From the NCBI GenBank assembly GCA_022819985.1, contig JAJEGH010000023.1:1-64000 (forward strand): a stretch of DNA of 64,000 bases, in the 5' to 3' direction. This document shows positions 1 to 64,000 of the stretch, one piece after another. Position 1 is the stretch's first letter, and the number at the start of each line of letters is the position of its first letter. Under the pieces are notes generated by a model. The model saw nothing but the letters and a program-made list of their open reading frames with translations. It ran no database searches and was not told the origin of the DNA. The position numbers and the translations under genes were made by a program. This stretch comes from Alphaproteobacteria bacterium. GTDB taxonomy: Bacteria; Pseudomonadota; Alphaproteobacteria; Bin65.

Positions 1-58
1 CCTTCACGACCTCGAAGGCCATCGGTAAACTCTCGATCGTCGCAGCGCGCTGTGGCAT
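1..58 (-). CDS. N-terminus of an unidentified protein, cut by the left edge
   Basis: The minus strand has an ATG at 58 preceded by a good AGGAG ribosome binding site about seven bases upstream. The frame stays open to the edge and encodes roughly MPQRAATIESLPMAFEVVK. Nineteen residues are too few for a family call. It is divergent from the Crp/Fnr-type regulator that follows, so it may be part of that regulator's nitrogen-oxide regulon, but this is inference from position only. Confidence 0.5.
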   Translation of the reverse strand, partial: MPQRAATIESLPMAFEVVK

Positions 59-221
59 GGGGGTGCTCCTCTATGCGGTTGTTGGCTAACCACAGGGAGT
101 ACCCCCTCCCGCCACTGACACATAACCTCGTACGTCACCCCACATACAGCGTTATCGCGAATGGCGGGTAACCTGTGGCAAGCTGTTGCCGAATTCTGCC
201 AGCCGCCGCGAGCGCGCGCCC

Positions 222-926
222 ATGTCGCCGCCCATATCCCTCAGCGCCCAGGAAATCGCGCGCATCCACGAACTGCCCCTGTTCTCCGGCCTGTCTCCCG
301 ACGGCCTCAGGGACCTGCTGAGCGTTGCCGCCGTCAGGGTGCACGGCAAGCGCAAGACGCTGTTCCTCCAGGGCGATCCGGCGACCCATTTCTTCGTCGT
401 TCTGTCCGGCTGGGTGAAGCTTTACCGCCTGCGGCCCGACGGCGCCGAAGTGGTGGTGGAAATATTCGGCGCCGGCGAATCCTTCGCCGAGGGCGCTATG
501 CATATGTCCGGGGGCTATCCGGTCAGCGGGGAAATGGTCGAAGAAGGACGGCTGCTGGAGGTGCCGACCGCGGCGTTCGGCGAGCGGGTGCGGCAGAATC
601 CGGACCTGGCGATCAGCATGCTGGCGTCGATGGCGGTGCGGCTCAAGGCGTTCGTCAACCGGATCGAGAAGGCGGAAACCCAGACCGCCGCCCAGCGGGT
701 CGCGGATTTCATGCTCAAATTCAGCCGGCCGGGCGCACCGGAGGGCAAATACGTCGTCGTCCGGTTGCCTTACGACAAGCAGCTGATCGCCAACCGGCTG
801 GGCATGAAACCGGAGACCCTCTCCCGGGCGCTCTCGGCGCTCAGGGAACAGGGCGTCCATGTCGAGGGGGCGCGGGCGGAAATCCGGGACCTGCCCGCGC
901 TGAAACGCTTCACGGCGCCGGGGTAG
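222..926 (+). CDS. Crp/Fnr-family regulator, Dnr/NnrR-like
   Basis: A 234-residue regulator with an N-terminal cyclic-nucleotide-binding-like beta barrel (about residues 16-130, including the turn FVVLSGWVKLYRL), a long dimerisation helix, and a C-terminal winged helix whose recognition segment is KQLIANRLGMKPETLSRALS (about 185-205). There is no cysteine anywhere, so it cannot hold an FNR-type iron-sulfur cluster. Cluster-free relatives such as Dnr and NnrR respond to nitric oxide. The convergent neighbour is nnrS, and an FNR/NnrR-type box lies before nnrS, which supports an NO-responsive activator. ATG 222 is preferred to an upstream TTG at 186; neither has a clear ribosome binding site. 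The 3' end overlaps the nnrS 3' end by 17 bases. The ligand is inferred from context. Confidence 0.85.
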   Translation: MSPPISLSAQEIARIHELPLFSGLSPDGLRDLLSVAAVRVHGKRKTLFLQGDPATHFFVVLSGWVKLYRLRPDGAEVVVEIFGAGESFAEGAMHMSGGYPVSGEMVEEGRLLEVPTAAFGERVRQNPDLAISMLASMAVRLKAFVNRIEKAETQTAAQRVADFMLKFSRPGAPEGKYVVVRLPYDKQLIANRLGMKPETLSRALSALREQGVHVEGARAEIRDLPALKRFTAPG

Positions 927-2082
927 GCCGAAGACGCGGCCGGGTCAGGATCGGCAGATAGACGCAGAAGAACAGGGCGAACGCCCCGCTCCAGCAAACG
1001 GCCGAGAGGTGAAGCAGCAGGCTGCCGTCCGACGCCCCGAGCGCCGCAAGCACCCGGCTGACCGCGGAGAGCGTCAGGAGCAGGTAGGCGGCGACCATCG
1101 GCCGGGGTGCGACCAGAGGCCGGCCGGTATGCCCGAGGCCGGCGCGGCTGCTGACCGCCATGATCATCGTCGCGGCTGCGCCGACCGCCAGGGCGTGGAT
1201 GGCCGCGCTCTCCGGTATGCCGCCGTCGAGCAGGGCCAGACCGTAGAGCGCCAGGCCGGCCGGCACCCACATCCAGGCCAGATGCAGGACCCAGAGCAGC
1301 GGAACATGCCGGATCCTCCACCCGTGCCAGGAAGAGAGCCGCAAGGCCGCAAGGCCGGCTGCCGCGAGCGCCGCCGTGCCGGCCGCGGCGGGCGGCGCCT
1401 CGATGACGATCAGGGCGCCGGCAATTGCCACGGCCAGGTTTCCGGCCGCCGCGAGCCAGGCCGGCGTTGCCGTTTCCACCGGGCGGCCGGCGGCAGCCAG
1501 CGCATTGCGGGTAAAGGCCGGCACGATGCGCCCGCCGATCAGGCTGACCAGAACGACGGCCGCAAGCAGGCCGAGGCGCGCGCCGGCCATCGATCCCTCC
1601 GGCCACTTACCGAGCGCAGCGGCGTGCATCGCAGCGTTCGCCGCAGCGAGTATCAGCACCAGGACGATGACCGGCAGGTTGCGCCACTGGCGGGCCCTGG
1701 CAATGCTGAGACCGAGCGCGAGGCAGAGCGCCGGCAGGAAGGCGAGGTCCGCGGCAGCCACCGCCCAGCCGGGCAGCGCGGCCGAGACCGCCCAGGCGGC
1801 GCGGCCGGCCAGCCAGAGCAGAACGAGCAGGGCGAGCGGCAGCCCGGCAATCGGCTTCGCGCCGGTCCACTGGGGAACCGCCGTCGTCAGGAAGCCGGCC
1901 ATCGCCGCCGCAACGAAGCCGAACAGCGTCTCGTGGATGTGCCAGGCCAGCATCCCGCCGCGCAGCGGCAGATCGATGATGCCGCTCGCCAGCAGCACCC
2001 AGAGCGGAATCGACACCGCCGCAAACGCCGAACCGAGAAGAAAGAACGGCCGGAGGCCTTCCGACCAAAACGGGTGCCGCAT
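910..2082 (-). CDS. nnrS: NnrS family membrane protein
   Basis: A 390-residue, very hydrophobic protein with about twelve membrane segments. The start PFWSEGLRPFFLLGSAFAA, the HIHETLFGF segment near residue 48 and the later RAGLGHTGRPL are hallmarks of NnrS. NnrS is a haem- and copper-containing membrane protein of denitrifiers that protects cells under nitric-oxide stress; its exact chemistry is not established. No nitrite or nitric oxide reductase gene is visible here, so this would be a detached piece of the regulon. An FNR/NnrR box about 60 bases upstream suggests control by the neighbouring Crp/Fnr protein. The family is certain; the role is known only in outline. Confidence 0.92.
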   Translation of the reverse strand: MRHPFWSEGLRPFFLLGSAFAAVSIPLWVLLASGIIDLPLRGGMLAWHIHETLFGFVAAAMAGFLTTAVPQWTGAKPIAGLPLALLVLLWLAGRAAWAVSAALPGWAVAAADLAFLPALCLALGLSIARARQWRNLPVIVLVLILAAANAAMHAAALGKWPEGSMAGARLGLLAAVVLVSLIGGRIVPAFTRNALAAAGRPVETATPAWLAAAGNLAVAIAGALIVIEAPPAAAGTAALAAAGLAALRLSSWHGWRIRHVPLLWVLHLAWMWVPAGLALYGLALLDGGIPESAAIHALAVGAAATMIMAVSSRAGLGHTGRPLVAPRPMVAAYLLLTLSAVSRVLAALGASDGSLLLHLSAVCWSGAFALFFCVYLPILTRPRLRPTPAP

Positions 2083-2141
2083 AGCTGCCTCGAACGAGTC
2101 GCCCCGTTCCCTGAACCTATCGACGGCGGACCGGAAGCCGC

Positions 2142-2155
2142 TTGACGGCCGTCAA
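2142..2155 (-). promoter_or_regulatory. FNR/NnrR-type box upstream of nnrS
   Basis: TTGAC-GGCC-GTCAA is a perfect palindrome of the Crp/Fnr superfamily consensus (TTGA-N6-TCAA core). Its centre is about 66 bases upstream of the nnrS start, suitable for class II activation. It is the only such box seen between the antitoxin gene at 2229 and nnrS. Confidence 0.7.
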
Positions 2156-2228
2156 GCCTGCCGGCGCGCCGGCAATCCTGACCCTTTCCGGTTGCGCGAC
2201 ACGCTGCAGTTTCCCGGCTGCGCTGCTC

Positions 2229-2453
2229 TCAGTCCGAATCGAGCAGGTCATGTCGAACGAGATCCCAATCGAGCATCGGATCCACGGGATCCTTGAGCCG
2301 TTCGACGGCAACGGATAAGTCGTCGAAATCCTCAAGATAGCGCTCGACCGCTCGACGGACGACCTCGGCGCGGCTCAGGCGCAACTGACCGGCCGCTCTA
2401 TCGAGCGCTGCAACGGCCGAATCGGAAAGGCGGGCTGTGATCTGCCGGGTCAT
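2229..2453 (-). CDS. Orphan ribbon-helix-helix (CopG-type) antitoxin
   Basis: A 74-residue protein starting MTRQITARLSDSAVAALDRA. The short beta strand followed by two helices (LSRAEVVRRAVERYLEDF) is the ribbon-helix-helix DNA-binding fold. The tail DWDLVRHDLLDSD resembles the toxin-wrapping tails of type II antitoxins. The frame stays open upstream to an ATG at 2516, but the fold begins at 2453, which is preferred. Only 146 bases separate its stop from nnrS and they contain no toxin-sized frame, so the toxin is missing or unlinked. It may persist as a lone autoregulator. Confidence 0.7.
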   Translation of the reverse strand: MTRQITARLSDSAVAALDRAAGQLRLSRAEVVRRAVERYLEDFDDLSVAVERLKDPVDPMLDWDLVRHDLLDSD

Positions 2454-2569
2454 TGGAATTCCGATGCCATACAAAGTCACTGATACTGAGTTTCTGTGAT
2501 GAGCGTGAAGCGTCAATCGATCGTGCCGCGGAGCCGAAGCTATACGGACGTTGATAACTCTTCATTGCC

Positions 2570-3139
2570 TCATTCCCCGGTCGGCCGGGCGAGGGCGCGG
2601 GTCCGGCGCCAGTCCGTCCAGTCGATATCGTCTGCCTCGATCGGTTCGATCGCATCGAGGTCGCAGTTTGCCGGAAAGATAACCAGGTTGAGGCTCGGAT
2701 GCCGCGCGTTGGGCACGCGCATGGCCTCGAAGCCGAGAAAGCCGACCGCTTCGCCGATCCTTTGGGTATCGACGTAGACGATCTCCCGATAACGCGCCGG
2801 GTCTACGCCCAACCGTTGCAGCAGGCCCATATCGCTCAGGTCGAGAACCTTGCCGAAGCCGGCGCGCAGCCGGTGGACCGTCGAGCGCAGGCGGCTGGGA
2901 AAGACCGATTGCTGCCGGGCGATGTGAAAATGGATTTCCGAGAGCGCGCCGTCCCGTTCCAGGGCGCAATACAGCACCTCGCTTTCGCGGACATTCCACC
3001 GGCCGGCGCCTTTCGAGCCGTCGAGCGGCGAGCGTCCACCGTGCACCACGCGCCACAGCGTACCGTCGAAGGCCGTTTCCGGAAGTTCGGCCAGCGCATC
3101 GAGGAGGTCGACATCGTGGCCGGCGCGCCGACCCGCCAT
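2570..3139 (-). CDS. RES domain toxin
   Basis: A 189-residue RES-domain protein. The Arg-Glu-Ser signature residues can be followed through LWRVVHGG, AGRWNVRES..LYCALE and the later conserved segments. RES toxins deplete NAD+ in the cytoplasm (established for this family; not shown for this protein). It lies one base downstream of the Xre antitoxin stop, in the usual antitoxin-then-toxin order. Length and domain cover look complete. The catalytic Arg and Glu are present by eye, so the toxin is probably intact. Confidence 0.88.
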   Translation of the reverse strand: MAGRRAGHDVDLLDALAELPETAFDGTLWRVVHGGRSPLDGSKGAGRWNVRESEVLYCALERDGALSEIHFHIARQQSVFPSRLRSTVHRLRAGFGKVLDLSDMGLLQRLGVDPARYREIVYVDTQRIGEAVGFLGFEAMRVPNARHPSLNLVIFPANCDLDAIEPIEADDIDWTDWRRTRALARPTGE

Positions 3140-3140
3140 C

Positions 3141-3497
3141 TCAGAGATAGACCCCGCTTTCCAGGCGGTCGATCACCTCGAGGACTTCAGCCGTCCGGCC
3201 CTCGTTGATGAGGTCGTACGGCCGCTCGCCGCCGAGCTGTGGATGGCCGGCCTGGAGCCAGAGGCGCGCTTCGTCCGGCTCGTAGAAATCCGACAGGCGT
3301 TCGGCGACCCAGCGGAGTTCGGCGATAACCTGCTGCTTTTCGATCGGCGGGCTGCCCCGGCCGCGGCTCCAGCGATGGACCGTCGGCGGAGAGACGCCAA
3401 CGATATTCGCAAGGTCGACGTTTTTCAGGCCGCTCAACCGGCGCAATTCGCCGACCATGCGGGAAACGGCGGTGGACTCGCTGGCTGCCGCGGTCAT
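3141..3497 (-). CDS. Xre/MbcA/ParS-type antitoxin of the RES module
   Basis: A 118-residue protein with an N-terminal helix-turn-helix (GLKNVDLANIVGVSPPTVHR, about residues 24-43) and a C-terminal MbcA/ParS-type toxin-binding domain ending in a helix LEVIDRLESG. It neutralises RES toxins by covering the active site and represses its own operon. The ATG at 3497 overlaps the stop of a short upstream reading frame as ATGA. Its own ribosome binding site is weak (GAGG), whereas the strong AGGAGG lies before the upstream peptide, so translational coupling is likely. Confidence 0.85.
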   Translation of the reverse strand: MTAAASESTAVSRMVGELRRLSGLKNVDLANIVGVSPPTVHRWSRGRGSPPIEKQQVIAELRWVAERLSDFYEPDEARLWLQAGHPQLGGERPYDLINEGRTAEVLEVIDRLESGVYL

Positions 3498-3544
3498 GGC
3501 CTGCCTCGTCCGGCCGGGCCGGCAATGTTCATGTCAGCAGGCAT
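3494..3544 (-). CDS. Possible 16-residue leader peptide coupled to the Xre antitoxin
   Basis: ATG at 3544 is preceded by a strong AGGAGG with seven bases spacing. The frame encodes MPADMNIAGPAGRGRP and its TGA overlaps the ATG of the antitoxin (ATGA). The antitoxin is in a different frame, so this is not simply an N-terminal extension. No homologue is recognised and the peptide itself may be functionless, serving only to load ribosomes. Confidence 0.35.
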   Translation of the reverse strand: MPADMNIAGPAGRGRP

Positions 3545-3603
3545 CGCCAATCCTCCTGCGGATACTTCGAATTCGCCGCAAAATCCTCTGGTTAGTTACG
3601 AAT

Positions 3604-3632
3604 AAATTTCATAGTAATCAATATTGAAATTT
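3604..3632. promoter_or_regulatory. Inverted repeats upstream of the RES/Xre operon
   Basis: AAATTTC at 3604-3610 and GAAATTT at 3626-3632 form a perfect inverted repeat with a 15-base spacer. Inside it lies the palindrome TCAATATTGA at 3618-3627. The stretch is strikingly AT-rich for this genome and sits about 110 bases before the antitoxin, so it is a likely autoregulatory operator with promoter. Confidence 0.45.
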
Positions 3633-3679
3633 TACCGGAACAATCCTAGTCCGGCAGCCGGTCCGGTAACGCCGGCCCG

Positions 3680-4024
3680 TCACTCGAACGGCGCCAGTGC
3701 GGCCTGGGCCTTCTTGCTCAGGCCCGAACGCACGATGCGGTAGGAGTCGGCGATCCGGTGGCGCAGTTCCTCTTCCGGCAGGTCCCAGGGGATGTTGATC
3801 CAGGAACGGTGGAAATAGGGCGCCTTCCGGCCGACACCGAATTCGATCAGCATTTCGGCGGTCTCGATACTGTCGGTCTTGATCGACACGCCCGGCGTCG
3901 CCGAGCCGATGGAGGCGAACATCTTGCCGCCGACCTTCCAAGCGTCGTGGCCGCCGCCCCACGGATCGGAAACTTCGGCGCCGGGGAATGTCCGGCAGAT
4001 GGCATTGACTCTCTCGCGGCTCAT
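3680..4024 (-). CDS. MmcQ/YjbR family protein
   Basis: A 114-residue protein starting MSRERVNAICRTFPGAEVSD with a good AAGGGAG ribosome binding site. The motifs DPWGGGHDAWKVGGKMFASI and later RKAPYFHRSWINIPW fit the MmcQ/YjbR (CyaY-like fold) family, proposed to bind DNA. The biochemical role is unknown. It is divergent from the Lhr-like helicase, and nothing ties it functionally to the neighbouring toxin-antitoxin genes. Confidence 0.8.
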   Translation of the reverse strand: MSRERVNAICRTFPGAEVSDPWGGGHDAWKVGGKMFASIGSATPGVSIKTDSIETAEMLIEFGVGRKAPYFHRSWINIPWDLPEEELRHRIADSYRIVRSGLSKKAQAALAPFE

Positions 4025-4191
4025 CCTGCGCTCCCTTCCCCGGCCGGCGCCCCGCACCCCGCGCCAGCCTATAGCACGCGCGGCGCCGCGAAGACGGCCG
4101 CCGGATCGAAACGCGACAATTCCCGGCACCTTCGGTCCGGACGCGTACAACAGTGTGGGCATGCCTCCCTGCGCGTGACAGTCTTGACGGC

Positions 4192-6654
4192 ATGAACGCG
4201 CCCGCCGCGCCCGGACTGCCGACCCCCTTCGCCGACTGGTTCGCCGGCCGGGGCTGGGCGCCGCATCCGCACCAGCTCGAGATGCTGGCGGCGGTGCAGG
4301 ACGGGCGGGACGCGCTGCTGATCGCGCCGACCGGGGCGGGAAAGACGCTGGCCGGATTCCTGCCCAGCCTGATCGATCTCGCCGGCCGCGGCAGCCTGGA
4401 GCGCGACTTCGGCGGCCTGCACACGCTCTACGTCTCGCCGCTCAAGGCGCTCGCCGTCGACATCGCGCGCAATCTGGAGGCGCCGGTGCGCGAGATGGCG
4501 CTCGAAATCCGCTGCGAGACCCGCACCGGCGACACGCCGCACGCGAAGCGCACCCGCCAGCGCAGGCGGCCGCCGGACATCCTGATGACGACGCCGGAAT
4601 CCCTGTCGCTGCTGCTGACCTACGCCGACGCGCCGCGCCTGTTCGGCCGACTGCGCTGCCTGATCGTCGACGAGCAGCACGCCCTGATGCCGAACAAGCG
4701 CGGCGACCTGCTGGCGCTCGCCATGGCGCGGCTCGCCACGCTGGCGCCGGAGGCCCGCCGGATCGGGCTGTCGGCGACGGTGCACGACGAAGCCGCAGCC
4801 CGGCGCTGGATCGCCGCCGATGGGGGAGGGGAAGATGTCCGCATCGTGCGCGCGCCGCCGGGCGCCGACCCGGAAATCTCGATCGTCGAGTCCGAGGCGC
4901 GCATTCCCTGGTCCGGCCACATGGCGCTGCACGCCCTGCCGGCGGTCTACGCGCACATCAAGGCGCACCGGACGACGTTGGTCTTCGTCAACACGCGGGG
5001 CCAGGCCGAGATCGTGTTCCGCCAGCTCTGGCGCATGAACGAGGACGGGCTGGCGATCGCCCTGCATCACGGCTCGCTGGAACGCGAGCAGCGCCGCAAG
5101 GTCGAGGCCGCAATGGCGCGCGGCGCCCTGCGCGCCGTGGTCTGCACTTCGTCCCTCGATCTCGGCATCGACTGGGGCGATGTCGACCTCGTGATCCAGA
5201 TGGGCGCGCCCAAGGGCGCCAGCCGGCTGCTGCAGCGGCTCGGCCGGGCCAACCACCGCTACGACGAGCCGAGCCGGGCGATCCTGGTGCCGGGCAACCG
5301 CTTCGAATTCATGGAGAGCCGGGCCGCGATCGAAGCCGTCCGTGCCGGCGAACTGGACGGCGAGGCGCCGCGCGAGGGCGGGCTGGACGTGCTGGCGCAG
5401 CATCTGGTCGGCCTGTGCTGCGGCGCGCGGCTCACCGCCGACGCGATGTTTGCCGAGGTGCGCCGCGCGGCGCCCTATGCCGGCCTGTCGCGCCGGACGT
5501 TCGACGACGTGCTGGATTTCGTCGCGACCGGCGGCTATGCGCTGGGCGCATACGAGCGCTTCAAGCGGCTCTCCGTCGACGAAGAAGGCCGCTACCGCAT
5601 CGCCGGGCCGCGTTTCGCCCGCCAGCACCGGATGAACGCCGGCGTGATCGTCGAAGCCCAGATGCTCAAGGTGCGCGCCGGCGGCCGCAACCTGGGCCGG
5701 GTCGAGGAGTATTTCGTCAACGGCCTGGTGAAGGGCGACACCTTCATCTTCGCCGGCGAGATGCTGGAGTTCAACGAGGTCCGCGAGATGACGGTCTACG
5801 CCCGCAAGGCCAAGGGCGTCGACGCGCCCAGGGTGCCGGCCTATGGCGGCGGGCGGCTGCCGCTCACGACAAATCTGGCCGACCGGGTGCGCGCCATGAT
5901 CGCCGACCCGGCCGGCTGGCGGGAGTTCCCGGAACAGGTGCGTTTCTGGCTCGACCGCCATGCCGAGCAGTCGGTCTTCCCGCAGGCCGACGGGCTGCTG
6001 GTCGAGACCTTCCCGCGCCAGGGCAAGATCTACACCGTCGCCTACTGCTTCGAGGGCCGCAACGCGCACCAGACCCTGGGCATGCTGCTGACCCGGCGCA
6101 TGGAGCGGGCCGGCCTGGGCCCACTCGGCTTCGTCGCCACCGATTATGTCATCGCCGTCTGGTCGCTGGAGCGGCCGGAGGACCTGGACGGCCTGTTCGA
6201 CCCGGACATGCTCGGCGACGACCTGGAGGCCTGGATGGCGGAAAGCACGCTGCTCAAGCGCACCTTCCGCACCGTCGCGACCGTCGCCGGGCTGATCGAG
6301 CGCAACCATCCCGGCCAGCGCAAGACCGGCCGCCAGGTCACCTTCAGCGCCGACCTGATCTACAACGTGCTGCGCCGGCACGAGCCGAACCACATCCTGC
6401 TGCGCGCCACACGTCAGGACGCCGCGACCGGCCTCACCGATATCCGCCGGCTCGGCGAAATGCTGACCCGGGTGCAGGGCCGCATCAGGCACCAGAAGCT
6501 GGACCGGGTGTCGCCGCTCGCCGTGCCGATCCTGCTCGAGATCGGCCGCGAATCGGTCGCCGGCGAAGCGGTCGAAAACCTGCTGGCGCGCGAGGAGGAG
6601 CTGGTGGCGGAGGCGGGGCTGGATGGTGGGGCGCTACGCCGAAATGACGCGTAA
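4192..6654 (+). CDS. Lhr-type DEXH-box helicase (ligase-associated class)
   Basis: An 820-residue superfamily 2 helicase. Walker A is APTGAGKT near residue 47, motif II is the variant VDEQH near 160, and a second RecA domain carries SSLDLGIDWGDVD and QRLGRANHR. The Lhr-specific winged-helix and beta-barrel region and the C-terminal DUF4145/Lhr-WH part follow. In many proteobacteria this class is co-encoded with a DNA ligase, an exonuclease and a metallophosphoesterase in a DNA-repair cassette; none of these is adjacent here. ATG 4192 is chosen because the conserved N-terminus (PFADWFAGRGWAPHPHQ) begins just after it. Confidence 0.87.
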   Translation: MNAPAAPGLPTPFADWFAGRGWAPHPHQLEMLAAVQDGRDALLIAPTGAGKTLAGFLPSLIDLAGRGSLERDFGGLHTLYVSPLKALAVDIARNLEAPVREMALEIRCETRTGDTPHAKRTRQRRRPPDILMTTPESLSLLLTYADAPRLFGRLRCLIVDEQHALMPNKRGDLLALAMARLATLAPEARRIGLSATVHDEAAARRWIAADGGGEDVRIVRAPPGADPEISIVESEARIPWSGHMALHALPAVYAHIKAHRTTLVFVNTRGQAEIVFRQLWRMNEDGLAIALHHGSLEREQRRKVEAAMARGALRAVVCTSSLDLGIDWGDVDLVIQMGAPKGASRLLQRLGRANHRYDEPSRAILVPGNRFEFMESRAAIEAVRAGELDGEAPREGGLDVLAQHLVGLCCGARLTADAMFAEVRRAAPYAGLSRRTFDDVLDFVATGGYALGAYERFKRLSVDEEGRYRIAGPRFARQHRMNAGVIVEAQMLKVRAGGRNLGRVEEYFVNGLVKGDTFIFAGEMLEFNEVREMTVYARKAKGVDAPRVPAYGGGRLPLTTNLADRVRAMIADPAGWREFPEQVRFWLDRHAEQSVFPQADGLLVETFPRQGKIYTVAYCFEGRNAHQTLGMLLTRRMERAGLGPLGFVATDYVIAVWSLERPEDLDGLFDPDMLGDDLEAWMAESTLLKRTFRTVATVAGLIERNHPGQRKTGRQVTFSADLIYNVLRRHEPNHILLRATRQDAATGLTDIRRLGEMLTRVQGRIRHQKLDRVSPLAVPILLEIGRESVAGEAVENLLAREEELVAEAGLDGGALRRNDA

Positions 6655-6671
6655 TTGACGCGCATCGCGGG

Positions 6672-6710
6672 TTGACATGAAATATTCATGCTTTCATGTT
6701 TAGTACATGA
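6672..6710 (+). promoter_or_regulatory. Promoter and double operator of the FitAB-like module
   Basis: A consensus TTGACA at 6672-6677 overlaps the inverted repeat CATGAA-ATA-TTCATG (6676-6690). A second inverted repeat TCATGT-N5-ACATGA (6694-6710) runs into the start codon. Two adjacent operators with the same CATG core are typical of cooperative antitoxin autoregulation. The -10 element is poor (CATGTT at 17 bases). Confidence 0.5.
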
Positions 6711-6937
6711 CTACCATGATCCAGATTCGCAACGTCCCGGAGCCGCTGCATCGGCAACTGAAGGCCCGCGCTGCCTTGGAGGGCGTCTCGATGTCCCGCT
6801 TCATCCTGCGGGAGATCGAACGGGCGCTCGAGCGGCCGAGCCGGCGCGAATTGCTCGATGCCATCGGGTCCCAGCCGGAATTCGTTTTGGATCGTTCTCC
6901 GGCCGACATTCTCCGGGAGGAACGGGGCCTGCGCTGA
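6707..6937 (+). CDS. FitA/VapB-like ribbon-helix-helix antitoxin
   Basis: A 76-residue antitoxin with the strand IQIRNVPEPLHRQLKARAA and second helix SMSRFILREIERALERP, the FitA form of the ribbon-helix-helix fold. The C-terminal segment RSPADILREERGLR is the usual toxin-inserting tail. Its stop overlaps the toxin start as TGATG, so the two are translationally coupled. A second in-frame ATG at 6716 is also plausible because the fold starts there. Confidence 0.82.
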   Translation: MTTMIQIRNVPEPLHRQLKARAALEGVSMSRFILREIERALERPSRRELLDAIGSQPEFVLDRSPADILREERGLR

Positions 6938-7320
6938 TGGTCCTTGACGCCTCCGGCGCGGTCGAACTGCTGCTGAACACGGCTGCCGGCAGGCGGCTCG
7001 CCGCGCGGCTGGCGGACGAAACCGTTCACGTCCCGCATCTCATCGACGTCGAGATCGCCCAGGTGTTGCGCCGGTATGTGTTGCGGGGCGCCCTCGACGA
7101 TCGGACGGGCGCGACGGCGCTTCGCCACTGGCGGAGTTTCGATTTCGAGCGGTATCCGCACGAACCGTTCCTCGACCGGATCTGGCGGCTGCGCGCCAAC
7201 GTCACCGCCTACGACGCGGTTTATGTCGCGCTGGCGGAAGCGCTGTCGACGGTGCTCGTCACCGGCGACCGGCGGCTGGCCGCCGCACCGGGGCTGCGGG
7301 TGACGATTGAACCGGTTTGA
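6937..7320 (+). CDS. PIN domain toxin (FitB/VapC type)
   Basis: A 127-residue PIN ribonuclease. The acidic residues can be placed: Asp in MVLDASGAVELLL, Glu in IDVEIAQVLRR, Asp in TAYDAVYVALAE and Asp in LVTGDRRLAA. PIN toxins of this type cleave tRNA or rRNA using Mg2+. It overlaps the FitA-like antitoxin stop by one base and no other gene intervenes. The active site is intact. The RNA target cannot be read from sequence. Confidence 0.85.
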   Translation: MVLDASGAVELLLNTAAGRRLAARLADETVHVPHLIDVEIAQVLRRYVLRGALDDRTGATALRHWRSFDFERYPHEPFLDRIWRLRANVTAYDAVYVALAEALSTVLVTGDRRLAAAPGLRVTIEPV

Positions 7321-7381
7321 CCGGAAAGCCGCCCGACTCGCCGGGACGTAGCAGTCGTGCCGTGTGGGCAGGACTCCAATT

Positions 7382-7399
7382 TGTAGTCACTGTGTAGTC
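7382..7399 (+). promoter_or_regulatory. Direct repeats before the Phd/PIN module
   Basis: TGTAGTC occurs at 7382-7388 and again at 7393-7399, eleven bases apart (one helical turn), about 70 bases before the antitoxin start. The spacing suits a dimeric or cooperative repressor. Confidence 0.35.
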
Positions 7400-7463
7400 T
7401 TGATCCGGCCGGCACGGTTGGGCATATTGCCGGAAATGAAACCGCGAACAGGAGCGTTCCGCC

Positions 7464-7724
7464 ATGGAAGTCGGCTTGCGCGACGCGAAGGCGCGCCTCT
7501 CCGAGCTCGTCACCGCCGCCCGTAACGGCGAGCGCGTGGTCATCACCAGACACGGCGAGCCCGCGGTCGAACTCGTGCGCTGCGAACGCCGCGGCGGCAT
7601 CGACTTCGAGAAACTGGAGGCGACGCGCCGGCGTCTCGGGATCGTCGGCGACGGTGAGGGGTGGCCGGAGGAATTCAACGACCCCGCCTTCAGCCGCCAG
7701 GTGCTCGGCCTCGACGACGACTAG
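7464..7724 (+). CDS. Phd/YefM-type antitoxin
   Basis: An 86-residue antitoxin with the Phd/YefM N-terminal fold (VGLRDAKARLSELVTAARNG then ERVVITRHGEPAVELV). The acidic C-terminus (WPEEFNDPAFSRQVLGLDDD) would contact the toxin. An AGGAG ribosome binding site is correctly placed for ATG 7464. The gene starts 11 bases before the PIN toxin. Phd-type antitoxins repress their own operon as dimers. Confidence 0.82.
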   Translation: MEVGLRDAKARLSELVTAARNGERVVITRHGEPAVELVRCERRGGIDFEKLEATRRRLGIVGDGEGWPEEFNDPAFSRQVLGLDDD

Positions 7725-7735
7725 CCTGACCGGCG

Positions 7736-8143
7736 ATGCGCGTTCTGCTCGACACGTCCTATCTCTACGACTTCATGGACAGGCCGGGAAAGGTGCTGGT
7801 GCCGCATCTCTATTTTTTCGGCGCACTCGAAACGCGGCTCTTCGTCAGCGTCGTCTCGATCTGGGAGATGCGGCTCAAATTCCATGCCCGCCATCCGTCC
7901 GGCGCGCGCAAGAGCCGCTTCGATCCGGAGGACGCGGTCGCGGCGCTCGAAGAACAGGACGTGACGTTCCTGCCGCTGACGATCCGGCACGCCGCGCGGC
8001 CGCTCGAGACTCCGCTCGACCACAGGGATCCGTTCGACGAACTGCTGCTGGTCCAGGCCCAGGAAGAGGGCCTCAAGCTGCTCACCGTCGACCGGCAGCT
8101 TGCCGGCCATCCGCTGGCGCTCACGCTGGAGGGGCGCGCCTGA
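7736..8143 (+). CDS. PIN domain toxin (VapC-like)
   Basis: A 135-residue PIN protein. Metal-binding acids are visible in LLDTSYLYDFMD, SIWEMRLKF, DPFDELLLVQA and LLTVDRQL. This DTSYL/SIWE form is the PIN clade usually paired with Phd/YefM antitoxins, as here. It is predicted to be an Mg2+-dependent RNase. All four acidic positions are present, so it looks functional. Confidence 0.83.
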   Translation: MRVLLDTSYLYDFMDRPGKVLVPHLYFFGALETRLFVSVVSIWEMRLKFHARHPSGARKSRFDPEDAVAALEEQDVTFLPLTIRHAARPLETPLDHRDPFDELLLVQAQEEGLKLLTVDRQLAGHPLALTLEGRA

Positions 8144-8198
8144 CCCTGTCCATTTTCTCCGGAGCGCGCCGCCCACCGCCTATCCTCCCCGGTTGCCC

Positions 8199-8233
8199 CG
8201 CCCGGCTTGCTCCGCCCGGCTTGCTCCGCCCGG
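8199..8233. repeat. Short tandem repeat, 14-bp unit
   Basis: The unit CGCCCGGCTTGCTC occurs twice in full and once as seven bases, in the 140-base gap between the PIN toxin and the molybdopterin enzyme. It lies about 50 bases before the next start codon. Confidence 0.7.
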
Positions 8234-8283
8234 TCGTGGGCCGTAGATTGCGGGGTCCGCTCCGCCGTTGAGAGACATGCGCC

Positions 8284-10377
8284 ATGCCTTTGGACGCCGC
8301 GCCCGAGATCGTTCCCTCGACCTGTCCGCACGATTGCCCGAGCACCTGCGCGCTCGATGTCGAGCGGCTGGATGCGCGCACCATCGGCCGGGTCCACGGC
8401 GCCAAGAGCAACGATTACACCGCCGGCGTGGTCTGCGCCAAGGTCGCCCGCTATGCCGAGCGGGTGCACCATCCGGCGCGCCTCACCCGGCCGCTGCGCC
8501 GCATAGGCCCGAAAGGCGAAGGCATCGACGCCTTCGCGCCGATCGGCTGGGACGAGGCGCTGGACGAGGTCGCCGGCCGGCTGAAGGACATCGCGGAGGA
8601 ATGGGGCAGCGAGGCGGTCTGGCCCTATTTCTACGCCGGCACCATGGGGCTGGTGCAGCGCGACGGCATCGACCGGCTGCGCCACGCCATGCGCTATTCG
8701 CGCCAGCATTCGACCTTCTGCAACACGCTGGCCGACGCCGGCTGGCTCGCCGGGGTCGGCGTCAAATACGGCGTCGATCCGCGCGAGATGCAGGACGCCG
8801 ACCTGATCGTGGTCTGGGGCGGCAACCCGGTGAACACCCAGGTCAACGTGATGACCCACATCGCCCGGGCGCGCAGGAACCGCGGCGCGAAGCTGGTCGT
8901 CGTCGACCCCTACCGCACCGGCACCGCCGAACAGGCCGACATGCATCTCGCCGTGCGGCCGGGGACCGACGGGGCGCTCGCCTGCGCCGTCATGCACATT
9001 CTGTTCCGCGACGGCCACGCCGACCGGGACTATCTGGAGCGATACACCGACTGCCCGGCGGAGCTGGAAGCGCATCTGCAAACCCGCGGGCCGGACTGGG
9101 CCTCGGAGATCACCGGCCTGCCGGCGGAGGAGATCGAGGCCTTCGCGGCGCTCTACGGCCGGACGGAGCGCGCCTATATCCGCATCGGCTACGGCTTCAC
9201 CCGCTCGCGCAACGGCGCGGCCAACCTGCATGCCGTGACCTGCCTGCCCGCCGTCGCCGGCAAGTGGCAACACCATGCCGGCGGCGCGCTCTATTCCAAC
9301 GGCGGCCTCTACCCGGTCGACGCCACGCTGATCCGCGGCCTCGACGTCATGGACAAGGGCACCCGGCTGCTCGACCAGTCGCGCATCGGGCCGATCCTGA
9401 CCGGCGACCCCCAGGATATCGGGGGCGACGTCGGCAGCGGCGCCGACGCCGTCCCGGTCAAGGCGCTGTTTATCCAGAACACCAACCCGATCATGGTGGC
9501 GCCGGAATCGGCGAAGGTGCGCGAGGGCTTCCTGCGCGACGACCTGTTCGTCTGCGTCCACGAGCAGTTCATGACCGAGACCGCCGCCATGGCCGACATC
9601 GTCCTGCCGGCGACGACCTTCCTCGAGCATGACGACCTGTATATCGCCGGCGGCCACACCTATCTCCAGGTCGCGCGCCGGGTCATCGAGCCGCTCGGCG
9701 AATGCCGCTCGAACCACGAGGTGCTGTGCGGCCTGGCGCAGCGCTTCGGCAGCAACCATCCCGGCTTCCGCATGACGGAATGGGAGATCATCGACGCCAC
9801 GCTCAAGGCCTCCGGCCTGGGCGACGCCGACACGGTCGCCGACGGCCGCTGGATCGACTGCGCCAGGCCGGCGGACGAGATGCATTTCCGCAACGGCTTC
9901 GGCCATGCCGACGGCCGGTTCCATTTCAGCCCCGACTGGTCGAAGGTCGGCCGCGACAGCGCCCGCATGCCGGACCTGCCGGACCATTTCGCCGTCATCG
10001 ACGCCGCGGACGAGGAGCATCCCTTCCGCCTGGTGACAGCGCCGGCGCGCAACTATCTCAACAGCAGCTTCACCGAGACGCCGACCTCGCAGCAGCGCGA
10101 GGGCCGGCCGACGATCCGGCTGCGCCCGGAGGATCTGGACGCCATCGGCGCGGCCGACGGCGCGCGCGTGCGCGTCGGCAACCGGCGGGCCGATATCGTG
10201 CTCCACGCCGAAGCCTTCGACGGCATGCAGCGCGGCGTCGCCATCGTCGAGAGCATCTGGCCCAACGCCGCCTTCGAGGAGGGCCTCGGCGTCAACGCCC
10301 TGGTCAGCGCCGACCCCGGCCCGCCGCTCGGCGGCGCGGTGTATCACGATACCGCGGTGTGGGTGCGGGTGGCGTAG
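8284..10377 (+). CDS. Molybdopterin-dependent oxidoreductase, catalytic subunit
   Basis: A 697-residue member of the DMSO-reductase superfamily. An N-terminal 4Fe-4S site is given by CPHDCPSTCALD plus a later GVVCAKV. Pterin-binding segments include LIVVWGGNPVNTQ, FIQNTNPIM and the C-terminal barrel starting RLVTAPARNYLNSS. The sequence SRQHSTFCNTLADAGW offers a cysteine at about the Mo-ligand position, but that assignment is tentative. There is no Tat signal, so it acts in the cytoplasm. No electron-transfer or membrane subunit lies next to it, unlike most respiratory relatives. The substrate cannot be assigned. Confidence 0.85.
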   Translation: MPLDAAPEIVPSTCPHDCPSTCALDVERLDARTIGRVHGAKSNDYTAGVVCAKVARYAERVHHPARLTRPLRRIGPKGEGIDAFAPIGWDEALDEVAGRLKDIAEEWGSEAVWPYFYAGTMGLVQRDGIDRLRHAMRYSRQHSTFCNTLADAGWLAGVGVKYGVDPREMQDADLIVVWGGNPVNTQVNVMTHIARARRNRGAKLVVVDPYRTGTAEQADMHLAVRPGTDGALACAVMHILFRDGHADRDYLERYTDCPAELEAHLQTRGPDWASEITGLPAEEIEAFAALYGRTERAYIRIGYGFTRSRNGAANLHAVTCLPAVAGKWQHHAGGALYSNGGLYPVDATLIRGLDVMDKGTRLLDQSRIGPILTGDPQDIGGDVGSGADAVPVKALFIQNTNPIMVAPESAKVREGFLRDDLFVCVHEQFMTETAAMADIVLPATTFLEHDDLYIAGGHTYLQVARRVIEPLGECRSNHEVLCGLAQRFGSNHPGFRMTEWEIIDATLKASGLGDADTVADGRWIDCARPADEMHFRNGFGHADGRFHFSPDWSKVGRDSARMPDLPDHFAVIDAADEEHPFRLVTAPARNYLNSSFTETPTSQQREGRPTIRLRPEDLDAIGAADGARVRVGNRRADIVLHAEAFDGMQRGVAIVESIWPNAAFEEGLGVNALVSADPGPPLGGAVYHDTAVWVRVA

Positions 10378-10402
10378 GGGGCTGAGTACAAGGGAAGGCC
10401 CG

Positions 10403-13270
10403 ATGCGCCTGTCGTGGAACGAAGTCCGCGCCCGCGCCGCCGCCTTCGCGGAGGAGTGGAAGAACGCACAATACGAGAAGGGCGAGACCCAGAGCTTCTA
10501 CAACGAGTTCTTTGCGGTGTTCGGCGTCCGGCGGCGCTCCGTCGCGCGCTACGAAGAGCATGTGAAGAAACTGGCCGGGATCCCCCGCTTCAGCGACCCG
10601 GACCTGTTCGGCGACCGCAAGCGGGTTTCGGCGCCGGGCGGTAGCAGCGGTTTTATCGACCTGTTCTGGCCCGGCGTCCTGATTGTCGAACAGAAAAGCG
10701 CTGGGCGCGATCTGGAGAAGGCTTACGGCCAAGCCGGCGAGTATTTCGACGCGCTGCCGGAGCGCGACCGACCCCGCTACATCCTGGTGAGCGATTTCCA
10801 GACCTTCGAACTGCACGATTTGGACGAGCGGGAGGAGGTCACTTTCGCGCTGGCGGACCTGCCCGCCAATGTCGAGAAATTCGGCTTCATCCTAGGCGTG
10901 CAGCGCCGCACCTTCCGCGACCAGGACCCGGCCAATATCGAGGCCGCCGAACTGGTCGGCCGCCTGCACGATGCGCTCGAAGCCGCGGACTACAAGGGTC
11001 ACGATCTCGAACGCCTCCTGGTGCGGATTGTGTTCTGCCTGTTCGCCGACGACACCGGCATTTTCGAGCGCGACATCTTCCTCGACCTGATCGAGCATCG
11101 CACGAGCGAAGACGGATCGGACACCGGTGCCCGGCTCGCGGAGCTGTTCCAGGTGCTCGACACGCCGGAAGCCGAACGCCAGACAACGCTGGACGAAGAC
11201 CTCGCCCGCTTCCCCTACGTCAACGGCGCCCTGTTCGAAGGAACGCTGCGCATTTCGTGGTTCGACTCCGCCATGCGCGCGGCGCTGCTCGACGCCTGCC
11301 GCTTCGACTGGTCAAACATCTCGCCGGCGATTTTCGGGGCACTGTTCCAGTCGGTCATGGACCCGAAGGAACGCCGCGCCAAGGGCGCGCACTACACGAC
11401 CGAGAAGAACATCCTCAAGGTCATCGAGCCGCTGTTCCTCGACGACCTGCGCGCCGAATTCGCCCGGCTGAAGGCGCGGCGCGACACCCGCCGCCGGGCG
11501 GAACTGCTGCGTTTTCAAGAGCGGCTCGGCTCGCTGCGCTTCTTCGACCCGGCCTGCGGCTGCGGCAATTTCCTGATTATTGCCTACCGGGAATTGCGCG
11601 CCCTCGAAATCGAGGTGCTGCGGGAAGTCCTTCCGCGGCACCGGACAGGCGTGCAGCAGACCGACGTACTGACCGATACGCTTTCGGTCGTCGATGTGGA
11701 CCAGTTCTACGGCATCGAGATCGGCGAGTTCGCGGCCCGGATCGCCGAGACGGCGCTGTGGATGATGGACCACATTATGAACAACCGGCTGAGCCTCGCC
11801 TTCGGCCGGACCTTCGCGCGGATACCGCTGGAAACGTCGCCGCATATCCTGCACGGCGACGCGCTGGAGGCCGATTGGGCGAGCCTGCTGCCGCCGGCCG
11901 ACTGTTCCTTCGTGTTCGGCAATCCGCCCTTCGGCGGCTCCAAATACCAGACGGCGGAACAGCGCGCGCAGGTGCGCCGGATCGCGGCGCTCGGCAAGAG
12001 CGGCGGCACGCTGGATTACGTCGCGGCGTGGTTTATCAAGGCCGGAGAGTATGTCCGGAAAAGCAAGGCCCGGATCGGCTTCGTCGCCACCAACTCGATC
12101 ACCCAGGGCGAGCAGGTGGCGCAACTCTGGCCGGTCCTGTTCGGACGCTGCAAGCTGGAGATCGCCTTCGCCCACCGTACCTTCGCCTGGGGATCGGACG
12201 CGCGCGGCAAGGCCCATGTCCACGTCGTCATTCTCGGCCTCGACCGGAGGGAGGCCGTGCGCGCCGAAAGGCGCCTGTTCAGCTATCCCGACATTAACGG
12301 CGACCCGGAGGAAAGCCACCACGCCGCGCTCTCGCCCTATCTGTTCGACGCCGCCGGCCTCGCCGATCCGCACCTGACGGTGCGGGAGGAGAGCAGGCCG
12401 ATTAACGGGACGGGGCGGCTTCTAAGCGGAAGCCAGCCCATCGACGACGGCGAGTACATCTTCAACGCGGAGGAACGCGCCGAACTGCTAGAGGCTGAAC
12501 CGGACGCCAGGCAATTTCTTCGTCCCTATGTCGGCGCTCTCGAATACCTTCAAGGCGGGGAACGCTGGATTCTGGCATTGCAGGAAGCATCGCCGACGGC
12601 GTTGAAACGTCTTCCTTTGGTCCGGCAGCACATGGCCGCGGTCCGTCGATTTCGGGCGAAGAGCAAGCGCAAGAGCACGTTGGCGATTGCCGACTATCCG
12701 ACGCGGTACAACGTCGAGGTTATCCCCATCGCACCGTTTCTTGCCGTCCCCAAAGTCAGTTCGGAGCGGCGGGAGTATGTGCCGGTGGGTTGGCTGGAAC
12801 CGCCAACCATTCCGAGCGACCTCGTCTTTGTTCTTCAGAACGCCACCCTCGCCGATTTCGGGCTGCTGACCTCGGCGATGCACATGGCGTGGTTGCGCCA
12901 TATCGGCGGGCGGCTGAAAAGCGACTACCGCTACTCCATCGGCCTCGTCTACAACACCTTCCCGACGCCGCGGGGCTTCGCGGAAGGGAAGGCGGACCTG
13001 TCGAAACTGGAACCGCCGGCGCAAGCAGTGCTCGACGCCCGCGCCGCCCACCGCGGCGCCACGCTGGCCGACCTCTACGACCCCGACCTGATGCCGCCGG
13101 ACCTGCGCAAGGCCCACCGCGCCCTCGACCGCGCCGTAGACCGCCTCTACCGCCGCAAAAGCTTCGCCACCGAACGCGAACGCGTCGAACACCTGTTCAC
13201 GCTATACGAAAAAATGCGTGCGCCGCTTGAGGCGGGGATGAAAGGGAAACGAAAAAGGCGATCAATCTAG
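10403..13270 (+). CDS. MmeI-like single-chain restriction-modification enzyme (type IIL/IIG)
   Basis: A 955-residue protein joining nuclease and methyltransferase. The N-terminal nuclease carries the D-x9-E-x-K site (FIDLFWPGVLIVEQKSAGRD, D86, E96, K98), the spacing seen in MmeI. The central amino-methyltransferase has motif I FFDPACGCGNFL near residue 382 and motif IV GNPPFGG near 507, the NPPF form typical of N6-adenine methylation. A target-recognition domain and helical C-terminus follow. Such enzymes methylate one strand of the site and cut at a fixed distance, so no separate methylase or specificity gene is needed. The recognition sequence is unknown. The gene starts 25 bases after the molybdopterin enzyme but is probably unrelated. 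Confidence 0.88.
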   Translation: MRLSWNEVRARAAAFAEEWKNAQYEKGETQSFYNEFFAVFGVRRRSVARYEEHVKKLAGIPRFSDPDLFGDRKRVSAPGGSSGFIDLFWPGVLIVEQKSAGRDLEKAYGQAGEYFDALPERDRPRYILVSDFQTFELHDLDEREEVTFALADLPANVEKFGFILGVQRRTFRDQDPANIEAAELVGRLHDALEAADYKGHDLERLLVRIVFCLFADDTGIFERDIFLDLIEHRTSEDGSDTGARLAELFQVLDTPEAERQTTLDEDLARFPYVNGALFEGTLRISWFDSAMRAALLDACRFDWSNISPAIFGALFQSVMDPKERRAKGAHYTTEKNILKVIEPLFLDDLRAEFARLKARRDTRRRAELLRFQERLGSLRFFDPACGCGNFLIIAYRELRALEIEVLREVLPRHRTGVQQTDVLTDTLSVVDVDQFYGIEIGEFAARIAETALWMMDHIMNNRLSLAFGRTFARIPLETSPHILHGDALEADWASLLPPADCSFVFGNPPFGGSKYQTAEQRAQVRRIAALGKSGGTLDYVAAWFIKAGEYVRKSKARIGFVATNSITQGEQVAQLWPVLFGRCKLEIAFAHRTFAWGSDARGKAHVHVVILGLDRREAVRAERRLFSYPDINGDPEESHHAALSPYLFDAAGLADPHLTVREESRPINGTGRLLSGSQPIDDGEYIFNAEERAELLEAEPDARQFLRPYVGALEYLQGGERWILALQEASPTALKRLPLVRQHMAAVRRFRAKSKRKSTLAIADYPTRYNVEVIPIAPFLAVPKVSSERREYVPVGWLEPPTIPSDLVFVLQNATLADFGLLTSAMHMAWLRHIGGRLKSDYRYSIGLVYNTFPTPRGFAEGKADLSKLEPPAQAVLDARAAHRGATLADLYDPDLMPPDLRKAHRALDRAVDRLYRRKSFATERERVEHLFTLYEKMRAPLEAGMKGKRKRRSI

Positions 13271-13336
13271 CGCGAACCGCCCGGCCGTGCGTTCCAGCAG
13301 TCTTACCGAGATCAGCGTCGCTTTGCTTCCTGTCTC

Positions 13337-13365
13337 TGGACGGGAAACTGAGATGTCCGTATAGT
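13337..13365 (+). promoter_or_regulatory. Sigma-70-type promoter for the candidate small RNA
   Basis: TGGACG (13337-13342, 4 of 6 to TTGACA), a spacer of exactly 17 bases, and TATAGT (13360-13365, 5 of 6 to TATAAT). It points away from the restriction gene into a stretch with no protein frame but several strong hairpins. A start near 13372 is expected. Confidence 0.5.
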
Positions 13366-13371
13366 CTCCCG

Positions 13372-13594
13372 GCTAGTCAAGGGAGAGGGCGATTGGGGTG
13401 CCGCCCCCGTCACCGCCGCTGAGCGACGTCACCGGGGGCGGGCTTTGCTACGCTAACAAAGCGAGCGAATGCCAATCCACCGCTACCTCCTTTCATTGGC
13501 GTTCCTCCCGACGCAACGGTGCAAGCGTTATGCGTCGGGTGCTCGAAGTCCTTGGACGGCGGAACATCATGAACTGTGTTCCGCCGTCTTTGTT
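13372..13594 (+). ncRNA. Candidate structured small RNA with CCTCC loop
   Basis: Five hairpins follow one another on the plus strand: 13401-13409/13433-13441 (CCGCCCCCG), 13442-13447/13457-13462 (GCTTTG), 13468-13476/13495-13503 (AATGCCAAT with one G-T pair), 13507-13515/13531-13539 (CCCGACGCA, perfect) and 13555-13566/13577-13588 (12 perfect pairs) followed by TTTGTT. The third hairpin exposes ACCTCCTTT in its loop, an anti-Shine-Dalgarno motif seen in many alphaproteobacterial trans-acting small RNAs. A promoter sits just upstream. No plausible protein is encoded. It does not look like tmRNA, 6S RNA, SRP RNA or RNase P RNA by eye. Confidence 0.5.
13555..13594 (+). terminator. Strong hairpin terminator overlapping the end of the convergent gene
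   Basis: GACGGCGGAACA and TGTTCCGCCGTC form a perfect 12-base-pair stem with a 10-base loop, followed on the plus strand by TTTGTT. The stop codon of the minus-strand gene (13567) lies in the loop. It would end plus-strand transcripts; on the minus strand it lacks a T run. Confidence 0.65.
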
Positions 13595-14388
13595 GGGGTT
13601 CCTGACTGACTCTCGATGGTTATCGAGCCCTTGAAGCCGTAGATCAGATCGAACCCCATAGCCGCAGCCTTCAGCCAAGCGACACGCTCCTCTACCTCCC
13701 ATTGGCCGTCTTGTTTCTTTGGAAGGGTGGCAAGCAGCCCTTCGATAAAGGGATGTCTTGTTCCACGGTCGCCGCCGCTTTCGGAGACGGGAGGCTCTTC
13801 ATGTTCAGGTGATTGCTCTTCCGAAACCGCCTCAGTTTCGGAAAACCCCGGTTTGACCAGCCGATCAGAGCCATCCTTCAAATAGCCGGCGGTCTTGGCC
13901 GAACGCTCGAATGACGATCTGGCCTTCGCCGTTTGCTTTTTGGCGACACCAAGGCGAATGAACTCACTTTCCAGGGCAGCGGGCGGTGGCAGTGAGTTGC
14001 CACGGTATTCTCTGAATACGGCATTGAACAGGGGCACCCTTAGAAATGCATCCGCCTTTGCCGCACCCTTTTGATCGGGGTCTACTATTCTTCGGCCAAG
14101 TTCAGTCAGCTGACGAGCGCCACCGGACGCACTCTCGGTCAGCCCAAATATCTTGGACGCGGAAATCCGGTTCCGGTAGCTGCTGCTCTTATCGCTGAGT
14201 TCAAGCCAAGGGGCGAGCTGGTCGTCTGAACATTGACCAGCGCCCACATTGTCGTGAATAGCTTTGGCCACTTCGATAGCCTCGCCGAGGGGTTGATAGG
14301 GAAATCCAATCCTTGACCTTTCCCGTTTCTCACTCTGGTTCCCTGCCTCGGTTTCCTCTGAACCCATTCCATCGTTTGCAGTATCCAT
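13567..14388 (-). CDS. Uncharacterised protein with winged-helix-like core
   Basis: A 273-residue soluble protein starting MDTANDGMGSEETEAGNQSE, with GGAGG correctly placed before ATG 14388. After an acidic, probably disordered N-terminus, residues about 30-170 (FPYQPLGEAIEVAKAIHDNV to AKTAGYLKDG) look like a helical, winged-helix-type module resembling DUF5343-like DNA-binding domains; this is a weak impression, not a firm match. An acidic linker and a C-terminal helical region follow. It is less GC-rich than its neighbours, which suggests acquisition. It lies convergent to the restriction enzyme and the candidate RNA. Confidence 0.6.
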   Translation of the reverse strand: MDTANDGMGSEETEAGNQSEKRERSRIGFPYQPLGEAIEVAKAIHDNVGAGQCSDDQLAPWLELSDKSSSYRNRISASKIFGLTESASGGARQLTELGRRIVDPDQKGAAKADAFLRVPLFNAVFREYRGNSLPPPAALESEFIRLGVAKKQTAKARSSFERSAKTAGYLKDGSDRLVKPGFSETEAVSEEQSPEHEEPPVSESGGDRGTRHPFIEGLLATLPKKQDGQWEVEERVAWLKAAAMGFDLIYGFKGSITIESQSGTPTKTAEHSS

Positions 14389-15027
14389 CACTAGTCCCTC
14401 CTTATCCGAAGATACGGTTAGCCAAAGGGCATGTGGCGGTCTTAGTGGATAGTCCGCACTATTGCAACCGATTTTTGTCCGATCAAAAGGAGGTTTCGTG
14501 GATAAGAGGCGAAACACACGGTCAATCGCTACGCGAAATCATGAAAAAATCAGATTTTCCGGTCATTTTCTTGACCTGATCCTTATCCGACTCTAGCCGA
14601 CAGGTCGCCAGTCTTCGAGGCAATCAGTCGCTTATGTGGCGACAGCGCTGCCGCCAATTCGCCGGAATCGTCGCCGCGCGAACCCCCATCCCGCCGTTCC
14701 GGCCCCAAGATACCTACCGTGCCGCCCCGGACGGCCGCAAGCCGGTCCGGGGCCCAGAGTCGCCCGGCACGGCTGTTGCTTGTGGCTCCAGTCCCCGGAT
14801 CGCCACGTCGCGCCGTCCGGGGGCAAGTGAGGGATGGCCGCGGTCGGTGAAAACCGCCGCTTTCAACGAAACGAACCCCCCGCGGACTGTGCCGCGGAGG
14901 GTCCCTGTAACGTGCCCGCCTACGGGCGTAACGGATAGTGGCGCCGCATACAGGCGCAGCCGGGCGTTCGGTCAACCAGCCGCCGCTGCCGGGCGGGCGG
15001 CACGGACGGGCCGGAAACGCCGCGGTC
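14389..15027. other. Long intergenic region with one dispersed repeat
   Basis: About 640 bases without a credible gene. The first 190 bases are AT-rich and should contain the promoter of the minus-strand gene ending at 13567. A family A repeat fills 14721-14823. Around 14881-14935 are short hairpins (CCGCGG-ACTGTG-CCGCGG and GCCCG-CCTA-CGGGC) downstream of the 40-residue gene, possibly its terminator. Frames here are low in quality and run against codon bias. Confidence 0.5.
14721..14823. repeat. Dispersed GC-rich palindromic repeat, family A, copy 1
   Basis: This stretch shares its order of blocks (CCGCCCCGG, CCGGGGCCCAG, GTCGCC, GGCACGGC, TGTGGCTC or CGTGGCTC, CCCCGGATCG, CGTCCGGGG) with 19743-19840. 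CCGGGGCCCAG and the later CCCCGGATC arm give it a self-complementary character. Two copies in the window imply a genome-wide family. Confidence 0.65.
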
Positions 15028-15150
15028 CTATTTCTTTTTCGGCGGCGGCGGGGGCGGCGGCGGCGGTTTGACGATGGTGACCGGTTTGCGAGAAACGCCT
15101 TCCTGCACGACAACGCGCTTCATCGGCGAGACGGTCGGTTCCTTCGCCAT
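15028..15150 (-). CDS. 40-residue protein with poly-proline and lysine tail
   Basis: ATG 15150 begins three bases after the DUF6338 stop, with GGAGG overlapping the end of that gene. The product starts MAKEPTVSPMKRVVVQEGVS, continues RKPVTIVK, and ends in nine consecutive prolines followed by KKK. It is highly basic with no membrane segment. The tight spacing and good ribosome binding site argue for a real gene co-transcribed with DUF6338. Nine prolines would require EF-P to translate efficiently. No family is recognised. It could bind the cytoplasmic face of its membrane partner, which is inference. Confidence 0.55.
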   Translation of the reverse strand: MAKEPTVSPMKRVVVQEGVSRKPVTIVKPPPPPPPPPKKK

Positions 15151-15153
15151 GGC

Positions 15154-15759
15154 CTAACCTCCATTCCTGTAACTGAACGGCATGAACTCTATCATGGTAA
15201 CCTGAGTCGCCGGAATCAAGACGGCCGATACGCCCTCCGCCGGCGTCCGCCCGCCTTCGTCGTTTAGCCATTCGGGTTCGGTAATCCGGAAGTGGCCCCG
15301 CTCCGGATTGCTCGGCCATTCTTCGGCATAGCCGTAGAGGCGCCGTTCCCCGGCCAGGTGCAGAACGATGTAGTGGCCGTCTCCCATCCGCGCGAATGTC
15401 GAATACCATTCCGACGGATAGGATGTTTCGCGAGTGAGGCGGATCCGGCGAAGAAGCCAGTGCAGAAAGTCCGTATTCGACAAGACGGCCGCGCCCAGCC
15501 CCAATGCAACGGCGACGAGAAGAGGTAGAAGGAATTTCCACGCCGCCGTTGCCGGCGTTTCCCCGGACGACCCGATTATGGCGGGAAGGCCGTATTCCGC
15601 GATCATCTGGCCAACCGCGGTGAATATCAGCGCCACAACCACGCGGTCGAACGCGCCGGGCCGGGGAAAGGAAGTGAGAGAGTAGAAAATTGCCGCTGCG
15701 ACGAACCCCGGCAGCAGGAATACGAGGAGTCCGACCGCTTCGCTCGAAGCCCAACTCAC
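15154..15759 (-). CDS. DUF6338 family membrane protein
   Basis: A 201-residue protein with three or four N-terminal membrane segments (SEAVGLLVFLLPGFVAAAIF, VVVALIFTAVGQMIAEYG, FLLPLLVAVALGLGAAVL), then a cytoplasmic domain of about 110 residues containing the conserved GHYIVLHLAGERRLYGYAEE and ending IEFMPFSYRNGG. This layout fits DUF6338, a family of unknown function often found in accessory regions. It is followed by the 40-residue proline-tailed protein in the same operon. An SOS-type box lies about 130 bases upstream in the divergent region and could act on either side. Confidence 0.7.
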   Translation of the reverse strand: MSWASSEAVGLLVFLLPGFVAAAIFYSLTSFPRPGAFDRVVVALIFTAVGQMIAEYGLPAIIGSSGETPATAAWKFLLPLLVAVALGLGAAVLSNTDFLHWLLRRIRLTRETSYPSEWYSTFARMGDGHYIVLHLAGERRLYGYAEEWPSNPERGHFRITEPEWLNDEGGRTPAEGVSAVLIPATQVTMIEFMPFSYRNGG

Positions 15760-15887
15760 GACTCTTGCCCGTTGCCTAAGGTGCGCAACGCGTACCGCGA
15801 AGGGATGTCCGCCCGGCGCGCGCCGTCAACGCATATCCGCCGCCACGCCGCGCCGGCTCCGACAAATCTCTTGGCAGTCGCTGGCTT

Positions 15888-15911
15888 GAACATATGTGGA
15901 ACAAATACAAT
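15888..15911 (+). promoter_or_regulatory. LexA (SOS) box of alphaproteobacterial form with adjacent -10
   Basis: GAAC-ATATGTG-GAAC at 15888-15902 is an exact GAAC-N7-GAAC direct repeat, the operator bound by alphaproteobacterial LexA. Four bases on is TACAAT (15906-15911), a 5-of-6 match to the -10 consensus. The promoter would read toward the antitoxin-like gene at 16022; the divergent DUF6338 operon is the other possible target. Confidence 0.55.
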
Positions 15912-16021
15912 TTACGTCGTTCCGAGTCAACGGCAATCTGTCGTCGGTACGACCGCGCCGCTATAACCGACCGGCGAGACGGCCGAATTCGCAGCCGCGC
16001 GCAGTGAGGAGATCGAGCGCC

Positions 16022-16279
16022 ATGACAACTCCTGAACCGAAAGCCCCCGAATCGAAAGCCGGCGCGTTCGACCGGGCGTTCGAGGCCGGGGAGGATGTGA
16101 GCGTCCATGTGGACTGGGCGCGGGCGCGGCGGCCCAACATCGAGGCCCGGCGGGTCAATGTCGATTTCCCGGCCTGGGTCGTTGACGCCCTCGACCGGGA
16201 GGCCGGGCTGCGCGGCGTGCCCCGGCAGTCGCTCATCAAGCTCTGGATCGTCGAACGGCTGAAGCAGGAAACCGCCTGA
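16022..16279 (+). CDS. CopG/BrnA-like antitoxin, apparently orphan
   Basis: An 85-residue protein. The motif FEAGEDVSVHVDWARARRPN followed by a strand VNVDFPAWVVDAL and helices ending SLIKLWIVERLKQ matches the CopG-antitoxin (BrnA-related) type in which a ribbon-helix-helix follows an N-terminal toxin-binding arm. The frame is open further upstream, but ATG 16022 is the only good start. BrnT-like ribonuclease toxins normally precede it; none is present in the 262 bases upstream. The SOS-type box in front is unusual for such a gene. Confidence 0.68.
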   Translation: MTTPEPKAPESKAGAFDRAFEAGEDVSVHVDWARARRPNIEARRVNVDFPAWVVDALDREAGLRGVPRQSLIKLWIVERLKQETA

Positions 16280-16357
16280 GCGCCCCGCCGCGCCTCCACC
16301 GCGCCCCACCGCTGCCGCGCGCCGCCGGCGTTTCCCCGGCAGGGCGCGCGATCCGGT

Positions 16358-16828
16358 TCACATCCCGCCCGGCGCTCCGGCGGCGGAGTAGTGCGTGAAA
16401 TTGACCGCCGCTCCTGCGCCTTTCGCAGACGCGGCGCCATACAGGTCGAAATCGACCGTAACCAAGGGCGCCTCGGCGGAAACCGCTTCCAGGAGCACAA
16501 CATCGGACAGCCCGAACCGGACAAACGACCCGCTCTTTGCCGCGACCCGGCTCGCCACGGTAATTTCTTCCGATTCTTCGATCAGAATCCGTAGATGCTC
16601 CATGAAACGCGCATCGGACCGGTCGAGCAGCAAATTCGACGCTTCGGTCAGGATATTGGGCGTTACGAAAACACGGTCCAATCCGCCGACGAAATCGAGC
16701 AGTATATCGTAGTCTTCCGGCGCGAACCGGCGAGTCCTTCTGTGCCGGGAAACCAACCGGCGGTCTATGCTACCGACGACCAGAAGAACGAGTAGATTGG
16801 CGTCGATGAACGCGCCTTTACCCGGCAT
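16358..16828 (-). CDS. PIN domain protein of a two-gene cassette
   Basis: A 156-residue PIN-fold protein. Acidic residues are seen in FIDANLLVLLVVGSID, NILTEASNLL, GLSDVVLLEAVS and LVTVDFDLY, so the metal site is complete. It differs from VapC toxins by an insert around residues 25-50 (RRTRRFAPEDYDILLDFVGG). It starts inside the last 11 bases of the upstream conserved gene, implying translational coupling. A ribonuclease toxin role is likely but the partner is not a known antitoxin family. Confidence 0.72.
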   Translation of the reverse strand: MPGKGAFIDANLLVLLVVGSIDRRLVSRHRRTRRFAPEDYDILLDFVGGLDRVFVTPNILTEASNLLLDRSDARFMEHLRILIEESEEITVASRVAAKSGSFVRFGLSDVVLLEAVSAEAPLVTVDFDLYGAASAKGAGAAVNFTHYSAAGAPGGM

Positions 16829-17138
16829 CGGGCGCGTCGCCGTTGAACCGGCGGTGTTTCACGGATTCGACGGTTCCGCTGGCGTCGTCGATCTCGACGG
16901 ATTTGAAAGTGCGCCTCTTCCAGCCCGCCGGCTGGCCGCTGACCGCCGCCGCGAGGCCGTGAAGCCTGTCCATCTCGCGGAAGAACCCGATGGTGACCTT
17001 CCATTTGCCGGACCGGTCGTCGAACACGACCTCTTCCAGGCCGATATGCTCAAGGCCCTGTTCGGCAAACAGTTCGGCGACATAGTCGTTCGCCGCCCGC
17101 ACAGCTTCCTTGACATCCATTTCGGCCTCGCTTGCCAT
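16818..17138 (-). CDS. Conserved small protein paired with the PIN gene
   Basis: A 106-residue protein whose core (VKEAVRAANDYVAELFAE, then IGLEEVVFDDRSGKWKVTIG, then a final strand SVEIDDASGTVESVKHR) suggests a helix plus curved sheet like a PepSY/cystatin-type fold. Similar small proteins are, to my memory, recurrently found just before PIN genes. No DNA-binding motif is visible. By position it would be the antitoxin or partner of the PIN protein. Starts at ATG 17138 or 17120 are both possible. Function is inferred only. Confidence 0.6.
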   Translation of the reverse strand: MASEAEMDVKEAVRAANDYVAELFAEQGLEHIGLEEVVFDDRSGKWKVTIGFFREMDRLHGLAAAVSGQPAGWKRRTFKSVEIDDASGTVESVKHRRFNGDAPDAG

Positions 17139-17326
17139 GTCCGCCAGACGGCCGGCCGTTCATCGACGAATGCCGTCGTTTCCGATAAAACGGAAGCCCG
17201 CCGCAAAGCCGGCTTCGATACACCGGCCCGCGAACGTGGGCGGCCCCTGACAAAACATCGCCGATAACGAAGCGCCGCGCAACGCGCCGAAACGACCGAC
17301 GACGCCCTCCGACAAGGACTCCCCCA

Positions 17327-17788
17327 ATGCTGCCGACCCCGACGCTCCGCCATTTCTGCGACATCGATGTCGAGCTCGGCCCGGTTCGCGAGATGGGCGC
17401 GGGCCGGGCCGGCCGGCGCCGGATTATCCCCATCGTCGGGGGCCGCGTTTCCGGGCCGGGAATTTCCGGGCGGCTCCTGAACCTGGGCGCGGACTGGCAG
17501 ACGGTCTTCGCCGGCGGGCTGGCCGAACTCGACACCCGCTATGCGATGGAGACCGACGACGGCGCCCTGATCGAGATCGTGAACTACGGCTACCGCCACG
17601 GGCCGCCGGACGTGCTCGAGCGCATCGCCGCCGGCGACGACGTCCCGCCCGACAGCTACTATATGCGCACCCACGCCCGGCTCGAGACCGGCGATGCGGG
17701 CTATGCGTGGGTCAACCGGATGCTGTTCGCCGGGACGGGCGCCCGCCGCCGGGCGTCGGTGCATATCTCGCTTTTCGCCATCGAATAG
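17327..17788 (+). CDS. DUF3237 family protein
   Basis: A 153-residue beta-barrel-type protein with the DUF3237 pattern: GRRIIPIVGGRVSGPGISGR near residue 30, then LLNLGADWQ, ETDDGALIEIVNYGYR and a final YAWVNRMLFAGTG. ATG 17327 has an AAGGA ribosome binding site. DUF3237 proteins have no settled function but commonly sit in catabolic acyl-CoA gene groups, as here. The following hydrolase begins about 90 bases later on the same strand, so an operon is likely. Confidence 0.85.
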   Translation: MLPTPTLRHFCDIDVELGPVREMGAGRAGRRRIIPIVGGRVSGPGISGRLLNLGADWQTVFAGGLAELDTRYAMETDDGALIEIVNYGYRHGPPDVLERIAAGDDVPPDSYYMRTHARLETGDAGYAWVNRMLFAGTGARRRASVHISLFAIE

Positions 17789-17879
17789 GGTTATCGAAGG
17801 AGGTTGGCGAGCAACGCTTCCGCCGGCCGCCCGTGCGGCGGCACATCCGGCGGGCCGGCAACGGAGGATGAGCGAACCC

Positions 17880-18767
17880 ATGCCCTACGCGACGACCGAC
17901 GACGGGGTGCGCCTGTATTACGAGGAGACGGGGTCGGGGACGCCGGTCGTCTTCGTGCACGAATTCGCCGGCGACATGGGCTCGTGGGAGCCGCAGATGC
18001 GCCATTTCGGGCAGCGCTACCGGGCGCTGGCCTATAATGCGCGCGGCTATCCGCCCTCCGACGTGCCGGACGACCCGGCGCGTTACGGCCAGGCGCGGGC
18101 CGCCGACGATATCGCCGCCGTCCTGGACGCCGCCGGGATCGAACGCGCGCATGTCTGCGGCCTCTCCATGGGCGGGTTCGCCACGCTGCATTTCGGCTTC
18201 CGCCACGCCGGGCGGGCGCGCTCGCTGGTCGTAGCCGGCTGCGGCTACGGGGCGGAGCCCGATACGCGCGGGCAGTTCCGGGCCGAGGCCGAGGCGACGG
18301 CGGCGGCGATCGGGCGGGACGGCATGGCGGCCTTCGCCGACACCTATGCCAGGGGGCCGACGCGGGTGCAGTTCGCGAACAAGGACCCGCGCGGCTGGCG
18401 CGAATTCCGCGACCGGCTGGCCGGGCATTCGACGGCAGGCTCGGCGGCGACGATGCGCGGCGTGCAGGCGCAGCGGCCCTCGCTCTACGACCTGACCGGC
18501 GAGATGGCGGCGCTCCGCGTGCCGACCCTGGTGCTGACCGGCGACGAGGACTGGCCCTGCCTGCTGCCGGGCGTGCTGATGAAACGGACGATTCCGGCGG
18601 CGGCGCTCGCGGTGATGGTCAATTGCGGCCACACGGTCAACCTGGAGGACCCGGACGAATTCAACCGCCTGTGCGGCGCGTTCTTCGCCCAGGTCGACGC
18701 CGGCCGCTGGCCGGAGCGCGATCCGCGCGCCGTCAGCAGCTCGATCCTGGGCGTCGAGGCGCCATAG
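17880..18767 (+). CDS. Alpha/beta hydrolase
   Basis: A 295-residue hydrolase. The oxyanion turn VFVHEFAGDM is followed by the nucleophile elbow GLSMGG (Ser about residue 99), a cap region, an acid in LVLTGDEDWP and the catalytic His in VNCGHTVNLEDP. This order is that of esterases and C-C bond hydrolases; the substrate is not identifiable. ATG 17880 is chosen because GGAGG ends 12 bases upstream; an in-frame ATG at 17868 touches that site. It lies among acyl-CoA enzymes. Confidence 0.85.
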   Translation: MPYATTDDGVRLYYEETGSGTPVVFVHEFAGDMGSWEPQMRHFGQRYRALAYNARGYPPSDVPDDPARYGQARAADDIAAVLDAAGIERAHVCGLSMGGFATLHFGFRHAGRARSLVVAGCGYGAEPDTRGQFRAEAEATAAAIGRDGMAAFADTYARGPTRVQFANKDPRGWREFRDRLAGHSTAGSAATMRGVQAQRPSLYDLTGEMAALRVPTLVLTGDEDWPCLLPGVLMKRTIPAAALAVMVNCGHTVNLEDPDEFNRLCGAFFAQVDAGRWPERDPRAVSSSILGVEAP

Positions 18768-18851
18768 GCCGCCCGCGCGCGCCCGCCGCCTTACAATTCC
18801 CGACAAATCCTGACATACCGGGCTTCCCTTCCCCCAGACGCGACAACCGCC

Positions 18852-19646
18852 ATGCCTGCCGACCTTCACATCGAGCGCCGGGGCGAGATCCTGGTGCTGA
18901 CCCTGGACGATCCGGAGACCCGCAACGCCGTCACCCAGGCGATCGGCGAGAAGGCGGCGCCGGCGATCGTCGACGCCGGCAGCGACCCGGCGGTGCGCGC
19001 CATCGTGCTGACCGGGGCGAACGGCGCGTTCTGCTCCGGCGGCAATGTTGGCAACTTCCCGGAGCGGCGCCAACAGCCGCGCTCGGTCAGCATGGCCTCG
19101 ATCGGCGCGCTGCACGCCTGGATCGAGGCGATGCGCGCCTGCCCGAAGCCGGTGATCGCGGCCGTGGAGCGGGTCGCCGCCGGGGCCGGAGTGTCGCTGG
19201 CGCTGGCCTGCGACCTCATCGTGTCGTCGCGCGAGGCGCGCTACGTCGTCGCCTACGTCAAGATCGGCCTGAGCCCCGACGGCGGCGCGACCGCGACGCT
19301 GATGCGCCTGCTGCCGCGCCACATGGTGACCGAGCTGTGCCTGTTCGGCGACCCGGTCGACGCCGAAACCCTGCACCGCCACGGCGTCGTCAACCGGCTG
19401 ACCGAACCCGGCGCGGCGCTGGACGAGGCGATGGCGCTGGCGAACCGCCTGGCCGACGGGCCGCAGAACGCCATCGGCCGGATCAAGCGGCTGATCGACG
19501 CCGCGCCCGGCAACAGCTTCGGCGAACAGCTCGACATGGAAGCCGGCTTCATCACCGAGTCGTTCAAGGACGAGGAATCCCGGATCGGCTTCGAGGCCTT
19601 CCTGAACAAGCACAAGCCGGACTTCCGCAAGGCGGGCGACCTCTAG
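18852..19646 (+). CDS. Enoyl-CoA hydratase/isomerase family protein
   Basis: A 264-residue crotonase. The first oxyanion loop is in GANGAFCSGGNVGNF, and the second with the CoA pocket is in AAVERVAAGAGVSLALACDL. LSPDGGATATLMRLLP covers the usual catalytic Glu region, but the expected second Glu is replaced (SPDGG), as in several crotonases that are not classical hydratases. The cytoplasmic reaction on an acyl-CoA thioester is unassigned. It stands 85 bases after the alpha/beta hydrolase and before the HMG-CoA-synthase-like gene. Confidence 0.86.
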   Translation: MPADLHIERRGEILVLTLDDPETRNAVTQAIGEKAAPAIVDAGSDPAVRAIVLTGANGAFCSGGNVGNFPERRQQPRSVSMASIGALHAWIEAMRACPKPVIAAVERVAAGAGVSLALACDLIVSSREARYVVAYVKIGLSPDGGATATLMRLLPRHMVTELCLFGDPVDAETLHRHGVVNRLTEPGAALDEAMALANRLADGPQNAIGRIKRLIDAAPGNSFGEQLDMEAGFITESFKDEESRIGFEAFLNKHKPDFRKAGDL

Positions 19647-19742
19647 GACTCCCCTGCGAACGTGTGCAAGCGCCGCACAAGGCAAGCGCTGCCCTTCCAG
19701 GGGCAGGGGATTTGCATTTTCCTCCGCCATCTCTCCTTCTCT

Positions 19743-19840
19743 GCCGCCCCGGCCTTGAGCCGGGGCCCAGGGTCGCCGGCACGGCCTGCGCTCGTGGCTC
19801 TGGGCCCCGGATCGTCGCTGCGCTCCGTCCGGGGCGACAA
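19743..19840. repeat. Dispersed GC-rich palindromic repeat, family A, copy 2
   Basis: This fills much of the 325-base gap between the enoyl-CoA hydratase and the HMG-CoA-synthase-like gene. GAGCCGGGGCCCAG faces CTGGGCCCCGGATC, so the element folds into a hairpin. It matches 14721-14823 block by block. The remainder of the gap shows no gene; AAGGGA before 19972 is the next ribosome binding site. Confidence 0.68.
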
Positions 19841-19971
19841 TGCCGGGAGGGGCGGCAGTTTTTTCGGTAGCATGCACTTCCGCATTGTCGCAAACCGGTG
19901 ACGGGCGGCGGGAAGATGCGCCATAACGGGCGCGACGCCCGGAGGAAGAACGGGAAAGCGAAGGGAACGGC

Positions 19972-21483
19972 ATGTCCGGCAGCGATACCGTCGGCCTGAA
20001 GGCCTATGGCGCCTACGTCCCGCGGCTGCGGCTGAGCCGCAAGGCGATCGCCGAGGCCAACGCCTGGTTCAACCCGGCGATCAAGGGGCTGGCGAAAGGC
20101 GAGCGCGCGATCTGCAACTGGGACGAGGACAGCCTGACCATGGGAGTCGAGGCCGCGCGCGACTGCCTGACCCCGGCGCGGCTGGACGAGGGGGCACCGG
20201 CGATAAGGGCCGTGACCTTCGCCTCGACCACCCTGCCCTTCGCGGACCGGCAGAATGCCGGCATCCTCGCCACGGCGCTCAATCTCGGCGAGAGCGTCGC
20301 GACGATGGATTTCACCGCCTCCCAGCGCGCCGGCACCTCGGGCCTGCTCAACGCCCTGCAACAGGAAATCGGGCGCAATGCAGAGGCCGGCGAGTCGCTG
20401 TTCGTCGCCGCCGACAAGCGCCGGACCCAGGCGTCGGGACCGCAGGAGCTGCAGTTCGGCGACGCGGCGGCCGCCTTCACCGTTGGCCGCGGCGAAGTCA
20501 TCGCGGACTATCTCGGCGGGCACCAGCTCTCGACCGATTTCATCGACCACTACCGCGGCGGCGACTCCAGGTACGACTACAACTGGGAGGAGCGCTGGAT
20601 CCGCGACGAGGGCTATTTCAAGATCGCCCCGCGCGCCATCGCGGCGGCGCTCGCGGAAACCGGCCTCGAAGCCGGCGCGGTGGACCGGTTCATCCTGCCG
20701 GCGACGATCCGCGGCGTGCCGCAGAAGGTGGCGGCGCTCGCCGGCATCCGCGCCGATGCGGTGCGCGACACCCTCCAGGCCCAGCTCGGCGAGGCCGGGA
20801 CGGCGCATCCGCTGGTCATGCTGGCCGATAGCCTGCAGGAGGCCCGGCCGGGCGAGACGATCCTGGTCGTCGGCTGGGGCCAGGGCTGCGACGTGCTGCT
20901 GTTCCGCACCACCGAAGCCCTTGCGTCGCTGCCGCCGCGCCAGGGCGTCAAGGGCTGGCTCGCCCGGCGCCGGGAAGAAACCAACTACAACCGCTATCTC
21001 AGCTTCAACGACCTGCTGGAGCAGGACCGCGGCATCCGGGCCGAGCTCGATGCGCCGACGGCTCTGAGCGCGCTCTACCGCAACCGCGACATGGTGCTGG
21101 GCTTCGTCGGCGGCAAATGCCGGGTCTGCGGCACCGTGCAGTATCCCAGGACCCGGGCCTGTGTGAACCCGAACTGCGGCGCGTTCAACAGCCAGGACCC
21201 CCACCCCTTCGCCGAGATCCCGGCGAAGGTGCAGAGCTGGACGGCGGACAACCTCACTTATTCGCCCGACCCGCCGGCCCATTTCGGCATGGTGGTGTTC
21301 GACGAGGGCGGCCGGCTGATGGCCGACATGACCGACGTTTCGCCCGGCGAGGTCGAAGTCGGCATGCAGGTGCGCATGGTGTTCCGCCGCCGCGCGGTCG
21401 ACGACAAGCGCGGCTTCATCAAATATTTCTGGAAGGCGACGCCGGACCATACGGCGAGAGATGCAACGGGAGGCGCAGCATGA
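19972..21483 (+). CDS. HMG-CoA-synthase-like protein fused to a DUF35 zinc ribbon/OB fold
   Basis: A 503-residue fusion. Residues 1-330 are a thiolase-fold, HMG-CoA-synthase-like module; the KDEDS-type acid is kept in NWDEDSLTMGVEAA. The usual catalytic Cys position (ACKAGT in archaeal enzymes) reads SQRAGT, so Cys is Gln, and the catalytic His region reads FILPATIRGVPQK without His. Residues about 370-490 are a DUF35 unit with zinc ribbon CRVCGTVQYPRTRACVNPNC and an OB fold. In archaea HMG-CoA synthase, thiolase and DUF35 form one complex; here two parts are fused and a thiolase lies nearby at 24864. Start ATG has AAGGGA. Confidence 0.83.
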   Translation: MSGSDTVGLKAYGAYVPRLRLSRKAIAEANAWFNPAIKGLAKGERAICNWDEDSLTMGVEAARDCLTPARLDEGAPAIRAVTFASTTLPFADRQNAGILATALNLGESVATMDFTASQRAGTSGLLNALQQEIGRNAEAGESLFVAADKRRTQASGPQELQFGDAAAAFTVGRGEVIADYLGGHQLSTDFIDHYRGGDSRYDYNWEERWIRDEGYFKIAPRAIAAALAETGLEAGAVDRFILPATIRGVPQKVAALAGIRADAVRDTLQAQLGEAGTAHPLVMLADSLQEARPGETILVVGWGQGCDVLLFRTTEALASLPPRQGVKGWLARRREETNYNRYLSFNDLLEQDRGIRAELDAPTALSALYRNRDMVLGFVGGKCRVCGTVQYPRTRACVNPNCGAFNSQDPHPFAEIPAKVQSWTADNLTYSPDPPAHFGMVVFDEGGRLMADMTDVSPGEVEVGMQVRMVFRRRAVDDKRGFIKYFWKATPDHTARDATGGAA

Positions 21484-22202
21484 GCCTGAGCGACGTGAAG
21501 GCCCTGACTTTCGATACCGGCGGGACGATCCTCGACTGGCACGGCGGCTTCCGGGACGCGCTGGCCGCCGCCGGCGCGCGCCACGGCATCGAGCGCGACT
21601 GGCCGGCGCTCGCCAACGAATTGCGCCGGCGCGGCCTCAAGGCGATGCTCAATCTCGGCGAGCACGAGCCGCCGGCCTACACGTTCGACGACGCCCACCG
21701 GTTCTGCCTCGAAGCCATCGCGAAAGAGAACGGGCTGGACGCCTTCACCGAAGAGGACTTCCACGCCATCGCCTGGGACGCGGCGCACAACTTCATCTGC
21801 TGGCCGGATTTTCCGGCGGTGCTGCCGAAGCTGCGCCAACGCTACCTGGTCTGCTCCTTCACCATCCTGTCCTACCGGCTGATCCTGGATACGGCGAAGC
21901 GCAACGGCCTGTCCTGGGACGCGGTGTTCAGCTGCGAGGGCATCGGCAAATACAAGCTGCTGCCGGAGGCCTACCTTGCCGTCGCCGGCTATCTCCAGAT
22001 CGAACCTGGCGAATGCCTGATGGTCGCCTGCCATAATTTCGACCTGGACGCGGCCCGGGCGGTCGGCTTCAAGACCGCCTTCGTGCGCCGGGCCGACGAA
22101 TGGGGCCCCGAAGGCCCGCCAGACCCGGACCCCAACCCGGCCTGCGACATCGCCGTCGACAGCTTCCCGGAACTGGCCGAGGCGCTGGGGGTGGCGGTGT
22201 GA
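21480..22202 (+). CDS. HAD-superfamily hydrolase, haloacid-dehalogenase type II-like
   Basis: A 240-residue HAD protein whose ATG overlaps the previous stop (ATGA). Motif I is TFDTGGTILDW near residue 11, with the nucleophile Asp but Gly at the +2 position where phosphatases have Asp. Motif II is in FTILSY, and the motif III/IV region is GKYKLLPEAY to MVACHNFDLDAA. Lack of the second Asp favours a dehalogenase-like or other non-phosphatase reaction. Translational coupling to the HMG-CoA-synthase-like gene suggests a shared pathway. Confidence 0.82.
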   Translation: MSLSDVKALTFDTGGTILDWHGGFRDALAAAGARHGIERDWPALANELRRRGLKAMLNLGEHEPPAYTFDDAHRFCLEAIAKENGLDAFTEEDFHAIAWDAAHNFICWPDFPAVLPKLRQRYLVCSFTILSYRLILDTAKRNGLSWDAVFSCEGIGKYKLLPEAYLAVAGYLQIEPGECLMVACHNFDLDAARAVGFKTAFVRRADEWGPEGPPDPDPNPACDIAVDSFPELAEALGVAV

Positions 22203-22247
22203 GTTTTCCTTTCCCGCCGCCGTCAATCCGAGTAACCACACCCTCGT

Positions 22248-22370
22248 CGTCATCCCGACCGAGCGCAGCGAGCGGAGGGAACTCGGCTCGGCCTATCCGA
22301 CAAGAACCCGAGGCCGGCGACGGGATTCCTCCATTTTACCACCCTTGGCGTGGCTCCGGCCGGAATGACG
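22248..22370. repeat. Dispersed palindromic repeat, family B, copy 1
   Basis: It begins CGTCATCCCGACCGAG and ends GGCCGGAATGACG, the imperfect inverted ends of the element. Internal blocks (CTCGGCTCGG, ACAAGAACCC, AGGCC, GATTCCTCC, GGCTCC) match 24303-24426. The rest of the gap up to 22593 holds the linked 42-base sequence at 22361 and then AT-richer leader DNA of the HNH gene, with an isolated TTGACA at 22442 but no fitting -10. Confidence 0.75.
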
Positions 22371-22402
22371 GGATAGGGTGACGTGATGGAAAGGGGCGGG
22401 TC
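22361..22402 (+). repeat. Copy of the GIY-YIG leader and first codons
   Basis: Over 42 bases this stretch differs at only three positions from 24455-24496, which spans the upstream region and first six codons of the GIY-YIG gene. After it the similarity stops. It is therefore either a 5' remnant of a deleted GIY-YIG gene or part of a repeat in which such genes start. Confidence 0.6.
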
Positions 22403-22593
22403 CGGCATAAACGATGAGGGTGCTAAACCGGGTATGGCTGCTTGACAGGCTGGTTAAGGTCCGACGCGGGAGGTTGTAAGACCAGCTAGTCAGAACGAGT
22501 GACAAGCGCTGTTAGAATTTGGCTTGCCAATTGAAAGCACCCACATCATACCCCCCTAACCTGAGTTTCAAACTACCTAGAAAGCTAGCAAAG

Positions 22594-24255
22594 ATGACAC
22601 GTTCGAAGTACTTGGCATCGCTAACCGATGAGAAGCGTCGGCAACTCGAAAGACGACTCCATGACCGACAAACGAAGCTCTGCTTCATTTGCGACGAGGT
22701 GATCGATCTGGTGTTGCACAAGGGAGAGATAGACATCGACCATATCGATCCGCTAGCGAAGGACGGTCTGGATGCGGAGAACAACTTCGCGCTGACTCAC
22801 TCTTCATGCAATCGGAGTAAAGGTACGTCGAATCTTGAAGTTGCGCGCCGATTGGCGGAGTTTGAGCGGCTTCAGGAACAGGCGCGCCAAGCTGGAAAGC
22901 GCGGAGCCAATCTTGGCGACGTACTTGAACGTCATGGTGGATCCAAGGCACAACTGCGAATTAGAAGCAAAAATGGGAATGCGGAATTCAGCCTCTCAGA
23001 AGTCGGTCTGAACGAAATCCGTCGTGTTCCGCTCCTTCAAGATAAGCTAAGTGGCATGCAATCCTTCTTCACCTCGCTACCACTTGAGTATTTGCACCAC
23101 GACGACCGCATCAACCCGCGAAGCATCGGCTCGAACATCCGCGGTCTGATCGAGGAATTCAGGGATTCCCGGCCCCAGTTGCATGTGGCGCTCGCTTGGT
23201 GGGAGGCATCGGAAGATGATGCGGGCGAGATCAAAGTGTTCGATGGGCAGCATAAGGCAGCGGCACAGATTCTGTTGGGCGTGCGTGAGTTGCCCGTGCG
23301 GATTTTTGTCACTCCTGATACGAACGTGCTGCTACAAGCCAACACGAACGCTGGCGGCAAACTGCGCCAAGTCGCATTCGACACGGCGGTGATGCGGCAC
23401 TTGGGAAGCACGCTCTACGCAGAACGTGTCAATCAATTCCGTAATCTTCGAGGACTCTCCGACAACGACTATTCGTTCTCCGAGCAGGATCTCGTGCGCT
23501 TTTTTCGTGGTGAGCAGCGCGAGATGAAACGCTATATCGTAGACGCGCAGCGCGACGCTGTGATGCGTGCACCGGCGAATAGCTTAGTGGAATTCGTCGA
23601 ATGGGCTGGAAAGGGGGCGAATCGACCGCTCTCCTACACCGCCATCGAGCGGTCATTCTTCAAGGAGTTTCTATACAAGGAAGCGCTCGATAGCTCAATC
23701 GATCAGGAGCTTGAGCAAGGTACTAATCCGCGTCAGCTCGAACGTAAGCAGCTAATCTGCATCATGAATCTCTTCGCCGAGGTTTTCTTTATTGGGAAAT
23801 GGGATCCGGAAATCGGAGGCCGGAGGATCGAAAACCGGTTACGGGACGGCGATACGATTCAACAGAGTCACTTGCGAGCGTGGCGGGTGGCCCGAGAGGA
23901 GGTTTTGGCAAACCTGTTGCGCTGGCTTCGGCTGGTAATTGAGAATTACTTCGCCTATACTGGTCAAATGTATCATAATGACCGACTGCTTCACCAGCAG
24001 CTTCCCGACTCTCTTTGGGACCGCATGCGGAACTTCCTTACGAATATTTCAAGCCTTCCCTGTTGGATTGACAGAGACTTCAGCGGGTCAATTTTTGGGC
24101 CAAAGCGGAATCTCGATTTTTGGGAAAGAGTTTTCAGAACCGGAAAGACACCGGACGGAACCCAAGTGCTTGCGCAACCCTTGGACTTAAGTCAGTTGAT
24201 TGTACCAAGGGAAGGGAATTCGAAGGGACGGCATGAACTTACTAATTCGGCGTGA
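22594..24255 (+). CDS. HNH nuclease fused to a ParB/DndB-like DGQHK protein
   Basis: A 553-residue protein. The N-terminus has an HNH site: zinc-type CFICDE near residue 31, then EIDIDHIDPLAKDGLDAENN and THSSCNRSKG. From about residue 155 comes a segment resembling the ParB/sulfiredoxin/DndB superfamily: INPRSIGSNIRGLIEEF, then IKVFDGQHKAAAQILLG near 220-235 (a DGQHR-type motif). A helical C-terminus of about 280 residues has no recognised domain. GmrSD and SspE-type restriction factors join a DGQQR-bearing DUF262 to a C-terminal HNH, so this is a related logic in reverse order. Codon use is less GC-rich than the neighbours and repeats flank it, suggesting transfer. ATG 22594 is chosen over a TTG at 22519. 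Function is unproven. Confidence 0.75.
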   Translation: MTRSKYLASLTDEKRRQLERRLHDRQTKLCFICDEVIDLVLHKGEIDIDHIDPLAKDGLDAENNFALTHSSCNRSKGTSNLEVARRLAEFERLQEQARQAGKRGANLGDVLERHGGSKAQLRIRSKNGNAEFSLSEVGLNEIRRVPLLQDKLSGMQSFFTSLPLEYLHHDDRINPRSIGSNIRGLIEEFRDSRPQLHVALAWWEASEDDAGEIKVFDGQHKAAAQILLGVRELPVRIFVTPDTNVLLQANTNAGGKLRQVAFDTAVMRHLGSTLYAERVNQFRNLRGLSDNDYSFSEQDLVRFFRGEQREMKRYIVDAQRDAVMRAPANSLVEFVEWAGKGANRPLSYTAIERSFFKEFLYKEALDSSIDQELEQGTNPRQLERKQLICIMNLFAEVFFIGKWDPEIGGRRIENRLRDGDTIQQSHLRAWRVAREEVLANLLRWLRLVIENYFAYTGQMYHNDRLLHQQLPDSLWDRMRNFLTNISSLPCWIDRDFSGSIFGPKRNLDFWERVFRTGKTPDGTQVLAQPLDLSQLIVPREGNSKGRHELTNSA

Positions 24256-24302
24256 TGTTGTTTACACCATCCGAAATGTCAATGAAGATCGGAATCCCTC
24301 GC

Positions 24303-24426
24303 CGTCATTCCGACCGAGAAGCGAATGGAAATCTCGGCTCGGTCCCGCCAACAAGAACCCCAAGGCCTGCGCCGAGATTCCTCCGCTCCGCCCCGGCCGG
24401 GGGCCGGGGCTCCGGTCGGAATGACG
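24303..24426. repeat. Dispersed palindromic repeat, family B, copy 2
   Basis: The ends CGTCATTCCGACCGAG and CCGGTCGGAATGACG are inverted copies of each other. Blocks match 22248-22370 in the same order. The two copies bracket the HNH-DGQHK gene. Downstream, a second GGAATGACG at 24456 leads into the GIY-YIG start. Confidence 0.78.
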
Positions 24427-24454
24427 GGTGGGGTTTGCTGCCCTGGTACTGATT

Positions 24455-24496
24455 CGGAATGACGGGATAGGGTGACGCGATGGAAAAGGGCGGGTT
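24455..24496 (+). repeat. Repeat-linked leader containing the GIY-YIG start codon
   Basis: This 42-base sequence matches 22361-22402 with three mismatches. It includes the family B end GGAATGACG, a spacer GGATAGGGTGACG and the ATG of the GIY-YIG gene at 24480. No normal GGAGG site lies before that ATG; AGGGTG is the closest. Confidence 0.65.
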
Positions 24497-24785
24497 CGTT
24501 TACATGCTCGGGAGCCGGTCCGGTGTTTTGTACATCGGTGTCACCAATAATCTTGAGCGCCGCCTGTCCGAGCATAAATCGGGGGCGGTCGAAGGCTTCA
24601 CCAGGAAATACCGGGTCAACCGGCTGCTCTGGTACGAGCGCTACGACCGGATCGAGGATGCGATCGCCCGGGAAAAACAGTTGAAAAACTGGCGCCGGGA
24701 GAAGAAAGCGCGGTTGATCGAACGCGAAAACCCGGACTACGCGGATATTTCAGAGGAATGGTACGAGAGCACCGCAACGGTATGA
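24480..24785 (+). CDS. GIY-YIG nuclease family protein
   Basis: A 101-residue single-domain GIY-YIG protein. The two tyrosine motifs are FVYMLGS and LYIGVT, followed by the Arg of LERRLSEHKSG and the Glu of AIAREKQLKNWRR, so the catalytic set is complete. These small UvrC-N-like nucleases are common and mostly uncharacterised. It lies directly after a family B repeat, and its own start is in a repeat-linked sequence, which hints that the gene and the repeat travel together. Confidence 0.85.
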   Translation: MEKGGFVYMLGSRSGVLYIGVTNNLERRLSEHKSGAVEGFTRKYRVNRLLWYERYDRIEDAIAREKQLKNWRREKKARLIERENPDYADISEEWYESTATV

Positions 24786-24863
24786 CACGGCTTCACCGGC
24801 GGCGCATCACAGCGTAGGTTAAGGCCGTTCGGCAGGAACGGCGGCACAGCGGAGACAGGGAAC

Positions 24864-26066
24864 ATGGCGCGCGGCATCAGGGACAAGGTGGCCATTCTGG
24901 GCATGGGCTGCTCGAAATTCGGCGAGCGGTGGGACATGAACGCCGAGGACCTGATCGTCGAAGCGGTCGAGGAATGCCTGGACGACGCCGGGATCGAGCG
25001 CAGCCAGATCGACGCCGCCTGGTTCTCCACCGCGATCGAGGAACAGCATGTCGGCAAGTCCGGCGTGCCCCTCGCGGTCAGCCTGCGCCTGCCCTACATC
25101 CCGGTCACGAGGGTCGAGAACTACTGCGCTTCGGGCACCGAATCCTTCCGGGGCGCCTGTTATGCCGTGGCCTCCGGCGCGGCGGACATCGCGCTGGCCG
25201 TCGGCGTCGAGAAGCTCAAGGACACCGGCTATGGCGGCCTGCCCCAGCGCACCCGCGGCGCGGTCGCCGACATGTATTGGCCCAACGCCTCGGCGCCCGG
25301 CAGCTTCGCCCAGCTCGCCACGGCCTATTCGGCCAAGCACGGCGTTCCGGCCGACGACCTCAAGCAGGCGATGGCCCGGGTCTCGGTGAAAAGCCACGCC
25401 AACGGCGCGAAGAACCCGAAGGCCCATCTGCGCAGGGAAATCGACATCGACACGGTGCTGAACGCGCCGATGGTCGCCGAGCCGCTGGGCCTGTTCGACT
25501 GCTGCGGCGTCTCCGACGGCTCGGCCGCCGCCCTCGTGACGACGCCGGAGATCGCGAAAAGCCTGGGCAAGACCGACCTGGTGAGCGTGAAGGCGCTGCA
25601 GCTCGCCGTCTCGAACGGCCAGGAAGCGAGCCACAATTCCTGGGACGGCAGCTATTTCATGACCACGCGCCGCGCTGCCGAGCGGGCCTACAAGGAAGCC
25701 GGCATCCGCAAACCGCGCGACGAAGTCAGCATGTTCGAGGTCCATGACTGCTTCTCGATCACCGAGCTGGTGACGATGGAAGACCTGTACCTCTCCGAGG
25801 AAGGCACGGCCTGGAAGGACATTCTCGACGGCTTCTACGATGCCGACGGCAAGATCCCCTGCCAGATCGACGGCGGCCTGAAATGCTTCGGCCACCCGAT
25901 CGGCGCGTCGGGCCTGCGCATGCTCTACGAGATGTATCTCCAGTTCCACGGCCGGGCCGGCGCGCGCCAGCTCGACGATCCGAGGATCGGCATGACCCAC
26001 AATCTGGGCGGCTTCCCGCACCAGAACGTCTCCAGCGTCTCCATCGTCGGCCGCTACGACGCCTGA
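24864..26066 (+). CDS. Thiolase family protein (SCP-x/acetyl-CoA acetyltransferase-like)
   Basis: A 400-residue thiolase. The nucleophilic Cys is in ENYCASGTESFRGA near residue 90, His is in FEVHDCFS near 293, and the C-terminal Cys/His loop is GGLKCFGHPIGASG near 340. The active site is complete, unlike that of the HMG-CoA-synthase-like fusion at 19972. Archaeal and actinobacterial relatives operate together with DUF35 proteins, so this thiolase and the DUF35 fusion may form one complex. The likely reaction is thiolytic or aldol cleavage of a CoA ester; the substrate is unknown. Confidence 0.86.
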   Translation: MARGIRDKVAILGMGCSKFGERWDMNAEDLIVEAVEECLDDAGIERSQIDAAWFSTAIEEQHVGKSGVPLAVSLRLPYIPVTRVENYCASGTESFRGACYAVASGAADIALAVGVEKLKDTGYGGLPQRTRGAVADMYWPNASAPGSFAQLATAYSAKHGVPADDLKQAMARVSVKSHANGAKNPKAHLRREIDIDTVLNAPMVAEPLGLFDCCGVSDGSAAALVTTPEIAKSLGKTDLVSVKALQLAVSNGQEASHNSWDGSYFMTTRRAAERAYKEAGIRKPRDEVSMFEVHDCFSITELVTMEDLYLSEEGTAWKDILDGFYDADGKIPCQIDGGLKCFGHPIGASGLRMLYEMYLQFHGRAGARQLDDPRIGMTHNLGGFPHQNVSSVSIVGRYDA

Positions 26067-26107
26067 GGCCCGCCGATCCGGCCCCCCGATCCCGTGACTC
26101 CGGTCCC

Positions 26108-26977
26108 GTGACCCCCGACGATCCCCTGTTCGAGCACCGCTTCGCCGATCTCGGCGAGGTGCTGCTCCACTATGTGACGGCGGGCAGCGGTCCGCCGGTC
26201 GTGCTGCTGCACGGCTGGCCCCAGACCTGGTGGGAGTGGCGCCATGTCATCCCGGCGCTGGCCGGGACCTACACCGTGATCGCTCCGGACATGCGCGGCC
26301 TGGGCGACAGTTCCCGCCCGCCCGGCGGCTACGACAAACAGACCGTCGCCGCCGACATCTGGCGACTCGTGAACGGACATCTGGGCCACGACACGTTTCT
26401 GCTCGCCGGCCACGACTGGGGCGGCCCGGTCGCCTATGCCCTCGCCGCCGCCCATCCGGAGGCGGTGCGCAAGCTGGCGATTCTCGATGTCACCGTGCCC
26501 GGCTGCGGCGGCGATTTCTCCCAGGGCGGGCGGCGCTGGCACCACCAGTTCCACATGACGCCGGACCTGCCCGAGGCGCTCGTCACCGGGCGCGAAGCCG
26601 ACTATCTCGGCTGGTTCTACCGCACCTTCGCCTATCGGCCCGACGCCATCGGCCCGGCCGACATGGCCGAATATCTGCGCACCTATACCCAGCCGGGGGC
26701 GTTGCGCGCCGGCTTCGCCTACTACCGCGCGCTGCCCGAAGACGCGGCGGCCAATGCGGAGATTATCGCCCGCTTCAGGCTGCCGATGCCGGTGCTCGCG
26801 CTGGGTGGCGCGGTCAGCTATCCGCACGGCCGCGGGCGCGGCACGGAAACCGAAGAATCGCTGCGCCGGGTCGCGGAGAACGTCACCGGCGGCACGATCC
26901 CCGATTGCGGCCATTTCATCCCGGAGGAAGCGCCGGACGTCCTGAACGCGCGCCTGCTGGACTTCTTCGCGGACTGA
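26108..26977 (+). CDS. Alpha/beta hydrolase, epoxide-hydrolase type
   Basis: A 289-residue hydrolase. The oxyanion motif is HGWPQTWWEW and the nucleophile elbow is GHDWGGPVA with Asp rather than Ser, as in epoxide hydrolases and haloalkane dehalogenases. The catalytic His is in DCGHFIPEEAP. HGWP and the cap tyrosines favour epoxide hydrolase. There is no ATG; GTG at 26108 gives a natural N-terminus (VTPDDPLFEHRF). It follows the thiolase by 41 bases and ends the acyl-CoA gene group, converging on bhcR. Confidence 0.83.
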   Translation: MTPDDPLFEHRFADLGEVLLHYVTAGSGPPVVLLHGWPQTWWEWRHVIPALAGTYTVIAPDMRGLGDSSRPPGGYDKQTVAADIWRLVNGHLGHDTFLLAGHDWGGPVAYALAAAHPEAVRKLAILDVTVPGCGGDFSQGGRRWHHQFHMTPDLPEALVTGREADYLGWFYRTFAYRPDAIGPADMAEYLRTYTQPGALRAGFAYYRALPEDAAANAEIIARFRLPMPVLALGGAVSYPHGRGRGTETEESLRRVAENVTGGTIPDCGHFIPEEAPDVLNARLLDFFAD

Positions 26978-27122
26978 ACGCCGGCTGCGTAACCGGCCGG
27001 CCGCCCTCTGTCGTCAGGCATAAGGGTTCGACGCCGATCGGCGCGCAAACCCGTCGATTCCATTCGATTTCGAGGGGTCGGACCCGGGCGCCGGACAACG
27101 CCTCAAATCCTGCATCGCCGCG

Positions 27123-27941
27123 CTATACCGATCCCCCGATGCGTTCGGTGAGGTCGGCGGCGGCCCGGCGGACGGCGGCGCTGAAGAGGGAGATGCCCTG
27201 CTCGGTGAAGCGGGCGGTCGGACCGGAGACCGATATTCCCGCGACGGCATCGCCGTAGGCATTGAACACGGGCGCCGCGACGCAGCGCATGCCGGCATAT
27301 CGTTCCTCGTCGTCGAACGCCCAGCCGCGGGTCCGCACGGTGTCGAGTTCGGCGAACAGGCGATCCGGTTTGGCGATTGTCCCGGGCGTGAACTCGGGCA
27401 GTCCCTTTTTCAGGAGGATTTTTTCGATTTCCCCGGGCGCAAACTGTGCGAGCAGCGCCTTGCCGGCGCCGCAGGCATGCATCGGGCTGCGGGCGCCGGG
27501 GCGGAAGAAGGCCCGGATCGGATTGGGGGTCTCGACCTGACTGACGAAGACCATGTCGCCGTCGTCGGGGATCGCAAGATTTGCCGTCTCGCCGGTCTCG
27601 CTCATCAGCCGTTGCATGATGTCCCGGCTCGCTTCCACGAGATCGATCCGCTTCAGGAAGCCGGAGCCGGCGCGGAAGGCCTCGACCCCGATCATCCACT
27701 CCTGTGCGTCCTCGTCGAATTCGGCAAACCGGTGTCTCTGAAGCGTCGTCAGGAGGCGATGGGCGGTCGATGGCGGCATCCCGGCCTGCATGGCGAGGCC
27801 GGTAAGCGCGATCCGGTTTTCGCGCGCGAGCAGGCGCAGCAGCTGCAATCCGCGGTCGAGCGCCCGCACCGTTCCCGTATCGGCATCGGATACAACCTTG
27901 CGCGGGCGGCCGCGGGAGCGTTTCGGAGGATTGCGGTCCAT
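27123..27941 (-). CDS. bhcR: IclR-family regulator of the beta-hydroxyaspartate cycle
   Basis: A 272-residue IclR regulator. A basic N-terminus (KRSRGRPRK) is followed by a winged helix with recognition segment TGLAMQAGMPPSTAHRLLTT near residues 47-66, then the effector domain (MRCVAAPVFNAYGDAVAGIS). It is divergent from bhcABCD, the same arrangement as in Paracoccus denitrificans, where BhcR binds the bhc promoter and senses glyoxylate. Palindromes in the 215-base AT-rich intergenic region are the likely operator. The name rests on family plus conserved context. Confidence 0.88.
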   Translation of the reverse strand: MDRNPPKRSRGRPRKVVSDADTGTVRALDRGLQLLRLLARENRIALTGLAMQAGMPPSTAHRLLTTLQRHRFAEFDEDAQEWMIGVEAFRAGSGFLKRIDLVEASRDIMQRLMSETGETANLAIPDDGDMVFVSQVETPNPIRAFFRPGARSPMHACGAGKALLAQFAPGEIEKILLKKGLPEFTPGTIAKPDRLFAELDTVRTRGWAFDDEERYAGMRCVAAPVFNAYGDAVAGISVSGPTARFTEQGISLFSAAVRRAAADLTERIGGSV

Positions 27942-28039
27942 GAGAGGCGTATCTTCCCGGACAGAACGGGACGGGACACCAGTGTAAAACGAAAAAAATA
28001 TTTCGGCAATTTTTCTATCGGCAGTTTTGGAAAATGCAA

Positions 28040-28078
28040 CGTATTGTTAATACGCCGTTTTTTAATATAATTAAAAAA
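28040..28078. promoter_or_regulatory. Two perfect palindromes between bhcR and bhcA
   Basis: CGTATT-GTT-AATACG (28040-28054) is a perfect 15-base inverted repeat, the usual size of an IclR-family operator. TTTTTTAAT-ATA-ATTAAAAAA (28058-28078) is a second perfect palindrome only three bases on. They lie upstream of the TTGACA element for bhcA, in DNA far more AT-rich than the window average. Confidence 0.55.
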
Positions 28079-28099
28079 TGGAATAATTTTCTGAAAAAA

Positions 28100-28127
28100 T
28101 TGACAAATTCATACGGACAGCTACCCT
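28100..28127 (+). promoter_or_regulatory. Probable bhcA promoter
   Basis: A perfect TTGACA (28100-28105) is followed after 16 bases by TACCCT (28122-28127), a weak -10 with T, A and final T conserved. A start near 28134 would leave a 23-base leader to ATG 28157. The poor -10 fits a promoter needing activation. Confidence 0.45.
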
Positions 28128-28156
28128 CCTGCCAGTGTCGATGCGGAGAAGCCGCC

Positions 28157-29347
28157 ATGACCGGACAGAATCCCGTTTTCATCCCCGGGCCGACCAACAT
28201 TCCGGACCGCCTGCGCCGGGCGATGAACGTCCAGACGATCGATCATCGCTCGCCCGACTTCGCCGGGCTGCTCGTACCGCTGCTCGGCGACCTCAAGAAG
28301 GTCTTCAAGACGGCATCCGGGCAGATCGTTACATTCCCCGCCTCGGGCACCGGCGGATGGGAAGCGGCGGTCGCCAACACGCTTTCCCCCGGCGACAGGG
28401 TCCTGGCGGCGCGTCACGGCATGTTCTCCCACCGCTGGATCGAACTGTGCCGGCGGCACGGTCTGGAGGTCGAGGCGATCGAGTGCGACTGGGGCGACGG
28501 CGCGCCGGCGGATCGATTCGGCGCGCGGCTTCGGGCCGACCGGTCTCACGAGATCAAGGCCGTGCTGGTGACCCACAACGAGACGGCGACCGGCGTCAGG
28601 TCCGATGTCGGCGCGGTGCGCCGCGCGATGGATGCCTGCGATCATCCGGCGATGCTCTTCGCCGACTGTGTCTCCTCGCTGGCGTCGATGGATTTCCGCA
28701 TGGACGAGTGGGGCGTCGACGTGGCGGTGGCGGGCTCCCAGAAGGGCTTCATGCTGGCCACCGGCATGGCGATCGTCGGCGTCAGTCCGAAGGCCATCGA
28801 GGCCGCCGGGACGGCGGCGTGTCCCAGAGCGTTCTTCGATTTCGGCGAGATGATCGCCGCAAACGCCGCGGGAGGCTTTCCCTACACCCCGCCGCTACAG
28901 CTCCTGTACGGCCTGCGCGCGAGCCTGGACATGCTCTTCGAGGAAGGACTGGACAATGTCTTCGCCCGGCACCGGCGCATCGCCGAGGGCGTGCGCCGGG
29001 CGGTCCGGGGGTGGGGACTGGAACTGTGTGCCCGGTCCCCGGAACTCTACTCCGATACGGTGAGCGCCATCCGCGTGCCCGAGGGCTTCGACTCCGAAGC
29101 GCTGACCGCCCATCTCCTGGACACCTATGCGGTGTCATTCGGCGTCGGCCTGGGACCGCTGGCGGGAAAGGTCTTCCGGATCGGCCATCTCGGCGCGATG
29201 ACGGACGTGATGGCGTTGTCGGGAATCGCCACCGTCGAAATGGCGATGGCGGATCTCGGCTATCCGGTCGAGTCCGGTTCGGGCACGAGGGCGGCCCAGG
29301 AATTCTACCGCCGGACGGCGCGCCCGGCGCTGCGCACGGCCGCGTAG
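28157..29347 (+). CDS. bhcA: Aspartate-glyoxylate aminotransferase
   Basis: A 396-residue class V PLP aminotransferase starting MTGQNPVFIPGPTNIPDRLR. The PLP lysine is in VAVAGSQKGFMLATG near residue 196, and the conserved glyoxylate/alanine-type substrate loop is LVTHNETATGV. In the beta-hydroxyaspartate cycle it moves the amino group of aspartate to glyoxylate, giving glycine and oxaloacetate. The gene heads bhcABCD; bhcB begins 11 bases later. Similar proteins act as serine-glyoxylate aminotransferases, but the complete cluster makes BhcA the best assignment. Confidence 0.93.
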   Translation: MTGQNPVFIPGPTNIPDRLRRAMNVQTIDHRSPDFAGLLVPLLGDLKKVFKTASGQIVTFPASGTGGWEAAVANTLSPGDRVLAARHGMFSHRWIELCRRHGLEVEAIECDWGDGAPADRFGARLRADRSHEIKAVLVTHNETATGVRSDVGAVRRAMDACDHPAMLFADCVSSLASMDFRMDEWGVDVAVAGSQKGFMLATGMAIVGVSPKAIEAAGTAACPRAFFDFGEMIAANAAGGFPYTPPLQLLYGLRASLDMLFEEGLDNVFARHRRIAEGVRRAVRGWGLELCARSPELYSDTVSAIRVPEGFDSEALTAHLLDTYAVSFGVGLGPLAGKVFRIGHLGAMTDVMALSGIATVEMAMADLGYPVESGSGTRAAQEFYRRTARPALRTAA

Positions 29348-29358
29348 GAGCGCCCGCC

Positions 29359-30330
29359 ATGACGGACACCGGGGCCATGTACATTCCGACATTCGACGAC
29401 GTCGCCGCCGCGCACGAGCGGATTGCGCCGCACATCCACCGAACGCCGGTCATGACGTCGGGTTGCATCGACGCTCTCGCCGGGGCGGCGCTTTTCTTCA
29501 AGTGCGAGAACTTCCAGAAGGCGGGCGCCTTCAAGGTTCGCGGCGCGTCGAACGCAGTGTTCGGGCTCGACGACGCGCACGCCGGGCGCGGGGTCGCCAC
29601 CCACTCCTCCGGCAACCATGCGCTGTCGCTCTCCTACGCCGCCGGCCGGCGCGGCATCCCGTGCAACGTGGTCATGCCGCGCACGGCGCCTCAGGCCAAG
29701 AAGAGCGCGGTCCGCGGCTATGGCGGGATCATCACCGAATGCGAGCCCTCGACCTCGTCGCGCGAGGCCGTGTTTGCCGAAGTGCAGGCCGCCACCGGGG
29801 CCGAATTCGTCCATCCCTACAACGATCCCCGCGTCATCGCCGGCCAGGCGACCTGTGCCAGGGAACTCGTCTCCCAGGTCGACGGGCTCGACGCCGTTAT
29901 CGCGCCGATCGGCGGCGGCGGCATGGTCTCGGGCACCTGCCTTGCGCTGTCCGCCATCGCGCCCGACATCCGGGTTTACGCGGCCGAGCCGGAGCAGGCC
30001 GACGATGCCTTTCGCAGCTTCAGGGCGGGCCGCATCATCGCGGACGATGCGCCGGAAACCGTCGCCGACGGGCTGAAAGTACCGCTCAAGGAACTGACCT
30101 GGCATTTCGTGGCGAACCGCGTCGCCGACATTCTGACCGTGAGCGAGCAGGAAATCGTCGATGCCATGAAGCTCGTCTGGAAACGCATGAAGCTCGTCAT
30201 CGAACCGTCGAGCGCGGTCGCGGTGGCGGCCATTCTCAAGCACACGGATACGTTCGCCAGCAGGCGTGTCGGCGTGATCGTCACCGGCGGCAATGTCGAT
30301 CTCGACAGGCTGCCGTGGCAGCAACACTAG
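29359..30330 (+). CDS. bhcB: Beta-hydroxyaspartate dehydratase
   Basis: A 323-residue fold type II PLP enzyme of the serine/threonine dehydratase family. The PLP lysine is in FQKAGAFKVRGA near residue 61, the asparagine loop is SSGNHALSLS, and the phosphate cup is IGGGGMVSGT. It dehydrates (2R,3S)-beta-hydroxyaspartate to iminosuccinate. The closest alternative annotation is threonine dehydratase, but no regulatory ACT domain is present and the context is decisive. ATG 29359 follows bhcA by 11 bases; an in-frame ATG at MYIPTFDD six codons on is possible. Confidence 0.92.
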   Translation: MTDTGAMYIPTFDDVAAAHERIAPHIHRTPVMTSGCIDALAGAALFFKCENFQKAGAFKVRGASNAVFGLDDAHAGRGVATHSSGNHALSLSYAAGRRGIPCNVVMPRTAPQAKKSAVRGYGGIITECEPSTSSREAVFAEVQAATGAEFVHPYNDPRVIAGQATCARELVSQVDGLDAVIAPIGGGGMVSGTCLALSAIAPDIRVYAAEPEQADDAFRSFRAGRIIADDAPETVADGLKVPLKELTWHFVANRVADILTVSEQEIVDAMKLVWKRMKLVIEPSSAVAVAAILKHTDTFASRRVGVIVTGGNVDLDRLPWQQH

Positions 30331-30340
30331 GAGGACCTCC

Positions 30341-31504
30341 ATGGATATGCCTATCGGGACCACACATCCGGAAGTCGGCTACGATGTCCCGGCCACGGTC
30401 GGGATGGACGAAAGCGAGATCCAGACCCCCTGTCTCGTGCTCGATCTCGACGCGCTGGAGGACAACATCGTCAAGATGGGCGATTTCGCGAAACGGATGG
30501 GCGTGCGCCACCGGATCCACGCGAAAATGCACAAGTCGGTCGATATCGCGCTCCTGCAGGAGAAGCTCGGCGGCAGCTGCGGCGTCTGCTGTCAGAAGGT
30601 GAGCGAGGCGGAAGTCTTCGTGCGCGGCGGGATCCGGGACGTGCTGGTTTCGAACCAGGTGCGCGATCCGGCCAAGATCGACCGGCTCGCGCGGCTTCCG
30701 CGCCTGGGCGCGCGTATCGTCGTGTGCGTCGACGACATGGCGAATGTCGCCGAACTCTCTGCCGCGGCGGCGAAGCACGGCACGCAGATCGAATGCCTGG
30801 TCGAGATCGATTGCGGGGCGGGCCGGTGCGGCGTGGTGGAAACCGCCGACGTCGTCGCGATCGCCAAAGCGATCGACGCCGCCCGGGGCCTGAAATTTTC
30901 CGGGCTCCAGGCCTATCAGGGCGCGATGCAGCATCTCGAGCTGTATGCCGACCGAAAGGCGAAGATCGACATAGCGGTCGATATGGTCCGGGCCGCGGTC
31001 GAGGCGCTGAAGGCCCAGGGACTCGACTGCGACATCGTCGGCGGAGGCGGCACCGGCTCGTATTATTTCGAGGGCAATTCCGGCGTCTACAACGAGCTCC
31101 AGTGCGGCTCCTACGCCTTCATGGACGCCGACTACGGCCGCATTCTCGACAAGGACGGAAACCGCATCGACCGGGGCGAATGGAAGAACGCGCTGTTCAT
31201 CCTGACTTCGGTCATGAGCCACGCCAAACCCGACAAGGCGATCTGCGACGCCGGCCTGAAAGCCCAGTCGGTCGACAGCGGCCTCCCGTTCGTGTTCGGG
31301 CGCGACGACGTGAAATACGTCAAATGCTCCGACGAGCACGGCGTGATCGAGGACCCGGACGGCGTCCTCGAGATCAACGAAAGGCTGCGCCTGGTGCCCG
31401 GGCACTGCGACCCGACCTGCAACGTGCACGACTGGTATGTCGGCGTGCGCGGCGGGAAGGTCGAGACGGTCTGGCCGGTGAGCGCCCGCGGCAAGGCCTA
31501 CTGA
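30341..31504 (+). CDS. bhcC: Beta-hydroxyaspartate aldolase
   Basis: A 387-residue fold type III (alanine-racemase-like) PLP enzyme of the D-threonine aldolase family. The PLP lysine is in HRIHAKMHKSVD near residue 63, and the metal-binding His/Cys pair is in VPGHCDPTCN near the C-terminus. It condenses glycine with glyoxylate to (2R,3S)-beta-hydroxyaspartate. GGAGG with seven bases spacing precedes ATG 30341. Its stop overlaps the bhcD start (TGATG). Confidence 0.93.
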   Translation: MDMPIGTTHPEVGYDVPATVGMDESEIQTPCLVLDLDALEDNIVKMGDFAKRMGVRHRIHAKMHKSVDIALLQEKLGGSCGVCCQKVSEAEVFVRGGIRDVLVSNQVRDPAKIDRLARLPRLGARIVVCVDDMANVAELSAAAAKHGTQIECLVEIDCGAGRCGVVETADVVAIAKAIDAARGLKFSGLQAYQGAMQHLELYADRKAKIDIAVDMVRAAVEALKAQGLDCDIVGGGGTGSYYFEGNSGVYNELQCGSYAFMDADYGRILDKDGNRIDRGEWKNALFILTSVMSHAKPDKAICDAGLKAQSVDSGLPFVFGRDDVKYVKCSDEHGVIEDPDGVLEINERLRLVPGHCDPTCNVHDWYVGVRGGKVETVWPVSARGKAY

Positions 31505-32565
31505 TGCCGCCGGAACCGGCCTCGCCGGCCGGCCGGTCCGAACCCGCCGGCAACGCCGCCCCTGCGGGAGCCGGGGCGAAGATCCGGATTCCGGTCCTTT
31601 CGGACGAAGCCTGCGCCCGGCTGGTCAGCCGACGGGACGCCTTCGAGGCGGTCGAAGCGGTATTCGCCGCGGCGGCGGCAGGCGCGGCCCGGAACTTTTC
31701 CGTCGTGCGCGAGGCGATCGGCCATGGCGATGCGCTCTACGGTTTCAAGTCGGGTTTCGACCGGTCGCGGCTCGTCCTGGGCGTCAAATCCGGCGGATAC
31801 TGGCCCGGCAATTCCGACAGGGGTCTGGCCAGACACCAATCGACCGTCTTTCTGTTCGACGCCGATACCGGACAGCTGAAGGCGGTGGTCGCCGGCAATC
31901 GCCTGACCGCGATCCGGACGGGCGCCGCTTCCGCCGTTTCCATCGCGCGGCTGGCCCGGAAGGATGCCCGTGTGCTGGGCATCGTCGGCGCCGGCCACCA
32001 GGCGCCCTTCCAGCTTCGGGCCGCGGCCGAGCAACGGAACTTCGAGCGGGTGGTCGCCTGGAGCCCCCATCGCCGGACGCTGCCGGAGTTGGCGAAGGTT
32101 GCACAGGAGGCCGGCCTGCCGTTCGAGGCGGTCGGCGCCGAGGAAATTGCCGCCCGGGCGGACGTCATCGTCACCATAACCTCCTCCTTCGCCCCTCTCC
32201 TGAAAGCCGACTGGATCAGGCCCGGAACGCATCTGGCCTGCATGGGGACCGACACCAGGGGCAAGCAGGAAGTCGAGCCGGCCCTGCTCGCCGCCGCCGC
32301 CGTCTTTACCGACGAGGTCGGCCAGTCCGTCACTATCGGCGAGGCGCAGCACGCCGTTGCCGAAGGGCTGATCGCGGAGCAGGCCATCGTTCCGATCGGC
32401 GCCGTGATCGGCGGAGCCCATCCCGGCCGCTCGTCGGACGAGGAGATCACCCTGTTCGACGGCACCGGCGTCGGCCTGCAGGACCTGGCCGTCGCCGATA
32501 TCGCGCTGAGACGCAGCGCCCGGCCCACAACCCTCCGGAACGGCGTCGCCTTCGTCGAATTATAG
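31504..32565 (+). CDS. bhcD: Iminosuccinate reductase
   Basis: A 353-residue ornithine-cyclodeaminase/mu-crystallin-type NAD(P)H oxidoreductase. The Rossmann turn is VLGIVGAGHQAPFQL near residue 160, and the substrate region includes KSGGYWPGNS. It reduces iminosuccinate to L-aspartate, closing the cycle. The start overlaps the bhcC stop by one base. About 25 Ala/Pro/Gly-rich residues precede the conserved IRIPVLSDEAC, an extension that may not be present if translation begins further in. It is the last gene of the operon, converging on the channel gene. Confidence 0.92.
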   Translation: MPPEPASPAGRSEPAGNAAPAGAGAKIRIPVLSDEACARLVSRRDAFEAVEAVFAAAAAGAARNFSVVREAIGHGDALYGFKSGFDRSRLVLGVKSGGYWPGNSDRGLARHQSTVFLFDADTGQLKAVVAGNRLTAIRTGAASAVSIARLARKDARVLGIVGAGHQAPFQLRAAAEQRNFERVVAWSPHRRTLPELAKVAQEAGLPFEAVGAEEIAARADVIVTITSSFAPLLKADWIRPGTHLACMGTDTRGKQEVEPALLAAAAVFTDEVGQSVTIGEAQHAVAEGLIAEQAIVPIGAVIGGAHPGRSSDEEITLFDGTGVGLQDLAVADIALRRSARPTTLRNGVAFVEL

Positions 32566-32582
32566 ATTCGCCTGCCGCGCTG

Positions 32583-32604
32583 CCGGGCGGCGCCTCTCGC
32601 CCGG
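32583..32604. terminator. Hairpin between convergent bhcD and fnt genes
   Basis: CCGGGCG and CGCCCGG form a seven-pair stem with an eight-base loop in the 79-base gap between the two convergent stops. There is no T run on either side, so it may act as a weak or Rho-assisted terminator. Confidence 0.4.
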
Positions 32605-32644
32605 ATCCGCTCCCTTAGCCACTTCCGGGCCGTCCGAACCGCCG

Positions 32645-33463
32645 TCATGCGCGGTTTCTGTCGCCGACGGGAGCGAGCGCGACCGGTGTTCGGCACCGCG
32701 CTACCCGCCGATCTGCCAGCCAATAGCAGAAACCGACGAAGACGCATCCGGAGACAATGTTTCCCAGCGTGACCCAGAAAAGGTTATGGGCCATGCCGGC
32801 GAGCGGGTCGGAAACCGCCGGACCGGTCAGCAGCGCGATGCCGAAGATCGCCATATTGGCGACGGAATGCTCGAAGCCGCTGGCGATAAACGCCAGCAGG
32901 CACCAGAAAATGACGATGCACTTCGCGGTGTCGCTGGCCGTCCGAACGCTCATCCACAGGGCGAGGCATACCAGCCAGTTGCACAGGATCGCACGCGCGA
33001 AGAGGGCGAGCGCGGGACCGTTCATCTTGGCGGCGGCGACGCTGTGCAGATAGTCGGCGCCGGCGGTCGCCACGGTTGTCCCGCCGGCGACCAGCAGCGC
33101 GCAAAGAAGGAGGGCGCCGGCGAGATTTCCGATCCATGTCACGGCCCAGGAGGCCGCCAGGTCGCGCATCGGAATTCTGCGCTGGAGAACGCCTATGGTC
33201 ATGTACATCACATGACCGGTAAAGAGTTCTGCGCCGGCAAAGACGACCAGGGTAAGCGCGATGCCGAAGCAGACGCCCATCGCCAGGCTTCGCCAGGAAG
33301 GGTCTGCCACATGCCCGATTGTAAAGATCAGGGCAATTCCGAATCCGATGTAGCAGCCAGCCAGCATCGAAGACACGAAAAATCCGAGAGGATTGGACCT
33401 CAGGAACCCGATCTTTGCGACGGCGACATCGGACAGGTCGTGTATCGTATTCCGTTTGGGCAT
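32645..33463 (-). CDS. Formate/nitrite transporter (FNT) family channel
   Basis: A 272-residue FNT-family protein starting MPKRNTIHDLSDVAVAK, with six membrane helices. The family motifs are LAGCYIGFGIA near residue 33, ELFTGHVMYM near 80, ILCNWLVCLALW near 155, and GFEHSVANM near 195 with the central histidine. FNT channels pass formate, nitrite, hydrosulfide or small monocarboxylates. It starts eight bases after dctM, so it is the last gene of the TRAP operon. Whether it exports formate or moves a small acid related to glyoxylate is unknown. An upstream ATG at 33499 would overlap dctM. Confidence 0.88.
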   Translation of the reverse strand: MPKRNTIHDLSDVAVAKIGFLRSNPLGFFVSSMLAGCYIGFGIALIFTIGHVADPSWRSLAMGVCFGIALTLVVFAGAELFTGHVMYMTIGVLQRRIPMRDLAASWAVTWIGNLAGALLLCALLVAGGTTVATAGADYLHSVAAAKMNGPALALFARAILCNWLVCLALWMSVRTASDTAKCIVIFWCLLAFIASGFEHSVANMAIFGIALLTGPAVSDPLAGMAHNLFWVTLGNIVSGCVFVGFCYWLADRRVARCRTPVALAPVGDRNRA

Positions 33464-33471
33464 CGGCAATC

Positions 33472-34836
33472 TCAATCCAATATCGCGTTCGGCAGCCAAA
33501 GGGCGATATCGGGGAGAGCGATGACCAACAGGAGTCCGATAATCTGTAACAAAACGAAGGGGATAATTCCCTTATACACATCCTTTATCGCGATGCTCGC
33601 AGGCGCGCATCCCTTCATGTAGAAGAGCGTTATTCCGAATGGCGGAGTGAGAAAGGAGGTTTGCAAGTTGATGGCCACGAGAAGCGCGAACCAGTGCATC
33701 ATGTTGGCCTCGGGGACGTGATTTCCGAAATCCAGCTGCGCGATGATCGGGGCGAATATCGGGAAAACGATCAAGGTGATTTCAATCCACTCGAGGAAGA
33801 ATCCCAGAACAAAGATGATCGCCATGATGATAAAAAGGGTCGACCAGGGTCCGAGTTCCGCGGAGCTGACGAAATCTTCGAACAGGAAATCGCCGCCCAG
33901 AGACCTGAAGACATAGGCGAAGGCCGTCGCGCCCAGGAAAATCAGGAACAGCATCGCATTCGTCAGCATCGCGCGATGCAGCACGCCGGTCAGGACGGCC
34001 AGGTTCAGGCGCTTGTTCAGGATTGCAAGCAAGGTCGCCCCGAACGCGCCGACCCCTGCCGCCTCGGTCGGGGTCGCCCAGCCGAACCCGATCGACCCGA
34101 GAACGAGAAACATCAGAAGCAACGGCGGCAGAAAGCTCTTCAGGACCAGGAGCATGATCTCGCCGATGTCGGTCGGCCCTTCGTCCCGAAGCATCATCGG
34201 CGCCTGTGCCGGTCTGAAGGCGCCGATCGAGAATATGTAGATCAGAAAGAGGCCGGACAGCATGAGACCCGGCAGCAGGGCGGCGACAAAGAGCGTGCCG
34301 ACCGACGTGGACAGGAGGTCGGCCATAATGACGAGCATGATGCTGGGCGGAATCAGGATACCCAACGTTCCGGCGGCGCCGATCGTACCGGTTGCCAACG
34401 GCGCCGAATAACCCCGGCTCAACATCACGGGCAGCGCCATCAACGTCATCATAACGACCGTGGCGCCGACGATTCCCGTCGTGGCGGCCATGATCGTGCC
34501 CATGATGGTGACCGCCAGGGCCAGCCCGCCGGGTACGCGCCGCAGAAGAATCTGCAGACAGTACAGCAGATCCCGCGCGACATTGCTGCGTTCCAGCATG
34601 ACTCCCATCAGAATGAACATCGGGATCGCCGTCAGAACGAGATTTTCTCCGACGCCGCCATACAGCCTGACGAGGATGTTGAAGAACTCCCTGGCCGAGA
34701 ACGCTCCCAGCAGGTTGCCGACGCCGGCGAAGAGCAGCCCTACGCCGCCGAGAACGAAACCCACTGGAAAGCCGCTGAACAGCAGGGCGGCCAGGGCCAT
34801 GAACATGAAGACGGGCAACAGATCGACGAAGGTCAT
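33472..34836 (-). CDS. dctM: TRAP transporter large permease
   Basis: A 454-residue membrane protein with about twelve hydrophobic segments. The DctM signatures include VGENLVLTAIPMFILMG near residue 65, GTIGAAGTLGILIPPSIM near 155-175, and TPPFGITLFYMKG near 400. It is the ion-coupled permease of the tripartite transporter with DctQ and the periplasmic DctP. The gene follows dctQ by 59 bases and ends eight bases before the FNT channel gene. Confidence 0.93.
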   Translation of the reverse strand: MTFVDLLPVFMFMALAALLFSGFPVGFVLGGVGLLFAGVGNLLGAFSAREFFNILVRLYGGVGENLVLTAIPMFILMGVMLERSNVARDLLYCLQILLRRVPGGLALAVTIMGTIMAATTGIVGATVVMMTLMALPVMLSRGYSAPLATGTIGAAGTLGILIPPSIMLVIMADLLSTSVGTLFVAALLPGLMLSGLFLIYIFSIGAFRPAQAPMMLRDEGPTDIGEIMLLVLKSFLPPLLLMFLVLGSIGFGWATPTEAAGVGAFGATLLAILNKRLNLAVLTGVLHRAMLTNAMLFLIFLGATAFAYVFRSLGGDFLFEDFVSSAELGPWSTLFIIMAIIFVLGFFLEWIEITLIVFPIFAPIIAQLDFGNHVPEANMMHWFALLVAINLQTSFLTPPFGITLFYMKGCAPASIAIKDVYKGIIPFVLLQIIGLLLVIALPDIALWLPNAILD

Positions 34837-34895
34837 GGCTTGGTTCGCATTTCCGGCTGTTGCGTGACGTACGCTGGTTGAATCCGATGTTCGTT

Positions 34896-35483
34896 TCAGT
34901 CTTTTTCGGCGTCGGGTTCATCCTCAAGATGTCCGACATCTCTCTGGAGACTCTGCGCGATAGCCGCTTCGGCCTCGGCCGATCCGAACAGAACGATGAA
35001 TTGCCGCAGCGCGACCGATATTCCGGCCAGCATGAGCATGCCCAAACCGGCCGCGAGGGCGGATTTTACGATCCAGCGGTCGGACAGCCCCGTGCCGGCC
35101 GACGACACTTCGTTGCTGACATAGGATTCGACCGCAAACCCGATTCCGTTGTAGAGCAGGATTCCGCAATAAGGGACAACGAAACAAAGACATCCAATCA
35201 GTTCAATCCAGGATTGCAGCCTTTTTGAAATCCGGCTGCGAAACAAATCGATCCGGACATGGGTGTTGGCGAGAAAGGCGTAACCGAGGCAAAAGATGAA
35301 AAGTACGGTGTGGAGGTGCCATTCGAGTTCCTGAAGCTTTGTCGATCCGAGTACGAAAAAGCGCCGGGAAACCACATCGAAGATAATCACGATCATCAGG
35401 GCGAGCGCCATCCATGTCGCCGCCCTGCCGACATAGCAGATTACGCGATTGATTCCGATGCACGTTATTTGCAGAAATGTCAT
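34896..35483 (-). CDS. dctQ: TRAP transporter small permease
   Basis: A 195-residue DctQ with four membrane helices: WMALALMIVIIFDVVSRRFF, LHTVLFIFCLGYAFL, IELIGCLCFVVPYCGILLY and LAAGLGMLMLAGISVAL. The LQELEWHLHTVLF and HVRIDLF motifs are typical. The start ATG 35483 has only a weak GAAGAGG site. It lies 84 bases after dctP with a perfect hairpin and T run in between, so its expression is probably much lower than that of the binding protein. Confidence 0.88.
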   Translation of the reverse strand: MTFLQITCIGINRVICYVGRAATWMALALMIVIIFDVVSRRFFVLGSTKLQELEWHLHTVLFIFCLGYAFLANTHVRIDLFRSRISKRLQSWIELIGCLCFVVPYCGILLYNGIGFAVESYVSNEVSSAGTGLSDRWIVKSALAAGLGMLMLAGISVALRQFIVLFGSAEAEAAIAQSLQRDVGHLEDEPDAEKD

Positions 35484-35510
35484 CGGTCGGCCTCTTCCAG
35501 GCATGAAACG

Positions 35511-35543
35511 AAAAAAATCGGAGCTCCGAAAAACCGGAGCTCC
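35511..35543 (-). terminator. Intercistronic terminator between dctP and dctQ
   Basis: Read on the minus strand, GGAGCTCCG and CGGAGCTCC form a perfect nine-pair stem with a six-base loop, followed by GATTTTTTTCG. This is a textbook intrinsic terminator inside the operon, just after the dctP stop. It would protect and favour dctP message while letting a fraction read into dctQM. Confidence 0.75.
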
Positions 35544-35567
35544 TTTAGTTGCTGGCGCCGGAGGTTC

Positions 35568-36635
35568 CTAGCGGTCCAGATAACCGATATTCAGCCAGGT
35601 GCTGTATTTCTTCTGCCACGCCGTCAGGGATTCGTAGGCGCGCTTGAAGGTTTCGTCCCTCGCGGAGAGGTCCCGCGCCACCTCGCGCCACGTCGCCTCC
35701 AGGGAAGCCAGAATTTCGGGGCTCCACCTGCGAATATTGACGCCCTTGCCCTTGTGGCGTGTCAGGGCGGCCGGTTGCATCGCCTCGCCCTGGGCGATCG
35801 CCTGGCGGACGTTGTCGCCGCAGACCATTTCCAGCTGCGCTTTCTGGACGTCGCTGAGCGCGTTCCAGCGATCCAGGTTGATCATGATGTCGTAGATCGT
35901 CGCCGGCTGGTGCCAGCCGGGGAAATAGTAGTTCTTCACGATCTGGTAGAAGCCGAGATTCCAGTCGACGGAGGGCGCGGCGAACTCCATCGCGTCGATC
36001 GTGCCGAGCTCCAGCGCCGGAAAGATGTCGCCGCCGGCCAGCAGCTGCGTCGAAGCGCCGAGACGGTCGAGCACCAGCGCGCCCAGTCCGAGAAAGCGGA
36101 TCTTCATGCCCTTGAAGTCGTCCAGGGACGTGATCTCTTTTTTGAACCAGCCCGACGCTTCCGGGATCATGCCGCCGCAGTGGATCGCGTGCATGTTATG
36201 CTTGCGATAGAGTTTTTCGTATATCTCCTTGCCGCCGTGGTAGTTGAACCACGCCAGAAGTCCCGGCCAGTCCGGACCGAAGGGGGCGGCCGAAAACAGG
36301 GCGAAGGCCGGCTCCTTGCCGTACCAGTAGGCCGGCGTCGACCAGCAGGCGTCGACCGATCCGTTCTTCACCGCATCGAAACATTCGGCGGGCGGAATCA
36401 GGGCGCCCGGCTCGAAGAACCGGATCCGGAACTTGCCGCCGGAAACCCTCCTGATTTTCGTCTGGATATCTTTGCCCGTCGATCCGGCATGAGGCGCTTT
36501 GCTGGGAAACCAGCTTTGCATTTTCCACCGCACGGACTTTTCCGCCGCCGGCGCGGGCGCCGCAGCCGCAAACGCCGCCGCGAACAGGACGATGGCGCCG
36601 ACAGCCGTCAACGCTCTGGAATTCGAACTCGTCAT
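35568..36635 (-). CDS. dctP: TRAP transporter substrate-binding protein
   Basis: A 355-residue periplasmic binding protein with a Sec signal (MTSSNSRALTAVGAIVLFAA, cleavage likely after APAPAA). The mature start WKMQSWFPSKAP, the FRIRFFEPGALIPP segment and the IPEASGWFKKEI region are those of the DctP subfamily near TakP, which binds alpha-keto and hydroxy acids. The carboxylate-binding Arg is probably in KIRFLGLG. GGGAGG precedes ATG 36635. Facing the glyoxylate-assimilating bhc operon, it is a good candidate for uptake of a small oxo- or hydroxy-acid, but the ligand is not shown by sequence. Confidence 0.88.
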   Translation of the reverse strand: MTSSNSRALTAVGAIVLFAAAFAAAAPAPAAEKSVRWKMQSWFPSKAPHAGSTGKDIQTKIRRVSGGKFRIRFFEPGALIPPAECFDAVKNGSVDACWSTPAYWYGKEPAFALFSAAPFGPDWPGLLAWFNYHGGKEIYEKLYRKHNMHAIHCGGMIPEASGWFKKEITSLDDFKGMKIRFLGLGALVLDRLGASTQLLAGGDIFPALELGTIDAMEFAAPSVDWNLGFYQIVKNYYFPGWHQPATIYDIMINLDRWNALSDVQKAQLEMVCGDNVRQAIAQGEAMQPAALTRHKGKGVNIRRWSPEILASLEATWREVARDLSARDETFKRAYESLTAWQKKYSTWLNIGYLDR

Positions 36636-37044
36636 GGGTGCCTCCCATTGGTTCCGGCGCGACCGGCCGGTAATCCGGCCCTTGCACCGATTTCGATTGC
36701 CATGCCGCCCCGACCGGCCGATGCCGGACTCGCATCCGCATTTCACCTTGCACGGTCGATTGGGCAATATAGTTTCTCAACATGACATATATGATAAGAA
36801 AAATTCAACTACTTTTCTCAATATCCGAAAAATTCAAGAAAATCGGAAACATCGGGGGTTTGTGCAGCGGAGCGGCTCCAGGGCACCGGCCACCGGGCGG
36901 ACCCGGGACCGGCCGGCGTTCCTTTCCGCCGGAGCGACCGGTCCCGCCGCCGCCGTCGTCCCGGCCGGCGGCGGGGCGGGAACCGGAGACCGGTCCCGCC
37001 CCGAACCGATGCCGGAACCCTTGCAGTCCGCGGCAGCCGGCCGG
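36636..37044. other. Intergenic region between cupin and dctP genes
   Basis: About 410 bases without a credible gene. 36770-36850 is AT-rich and should carry the dctP promoter; a TATATT-like -10 can be read on the minus strand near 36770. 36940-36984 can fold into a large GC-rich hairpin (GGTCCCGCC against GGCGGGAACC), possibly the end of the cupin transcript. Neither element is certain. Confidence 0.4.
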
Positions 37045-37458
37045 TTATCCGTCTCCGAAGCCTTTCGCCGCGGAATCCTTGTAGAAGCCCGCCGTATGCT
37101 GGAAGACATTGGGCTTGCGGTAGACGGCGAGAAGGACGCAGCCCTCGTCGGTATGGGTCTGGTGAAACGATCCGGGATGCCGCCAGACGAACTCGCCGGC
37201 GCGGCAGATCCCGTCGTGATCGTAGAACGACCCCTCGATGACGTAGGATTGCTCGATCTCCGGGTGCTTGTGAAACGGCAGGGAGGCCCCCGGCTGCCAC
37301 TTGAGCAGGCAGGTCATCTCACCTTCCGCCTTGTTTTCGTAGAGAACCTTGATCTCGATGCCTTCGAACTGGCTCGGCGCCCATTCGATCGTCTTCGGAT
37401 CGACATACACCGAGCCGCCGATCGTCGGTTCGATCTTGGACTTCCGTTTGGCAGTCAT
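37045..37458 (-). CDS. Cupin domain protein
   Basis: A 137-residue single-domain cupin of the ChrR-like type. Cupin motif 1 is in PGASLPFHKHPEIEQSYVIEG near residues 58-77 with two His and Glu, and motif 2 is in RHPGSFHQTHTDEG near 93-106. A metal-binding small-molecule enzyme or sensor is expected; the substrate is unknown. It is transcribed toward the TRAP operon from a strong promoter with a palindromic operator, and is likely co-regulated with it. Confidence 0.83.
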   Translation of the reverse strand: MTAKRKSKIEPTIGGSVYVDPKTIEWAPSQFEGIEIKVLYENKAEGEMTCLLKWQPGASLPFHKHPEIEQSYVIEGSFYDHDGICRAGEFVWRHPGSFHQTHTDEGCVLLAVYRKPNVFQHTAGFYKDSAAKGFGDG

Positions 37459-37477
37459 CGCACTCTCCCATTGTCAA

Positions 37478-37534
37478 GTTGTACAACATAGTTTCCTGAA
37501 AGGACACTATAGGCAACACACATATGGGAGTCAA
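37478..37534 (-). promoter_or_regulatory. Strong promoter and palindromic operator of the cupin gene
   Basis: On the minus strand TTGACT (37534-37529), exactly 17 bases, and TATAGT (37511-37506) form a near-consensus promoter. The perfect palindrome GTTGTACAAC (37478-37487) lies just past the expected start near 37499. TTGTACAA cores are typical of GntR/FCD regulators of acid catabolism; no GntR gene is in the window. Confidence 0.65.
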
Positions 37535-37708
37535 CGATGTTTCCTGCATACGCTCCATCGGGACGTTCAGGACGCGAAGGCAGACGGACGATACGCGGCC
37601 CGGCGCCGCCGGCCCAGATGCCGGAAGCCCGCCCGGACGGCCCTATCGAACCGGATTTTCTGCGCTGCTTCCGCCGGCGGCGCCGACCGGGCGGGACTAT
37701 GGCCCGGC

Positions 37709-38359
37709 TCAGGCGGCGCCCGGCCGCGCCGCCGAATCCTCGCAGACCGCGTCGAGATGCCGGGCGTTCGCCGCCAGGGCCCGGTCGTACTCCATCAGGG
37801 CCGCCGTCCTTTCCCGGAGCCCGGCGCCGAAGAACCGCTCCAGAAGATGAAAGGTGACGTCGATGGCCAGGGTCACCCCGCCGCCGGTCACGATATCGCC
37901 GGTGTCGACCAGCAGCGCCTCTCTGGGTCTGGCGGCCGGCGCCCGCTCGGGCAGCAGCCGCAGCGGTGCCGTTTCGCCCGGCCCGCTCCTGCGTCGCGTC
38001 GTGACCGCGCGGCCGTCGGTCAGGCCCGCGGCCGCCAGGATCATCGCTCCGGTGCAGACCGATACGACGGTGGCGCGCCGGCTCGCCCGTTGGACGAATT
38101 CGAGCGCCGCCGGGCTTTCGGCCTGCCGGATCCACCCGGGTCCGCCGGTAACGATCAGGACGTCGAAATCCGGACAGGTGTCGTAACCGTAATCCGCGAT
38201 CGCCCGCACGCCGCCGGCGAGGCGCACTTCGCCGGCATTTTCGGCGACGCACACGATCTCGATGCCGGCCTCGAAGCGGCGCGCCATGGAGAGGACCCCC
38301 GCCGTTCCGCCGAGATCGATCGGCTCGACTTCGTCATAGATCAGGATCGCGAATTTCAT
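37709..38359 (-). CDS. DJ-1/PfpI family protein
   Basis: A 216-residue glutamine-amidotransferase-like protein. FAILIYDEVEPIDLGGTAGV at the start is the InhA/DJ-1 pattern with the Asp/Glu pair, LIVTGGPGW precedes the elbow, and the nucleophilic Cys is in VVSVCTGAMILAAAG near residue 102. The GGGVTLAIDVTFHLLER stretch follows. Relatives include isonitrile hydratase and ThiJ/PfpI chaperone-hydrolases; which activity applies is unknown. It sits between the cupin and the XRE-cupin regulator on the same strand, and a second DJ-1/PfpI gene lies at the right edge. Confidence 0.85.
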   Translation of the reverse strand: MKFAILIYDEVEPIDLGGTAGVLSMARRFEAGIEIVCVAENAGEVRLAGGVRAIADYGYDTCPDFDVLIVTGGPGWIRQAESPAALEFVQRASRRATVVSVCTGAMILAAAGLTDGRAVTTRRRSGPGETAPLRLLPERAPAARPREALLVDTGDIVTGGGVTLAIDVTFHLLERFFGAGLRERTAALMEYDRALAANARHLDAVCEDSAARPGAA

Positions 38360-38446
38360 GGTGCAGCGCTCTCCGGCGGTGTCCGGACCGGCATAACGAC
38401 CGGCTGTCCTGGAACGGGCGATGTGCGATTCATCCGGTTTCGGCCG

Positions 38447-39034
38447 TCAGGAGCCGGCGTTCGGCTGAAAGATGACAACCAGGGCCTTCGCCTCGCCGCC
38501 GACCGCGCGTCCGCGATGTTCGACGATGGCATCCATATAGATGCAATCGCCGGGAGACAGGATGGCGCTCTTGCCCCCGACCTCGAACTCGACGGTGCCG
38601 CTCAACACGAAGACCATCTCTTCTCCCTCGTGGGAAAAATGGGTGTCGTCGTCGAAGGATTCGGGAAACGTGAAGACGAAGGGCTCCATCGACTTGGAGA
38701 TTTTCTTGTAGGCGATGCTCTCGTAATCGTAGCCGAAGGATGTGCCGCCCCGGACGATCCGCCGCCTCTCCTGCGCCCTCACGATGGAGAAACTGTCGTC
38801 GTCGTCTTCGATATCCTCGTCTTTCTGGAAGAAATACGCGATGTCCGTGTTCAGGGCGCTGGCGATGCGCGACAGCGTCCCGATCGGCGGCAGCTTTCGC
38901 CCGTTTTCGATCTTCGAAAGATAGCCCTTCGTGAAGCCCGTCTGCGCGGCGAGGCTCTCCAGGGTCACGCCTCTGATGGCACGCAGCTCCTTCAGATGCC
39001 TGGCGATCAGTTCTTCCAGGTTGGTGTCGCTCAC
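38447..39034 (-). CDS. XRE-family regulator with cupin sensor domain
   Basis: A 195-residue regulator: helix-turn-helix (VTLESLAAQTGFTKGYLSKI near residues 23-42), an acidic linker (DEDIEDDDDSF), and a C-terminal cupin (FSHEGEEMVFVLSGTVEFEV and LSPGDCIYMDAIVEHRG). PuuR-type regulators have this build and sense small metabolites. The start is GTG at 39034, which overlaps a TGA of an upstream frame. It is the most likely local regulator for the cupin, DJ-1 and TRAP genes downstream on the same strand. Confidence 0.87.
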   Translation of the reverse strand: MSDTNLEELIARHLKELRAIRGVTLESLAAQTGFTKGYLSKIENGRKLPPIGTLSRIASALNTDIAYFFQKDEDIEDDDDSFSIVRAQERRRIVRGGTSFGYDYESIAYKKISKSMEPFVFTFPESFDDDTHFSHEGEEMVFVLSGTVEFEVGGKSAILSPGDCIYMDAIVEHRGRAVGGEAKALVVIFQPNAGS

Positions 39035-39170
39035 TTCGCTTTACCCCCGCTTGCCGGTCCCGCCCGGAGGGTCCCGATACCGGCGCTATCGTTCGGCTCG
39101 AATGGCGGCTCGGCCGGATCCGGCGTATGCACGATCAGCTCGGTAAATCCTGTATCCTTAACAGAGCCAC

Positions 39171-39200
39171 ATATTAGATTCATAGGAAACACCCCGTCAA
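39171..39200 (-). promoter_or_regulatory. Promoter of the XRE-cupin regulator
   Basis: On the minus strand TTGACG (39200-39195), 18 bases, TAATAT (39176-39171). This gives a start near 39163 and a leader of about 130 bases. It lies in a small AT-rich island in the 256-base gap behind aminopeptidase P. Confidence 0.45.
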
Positions 39201-39290
39201 CCGGCGTCCGGCAAGCCCTGGAGCGGAATTCGATCCGGGGAGCGAAGCGGCGGTCCGGAGACCGGAGCCGCCAGGCCATGCGGCCGGCCG

Positions 39291-41087
39291 CTACAGGGGT
39301 CGGGTCGCCCCGTCCAGCCAGGCCGCGGTTTCCGGATCGACCAGAGGGCCGATCGTCTCGCGAACCCGGGCGTGGTAGCCGTCGACCCAGCCGGTTTCGT
39401 CCGCCGTGAGGAGAGCGCGGTCGATCAGGGCGCGGTCGATGGGCGCCAGGGTCAGGGTCTCGAAAGCGAGCATCGGCCGCTCGGCGCCGGCGATTTCGAT
39501 CTCTTGCACCGCCACCAGATTCTCGATCCGGATGCCGTATTCGCCGGTCCGGTAGTAGCCGGGCTCGTTCGAGACGATCATGCCCGGCTTGAGGGCTACG
39601 CTGTTGGGCAGTTTCGAGATGCGCTGCGGCCCCTCATGGACCGAGAGATAGCTGCCGACGCCGTGGCCGGTGCCGTGGTCGTAGTCCAGCCCGTCGGCCC
39701 ACAGCGCCATCCGCGCCAGCGCGTCGATCTGGCTGCCGGTCGTCCCTTCCGGGAACCGCGCGGTAGCAAGCGCGACATGGCCCTTGAGCACCAGGGTGAA
39801 ATGGCGGCGCATTTCCGCCGTCGGCGGGCCGATGGCGACCGTCCGGGTCACGTCGGTCGTGCCGTCGGCATACTGGCCGCCGGAATCGACCAGGTAGAGC
39901 GAGCCCGGCTCCAGCCGGCGGTTGGTCTCCGGCGTCACCCGGTAATGCACGATGGCGCCGTTCGGCCCGGCGCCGGAGATGGTGTCGAAGCTCAGGTCGC
40001 GCAGCAGGTTGGTTTCGCGGCGGAACCGTTCGAGGCATTCGGCGGCGGCGATCTCGTCGACCCGGCCGCCCGGCGCCTCCCGCGCCAGCCAGGCCAGGAA
40101 GCGGGTCAGGGCTGCTCCGTCGCGCCGGTGGGCGTTGCGCGCGCCCTCCAATTCGACGGCGTTCTTGCACGCCTTCGGCAGCTGGCACGGGTCGGCGCCC
40201 CGCTCGACAAGGGCGCCCGCGGAGTCCAGCACCTGAAAGATGCGGTCGGCCGCGCTCGCCGGATCGGCCAGCACCTTGCGGCCGGCGAAGCCGCCCAGCG
40301 CCGCCTCGAACGCCTCCGGCGGTTCGACGGCGATATCGCTGCCCAGATGGTCCGCCAGCGCCGCATCGATCTTGCCCGCCGGGGCGAACAGGGTGACCGA
40401 AGCGTCGCCGCGCAGGATGGCGAAGGACAGGGGAAACGGCGTGCGCGGCACATCCCGGCCGCGGATGTTGAGCAGCCAGGCGATCGAGTCAGGCAGGGTG
40501 AGCACGGCGGCCTCGACGCCGCGGTCGGCGAGCTTTTCCGCCAGCACCGCGCGTTTGCCCGCCGAGGTTTCGCCGGCCAGCTCCGGCGGATGGATTTCGA
40601 ACGGGTCGGTCGATCCGGCCGGCCGGTCCTGCCAGAGCCGGTCGATCGGGTTTTCCGCAACCGGCGCGAGTTCCGCCCCGACCGCCTCGCAGGCCTTGCG
40701 CAGCCGCGCTGCGCCCTCGGCGGTGTGGAGCCAGGGGTCGTAGCCGAGCCGCCCGCCGCCGGTGAGCGACTCGCGCAGCCAGGCCGGGGCCGGCCGGTCG
40801 GCAATGTGGCGGACCTCGAACACCGCCGGATCGATCTGGTCGCCGATCTGCAGGGTATAGCGCCCGTCGACGAAGACCGCCGCCTTCCGGGCCAGCACGA
40901 TCGCCAGGCCTGCCGAGCCGGTGAATCCGGTCAGCCAGGCCAGCCGCTCGGCGCCGGGCGGTACATATTCGCCCTGGTGCTCGTCGGCGCGCGGGACGAC
41001 GAAGCCCTGAAGCCCGTCCTCCGCCAGCAGGGCGCGCAGGGCGGACACGCGGGCGGCCGACAGGCCGGGCGGACGCGGCGACGTCAT
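39291..41087 (-). CDS. Xaa-Pro aminopeptidase (M24B family)
   Basis: A 598-residue aminopeptidase P of the long, three-domain form. Two creatinase-like N-terminal domains (residues 1-300) precede the pita-bread catalytic domain. Metal ligands are visible: Asp pair in LVDSGGQYADGTTDVTRT, His in HGTGHGVGSYLSVHEGP, Glu in SNEPGYY and Glu in YGIRIENL. It removes N-terminal residues from Xaa-Pro peptides in the cytoplasm using Mn2+. ATG 41087 is chosen over an upstream in-frame ATG at 41180 because conservation begins there. No functional link with neighbours is seen. Confidence 0.9.
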   Translation of the reverse strand: MTSPRPPGLSAARVSALRALLAEDGLQGFVVPRADEHQGEYVPPGAERLAWLTGFTGSAGLAIVLARKAAVFVDGRYTLQIGDQIDPAVFEVRHIADRPAPAWLRESLTGGGRLGYDPWLHTAEGAARLRKACEAVGAELAPVAENPIDRLWQDRPAGSTDPFEIHPPELAGETSAGKRAVLAEKLADRGVEAAVLTLPDSIAWLLNIRGRDVPRTPFPLSFAILRGDASVTLFAPAGKIDAALADHLGSDIAVEPPEAFEAALGGFAGRKVLADPASAADRIFQVLDSAGALVERGADPCQLPKACKNAVELEGARNAHRRDGAALTRFLAWLAREAPGGRVDEIAAAECLERFRRETNLLRDLSFDTISGAGPNGAIVHYRVTPETNRRLEPGSLYLVDSGGQYADGTTDVTRTVAIGPPTAEMRRHFTLVLKGHVALATARFPEGTTGSQIDALARMALWADGLDYDHGTGHGVGSYLSVHEGPQRISKLPNSVALKPGMIVSNEPGYYRTGEYGIRIENLVAVQEIEIAGAERPMLAFETLTLAPIDRALIDRALLTADETGWVDGYHARVRETIGPLVDPETAAWLDGATRPL

Positions 41088-41251
41088 GCGTAAGACCCGG
41101 CGGCCCGGTAGTGCGTTTCCGGGCCGTTTGAAGAGGTCGAGATATGCAACATATGCATGGCAGACGGGGGTTTCGGTCAATTGTGCGCGGCCCGGCGCGC
41201 CTCATGTGACGGGCAGGACAACAGCTTTCCTTCCGCGAAGGAACCTCAGAT

Positions 41252-41491
41252 ATGCTTCTATCCAAATCGACCCGGACCGTCACGGACTTCGACGAACTGG
41301 CGGTGCGCCGGGACGCCGCCGATCTGCGCGCCCGCTTCCTCCGTTCGTATGCCGCCGATGCATGGAACGCCCTGGAGCGGTATCTGTCGCGCCACGCCCC
41401 GCTCGGCGCGGCCTATGCCCGGGACACACGAAGGCCGCAACGGCGATGGTTTAGCGAAGCGTCAGCCGGTAGCTGGACCACGACCCCGTAA
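41252..41491 (+). CDS. Small uncharacterised protein
   Basis: A 79-residue frame whose first 50 residues (FDELAVRRDAADLRARFLRS, then AWNALERYLSRHAP) form amphipathic helices like small alphaproteobacterial helical proteins. GAAGGAA lies eight bases before ATG 41252. The C-terminus runs over the prmA 3' end by 41 bases and looks non-conserved there. The gene may be real, but support is limited to the start signal and helix pattern. Confidence 0.4.
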   Translation: MLLSKSTRTVTDFDELAVRRDAADLRARFLRSYAADAWNALERYLSRHAPLGAAYARDTRRPQRRWFSEASAGSWTTTP

Positions 41492-42344
41492 CGAGACGGC
41501 GCTCGAGCCGGAAGCCGGCGGCCCGGTAGCGGCAAAGCACGCGGTTTTCCTGGCCGGACAGAATTCCGGACAGGATCAGCAGCCCGCGCCGGGCGACGGC
41601 GCCGCGCATGTCCGGCGCGAGATCGGCCAGCGGGCCGGCCAGGATATTGGCCATGACCAGGTCGAACGGCCGTTCGCGCCGCACCGGGTCGAGGCCGCGG
41701 CCGCAGCGCGCGTCGATCCGGGGCCGGCAGCCGTTACGCACCGCGTTCGCCCGGACCGTCCGCACCGCGAGCGGATCGACATCCGTCGCAATGACGGGCC
41801 GTTTCCACAGCTGCGCCGCCGCCAATGCGAGAATGCCGGAGCCGGAGCCGAGATCCAGGATGCGCCGCGGCCGCCGCGTGCGCGCAATCTCCTCCAGCAG
41901 GCGCAGGCAACTCTGCGTCGTCTCGTGCCGCCCCGAGCCGAAAGCGGGGCCGGCGTCGATATGAAGGTCCAGCAGGTGGGACGGCGGCGCGGCGCGGCGC
42001 CGGTGCTCCGGCACGATGCGGAAGCGCCCGAGCGCGATTTCCGTCAGCGCCGCCCGGTTCTCCGCCAGCCAGTCGCGCGGTTCGAGACGCGAGACGTCAA
42101 TCGACGGCGCCGCCAGGTTGAGGGCCTCGGCGGCGAGTGCCAGCCCGGCCCCGACCGGCGCGGCAGCGGGTTCACTGTCGAACAGCGCTTCCAGAACCCA
42201 GTCTTCCGATCCGCCGCCGGCGCGCACCCGGGCGACGGAAAGCGCCGCTTCGAACAGGGGCTCGGTAGCCTCGACCAACCTCCGCGGCGCGGCGAACCGC
42301 AGCTGCCAAAGGTCCGGCTCCGCGGACGGCGGTCCGCCGCTCAC
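41451..42344 (-). CDS. prmA: Ribosomal protein L11 methyltransferase
   Basis: A 297-residue SAM-dependent methyltransferase. DAGPAFGSGRHETTQSCLRL near residue 137 is the PrmA signature, ILDLGSGSGILALAAAQL is motif I, and MANILAGPLADL is the catalytic loop. PrmA trimethylates several amino groups of L11. The start is GTG 42344, overlapping the GNAT stop as GTGA; no ATG fits. The first 90 residues form the L11-binding domain, shorter than in E. coli. Confidence 0.9.
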   Translation of the reverse strand: MSGGPPSAEPDLWQLRFAAPRRLVEATEPLFEAALSVARVRAGGGSEDWVLEALFDSEPAAAPVGAGLALAAEALNLAAPSIDVSRLEPRDWLAENRAALTEIALGRFRIVPEHRRRAAPPSHLLDLHIDAGPAFGSGRHETTQSCLRLLEEIARTRRPRRILDLGSGSGILALAAAQLWKRPVIATDVDPLAVRTVRANAVRNGCRPRIDARCGRGLDPVRRERPFDLVMANILAGPLADLAPDMRGAVARRGLLILSGILSGQENRVLCRYRAAGFRLERRLVTGSWSSYRLTLR

Positions 42345-42874
42345 CTGCCGGCTTCCCAGTCCTCGCGGGTCAGCCGGTAGACCAGGAAGGCCGGCGGCTC
42401 GAGCCGGATCATCTCCTTCTCGAAAGTCAGGCCGGCCTTTTCCATCACGCGCAGCGAACCCGGATTGTCCGGCAGAGTAAAGGAGACGATGCTCTCGGCG
42501 CCGAGCATCCCGAAGGCGAATTCGACCACGGCTACCGCCGCCTCGGTGCCGTAGCCCCGGCCCCAGACCTCCGGCTCGAAGGCGTAGAGCAGTTCGATCT
42601 CGTCGCGGTTGTCGAGATAGTAGTGGCGCAGGCCGCTGCGCCCGACGGTCCGTCCGGTCGCCTTCTCGCTGAACATCCACTGGCCGTAGCCCATGCGCTG
42701 CCAGTGCTCGACCGCGCCCCGGACGAACTGCTCGCTGCGGTCGAGCGTCCACGAGCCGCCGATATGCTCGGCCACCGCCTCGGCCCGGTGCAGGGCCTGC
42801 AACTGTGCGACATCGTCCAGCGTAATCGGCCGGGCGGTCAGGCGAGGGGTCTCGAGGCGGTGGGGGGCATTCAT
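42341..42874 (-). CDS. GNAT-family N-acetyltransferase (RimJ/RimL-like)
   Basis: A 177-residue GNAT. LETPRLTARPITLDDVAQLQ is the usual N-terminus of the RimJ/RimL group, EVWGRGYGTEAAVAVVEFAF is the acetyl-CoA loop, and LPDNPGSLRVMEKAGLTFEK is motif B. It probably acetylates a protein N-terminus or small amine. It is translationally coupled to prmA, which suggests a ribosome-related target, but that is inference. ATG 42874 is where conservation starts. Confidence 0.87.
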   Translation of the reverse strand: MNAPHRLETPRLTARPITLDDVAQLQALHRAEAVAEHIGGSWTLDRSEQFVRGAVEHWQRMGYGQWMFSEKATGRTVGRSGLRHYYLDNRDEIELLYAFEPEVWGRGYGTEAAVAVVEFAFGMLGAESIVSFTLPDNPGSLRVMEKAGLTFEKEMIRLEPPAFLVYRLTREDWEAGR

Positions 42875-42991
42875 CCCGGGAGACTGGGCGCGGCCCGGCG
42901 GCGCGTCAAGCGCGAGACGGCAGGGAGGCGGCGCGCCGGCGAACCGGACAGGCCATGTGCTAACGACATTTTGCAATTCCCGCAGTTGTAA

Positions 42992-43010
42992 TAACTAGTC
43001 TGACTAGTTA
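42992..43010 (+). promoter_or_regulatory. Perfect palindrome before the second Phd/PIN module
   Basis: TAACTAGT-CTG-ACTAGTTA is an exact eight-base inverted repeat with a three-base spacer, ending ten bases before ATG 43021. The position is ideal for antitoxin autorepression. A TTGCAA at 42971 could be the -35. Confidence 0.6.
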
Positions 43011-43020
43011 AGATAAGATT

Positions 43021-43299
43021 ATGGCGCTCACTTACTCGATCTACGAAGCGAAGGCGCGGTTTTCCGAGGTCATCCGGCAAGTGCGCGAAGGCAGGACCGT
43101 CACCGTCTCCTATCGGGGAGAACCGGTGGCGGAGATCCGCTCGATCGGACGGCGGCAGACGCCGACGCTCGAAGAGCGGCTCGACGATCTCGAACGCAGC
43201 GGCGCCCTGGTGCGCCCGACGCAGCCGAGACAGACGTTCCGTCCGACCGGCCACCGGCCCGGCGGGCTGACGCGCTTTCTCGCCGAGCGCGGCGAATGA
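43021..43299 (+). CDS. Phd/YefM-type antitoxin
   Basis: A 92-residue antitoxin starting MALTYSIYEAKARFSEVIRQ, with the strand TVTVSYRGEPVAEIR that closes the Phd/YefM fold. The C-terminus (QTFRPTGHRPGGLTRFLAER) is basic and probably disordered until toxin binding. It overlaps the PIN toxin start by four bases. It differs in sequence from the Phd at 7464, so the two loci are not recent duplicates. Confidence 0.84.
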   Translation: MALTYSIYEAKARFSEVIRQVREGRTVTVSYRGEPVAEIRSIGRRQTPTLEERLDDLERSGALVRPTQPRQTFRPTGHRPGGLTRFLAERGE

Positions 43300-43697
43300 G
43301 CGTCGCGTATGTCGACACTTCGGTTTTGACGGCAATCGCCTTCGACGAGCCGGACGCCGTGGCGTATGCGCGGCGGCTGGACGAATTCACCCGTTTGATC
43401 TCTTCCAACCTGCTCGAAGCGGAACTGCGGGTGGCGTTCGCGCGCGAGAATCTGCTTTTCCGGGAGAGCGCGGTTGCAGGAATCGACTGGATTCTGCCGG
43501 ACAGGCCGCTCGCTCCGGAGTTTGCGGCAGTGCTCGAAACGGGCTACCTGCGGGGCGCCGACCTCTGGCATGTCGCGGCGGCCCTCTATGTTTCCCCTGA
43601 ATCTGGCAGCCTCGCCTTTGCCACGCTGGACGCCCGGCAAAGCGCTGTCGCGGACACGCTTGGTTTCCCGCTGCCGTGGGCCGTGAATTCGCCGTGA
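43296..43697 (+). CDS. PIN domain toxin (VapC-like)
   Basis: A 133-residue PIN ribonuclease. Acidic residues are in VAYVDTSVLTAIAFDE, LLEAELRVAF, GADLWHVAAALY and FATLDARQ. ATGA overlap with the antitoxin implies coupled translation. The GADLWHVA/FATLDARQ pattern is that of VapC toxins with a Phd partner. The active site is complete. Confidence 0.86.
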   Translation: MSVAYVDTSVLTAIAFDEPDAVAYARRLDEFTRLISSNLLEAELRVAFARENLLFRESAVAGIDWILPDRPLAPEFAAVLETGYLRGADLWHVAAALYVSPESGSLAFATLDARQSAVADTLGFPLPWAVNSP

Positions 43698-43867
43698 TCG
43701 ATCGTTCCCCCGCCTGCCTGCCGGGACGTCCGCCCCACTCCGAACCGGAAACGCCGCCTTGCCGCCGCCGCGGCCACCGCGCCGTTGACCTCCCCGACCG
43801 AGCGGTCGGACAGGCGATTTCAGGGTTCGCAGTGGCGTTTATCGATCAATAGTGGAAAGCTGCAAAA

Positions 43868-43888
43868 AATCGCATCAACCGTGCGATT
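43868..43888 (+). promoter_or_regulatory. Inverted repeat before the HipA-like kinase
   Basis: AATCGCA-TCAACCG-TGCGATT is a perfect seven-base inverted repeat 38 bases before the start codon, in an AT-rich stretch (AAAAAATCGC). It is a probable operator, although no DNA-binding antitoxin is encoded in this operon. Confidence 0.45.
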
Positions 43889-43926
43889 GCGCCACACGAT
43901 GATTTTGTTGCATAAATGTTCTCGAT

Positions 43927-44835
43927 ATGCGATACGACGTTGTCGATCTTGGAAGTGACGGATTCGGGTTCCCGGAGCAGCTTGGGACGAAGGAGAAAAT
44001 CTGGATCAAGCGAGGCGCAGAGGACTGGTTGCTGAAATTCGGTCGCTCAGGGACGGGAGAAAACTGGGCCGAGAAGGCCGCTTGCGAGCTGGCGCGGGTT
44101 TTGGGAATTCCGTGCGCACACTACGAGCTTGCTATCTTCGACGGCCGGCCCGGCGTTGTCTCGCGATCCATCGTCCCGCATGGCGCCAGGCTGGTTCTCG
44201 GTAACGAACTGTTGGCACGGTTCAGTCCGGGATACGACGCTGCGCTACGCTATTCTCAGCGTCGGCATACCGTGTCGCTGGCGATGGAGTACATTCGCCG
44301 GTCGCAAGCCGGTCCACCGCCGGACTGGCGTCATCCGGAAATAGACGCCCGCGGTGTGTTTCTCGGTTACCTGCTTCTAGACGCCTTGATCGGAAATACA
44401 GACCGGCATCACGAGAACTGGGGTATGCTGGCGCAGTCGAGCAACGATATACGGATCGCTCCGACATTCGACCATGCATCGTCGCTGGGCCGCGAGTTGA
44501 ACGATTCGGAAAGGGAAGAGCGGCTGCAAACAAAGGATGCGCGATACGCCGTGCGCGGCTATGTTCGCAAGGCGCGCTCCGGCTTTTACGGAACGGCACC
44601 AAGCGGGAACGTGATCGGTTGCGTCGAGGCGTTCGCCGCCGGCGCCAGAATTGCAGGAAACGCCGGAAAATTCTGGCGCCACCGACTCGAAGCGTTGCAG
44701 GCGGGCGAGGCGGAGAAGATATTTTCCGCATTCCCGGCCGGATGGATATCGAATGCCGAATCGGCGTTCGCTATCGCCTGCTTGGAAGAGAACAGGAGAC
44801 GGATTCTTGACCGGTTCCGAACGAACGCGGGGTAG
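43927..44835 (+). CDS. HipA-like kinase
   Basis: A 302-residue protein of the HipA/CtkA-like kinase group. The ATP-anchoring Lys is in WLLKFGRSG near residue 37 with the partner Glu in NWAEKAACELARVLG. The catalytic loop is LIGNTDRHHENWGML near 155 with the NTDRHxxN signature, and the metal Asp is in PTFDHASSLG near 180. HipA kinases phosphorylate translation factors or tRNA synthetases. It lacks the usual HipB DNA-binding partner upstream; the next gene encodes a HIRAN protein whose start overlaps this gene by 29 bases. Base composition is below the local GC level. Confidence 0.8.
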   Translation: MRYDVVDLGSDGFGFPEQLGTKEKIWIKRGAEDWLLKFGRSGTGENWAEKAACELARVLGIPCAHYELAIFDGRPGVVSRSIVPHGARLVLGNELLARFSPGYDAALRYSQRRHTVSLAMEYIRRSQAGPPPDWRHPEIDARGVFLGYLLLDALIGNTDRHHENWGMLAQSSNDIRIAPTFDHASSLGRELNDSEREERLQTKDARYAVRGYVRKARSGFYGTAPSGNVIGCVEAFAAGARIAGNAGKFWRHRLEALQAGEAEKIFSAFPAGWISNAESAFAIACLEENRRRILDRFRTNAG

Positions 44836-45604
44836 CCTGTTCGTCGTTTGGCAGGATGCCGCGTCGCGCCTGTGGCATCCCGTTGGCCGATTGACCAGAC
44901 ATGCCGGCGAATACGTTTTCGCCTATACGAAGGGAGCGAACGCTTCACCGCTCTTTATTCCGTTTGCCGGAATGCAGAGGATCGACCGCGTTTACCGGTC
45001 GGATACGCTGTTTCCGCTCTTCGCCAACCGGATCATTGCCGCGTCTCGGCCGGAGTATCCGAAAGTGATGCGCTGGCTGGGGCTGGACGGGGAATGGACC
45101 GACGGCTTCGAAATTCTGGCCAGAAGCGGCGGCGCGCGTAAGACAGACACGCTGCGGCTTGTTCCTAAGCCTTTGAAGACAAGAGAAAATCTCTATCTTT
45201 CGATGTTTTTCGGTCATGGTACGCGATACCTGTCCGACGATGATCGAAGCAGATTGCTCGAACTTGAAATCGGCGACCGTCTCTTTCCGATGCATGATTG
45301 CCAAAACCCCTCAGACCCGAACGCCGTTCTCCTGCGTACCGACGACCCGATGTCGTTTGCGGGCTACTGCCCGCGTTACCTGGCCGAAGACTTTTTGCAT
45401 CTGCTCGAAGCGAGTGCCGATCCGAGAGACGTCGAGATTTCCGTCGAGCGGATCAATCGAGACGCGCCGCCCCAATTTCAGTTGCTCTGCAAGGTTCAGG
45501 CTCCGTGGCCTCAGCGATTCGAGCCGTTTTCCGGCGAAGAATTTCAGCCGATCGAAGCTGAGAGCATTCCGACAGTGGAAGCTCAAGTCGCGGCAGCACT
45601 CTAA
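44807..45604 (+). CDS. HIRAN domain protein paired with the HipA-like kinase
   Basis: A 265-residue protein. The start is TTG at 44807, decided by AGGAG eight bases upstream inside the kinase gene; no ATG fits. Residues 1-110 ([27 protein letters not shown]) are an uncharacterised domain. Residues about 135-215 carry a HIRAN-like core: [35 protein letters not shown] and [22 protein letters not shown] domains bind DNA ends or are joined to DNA-processing enzymes in other proteins. Coupled to a HipA-like kinase, it is the likely antitoxin or substrate. It converges on gap with a four-base overlap. Confidence 0.72.
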
Positions 45605-46608
45605 AACAGCGCGCCCATCTTCGCCGCGGTGTCGCTCATGCGGTTGGAGAAGCCCCATTCGTTGTCGTACCAGCTGAGCACGCGGACGAACCGGCCCTCG
45701 ATCACCTGGGTCTGGGTCAGGTCGAAGGTCGAACTGGCCGGGTTATGGTTGAAGTCCGAGGAGACGAGCGGCGCCTCGCTGGTCGCCAGCACGCCGGCGA
45801 GCGAACCTGCCGCAGCCTCGGCGATCGCGCCGTTGACCTCCTCGACCGTCGTATCGCGCGGCGTGGTGAAGGTGAAGTCGATCAGCGAGACGTTCGGCGT
45901 CGGCACGCGGATCGAGGTGCCGTCGAGCTTGCCGTTCAGCTCCGGCAGGACGAGGCCGACGGCGCGGGCCGCCCCGGTCGAGGTCGGGATCATCGACACG
46001 GCCGAGGCGCGCGCCCGGCGCAGGTCCTTGTGCAGGGTATCGACCGACGGCTGGTCGCCGGTAAAAGCGTGGATGGTCGTCATGAAGCCGCGCTCGATGC
46101 CGATGGCCTCGTGCAGGACGTGGGCGACCGGCGCCAGGCAGTTGGTGGTGCAGGACGCGTTCGAGACGACGGTGTGGCCGGCTTCCAGCCTGTCGTCGTT
46201 GACGCCGTAGACCACCGTGAGATCCGCGCCGCTCGCCGGCGCCGAGACCAGGACTTTCTTCGCGCCGGCGGCCAGATGGGCGCCCGCCTTTTCCCGGCTG
46301 GCGAACAGGCCGGTGCATTCCATAACGACATCGATATCGAGCTCGCCCCAGGGCAGCCGGGCCGGGTCGCGCTCGGACAGGACCTTCACCCGTCCGCGGC
46401 CGGCGTCCATCCAGTCCTCGCCGGTCTCGATCCGGCCGGGCAGCGTGCCGTGGACCGAATCGTATTGCAGCAGGTGGGCGCTGGTCGCGACCGGGCCGAG
46501 ATCGTTGATCGCGATGAATTCGACGTCCGTGCGCCCGGATTCCAGCGCGGCCCGATAGACCAGCCGGCCGATCCGGCCGAACCCGTTGATGGCAACCCTT
46601 ACAGCCAT
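45601..46608 (-). CDS. gap: Glyceraldehyde-3-phosphate dehydrogenase
   Basis: A 335-residue GAPDH. The NAD-binding start is [20 protein letters not shown], the catalytic Cys is in [13 protein letters not shown] near residue 153, His is in [10 protein letters not shown], and the C-terminal [13 protein letters not shown] is present. It oxidises glyceraldehyde-3-phosphate to 1,3-bisphosphoglycerate. GGGAG lies before ATG 46608. It follows tkt by 35 bases, the common tkt-gap pairing of alphaproteobacteria, serving glycolysis or gluconeogenesis. Confidence 0.96.
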
Positions 46609-46643
46609 GATTTCTCCCGTTTCCTTGCGGCCCGGCGGTTGGC

Positions 46644-48644
<2,001 letters not shown>

Positions 48645-48963
48645 GCTGTCCGATAAGGGCAATCCAACGGGCGGTCGGGCCGGGCGCGGGAGGACCGCGG
48701 GAGAAACAGCCGCCCGGCGGTGCGGAGATGCCGTGCGCGGCGATTCCGCAGCCGGAACCGGCGCCGACAATGCAGCCGGCGGACGGCATCGTCAACCGCG
48801 TGCGCCGGTCGGTAGTGTCTCAGCCCGAAGCCATCGGACGCACCGCGGGCCGGCGCGCCGCGGCCTTTTCCGCGGCGGCGGACCGGAAGCGGCCTCCGGC
48901 CCGGGTCCGTCTCTGCCGCCGCGGCTCTCCACCCGGTCGAAGTGCGTCGAATACCCGTCCCGG
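48645..48963. other. Intergenic region between tkt and cobS
   Basis: About 320 very GC-rich bases without a credible gene. A perfect hairpin, CGCCGCGG-CCTTTT-CCGCGGCG (48856-48877), lies behind the cobS stop (minus strand) and may terminate it. The tkt promoter should be here but no clear -35/-10 is visible. No cobalamin riboswitch boxes were found. Confidence 0.4.
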
Positions 48964-49734
48964 TCAGAGGCAGGCCAGCAGGCCGAGAAGGGCACCCACC
49001 TCGCCGATCTGCTGGGTCGCGCCGAGGGTATCGCCGGTGTAGCCCCTCAGCTTCGGCTGGAAGAACCCGCGCACGGCGAGATGACCGACGGCCAGGCCGG
49101 CCAGGGCACCGAGCGCGGCGAGCGGCGACGCGGCGAACCCGACCGGCACAAGACAGATCAGCGCCGTCGCGCCGGCGGCGAGGTGCGACGCCTGCGGGAC
49201 CGGGCCGGCGACCGGGCTGGCCGTTCCCGAGGCGCGGACATAGCGGGCGGTCGCTATGACGATGACGACGCTCCAGCGGCTCAGCCCGTGCGCCGCGACC
49301 AGGGCGGCGAAACCGACCCACGGCGACAGGCCCGCCAGGGCGAAGACCCTGACGGCGAGGACCAGAACGAGGGCCAGCACGCCATAGACGCCGATCCGGC
49401 TGTCGCGCATGATTTCGAGCGCGCGCTCGGCGGTGCGCCCGCCGCCGATGCCGTCTGCGGTGTCGGCCAGGCCGTCCTCGTGCATCGCGCCGGTCAGCAG
49501 CGCGGTGGCCGAAACGGCGAGAACGGCCGCCGAAAACGGGCCGAACAGCCCGTACGCCCCGGCAAAGACCGCGCCGCCGGCCAGTCCGACGAGAATCCCG
49601 ACGGCCGGATAAAAGCGCACGGCGGCAGCGTCGAGCGCTGGCGCATAGTCGATCCCCCGCGCGGCCGGAAACCGGGTTAGCATCTGGCAGGCGAGCCGGA
49701 ACAGCAGCCATTGGCGGGCGAGCGCAGGCCGCAT
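48964..49734 (-). CDS. cobS: Adenosylcobinamide-GDP ribazoletransferase
   Basis: A 256-residue membrane enzyme of the CobS family. GAMHEDGLADTADGIGGGRT near residues 82-101 is the acidic, metal-binding signature, followed by ERALEIMRDSRIGVYG. Five or six membrane helices follow, and the end is RGYTGDTLGATQQIGEV. It joins adenosylcobinamide-GDP with alpha-ribazole to give adenosylcobalamin. It lies 14 bases after cobT. The nucleotide-loop steps before it are not in the window. Confidence 0.93.
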   Translation of the reverse strand: MRPALARQWLLFRLACQMLTRFPAARGIDYAPALDAAAVRFYPAVGILVGLAGGAVFAGAYGLFGPFSAAVLAVSATALLTGAMHEDGLADTADGIGGGRTAERALEIMRDSRIGVYGVLALVLVLAVRVFALAGLSPWVGFAALVAAHGLSRWSVVIVIATARYVRASGTASPVAGPVPQASHLAAGATALICLVPVGFAASPLAALGALAGLAVGHLAVRGFFQPKLRGYTGDTLGATQQIGEVGALLGLLACL

Positions 49735-49748
49735 CGTGCGGGCCGATC

Positions 49749-50789
49749 CTAGATGTCGTTTCCAGGGACCGGGCCGCTGACGCCGGCGCTCTCGAAACTC
49801 GCCATGTCCGTCAGCATGGCCGACGCCGCCCGGACGACCGGCCACGCCAGCAGCGCGCCGGTGCCTTCGCCGAGGCGCATCCCCAGATCGAGGATCGGCC
49901 GGGCGTCCAGCGCTTCGAGCAGCTTTCGGTGCCCGTGCTCGGCGGAACGATGGGCGTAGATCAGGCAGCGCCCGGTGGCCGGCGCGATCCGGAGCGCCGC
50001 AAGCGCCGCCGCCGTCGAGATGAAGCCGTCGACCAGCACCGGGCGTTTGGATTGCGCCGCGCCCAGCATGGCGCCGGTCATCATCGCGATCTCGAAGCCG
50101 CCGTATTCCGCCAGCGCCCGGACCGCGTCGAGGTCGGGGCCGGTGCGCGCCGCCGCGGCTTCGAGTACGGCCGTCTTGTGCGCCAGGCCGGCATCGTCCA
50201 GCCCGGTGCCGCGCCCGACCAAGTCGGCAACCGGCAGGCCGAGCAGCTTGTGGGCAAGCAGGGTCGCCGCCGAGGTGTTGGCGATGCCCATTTCGCCGAA
50301 GCACAGAATGTCGGCCGGGCTGCCTTCGGCAAGCTGCCGGCCGGTCTGCAGGGCGTCGTCGCGCTGCGCCGCGGTCATGGCCGGTTCGACCCGGCAGTTC
50401 CGGGTGCCCGGCCCGATGCGCCGCTGTACGAGATCGGGATGGCCTATCGGCTCACCGGCCACGCCGGCGTCGACCACCCGGACGGACGCGCCGACCGCGT
50501 CGGCGAAGACGTTGGCGGCCGCGCCGCGGTTGAGGAAATTCAGCACCATCTCCCGGGTCACGGCCTGGGGATAGGCCGACACGCCCTCGGCCGCGATGCC
50601 GTGGTCCGCCGCGAAAATGGTCAGTTCGCAGGAGGCGAGGCGAGGCGCCGCTGTCCCGGTCGCGCGCGCCAGCTGCAGCGCGACCGCCTCGACCTGCCCG
50701 AGCGCGCCCGGCGGCTTGGTCTTGTTGTCGATGATGTCCCGGACGGTCCGGTCGAAACCGGCATCCGGGCCGTCATTGCGATCCGTCAT
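49749..50789 (-). CDS. cobT: Nicotinate-nucleotide--dimethylbenzimidazole phosphoribosyltransferase
   Basis: A 346-residue CobT. ELTIFAADHGIAAEGVSAYP near residue 47 is the conserved base-binding stretch, GEMGIANTSAATLL is near 172, the catalytic Glu is in GMRLGEGTGALLAWP near 315, and VDGFISTAAALAAL is present. It makes alpha-ribazole-5-phosphate from dimethylbenzimidazole and nicotinate mononucleotide. It forms an operon with cobS. A four-copy tandem repeat lies upstream. Confidence 0.94.
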   Translation of the reverse strand: MTDRNDGPDAGFDRTVRDIIDNKTKPPGALGQVEAVALQLARATGTAAPRLASCELTIFAADHGIAAEGVSAYPQAVTREMVLNFLNRGAAANVFADAVGASVRVVDAGVAGEPIGHPDLVQRRIGPGTRNCRVEPAMTAAQRDDALQTGRQLAEGSPADILCFGEMGIANTSAATLLAHKLLGLPVADLVGRGTGLDDAGLAHKTAVLEAAAARTGPDLDAVRALAEYGGFEIAMMTGAMLGAAQSKRPVLVDGFISTAAALAALRIAPATGRCLIYAHRSAEHGHRKLLEALDARPILDLGMRLGEGTGALLAWPVVRAASAMLTDMASFESAGVSGPVPGNDI

Positions 50790-50851
50790 GGAGTCGGCGC
50801 GCCCCCGTGCTGCGAGGATTGTCCGCTATCGTAGGCGGCCCGGAAGTCTAT

Positions 50852-50887
50852 GGGAATTGGGGGAATTGGGGGAATTGGGGGAATTGG
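50852..50887. repeat. Four exact copies of a 9-bp tandem repeat
   Basis: GGGAATTGG is repeated four times without mismatch, between the cobT start (50789) and the MoxR stop (50959). It lies about 60 bases before the cobT start codon, in the leader or promoter zone. Such repeats change copy number by slippage. Confidence 0.85.
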
Positions 50888-50958
50888 CGAGCCGAACCGG
50901 GCGCGGCCCGTCCGGGGATCGGCCGCAGCCCGCGCGGCGGTTCTCTTATTACCCCGCC

Positions 50959-51813
50959 CTATTGCCCTCTGCGGGCCATGAAGATCAGGCGTTCGAACTG
51001 GTGGACGTCCTGCTCGTTCTTGACCAGCGCGCCGTAGAGCGGCGGCAGGATCGTCTTCATGTCGTCCGATTTCAGCGCCTCGGGCGGAATGTCCTCGACC
51101 ACCAGCAGCTTGATCCAGTCGAGCAGTTCCGACGTGCTCGGCTTCTTCTTGATGCCGGGCACCTCGCGGATGTCGTAGAAGGCCTTGAGCGCGGCGCGCA
51201 GCAGGTTCTTCTTCAGCCCCGGATGGTGGACGTCGACGATCCGCTCCATCGTCTCGTGGTCCGGGAAGCGGATATAGTGGAAGAAGCAGCGGCGCAGGAA
51301 GGCGTCGGGCAGCTCCTTCTCGTTGTTCGACGTGATGATGACGATCGGCCGATGCCGCGCCCGGATCGTCTCCCGCGTCTCGTAGACGTGGAATTCCATG
51401 CGGTCGAGTTCGAGCAACAGGTCGTTCGGGAATTCGATATCCGCCTTGTCGATCTCGTCGATCAGCAGGACGGGCGCGTCGTCGGCCTCGAAGGCCTCCC
51501 ACAGCTTGCCCTTCTTGATGTAGTTGGCGATGTCGTGCACCCGCTCGTCGCCGAGCTGGGAATCGCGCAGCCGGTCGACCGCGTCGTATTCGTACAGGCC
51601 CTGCTGCGCCTTGGTCGTCGACTTGATGTGCCATTCGATCAGGTTCTTGCCGAGCGCCTTGGCGACCTCGTGGGCCAACACGGTCTTGCCCGTGCCCGGC
51701 TCGCCCTTGATGAGCAGCGGCCGTTGCAGGGTCACGGAGGCGTTCACCGCCACCATCAGGTCTTCGGTCGCGACATAGCTGTCGGTGCCGGTGAATCGGA
51801 TCTGCTCGGTCAT
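50959..51813 (-). CDS. MoxR-family AAA+ ATPase
   Basis: A 284-residue AAA+ ATPase. Walker A is LLIKGEPGTGKTVLAHEVAK near residue 33, Walker B is VLLIDEIDKADIEFPNDLLL near 100, sensor 1 is IVIITSNNEKELPDAFLRR near 145, followed by a helical lid. MoxR proteins are chaperones that usually work with a von Willebrand A-domain protein (CoxE-like) encoded next; none follows here, where cobT begins after a 169-base gap. It is not the cobaltochelatase CobS subunit, although related. Confidence 0.9.
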   Translation of the reverse strand: MTEQIRFTGTDSYVATEDLMVAVNASVTLQRPLLIKGEPGTGKTVLAHEVAKALGKNLIEWHIKSTTKAQQGLYEYDAVDRLRDSQLGDERVHDIANYIKKGKLWEAFEADDAPVLLIDEIDKADIEFPNDLLLELDRMEFHVYETRETIRARHRPIVIITSNNEKELPDAFLRRCFFHYIRFPDHETMERIVDVHHPGLKKNLLRAALKAFYDIREVPGIKKKPSTSELLDWIKLLVVEDIPPEALKSDDMKTILPPLYGALVKNEQDVHQFERLIFMARRGQ

Positions 51814-52050
51814 CGAATGTCCTGCGGTTCGGGAAACGGTGCGCGGGCGGCGGGTCGCGGGCGGCGGACGCACCCTAGGCGGGACCGGCGAGCCGATCAA
51901 GCGGCGGCCTGCCCCGCTGCGATTCGGGAAGCGGCGATCCGGGGCGGCAATCGACCAGGGGCAACGATTTCAATGGCCGCGCGAAAACAGTTATTCAATC
52001 GATAAAAATCGCGGTCGACAGGCAGGCGGCGGCGATGATAGAATTGCGCC

Positions 52051-52398
52051 ATGATCGTCAATCTTGCCGGCTTCGTTGCGCTCGGCGCCATGTTGCTCAC
52101 GCTGTTTACATGGCTGCGCCAGGACAATCGTGCACTGCGCGCCGAGATGCGCGCCGAAATCAAGGAACTGCGCGAAGAAATGAACGCCCGATTCGAGAAG
52201 CAGAGCGAAGAGATGAACGCTCGCTTCGAGAAACAGAGCGAAGAGATCGGCCAGCTGCGCAAACAGACGACGCGCATCGGCGAAGAAGTCGGCCAGCTGC
52301 GCGAGCGGACGGCGCGCATCGAAGGCTTGCTGGAGGCGAACATCCTGCGCGGCAAAGGCGCCGCTGCGCCGGAACCGCCGCACCCCGAGGCTGCCTGA
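52051..52398 (+). CDS. Small membrane-anchored coiled-coil protein
   Basis: A 115-residue protein: one N-terminal membrane helix (IVNLAGFVALGAMLLTLFTW), then a long coiled coil rich in E, K, R and Q (residues 25-100) and a proline-rich end. An eleven-residue unit EEMNARFEKQS occurs twice in direct succession, the product of a 33-base duplication. No family is recognised. It could be a membrane-tethered scaffold or spacer. It converges on mfd and has its own AT-rich promoter zone upstream. Confidence 0.7.
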   Translation: MIVNLAGFVALGAMLLTLFTWLRQDNRALRAEMRAEIKELREEMNARFEKQSEEMNARFEKQSEEIGQLRKQTTRIGEEVGQLRERTARIEGLLEANILRGKGAAAPEPPHPEAA

Positions 52399-52457
52399 GC
52401 CCGCCCGAACCCGCCCGAACCCGGCTGCTGCACCGAAACGGTTTCTGCGCCCGGGCG

Positions 52458-55400
52458 TTATCCCGCAGCCAGCCCCGCCAGAATCTTCAGGATCGTCCTG
52501 GCGCCGCGCATCCGGGCGGCGGCATCGTCCCAGTTGCGGCGGAAGACCAGCTTGTGGTCCGGCCGCAGGGTCACCGTCCCGCGCTCCTGCGCGATGTAGC
52601 CGACCAGCGCGTCGGGGTTCGGGAACCGGTCCTCGCGGAAGGCCAGCACGGCGCCCTTGGGGCCGGCGTCGATCCGGGCGACATGGGCGGCGCGGCACAG
52701 CTGCTTGATCGACACCGTCTCGATCAGGTTTTCGACCTCCGGCGGCAGGGGGCCGAACCGGTCGACCAGTTCGGCGGCGAAGGCCTCGAGTTCCGCGGGG
52801 TCGTCGAGGTCCGACACCCGGCGGTACAGGGCGAGCCGCGCCGCCAGGTCCGGGACATAGCGTTCGGGAATCAGCACCGGGGCGCCGAGGGCGATCTGGG
52901 GCGACCAGCGTTCGCGCGCCGGCCCGTCCGCGGCGCCGTCGCCCGCCTTCGCCTCGGCGACCGCCTCTTCGAGCATCTGCTGATACAGCTCGATGCCGAC
53001 TTCCCGGACATGGCCCGACTGCTCCTCGCCCAGCAGGTTGCCGGCGCCGCGGATATCCATGTCGTGGCTGGCCAGCGAAAACCCGGCGCCGAGGGTGTCG
53101 AGGGTCTGCATGACCTCCAGCCGCTTCAGCGCCGTGCCGGCGATCTTCCGGTCCTCCGGCAGGGTCAGGTAGGCGTAGGCCCGGGTCTTGGAGCGCCCGA
53201 CCCGGCCGCGCAGCTGGTAAAGCTGGGCGAGGCCGAAGCGGTCCGCCCGGTGCAGGACGATCGTGTTGACGGTCGGGATGTCGAGACCGGATTCGATGAT
53301 GTTGGTGGACAGCAGGATGCGGACCTCGCCGTCGTAGAAGCGCTCCATGACGGCTTCCAGATCGGCCGGCGCCATCCGGCCGTGGGCGATGGCGTAGCGG
53401 ACGCCCGGCGCCAGCCGCGCCACCCGTTCGGCGAGCAGGTCCAGGTCGCGGATGCGCGGGCAGACCCAGAAGACCTGGCCGCCGCGCAGCAGCTCGCGCC
53501 GGATCGCTTCCTCGATCACCACGGGATCGTAGGGCAGGACGAAGGTGCGAACGGCAAGCCGGTCGACCGGCGGCGTCGCGATCAGGCTGAGGTCGCGCAC
53601 GCCGGCGAGCGCCAGCTGCAGGGTGCGCGGGATCGGCGTCGCCGTCAGCGTCAGGACATGGACGTCGGCGCGCAGTTCTTTCAGGCGCTCCTTCTGGGCG
53701 ACGCCGAAATGCTGCTCCTCGTCCACGACCACAAGACCGAGCGAACGGAAACGCACCGATTTGCCGAGCAACGCATGGGTGCCGACGACGATATCGAGCG
53801 TTCCCGCCTCCAGGTCCTTACGAAGGCGCGCGGCGTCGCCGGGCGCTACCAGCCGGGACAGCTGGCCGATCCGCACCGGGAAACCGGCAAACCGTTCCCG
53901 GAACGTCTGGAAATGCTGGCGCGCGAGCAGGGTCGTCGGCACCACGACGGCGACCTGCAACCCGGCCATGACCGCAGCAAAGGCGGCGCGCAGGGCGACC
54001 TCCGTCTTGCCGAAACCGACATCGCCGCACACCAGGCGGTCCATGGGCTTGCCGGAGGCGAGGTCGGCCAGCGTTTCGTCGATCGCGCGGGTCTGGTCGC
54101 CGGTCTCGGCGAAGGGGAAACGTGCGGCGAACTCGCCGGCCGACCCCTCTGTTCCCTCGACCACCGGCGCTTTGCGCAGTTCGCGCTGGGCGGCAATGGC
54201 AATCAGCTGTCCGGCCATTGCCGCAATCCGGTCCTTGACCCTGGATTTGCGCGCCTGCCAGGCCGCGGCGCCGAGCCGGTCGAGTACCGCGGCTTCGGAT
54301 TCGCTGCCGAAGCGGGACAGCACCTCCATATTCTCCGCCGGCACGAAGAGCGTGTCGCCGCCCTGGTAGGTCAGGCGCACGCAATCGTGGTCTGCGCCGC
54401 CCGCGGAGACGGTCTCCAGCCCTTCGTAGCGGCCGATGCCGTGTTCGCGATGGACGACGAGATCGCCTTCGTTCAGCGCCGAGAATTCGCTCAGGAAGGC
54501 TTCGGCCCGGCGGTCGCGCCCCGGTTTTCCGTCCCCCCATTTCCCACGCGGGACCCGGCCGCGCAGCCGGTCGCCGAAGATATCCTGTTCGGCGATCGCG
54601 ACGAGATCGTCGGTCTCGAAACCGCGGTCCAGCTCGGCGACCGTCAGGAAAATGCCCGTCGCCTGCCCGTCCCACCGGTCGATCCGTTCGGCCGAAACGC
54701 CGCCGGCCTCCTTCAGCAGATGGGCCAGCCGGCTGCCGGACCCGTCGCTGTTGGCAACCAGGAGCACCGGCCGGCGCGTCCGCCGGACCGCTTCGATATG
54801 GCGGCATACCGCTTCGGCGACAGGAACGCTCTCAACCGCGCGGGCATCGGCGAAGCTGCGGCCGGCCCGGCCAGAGGATATACCGGCGGATATGCCATCG
54901 GGCAGCGGAGCTGCGGCCCTTTCAGACTCGGGCCCGTCCGGCGCCGCGAACGGAGAGAATGCCAGCGCGCCGCGCTGCCGGAGCAGCCCGCTCCACTCAT
55001 TCGCTTCGAGGAAGAAGCGGTCCGGCGGCACCGGCCTGTAGACGAACCGGTCGGCGGATTTCGGCGCTTCGTCCATGTGGCTGCGGCGCGCGTCGAAATA
55101 GTCGTCGATCGTGTCGAGCCGGGCGGCAACGGCCTCGTCGGTCTGGAAATCGAGGGTGACCCGGGCGTCGGGCGCGTAGTCGAACAGCGTCGCCATCCGG
55201 TCGTAGAACAGCGGCAGCCAGTGCTCCATGCCGGGAAAGGCCTGACCGGCCGAGATCGCTTCGTACAGCGGATCGCGGGTCGGATCGCCGGAAAAGGCGG
55301 CGCGATAGGATTCCCGGAACCGCTTCACCCGGCGGCCGGTCAGCACCAGCTCCGACACCGGCCGCAGGACGACCCGGCCGCTCGCCCGGATCGTGCGCTG

Positions 55401-56000
55401 GGTCAGCGGGTCGAAGCGCCGGATCGATTCGAGATCGTCGCCGAAGAAATCCAGCCGCACGGCATGGTGCAGTCCGGGCGGGTAGACGTCCAGCAGGCCG
55501 CCGCGCAAGGCGTATTCGCCGGGTTCGCGCGCCGTGCCGACGCGGCGGTATCCCTGCCGGCGCAGATAGCGCAGAACCGCTTCCATCGGCGTGCGCCGGC
55601 CCTTCTGCAACGCGACGAGCGACTTGTGGAACGCTTCGGCCGGCGGCACGCGCTGCAACGCCGCACTCACCGTCGTGACGATCAGCCGGGGCTTGCCGCC
55701 GCTGCGCCCGGCCAGCCGCGCCAGCGTCGAGGCGCGGGTCCCCAGAATCTCGGCGTTCGGCGAGGCCCGGTCGTAGGGCAGGCAGTCCCAGGCCGGAAAA
55801 GGCAGGACGGCGGCGTCCGGCCGGAAGAAGCCGACCAGCGACACGATCTGGCTGAGGCGCCGGTCGTCGGCCGCGACATGGATGACGTCGCCGCCGGCGG
55901 CCAGCGCGGCCAGGACCCGCGCATCGACCCCCGCCGACGCGCCGTGAAGGACGGCGGCAACCCCGGCGCCCTGCCCCGGCAGCGCGTCGGCCTCAGGCAT
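52458..56000 (-). CDS. mfd: Transcription-repair coupling factor
   Basis: A 1180-residue Mfd. The N-terminal UvrB-like domains are degenerate for ATP binding; the CarD-like RNA polymerase interaction domain follows near 470-540 (NEGDLVVHREHGIGRYEGLE). The translocase has Walker A GDVGFGKTEVALRAAFAA near 640, DEEQ in VVVDEEQHFGV, and the RecG-like TRG motif in LYQLRGRVGRS. A C-terminal TRCF domain completes it. It removes stalled RNA polymerase and recruits UvrA. The first eight bases overlap the sdhE end, the usual alphaproteobacterial sdhE-mfd order. Confidence 0.96.
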   Translation of the reverse strand: MPEADALPGQGAGVAAVLHGASAGVDARVLAALAAGGDVIHVAADDRRLSQIVSLVGFFRPDAAVLPFPAWDCLPYDRASPNAEILGTRASTLARLAGRSGGKPRLIVTTVSAALQRVPPAEAFHKSLVALQKGRRTPMEAVLRYLRRQGYRRVGTAREPGEYALRGGLLDVYPPGLHHAVRLDFFGDDLESIRRFDPLTQRTIRASGRVVLRPVSELVLTGRRVKRFRESYRAAFSGDPTRDPLYEAISAGQAFPGMEHWLPLFYDRMATLFDYAPDARVTLDFQTDEAVAARLDTIDDYFDARRSHMDEAPKSADRFVYRPVPPDRFFLEANEWSGLLRQRGALAFSPFAAPDGPESERAAAPLPDGISAGISSGRAGRSFADARAVESVPVAEAVCRHIEAVRRTRRPVLLVANSDGSGSRLAHLLKEAGGVSAERIDRWDGQATGIFLTVAELDRGFETDDLVAIAEQDIFGDRLRGRVPRGKWGDGKPGRDRRAEAFLSEFSALNEGDLVVHREHGIGRYEGLETVSAGGADHDCVRLTYQGGDTLFVPAENMEVLSRFGSESEAAVLDRLGAAAWQARKSRVKDRIAAMAGQLIAIAAQRELRKAPVVEGTEGSAGEFAARFPFAETGDQTRAIDETLADLASGKPMDRLVCGDVGFGKTEVALRAAFAAVMAGLQVAVVVPTTLLARQHFQTFRERFAGFPVRIGQLSRLVAPGDAARLRKDLEAGTLDIVVGTHALLGKSVRFRSLGLVVVDEEQHFGVAQKERLKELRADVHVLTLTATPIPRTLQLALAGVRDLSLIATPPVDRLAVRTFVLPYDPVVIEEAIRRELLRGGQVFWVCPRIRDLDLLAERVARLAPGVRYAIAHGRMAPADLEAVMERFYDGEVRILLSTNIIESGLDIPTVNTIVLHRADRFGLAQLYQLRGRVGRSKTRAYAYLTLPEDRKIAGTALKRLEVMQTLDTLGAGFSLASHDMDIRGAGNLLGEEQSGHVREVGIELYQQMLEEAVAEAKAGDGAADGPARERWSPQIALGAPVLIPERYVPDLAARLALYRRVSDLDDPAELEAFAAELVDRFGPLPPEVENLIETVSIKQLCRAAHVARIDAGPKGAVLAFREDRFPNPDALVGYIAQERGTVTLRPDHKLVFRRNWDDAAARMRGARTILKILAGLAAG

Positions 56001-56271
56001 GGCAGGCCTCGTGAAAGGCGATAACGTCGCGCAGCACCGGCGTGTCGTAGGCCGGATCCGGCGCTTCGCGACCGACGATCCAGCTGTAGACATCCGGATC
56101 CGGTGCCATCAGCAGTTCCTCGTACCGGGCGAGCGCCGCGGCGTCGTAATCCGCCAGCCGGGCATCGGCGAACGGCCCGAACAACAGGTCCAGCTCCTTC
56201 GTGCCCCGGTGCCAGGAACGGAAGGACAGACGCCGGCGCCACGTTTCGACGTTTCTGTTCTGTTCGATCAT
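55993..56271 (-). CDS. sdhE: Succinate dehydrogenase flavinylation factor
   Basis: A 92-residue SdhE (YgfY/SDHAF2 family). The conserved helix pattern RRLSFRSWHRGTKELDLLFG carries the RGxxE-type motif (here RGTKE), followed by YEELLMAPDPDVYSWIVGRE. SdhE helps attach FAD to the succinate dehydrogenase flavoprotein. ATG 56271 begins at MIEQNRNVETW. It overlaps mfd by eight bases and is divergent from recG, the standard neighbourhood. Confidence 0.93.
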   Translation of the reverse strand: MIEQNRNVETWRRRLSFRSWHRGTKELDLLFGPFADARLADYDAAALARYEELLMAPDPDVYSWIVGREAPDPAYDTPVLRDVIAFHEACHA

Positions 56272-56485
56272 TGCGCCCGTTCCGGCCCCCGGGGTCCGAC
56301 ATTGATCCGGATTCGATCCGGCTTTCCCGCCGCCCATTCCTTAACCCGCGATAATCTTGGCGTCACGCGCGACGCATCGGCGCTCCGTCGTCGGCAAGGG
56401 CGGAAAACCGCTGCAAGCGTGGCGCCGCCGCCCGCACCCCTCTCCGCTCTTGCGCTCGCCGCCGAGGCTTCGGACACTCGGCATC

Positions 56486-58567
56486 ATGCGACCGCAATCC
56501 CTGTTCCCGGTCTTCGGCGACATCGGCGCGCTGCCGGGCATCGGTCCGCGGCTGAAGGGGCTGGTGGCGCGGGTCGCCGGGCCGCGCATCGTCGATCTGC
56601 TGTGGACCCTGCCGACCGGGCTGGTCGACCGCCGCCACGCCCCAAAAATCGCCGGGGCCGCGATCGGCGGGATCGCCACGATCGCGGTGCGGATCGACGC
56701 GCACGAACAGCCGGGCGCGCCGCGGCGCCCCTATCGCGTCATCTGCTCGGACGAGACCGGCTTCCTCACCCTGGTGTTCTTCCACGCCAGGCAGGACTGG
56801 CTGGAGAAGACCTATCCGGTCGGCGAAACCCGTGTGGTCAGCGGTCGGGTCGACGAATTCGGCGGCGGCCGGCAGATGACCCATCCGGATTTCACCGTCC
56901 CCGTCGCGGAAGCGGACAGCATCCGAACGGTACATCCGGTCTATCCGCTGACCCAGGGCCTCACGCGCACGGTCATGAAGCGGGCGGTCGACGGCGCGCT
57001 CGACCGGGCCGCCGAACTGCCCGAATGGATCGACCGGAACCTGATGGAACAGCGCCGCTGGCCCGGCTGGCGCGAGGCGCTGCGCCGGGCGCACCGGCCG
57101 GAAAACGCCGCGGACCTGCTCCCCGACTCGGCGGCCCGGTCCCGCCTTGCCTACGACGAACTGCTGGCGACCCAGCTCGCCCTGCTGCTGGTGCGCCAGC
57201 GCCAGCGGCGCATCCAGGGCCGGGCGCGCGCCGGCGACGGCGGCCTGCGGGCGAAAATCGCGGGTGCCCTGCCCTATTCGCTCACCGGGTCGCAGAACGC
57301 TGCGCTGGCCGAGATCGCGCGGGACATGGCGGCGCCGGCGCGCATGGCGCGGATGCTGCAGGGCGATGTCGGCAGCGGCAAGACGGTGGTGGCGCTGCTC
57401 GCGATGGCGGCGGCGGTCGAGGCCGGCGGCCAAGCCGCCCTGATGGCGCCGACCGAAATTCTCGCCCGGCAGCATCTGGAGACGCTGCAGCGCCTGTCCG
57501 CTCCGGCCGGCCTGCGCGTCGAACTGCTGACTGGCCGGCGCAAGGGCGCCGGGCGAAAAGCGCTGACCGCGGACATCGGATCGGGAAGCGTCGACATCGT
57601 CGTCGGCACCCATGCGCTGTTCTCGGAGGATGTGAATTTCCGCGACCTCGCGCTGATCGTCATCGACGAGCAGCACCGCTTCGGCGTTCAGCAGCGCATG
57701 GCGCTGGCCGGCAAGGGCAGCGGCGTCGACACGCTGACCATGACCGCCACGCCGATCCCGCGCACCCTGATGCTGGCGGCCTACGGCGACATCGACACCT
57801 CGAAGCTGACCGAAAAGCCCGCCGGCCGGCAGCCGGTGGACACGCGCGCCATGCCGCTCGACCGGCTCGACGAGGTGGCCGCCGGCATCCGCCGCACGAT
57901 CGACAGCGGCGCGCAGGCCTTCTGGGTGTGCCCGCTGGTCGACGAATCCGATGTCCTGGACGTCACCGCGGCGACCGCGCGCCATGCGTGGCTGGAAGAG
58001 CGGTTCGGCGGTCGGGTTGCTTTGGTCCACGGCAGGATGAAGCCGGCGGAGAAAGACGCCGCCATGCAGCGCTTCATCGACAACGAAACGGCCGTGCTGG
58101 TCGCCACCACGGTCGTCGAGGTCGGCGTCAACGTCCCGAATGCCGGCGTCATGGTCGTCGAGCATGCCGAGCGGTTCGGCCTCGCCCAGCTCCACCAGTT
58201 GCGCGGCCGGATCGGCCGGGGCGCGCGCAAGTCGTCCTGCGTGCTGCTCTACGAACCGCCGCTGGGCGAGACGGCGCGGGCGCGGATCGACGTGTTGCGC
58301 AAGACCGACGACGGCTTCGTCATCGCGGAGGAAGACCTGCGCCTGCGCGGCGGCGGCGAGGCCCTGGGCACGCGCCAGAGCGGCATGCCGGCCTTCCGGC
58401 TGGCGCGGTTCCCCGAACATGGCGACCTGCTCGAAATCGCCCGCACCGACGCGCGCGTCGCCCTGGAGCGGGACCCGGACCTGAAAGGCCCGCGCAGCGA
58501 AGCCCTGCGCACCCTGCTCTACCTGTTCGAACGCGAAGAAGGCGTGCGGATGCTGCGCTCGGGATAG
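56486..58567 (+). CDS. recG: ATP-dependent DNA helicase RecG
   Basis: A 693-residue RecG. The wedge domain with OB fold is at residues 60-160, Walker A is LQGDVGSGKTVVALLAMAA near 290, DEQH is in VIDEQHRFGVQQRMAL near 390, motif VI is in QLRGRIGRGARKSSC near 570, and the C-terminal hook ends LRTLLYLFEREEG. It remodels stalled forks and Holliday junctions. ATG 56486 is chosen over an in-frame upstream ATG at 56357. Confidence 0.96.
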   Translation: MRPQSLFPVFGDIGALPGIGPRLKGLVARVAGPRIVDLLWTLPTGLVDRRHAPKIAGAAIGGIATIAVRIDAHEQPGAPRRPYRVICSDETGFLTLVFFHARQDWLEKTYPVGETRVVSGRVDEFGGGRQMTHPDFTVPVAEADSIRTVHPVYPLTQGLTRTVMKRAVDGALDRAAELPEWIDRNLMEQRRWPGWREALRRAHRPENAADLLPDSAARSRLAYDELLATQLALLLVRQRQRRIQGRARAGDGGLRAKIAGALPYSLTGSQNAALAEIARDMAAPARMARMLQGDVGSGKTVVALLAMAAAVEAGGQAALMAPTEILARQHLETLQRLSAPAGLRVELLTGRRKGAGRKALTADIGSGSVDIVVGTHALFSEDVNFRDLALIVIDEQHRFGVQQRMALAGKGSGVDTLTMTATPIPRTLMLAAYGDIDTSKLTEKPAGRQPVDTRAMPLDRLDEVAAGIRRTIDSGAQAFWVCPLVDESDVLDVTAATARHAWLEERFGGRVALVHGRMKPAEKDAAMQRFIDNETAVLVATTVVEVGVNVPNAGVMVVEHAERFGLAQLHQLRGRIGRGARKSSCVLLYEPPLGETARARIDVLRKTDDGFVIAEEDLRLRGGGEALGTRQSGMPAFRLARFPEHGDLLEIARTDARVALERDPDLKGPRSEALRTLLYLFEREEGVRMLRSG

Positions 58568-58586
58568 GCGGAAGGAAGGGAGGCGA

Positions 58587-58606
58587 CGCCCCCTCGGAAG
58601 GGGGCG
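58587..58606. terminator. Convergent hairpin between recG and the ABC binding-protein gene
   Basis: CGCCCCCT-CGGA-AGGGGGCG is a perfect eight-pair stem with a four-base loop in the 60-base gap between convergent stops. It likely serves both strands, although neither side has a T run. Confidence 0.6.
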
Positions 58607-58627
58607 CCGTCCCATTCGGTCGTCCGT

Positions 58628-59947
58628 CTACAGCTTTTGTTTGCGGAAGTCGTAGCGCGGCGGCAGCAGGGCCTCCATTTCCGCGCGCGGGATCCGCCGC
58701 TTGACGACGAATTTGTCGTTCACGACCTGGCTCATGTAGCAGTCGATCATGCCGCTGTGGTCCTCGCCGCGCAGCAGCTTGGCGCCCTGCGGGTGGGCCA
58801 GGGAATTTTCCATCTCCAGGCCTTCCAGCGCTTCGATGGCGCCCGGAGTGTCCTTCTTCCTCTGCCAGCCCGACGCTTCGATCGCCTTTTTCAGCACGAA
58901 GAAGTTCTCGTACGACTGCCAGGCGTGGCTTTTCGCCATGACCCGGTCGGACCCGTTTTCCTTGGCGTGCACCGGATCGATATTCATCATTTCGATGAAT
59001 TTCTTGTGGTGTTCGTCGTCCTTGTACTCCAGCGGGCGCGGGAAATTCTCCAGGAAAAAGACGCCTTCCGCGGCGCCGTTGATTGCCTTCGGGTGAATCG
59101 CCTCGATGGTGCCGCTGACCGAGTACATCTTCATCTTCTCGTCCAGCTTCATCGCCTTGGACTGCGTATAGAACGCGACCGACAGCGCCCCAAAAAAGAC
59201 CGAGAACAGAACTTCGGTTTCCTCGGGAATCTTTGCCAGATACGGCACCAGGTCCTTCGTGCCGAGCGGAACCGCGATCGGATCGTTTACCTTGCCCCCC
59301 ATCGATTCGATCAGCTTGCGATGTTCCTGGTGATGGCTGTGGCCCCAGGCATAATCGGGGAAGATCATCGTCCAGTTCTTGCCGAGATTCTTGAACGCCC
59401 AGGGCGCCCCCGCCGCGGCCAGGGCATAGGTGTCGGTGCCGGTGCGGAAACTGTAGCGCGAGCCCCTGGACCCGGTCGCCTCGGTCGCCTCGCCGGCGGA
59501 GAAATAGGGCGTCTTCAGCTCGGTGGCGATCGGGATCGACGCGAGCATGATGCCCGAATGGACGGAGCCGACGACGAAGCGCGCTCTGGAGCGCTGAATC
59601 AGGGACCGCAGTTTGCGTGCGCCCGCAGCCGGATTCGACTCGGTATCTACCACCGGCACTTCGAGCTTCCTGCCGGCGATTCCACCGCCTTCGTTGATCA
59701 GCGTCGCAGCGGCCTTGGCGCATTTGTCGTGCCAGTAGCCCCAGGACGAAAACCCGCCGGTCAGTTCGCATTGATGCCCGATCACGATAGGGCCGCTCTC
59801 CTTGGCGACCAGGTCGCGGGTGAGCGACAGATAGGCGGTCGACGCCACCGCGCCGCCGGCCAGCGCCGTCTGCAGGAAAGACCGGCGCGGCAGTTCCGAC
59901 CGAAGCCTCTGTCGATTCGGATTACTCTTTTCGATTTTGCGGGTCAT
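58628..59947 (-). CDS. ABC transporter substrate-binding protein, Tat-exported
   Basis: A 439-residue type I periplasmic binding protein of the amide/urea/branched-chain family. A twin-arginine signal (LPRRSFLQTALAGGAVAS, residues 19-36) precedes the mature domain, which starts IVIGHQCELTGGFSSWGYW. ARFVVGSVHSGIMLAS and MYSVSGTIEAIHPKAINGAA show the family's Venus-flytrap lobes. It is the last gene of livHMGF, 20 bases after livF. Export by Tat is less common than Sec for this family. The ligand is likely an amide, urea-like or amino-acid compound, not determined here. Confidence 0.87.
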   Translation of the reverse strand: MTRKIEKSNPNRQRLRSELPRRSFLQTALAGGAVASTAYLSLTRDLVAKESGPIVIGHQCELTGGFSSWGYWHDKCAKAAATLINEGGGIAGRKLEVPVVDTESNPAAGARKLRSLIQRSRARFVVGSVHSGIMLASIPIATELKTPYFSAGEATEATGSRGSRYSFRTGTDTYALAAAGAPWAFKNLGKNWTMIFPDYAWGHSHHQEHRKLIESMGGKVNDPIAVPLGTKDLVPYLAKIPEETEVLFSVFFGALSVAFYTQSKAMKLDEKMKMYSVSGTIEAIHPKAINGAAEGVFFLENFPRPLEYKDDEHHKKFIEMMNIDPVHAKENGSDRVMAKSHAWQSYENFFVLKKAIEASGWQRKKDTPGAIEALEGLEMENSLAHPQGAKLLRGEDHSGMIDCYMSQVVNDKFVVKRRIPRAEMEALLPPRYDFRKQKL

Positions 59948-59967
59948 TTTCTTCCTCCTCAATGGTT

Positions 59968-60666
59968 CTATGCGGCCATACCGAGATACCGATGAATGAC
60001 ATCGGGCTGGGTCTTGAGATCGGCAGCGCTCGACCGATGAACGATGGCCCCTTTTTCCATCAGATAGATGACGCTGCAAATCTTGAATGCGGTAACCAGA
60101 TTTTGCTCGACCAGAAGAATGGATACGCCGGTCCGGTTGATCTTGCGGATTTCGGACCTGATTTCCTTGATCAGGATCGGCATGATGCCTTCGGTCGGCT
60201 CATCGAGAATCAGGAGTTTGGGTTGCATGACGAGGCACCGCGCGATCGCCAGTTGCTGCTGCTCGCCGCCGGACAGCGTGCCGCCCTTTTGAGCAAGCCG
60301 TTCCTGCAACTGCGGGAAGCGATCGAACACCATGGCGCGTTGCGGCTCCGACGGTTCGCCCCTGAGGCCGAGGAAGAGATTTTCCTCGACGGTGAGATTC
60401 GGAAAAATCCCCCTTCCCTGCGGAACGTAGCCGATGCCGTGAGCCGGCACCCGGTGCGTCGCGAGGCCGGTAAGGTTGACACCGTCGAAAGTCGCGCGCC
60501 CCGCCGAGGCGCGGACCAGACCCATGATCGCTTTCAGCGTGGTTGTCTTGCCGACACCGTTGCGGCCCAGCAGACCGACGATCTCGCCGTCGCCGACATC
60601 CAGCGAAACGCCGCGGAGCACTTCGACCTTGCCGTAGCTGGCATGAAGGTCGCGCACCTCAAGCAT
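59968..60666 (-). CDS. livF: Branched-chain-type ABC transporter ATPase LivF
   Basis: A 232-residue ABC ATPase. Walker A is GLLGRNGVGKTTTLKAIMG near residue 35, the signature is TLSGGEQQQLAIARCL, and Walker B is LLILDEPTEGIMPILIKEI. The IGYVPQGRGIFPNLTVEENL stretch is LivF-specific. ATG 60666 overlaps the livG 3' end by eight bases. It powers the permease LivHM with LivG. Confidence 0.93.
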   Translation of the reverse strand: MLEVRDLHASYGKVEVLRGVSLDVGDGEIVGLLGRNGVGKTTTLKAIMGLVRASAGRATFDGVNLTGLATHRVPAHGIGYVPQGRGIFPNLTVEENLFLGLRGEPSEPQRAMVFDRFPQLQERLAQKGGTLSGGEQQQLAIARCLVMQPKLLILDEPTEGIMPILIKEIRSEIRKINRTGVSILLVEQNLVTAFKICSVIYLMEKGAIVHRSSAADLKTQPDVIHRYLGMAA

Positions 60667-61426
60667 CGGGCTCGTCGTCCTCCTCTTCCTCGCCGAGATA
60701 GGCTTCCCGCACCGCCGCGTTGTTCGCAATCTCCTCCGGGGCGCCCCGGGCCAGGACGCCGCCCTGCGCCATCACGGTGATCCTGTCGGCGAGATCGAAC
60801 ACGACCGGCATGTCGTGTTCGATGATGATAATATCGACCGACTCGGCCAGATGACGAATTTTTTCGACCGTCGCCGCCGTTTCCGCCGGACCCATCCCGC
60901 AGATCGGCTCGTCCAGCAGGAGAAGGGACGGCTGCGTTGCCAGCGCTATGCCGATTTCCAGCAGGGCGACATCGCCGTAGGACAGCGTTCCCGCGGGAGT
61001 ATCGCGGAGCCTCTCGAGTTCGGTCAGTTCGAGAATACGATCGACCCGTTCGGCAGTGCGGCCGAACCGGGACCGGTTGGCGAAGGGGTGCATGACGCCC
61101 TGACTCGCCTGCGCCGCGATCCACAGATTTTCCGCCACGGTCATCGAATCGAACACGCTCTTGATTTGCAGCGACCGGCTCATGCCGAGACGGCTGATCC
61201 GGTGCGGCGCCATGCCCGAAATATCCGTGCCGCGGAACTTCACCGTCCCGGAATCCGATTTGAGCATGCCGGTGATCGTATTGAACAAGGTCGTCTTGCC
61301 GGCCCCGTTCGGACCGATGATCGCGTGCAGCACGTCCGGTTCGAAGTCGAGCGTTACGCGGTCCAGCGCCACCAGGCCGCCGAAGCGCTTGGTCAGGTCG
61401 TCGATCTCCAGCATGGGGGCGGTCAT
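60659..61426 (-). CDS. livG: Branched-chain-type ABC transporter ATPase LivG
   Basis: A 255-residue ABC ATPase. Walker A is IIGPNGAGKTTLFNTITG near residue 35, the signature is the variant LSYGDVALLEIGIALA, and Walker B is LLLLDEPICGMGPAETAATV. The acidic C-terminus (EEEEDDEPDA) is unusual. It overlaps livM by four bases (ATGA) and is followed by livF with an eight-base overlap. Confidence 0.92.
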   Translation of the reverse strand: MTAPMLEIDDLTKRFGGLVALDRVTLDFEPDVLHAIIGPNGAGKTTLFNTITGMLKSDSGTVKFRGTDISGMAPHRISRLGMSRSLQIKSVFDSMTVAENLWIAAQASQGVMHPFANRSRFGRTAERVDRILELTELERLRDTPAGTLSYGDVALLEIGIALATQPSLLLLDEPICGMGPAETAATVEKIRHLAESVDIIIIEHDMPVVFDLADRITVMAQGGVLARGAPEEIANNAAVREAYLGEEEEDDEPDA

Positions 61427-62472
61427 GGGCGATCCTTGCCGCGGACCTGCACGGCGGCGGCCTCTTCGCGCGGCTCGTGCGGCTCCCCTCCGGCCGCCCG
61501 GTCGGCGGGCGGCTGCGTCAGGCGGTCGAGCAACGCATTCCAGAAACCCATCAGCCCCTTGGGCGCGAAAATGACCGTCAGAATCACGACGAGCCCGACC
61601 AGAATCGGATAGTGCTCCCACATATTGGAAAGCTCTTCGCGGACGACGATCAGAAGCGCGGTGCCGACCACCGGGCCGAACAGCGTCCCGGCGCCGCCGA
61701 TGATCGTCCACACCACACCCTCTCCCGACACATGATAAAACATGTAGGTCGCCGAGGCGTAGCGCCCGAACAGGGCGAACAGGCATCCCGCAAGTCCGGC
61801 AAAACCGCCGGCAATAACGAAAGCGGTCCAGCGCAGGAAATAGACGTTCAAACCGATCAGGGACGCGCGGGTATCGTTCTCCCGAACCGCCATGAGCGCC
61901 ATTCCGTACGGGCTCTTCACGATCAGAAATTTAAGGAAATACGCGGCTCCCACGACCGAGAGAATAAAGAAATACTGCACGGTCTGGTCCGTGAGGCTGA
62001 GCTCGAAGTCGCCGACCTCCAGCATGGCAGGCATCGAAAAACTCGTGCCGTCGTCCCCGCCGGTGAGCGGTTTTGCGCTTAACGCTATGAAGTAGAAGAT
62101 CAGCGAAAAGACGACGGTGATGATCGCGAAATAATGCCAGGTCAGCCGGACCGCCAGCGCGCCGGCCACCGCCGCCGTTCCGACGGCGACCGCCATACCC
62201 AGCCCCAGGGCCGGCCAGAAACCGAGTCCGAGCTTGGCGATGCCGATTGCAACGCCGAACATCCCCATCCCGAAAAACAGGGCCTGCCCGAAAGACAGCA
62301 GTCCGGCGTACCCGAACAGAATGTTCACGCTTGCGGCGAACAGGGACCAGATCAGGACTTCGGCCAGGATATCGAGCCAGAATTCGAGTTCCATCGACTG
62401 CAGGAGCCACGGCGCCACGATCAGGAGGGCCAGAACGGCAAGCAGGACGGTGCGGTCGATGCGCGCCTTCAT
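61423..62472 (-). CDS. livM: Branched-chain-type ABC transporter permease LivM
   Basis: A 349-residue permease with eight to ten membrane helices. NILFGYAGLLSFGQALFFGM near residues 50-69 and GGAGTLFGPVVGTALLIVV near 280 are LivM motifs. The C-terminal tail (TQPPADRAAGGEPHEPREEA) is a cytoplasmic extension of about 30 residues. It overlaps livH and livG by four bases each, so the four transport genes are tightly coupled. Confidence 0.92.
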   Translation of the reverse strand: MKARIDRTVLLAVLALLIVAPWLLQSMELEFWLDILAEVLIWSLFAASVNILFGYAGLLSFGQALFFGMGMFGVAIGIAKLGLGFWPALGLGMAVAVGTAAVAGALAVRLTWHYFAIITVVFSLIFYFIALSAKPLTGGDDGTSFSMPAMLEVGDFELSLTDQTVQYFFILSVVGAAYFLKFLIVKSPYGMALMAVRENDTRASLIGLNVYFLRWTAFVIAGGFAGLAGCLFALFGRYASATYMFYHVSGEGVVWTIIGGAGTLFGPVVGTALLIVVREELSNMWEHYPILVGLVVILTVIFAPKGLMGFWNALLDRLTQPPADRAAGGEPHEPREEAAAVQVRGKDRP

Positions 62473-63326
62473 CGCGTTGCACCGGTGAAGAGCCCGTGCG
62501 GTCGCGCGATGAGAACGGCGCTCATGAGGCAGAGCGATACGATGCGCGCGACCGTCGGATCGGTAAAGCTGGTCACGACGCCTTCGGTAACGGCAAGAAG
62601 GACCGCGGCGGCCACCGTTCCCGGCAGGTTGCCCAAGCCGCCGATAATGACCGCCATGAAGCAGAAGGGCAGCACATCGACGCCGGTCTGGAAGTCCACG
62701 GTGGTGATCGGCGCGGCCACCGCGCCGCCAAGCGCGGCCATCGAGAAGCCGAGGGCGAAGGTGACCATGTAGATGGTGCGCGCCGGCACCCCCATGGCCA
62801 GCGCGGTATCCCGGTCGAACCGGACGGCGCGCATCCATGTGCCCAGCTTCGTGCGATGCAGGAAGGCGAAGAAAACGAAGATCGCGACAACGGAAACCGC
62901 GGCCGCAAACAGCCGGTAGTAATCATACTCGATGCCGAACAGCGGTATCGTGCCCTCGATCGGCGGCAGAATGCGCTTCGGGGCGGCGCCGTAACCGGCC
63001 CGCACGACTTCCTGAATGATGATCGAAAGGCCGAACGTCGCCACGATGGACAGCGCGGCCATGCCGCGGATCGGCTGAATGACCGAGCGTTCGACCAGGG
63101 CCCCGAGCAAGAATCCCAGAAGCGGCACGATCAGGAAGGCGAGCCAGTAGTTCCCGGTCGCTTCGAGCACGAACCAGGTGAGGACCGTCCCCACCATGAA
63201 GAAGTCGCCATGCGCGAGGTTGATGATGTCGAGCAGCCCGAAGATGATCGACAGGCCAAGCGCGATGAGCGCAATGATCAATCCCCAGACCAGGCCGTTC
63301 ATGGCCAAGGCGACGACAAGTTCCAT
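62469..63326 (-). CDS. livH: Branched-chain-type ABC transporter permease LivH
   Basis: A 285-residue permease starting MELVVALAMNGLVWGLIIAL. FGLLDIINLAHGDFFMVG near residue 30 and MAVIIGGLGNLPGTVAAAVL near 225 are the LivH hallmarks. It forms the membrane channel with LivM. It is the first gene of the operon; 190 bases of mixed-composition DNA with no clear -35/-10 separate it from the DJ-1/PfpI gene on the same strand. Confidence 0.92.
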   Translation of the reverse strand: MELVVALAMNGLVWGLIIALIALGLSIIFGLLDIINLAHGDFFMVGTVLTWFVLEATGNYWLAFLIVPLLGFLLGALVERSVIQPIRGMAALSIVATFGLSIIIQEVVRAGYGAAPKRILPPIEGTIPLFGIEYDYYRLFAAAVSVVAIFVFFAFLHRTKLGTWMRAVRFDRDTALAMGVPARTIYMVTFALGFSMAALGGAVAAPITTVDFQTGVDVLPFCFMAVIIGGLGNLPGTVAAAVLLAVTEGVVTSFTDPTVARIVSLCLMSAVLIARPHGLFTGATR

Positions 63327-63516
63327 GCGCCGGCCGCTTACCTGAAATGCCGTTCGTTGCGCCGGAACCCGCTTTCGATCGCGCCCGCCGGAGTCTTCAG
63401 GGTGACAGGCAATTCGTAGATTGCCCGCCGGTTCAAAAATTTCGCGCGCGATCCAGGATTAGTTCGTTCAATACGCAAGCGGCCCTCCGCTTCGGAAATT
63501 CCGGCCGGCCCCGGCT

Positions 63517-64000
63517 TTAACCGGCTTCGACTGCGGCTCGAACCGCTGCCTCGCGCTGGGCCTGGCGGTCCTTCGCCGCCGAACGGGCCGCCGCCTCGAT
63601 TTCCGCGCCGGCGGCTTCCGGCGATCCCGCATCGAACGGCGGCTGCGGATTGTATTCTATGGCGAGCTGTATCTTTTTCGCAGTGTCCGCGCCGAACAGT
63701 TCGCCGGCGACGGTCAACGCAAAATCGATCCCCGCCGTCACCCCGCCGCCCGAGATAATGTTGCCGTCAACGACGACCCGGGACGGATCCGGAATCGAGC
63801 CGAAGGCCGCCAGCATCTCCCGCGACATCCAGTGGCACGCCGCACGCCGTCCCTTGAGGAGCCCCGCCGCTCCCAGGACCAGAGAACCCGTGCAGACCGA
63901 TGTGACGTAGCGCGCGCCCTGCGCCTGCCGGCGAAGAAAATCCAGAGTTTCCGTATCGGTCAGCAAGGCGTTCATACCGCCGCCGCCCGGCACGCAAACG
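63517..64000 (-). CDS. DJ-1/PfpI family protein (isonitrile-hydratase-like), 5' end beyond the edge
   Basis: The frame is open to the right edge, where VCVPGGGG reads as the conserved VPGG turn before the nucleophile. The nucleophilic Cys is in ARYVTSVCTGSLVLGAAGLL, followed by ACHWMSREMLAAFG and NIISGGGVTAGIDFALTVAG. This pattern is that of isonitrile hydratase InhA and relatives. At least 161 residues are present. It is distinct from the DJ-1/PfpI at 37709 but of the same group. It lies on the same strand as the liv operon. Confidence 0.82.
   Translation of the reverse strand, partial: VCVPGGGGMNALLTDTETLDFLRRQAQGARYVTSVCTGSLVLGAAGLLKGRRAACHWMSREMLAAFGSIPDPSRVVVDGNIISGGGVTAGIDFALTVAGELFGADTAKKIQLAIEYNPQPPFDAGSPEAAGAEIEAAARSAAKDRQAQREAAVRAAVEAG

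Follow-up and report, generated by a model that had tools for sequence, protein, structure and literature searches.

A candidate small RNA locus with an anti-Shine-Dalgarno-like loop behind an MmeI-type restriction-modification gene of an alphaproteobacterium

The DNA analysed here, referred to as the window, is a stretch of 64,000 nucleotides (64 kb) from an alphaproteobacterial contig. An MmeI-type restriction-modification gene (mmeI) on its plus strand is followed by a short intergenic space, which is closed by the end of a convergent gene on the opposite strand (Table 1). An earlier note, made from the sequence alone, had proposed a new small RNA at this place. The promoter-like site TGGACG-N17-TATAGT, the two perfect stems of nine and twelve pairs, and the closing hairpin with TTTGTT, on which that proposal was built, were all recovered. 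The run of successive hairpins was also recovered on the plus strand, with the second one (13442-13462) being weak. As the note had stated, the last hairpin reaches into the convergent gene, where it overlaps the stop of the ORF, and no protein feature explains the structure: the two longer ORFs crossing the candidate matched no protein family over its cut-off. The first segment (13366-13400), taken alone, was unstable in the shuffle test (z +0.34).

Table 1. Features of the candidate locus, in positions of the window.
Feature	Position	Strand	Remark
MmeI-type IIG restriction-modification gene, upstream	10403-13270	+	
Intergenic space, 296 bases	mmeI stop (13270) to convergent gene end (13567)		
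Promoter-like site, sigma-70-type, TGGACG-N17-TATAGT	13337-13365	+	putative; 9 of 12 consensus positions
Predicted transcript, ~220 nt (~222)	13371-13592	+	start and end inferred from -10 element and T tail, respectively
5' segment AAGGGAG, predicted mask of the anti-Shine-Dalgarno loop	13379-13385	+	fold predictions, suggestive only
Hairpin with closing 9-bp stem	13401-13441	+	z -2.26; 6 of 200 shuffles as stable
Weak hairpin	13442-13462	+	z -1.14
Frame of 10 codons opening with GTG, downstream of the minus-strand Shine-Dalgarno	13448-13480	-	
10-bp hairpin, one G-U pair, 18-nt loop holding ACCTCCTTTC	13467-13504	+	z -4.34
ACCTCCTTTC, anti-Shine-Dalgarno-like motif	13485-13494	+	minus-strand reading is the Shine-Dalgarno GAAAGGAGGT
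C-rich linker UUCCUCCC	13502-13509	+	mostly paired in the predicted fold
Hairpin, 9 perfect base pairs	13507-13539	+	z -3.90
Terminator-like hairpin, 12 perfect base pairs, then TTTGTT (13589-13594)	13555-13588	+	z -4.41
Convergent ORF, longest form	13567-14517	-	likely start near 14388-14391 by alignment

The candidate has a strong folding potential. The region 13366-13600 folds at -111.8 kcal/mol, compared with -92.3 kcal/mol for shuffled versions (z -3.77), and none of 200 shuffles was as stable. A scan of the 64 kb in 426 grid windows (225 nt each, 14 shuffles per window, one strand) found no gap to the shuffle mean beyond -18.8 kcal/mol, whereas the candidate, in a register that had been chosen, reached -23.5 kcal/mol. 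Shifted registers gave smaller gaps in the scan, namely -11.0 kcal/mol at 13340, -11.8 kcal/mol at 13351, and -16.9 kcal/mol at 13501. We conclude that the structure is more than chance. Folding is equally strong on the minus strand (z -4.32), so that structure does not discriminate between the strands; it is the T tail and the promoter-like site that favour the plus strand.

Promoter-like sites of equal quality occur eight times in the 64 kb, three times on the plus and five times on the minus strand, and the match is modest on its own, with one site found versus 0.6 expected in 2 kb. The motif ACCTCCTTTC is present once per strand in the 64 kb. Perfect stems of at least 9 bp with at least four T in the next six bases are found at two places in the window, the other being 35520-35543, which scores on both strands. 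At the candidate terminator, the T tail is on the plus strand only. The strongest case for an RNA gene comes from the order of promoter-like site, hairpins, and terminator-like stem on one strand.

In line with the proposed novelty, no known RNA family matched. At the gathering score, Rfam had no match anywhere in the window. In 13271-13620, a search up to an E-value of 10 brought up two microRNA models and nothing else, both scoring far under threshold. No tRNA or tmRNA was detected in the window. According to the DNA search, the candidate is single-copy in its own genome. DNA searches of 61, 385, 11 (drawn from the same order), and 398 genomes (overlapping sets) yielded nothing credible, and those of plasmids and phages no match. 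A covariance model, built from the one sequence entered twice, was run against 385 genomes with no credible result: E-values of 1 or below were obtained in 29 of them, the window's own included, and the best other value (0.0018) was rejected because it is about the chance expectation over 385 genomes. Model matches in 22 sources, with a best E-value of 0.005 outside the window, were rejected too. Several short matches were taken as chance. One of 24 nt (genome G055) had no comparable structured context and lay, by eye, inside a gene; another of 34 nt (genome G576) fell within an open frame of 462 codons; and the 18-mer CCACCGCTACCTCCTTTC occurred in six viral contigs, where the surrounding stretches were near-identical and all lay within open frames exceeding 150 codons. 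No homologue emerged from any of these searches. A distant relative may still exist, as the stems of a rhizobial RNA family are, in the part of PMC3927594 considered here, so divergent that covariance models lose power.

For the slot behind mmeI, eight fetched regions of the same genus were compared. Relatives of the MmeI protein were present at five loci of three genomes (twice in G001, twice in G005, and once in G006), and the regions of G002, G003, and G004 contained none. No blastn match in the eight regions touched positions 13271-13566 of the window, and the candidate RNA is missing behind the mmeI relatives in the three genomes. The DNA behind mmeI, read at three of the five loci, was different in each. 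Judged from these sequences, the slot behind mmeI is variable. A short repeat at 14720-14822 of the window matches many places in its own genome and in same-genus relatives, and probably represents an interspersed repeat family.

The convergent protein (13567-14391, minus strand) belongs to an uncharacterised family, which occurs beside insertion-sequence transposases (IS1595- or IS1-type) in records of several phyla. Homologues with 30-48% identity were found in Phaeovulum, Mesorhizobium, Woeseiaceae, Acidobacteria, Methylibium, Aquisalinus, Dehalococcoidia, and Thermoleophilaceae records and also in IMG/VR contigs; plasmid and phage protein searches with the family gave no match. No Pfam, NCBIfam, PADLOC, or PHROGs family matched the protein, and a fold search with its model (mean pLDDT 75) returned no match at E-values of 0.001 or below. 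Two transposases beside the family were tested. The one adjoining the gene in locus L072 is of the IS1595 type (PF12762, 4.5e-36), and the one in L070 gave an IS1 domain match just over the cut-off (PF03400, 4.5e-05). The repeat TCAAACTGAGACA (at most two mismatches) forms an inverted pair around the gene in three of the 11 sources scanned (L015, L017, and L019), and the other eight, the window included, do not hold it. The GC content drops along the convergent gene, which was probably acquired. The homologue shares its interval with tRNA genes in L015 and L017.

The flanks of the convergent-gene homologues contained no RNA like the candidate. Structured flanks in G003 (z -5.94) and G017 (z -3.81), first taken for relatives, were dismissed, with a model E-value of 0.56 for G003 and no match for G017. 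In the flank comparisons, five of 36 similarities were reached by at most 10 of 100 shuffles. A single one of them, from L018, was matched by no shuffle; it comprises 19 nt that largely complement a ribosome-binding site, and was rejected as an RNA relative. A stretch upstream of the same-genus homologue in L007 (7550-7760, minus strand) showed a z-score of -5.94 and had no Rfam match.

The earlier note had further described an exposed anti-Shine-Dalgarno motif. The 18-nt loop does carry the anti-Shine-Dalgarno-like ACCTCCTTTC, which differs from the CCUCCUCCC of the rhizobial families in the parts of PMC10746234, PMC8844928, and PMC3927594 that were consulted. Exposure, however, was not supported by the predictions for the full-length molecule, in which the loop is probably hidden. 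In the minimum-energy fold with starts at 13369-13372, AAGGGAG in the 5' segment is paired with CTCCTTT in the loop. The probability that the hairpin is formed and the motif is free was at most 0.001 for these expected starts, 0.09-0.19 for starts at 13373-13380, and 0.36, 0.59, and 0.25 for starts at 13366, 13386, and 13390, respectively. In the predicted fold of the isolated 3' part (13466-13592), the motif was 98% unpaired, that is, open in the shorter 3' form. Among 1000 shuffled arms, 90 attained the pairing energy of 5' arm and loop, as did 67 of 1000 shuffled loop regions and six of 2000 random 32-mers of the window. These values are suggestive of a masking of the anti-Shine-Dalgarno loop by the 5' AAGGGAG in the full-length molecule.

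We infer that the locus may encode a lineage-restricted, independently transcribed RNA of ~220 nt that pairs in trans with the ribosome-binding sites of mRNAs, a tentative reading whose probability falls not far short of one half. Transcription would proceed from the promoter and end at the terminator-like hairpin, and ACCUCCUUUC would pair with ribosome-binding sites of mRNAs, thereby blocking translation. The motif would presumably be masked by the 5' AAGGGAG in the full-length form, and activity would therefore need processing to the ~127-nt 3' form, or refolding. Among five nearby start regions, the loop pairs most strongly with the two that contain AAGGAGG (-14.8 and -15.6 kcal/mol), one belonging to the convergent gene itself and the other to a 32-codon frame at 14498. 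In 14486-14596 of the window (plus strand), AAAAGGAGG is well spaced to the GTG of the 32-codon frame, which is divergent from the convergent gene. A lineage-specific small RNA of known kind, possibly self-masked, is plausible. It is favoured by the strong fold, by a promoter-like site directly upstream and a terminator-like stem at the end, by the open motif of the 3' form, and by the pairing with the AAGGAGG start regions. The failure of all searches to find a homologue, the predicted masking from the expected start, the equally strong fold of the minus strand, and the weakness of the promoter match on its own speak against it. We consider it unlikely that all parts of a more elaborate model apply, in which the 5' AAGGGAG acts as a pseudo-ribosome-binding site that locks the loop, cleavage or unfolding frees an active ~127-nt 3' form, the RNA occupies a strain-specific slot behind the restriction-modification gene, and it possibly acts on the neighbouring acquired gene at its AAGGAGG start sites.

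The main rival to a small RNA is ordinary structured 3' sequence. In that case, the mmeI mRNA would have the hairpins as its 3' untranslated end and terminator in the narrow gap between convergent genes. Their role would be to stop transcripts or to stabilise them, and the anti-Shine-Dalgarno match would be incidental. The position of the region between two stops (13270 and 13567), a terminator-like hairpin that any plus-strand transcript could use, the modest promoter match, and the strong structure on both strands are all consistent with this reading. On the other hand, several strong hairpins precede the terminator, which is beyond the need of termination, and no such structure was matched behind the mmeI relatives of the three same-genus genomes. 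We regard an mmeI 3' end as a substantial possibility, only slightly less probable than an independent small RNA.

If the minus strand were the functional one, the convergent mRNA would extend with its 3' part across the hairpins and show, in a hairpin loop, the Shine-Dalgarno GAAAGGAGG and a GTG opening a short frame. The minus strand does offer a textbook GAAAGGAGG, followed by N5 and a GTG with a 10-codon frame, in a fold with a z-score of -4.32; this reading is nevertheless improbable, given that the T tail is on the plus strand only and that the frame has just 10 codons. The SD-GTG-TGGC pattern derived from the sites of the window and G003 occurred in four of 15 genomes, including those two, versus eight of 15 for the backward control, and the similar stretch of G003 does not, by eye, retain the stem. 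The region could also be a mobile-element remnant or belong to an interspersed palindromic repeat, which would fit the variable slot, the occurrence of the neighbour gene's family beside transposases, and the numerous palindromes. The single copy in the own genome and the absence from the window of the terminal repeat of L015, L017, and L019 make such an origin very unlikely.

If transcribed, the candidate would represent a further orphan anti-Shine-Dalgarno small RNA, located in an accessory slot adjoining a restriction-modification gene, and a masked seed, if true, would be a little unusual among such RNAs. If not transcribed, the locus would be an example of strongly folded intergenic DNA mimicking a small RNA gene.

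A hairpin loop with an anti-Shine-Dalgarno-like motif connects the candidate with the ar14 family (NfeR1, RF02344). As far as the cited parts of the sources describe it, ar14 silences mRNAs at the ribosome-binding site via hairpins with unpaired anti-Shine-Dalgarno motifs (PMC10746234, PMC3927594) and consists of three hairpins, each with CCUCCUCCC (PMC10746234), in ~115 nt (PMC8844928). The candidate, in contrast, has one such loop, ACCUCCUUUC, in ~222 nt and lacks the three-hairpin CCUCCUCCC layout described there. The ar14 model had no match in 13271-13620 up to an E-value of 10 and none in the candidate's genome at E-values of 1 or below; across 11 genomes, it gave weak matches in three and none over the cut-off. 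The 3' part of the candidate is also reminiscent of ar15 (AbcR1/AbcR2, RF02345), with an anti-Shine-Dalgarno-like loop hairpin, a short C-rich linker, a hairpin, and a terminator in similar order. The AbcR motifs, as given in the part of PMC8844928 used here, are aSD1 CUCCUCCC, located in the loop of the 5' hairpin, and aSD2 UUCCCCUC, which lies between stem-loops one and two, whereas the candidate contains neither CUCCUCCC nor UUCCCCUC and its linker is mostly paired. Searches with the ar15 model revealed no match in 13271-13620 up to an E-value of 10, none in the candidate's genome, and only weak ones in five of 21 genomes, with none over the cut-off. On this sequence comparison, the candidate is to be placed outside ar14 and ar15. 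If it is transcribed, the simplest mechanism would, by analogy, still be that of the known anti-Shine-Dalgarno RNAs.

Follow-up and report, generated by a model that had tools for sequence, protein, structure and literature searches.

A 553-residue protein encoded in a 64,000-nucleotide stretch of alphaproteobacterial DNA (hereafter the window) joins an N-terminal HNH nuclease domain to a predicted ParB/sulfiredoxin-fold domain and a long helical C-terminal domain, and is probably an undescribed anti-phage weapon. That probable role is suggested by the presence of its distant relatives among phage-defense genes and in phages. We favor, with reasonable though far from complete confidence, the reading that the gene specifies a restriction-type nuclease that stands alone and has spread horizontally; its HNH domain would be licensed by an NTP, and it would work as GmrSD, SspE, and DndI do while belonging to a separate family. 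The modification sensing that an earlier note on this DNA had envisaged is possible. The features discussed below are collected in Table 1.

Table 1. Features of the window gene, its product, and its insertion site
Feature	Position in window	Strand	Basis
HNH-ParB-fold-helical protein, 553 aa (P0001)	22594..24255	+	ORF; one of 10 intact family members
HNH nuclease domain, residues ~12-93; D49/H50, N64, N73; Cys30, Cys33, Cys72	22627..22872	+	PF01844/PF13395
ParB/sulfiredoxin-fold domain (predicted), residues ~148-259; Box-I-like NPR (174-176), Box-II-like DGQHK (217-221)	23035..23370	+	VIA, hhalign
C-terminal all-helical domain, residues 257-553 folded alone	23362..24252	+	structure prediction
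Inserted segment, 1892 bp, 52% GC	22405..24296	.	site comparison with six congeners
Left copy of dispersed repeat, ending in truncated GIY-YIG gene start	22242..22404	+	repeat comparison
Right repeat copy, running into intact GIY-YIG gene (24480-24785)	24297..24498	+	repeat comparison; PF01541 2.9e-17 for the GIY-YIG gene

Domain architecture of the encoded protein

The ORF, its frame, and its start stand as given earlier, and the starts of the homologs fall at a near-identical residue in the family alignment. Between the window gene and its phage-borne homolog L020, the three codon positions are 71, 84, and 36% identical; the gap between 84% at second positions and only 36% at third positions shows strong purifying selection on the protein, so the ORF is not a product of chance. 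Synonymous sites are saturated in the codon comparison. A search upstream of the window gene recovered no sigma-70 promoter-like site. At the sequence level the HNH domain is the sole domain visible in the protein, and the seven family members scanned against PADLOC-DB 2.0 matched no full-length model, yielding either Cas9 or PtuB hits confined to the HNH region or none.

The N-terminal placement of the HNH domain claimed in the earlier note is borne out by profile searches: PF01844 was detected at residues 32-78 with 27.1 bits against a cut-off of 21.4 (E 4.5e-6), and PF13395 also scored above its cut-off (E 2.8e-5). The former profile was found in 10 of 10 members at E values up to 10. With the curated score passed and H50 and N64 invariant, the protein is assignable by sequence to the HNH endonucleases (PF01844). 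Along with R74, these two residues are invariant across the alignment of the 10 intact members; the distant member L022 has histidine in place of both D49 and N73, a common HNH variant. Cys33 and Cys72, which with Cys30 are presumed to be the zinc ligands of the domain, are lost jointly in five members (L019, L045, L046, L047, and L022) and retained jointly in the other five of the 10, and the catalytic HNH residues stay in place in the members that lack the pair. The HNH domains of Cas9 and IscB are among the closest matches in both sequence and structure, with the predicted model reaching a VIA Z of ~7 against those of Cas9.

Behind the HNH domain, the earlier note had reported a ParB-superfamily motif. 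The motif is present, as VFDGQHK at residues 215-221, and the fold is upheld by the predicted structure, even though no sequence HMM sees the link to ParB. In the AlphaFold2 model, which was built from five sequences (pLDDT 78), VIA aligns the middle domain with PadC at a Z of 10.5 (rmsd 2.4 over 98 residues), with ParB-CDP at 9.2, and with sulfiredoxin at 8.7. Foldseek taken alone is weak for the ParB fold (E ~0.01). The hhalign match of this domain to ParB (E 0.077) is non-significant, yet it stays in register across 78 columns, with the ParB QPR set against NPR and the ParB GERR box against the GQHK box. Throughout the family, FDGQHK is invariant in 10 of 10 members, down to 21% identity, as are P175 and R176; at position 221, every member has lysine where DGQHR and DGQQR proteins have arginine. 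The middle domain is predicted from these comparisons to adopt a ParB/sulfiredoxin superfamily fold, so that the structure check by which the earlier note proposed to look for a missing ParB-like fold came out in favor of one.

Membership in the DUF262/GmrSD or DndB families was considered and fails every sequence test. The profiles PF03235 (DUF262/GmrSD_N), PF14072, and TIGR03187 matched none of the 10 members, ParB_N (PF02195) likewise matched none at E values up to 10, and hhalign comparisons of the middle region with DndB, GmrSD (11 proteins), and ParB alignments gave nothing significant.

The remaining ~280 residues were described earlier as a C terminus of unknown fold, and that description holds. 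The region is helical, is predicted confidently on its own (pLDDT 81, pTM 0.82), and is common in its long form to all 10 intact proteins. It lacks a match in the PDB by Foldseek or VIA; the best VIA Z is 4.9 and Foldseek is never better than E 1.9, and a known fold is still possible.

Taken as a working unit, the three domains suggest a switchable nuclease. The N-terminal HNH domain would nick or cut DNA, the ParB-fold domain would bind an NTP via NPR and DGQHK and gate the nuclease, and the helical domain is probably a sensor or an oligomerization module. A trigger, be it a feature of the DNA, a partner, or a signal of infection, would throw the NTP switch and license the cleavage of invading DNA.

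Provenance and lateral acquisition of the gene

Nine further intact members were recovered (L002, L020, L021, L019, L045, L046, L022, L047, and L048), while a decayed copy occupies an eleventh locus, L083. Genome-search hits weaker than about E 1e-10 were mostly HNH-only and were excluded from the family. The nearest relatives of the window protein by identity are L020 (68%, on a 102-kb phage contig), L002 (65%, in a MAG), and L021 (49%, on a phage contig), followed by L019, L045, and L046 (42-44%) from genomes of its own class that are labeled sphingomonad-like from their gene content; L022, L047, and L048 are distant at 21-24%. The gene tree agrees in grouping the window protein with L020 from the phage contig and L002 from the MAG, apart from the copies of its own class, such that its closest relatives are a phage-borne copy and one from an unrelated MAG. 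Searches by tblastn of a plasmid collection (with P0001, P0010, and P0011) and a phage collection (with P0001 and P0007) returned no matches, nor did scans of viral contigs with P0001, P0010, and P0011; viral-contig scans with the alignments A1 and A2 recovered only the same three loci.

The earlier note had remarked that the gene is less GC-rich than its surroundings and saw this as consistent with a mobile gene. Both points are sustained: its GC content is 53% against 66% for the window, and congeneric genomes have empty or alternatively filled sites at the same position. The flanking HAD and thiolase genes are found in six congeners at 75-93% identity, and all six are without the window gene there. 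In two of them (G005 and G001) one repeat is left between the HAD and thiolase genes, accompanied in G005 by the GIY-YIG gene, and in two others (G002 and G006) there is no repeat. A further congener, G003, has at the orthologous site a different segment of 43% GC, whose gene combines SLFN_AlbA_2 and HATPase_c_4 (L099 1349-2932). The site has thus taken in two different low-GC genes and may be a small cargo hotspot. It is these empty and alternatively filled sites that establish mobility: the window gene was acquired horizontally, as a single 1.9-kb insert.

The bracketing repeats to which the earlier note appealed are real (identity 74% across 137 nt, 93% across 44 nt), but they belong to a native repeat that is dispersed and recurs elsewhere in the contig; hence, they do not show mobility by themselves, and we reject them as sole evidence for the ends of a mobile element. 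The repeat itself is an imperfect palindrome of ~135 nt with dispersed copies in the same contig (L145, L150, L152, and L154). Elsewhere in the window, at 10403-13270 and ~9 kb upstream of the gene, lies an MmeI-like type IIG restriction-modification enzyme (PADLOC REase_MTase_IIG, 1147 bits).

The distribution of the family bears on whether these proteins are chromosomal regulators or DNA-repair factors of alphaproteobacteria, a reading that we consider very unlikely. Two sphingomonad-like genomes do share a position for the gene, between thrS and infC (L045 and L046, with two extra genes intervening in L045), and in a third (L019) it is solitary, with housekeeping genes on either side. The thrS-infC loci look like settled chromosomal positions, and their shared location counts against a defensive role because it fits a settled chromosomal one. 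Against such a role for the family stand its phage-borne copies, its similarity across lineages, and its very patchy distribution, with a close form in just 3 of 299 genomes of the sphingomonad-like family and, among 11 genomes of the window organism's order, a copy solely in the window genome.

Genomic neighborhoods and the predicted role

Strong defense genes adjoin the family gene at 4 of the 11 loci as a raw count (L020, L047, L048, and L083), and because the loci were found by sequence alone, these contexts were not selected for. At the seven others (the window, L002, L019, L021, L022, L045, and L046) no strong defense gene is adjacent, which speaks against a defensive role. The earlier expectation of a defense context for the homologs is thereby realized in part, with homologs often in defense islands and two loci, those at thrS-infC, that look settled; its converse, homologs consistently in non-defense surroundings, is not what the neighbor survey recovered. 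At L020 the gene adjoins DrmD (3e-192), a DrmMI/type IIG methylase, a DruE-like helicase (2e-103), and a TcmP-like protein, in a locus that is bounded by two recombinases on a phage contig with tail genes. The wider segment (L020 77-18514 with L084 and L085) resembles a phage-borne hybrid defense cassette that combines DISARM-like DrmD/DrmMI with a DruE-like helicase and TcmP. At L047, the genes immediately upstream encode a CBASS cyclase (4e-88) and NucC (2e-100). In L048 the order is integrase, Dcm, Vsr, MvaI/BcnI REase, family member, and PifA-like NTPase (2e-157), and L083 has Dcm and Vsr followed by the decayed member. At the MAG locus L002, a HicA/AbiEii-like gene lies upstream of the family gene, whose downstream end is overlapped by a gene for a 184-aa Mrr_N winged-helix protein (L002 11638-12192), a possible partner in that lineage.

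The distant L048 and L083, which adjoin Dcm and Vsr, and the proximity of L020 to an adenine methylase raise the prospect that the protein supplies the cleavage function of a classical R-M system, with a cytosine methyltransferase shielding self DNA and the HNH-ParB protein cleaving DNA that is unmethylated. We deem this improbable, as L048 already possesses its own MvaI/BcnI REase, six members (the window gene, L002, L019, L045, L046, and L047) are without an adjoining methyltransferase, and the nearest methyltransferase in the window is the self-contained MmeI-like enzyme.

Two phage loci are without defense genes: L021 is directly upstream of terminase genes and L022 is between tail genes. 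HNH proteins adjoining terminase are known packaging parts. Together with the solitary nature of the window insert, these positions would suit a phage or otherwise selfish nuclease, whether a homing-type endonuclease or a packaging factor linked to terminase, with repeated landings in chromosomes. Such an origin is unlikely, since the six loci compared have no common flank or target site other than the shared thrS-infC one, a 553-residue protein whose ParB-fold and helical domains are conserved does not resemble the small homing enzymes, and other members sit in defense islands. We would also entertain, with less than even confidence, a bolder proposal: the family may constitute a new class of single-gene anti-phage nucleases in which a ParB-type, possibly CTP-dependent, switch and a new helical sensor license the N-terminal HNH domain in response to a trigger not yet described.

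Relationship to known systems

The HNH domain of the window protein is related to those of Cas9 and IscB, but the protein has no RuvC match. A guide-RNA mechanism of the Cas9/IscB type was considered and rejected, there being no conserved flanking DNA between close homologs and no Rfam hit. With DndB and other DGQHR proteins the family has in common the DGQH motif and a predicted ParB/Srx fold. It differs from them in having DGQHK rather than DGQHR in 10 of 10 members, in its fusion to HNH, and in failing to match their profiles; no dnd genes were recognized in the flanks examined. Novel bacterial fusions of a ParB-CTPase fold to HNH (PF01844), of unknown function, have been reported (PMC12704722), and in them, too, a single protein carries both domain types. 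That survey used PF02195, which matches none of the members described here, and overlap between the two sets is possible. ParB-fold proteins bind CTP, ATP, or GTP (PMC12704722). We found no paper in the open-access literature on a ParB-HNH protein as an anti-phage protein. As a separate observation, certain short (~370-450 aa) GmrSD_N proteins (G112:C10, G093:C165, and G093:C44) have an HNH domain related to that of this family.

The coupling of a ParB-fold NTPase to HNH is an emerging theme, seen in GmrSD, SspE, DndI, and BrxU. In SspE and DndI, recognition leads to NTP hydrolysis, which licenses cleavage; defense is abolished or strongly reduced when either the arginine of DGQQR or the asparagine of the HNH site is mutated (PMC13251355, PMC11662687). 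Like these systems, the window protein has in one chain an HNH domain and a (here predicted) ParB-superfamily NTP domain with DGQ(Q/H)(R/K), and the family shares their mobile or defense-island context. The differences are nevertheless substantial: no member matches the DUF262 or DUF1524 of the GmrSD type, all members have lysine in place of the arginine that is essential in SspE and DndI, a substitution that counts against the favored reading, and an extra 280-residue helical domain is present, for which no match was found among solved structures. The HNH domain, C-terminal in GmrSD and SspE, is N-terminal here, and the reversed order that the earlier note had pointed out is thus confirmed. 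Surveys built on PF02195, DUF262, or DndB would miss this family, which is small enough for single-gene testing. It would present the same logic as SspE and DndI, recognition followed by hydrolysis and activation, with the order of the domains reversed and with a ParB domain, undetected by current sequence models, in the place of DUF262.
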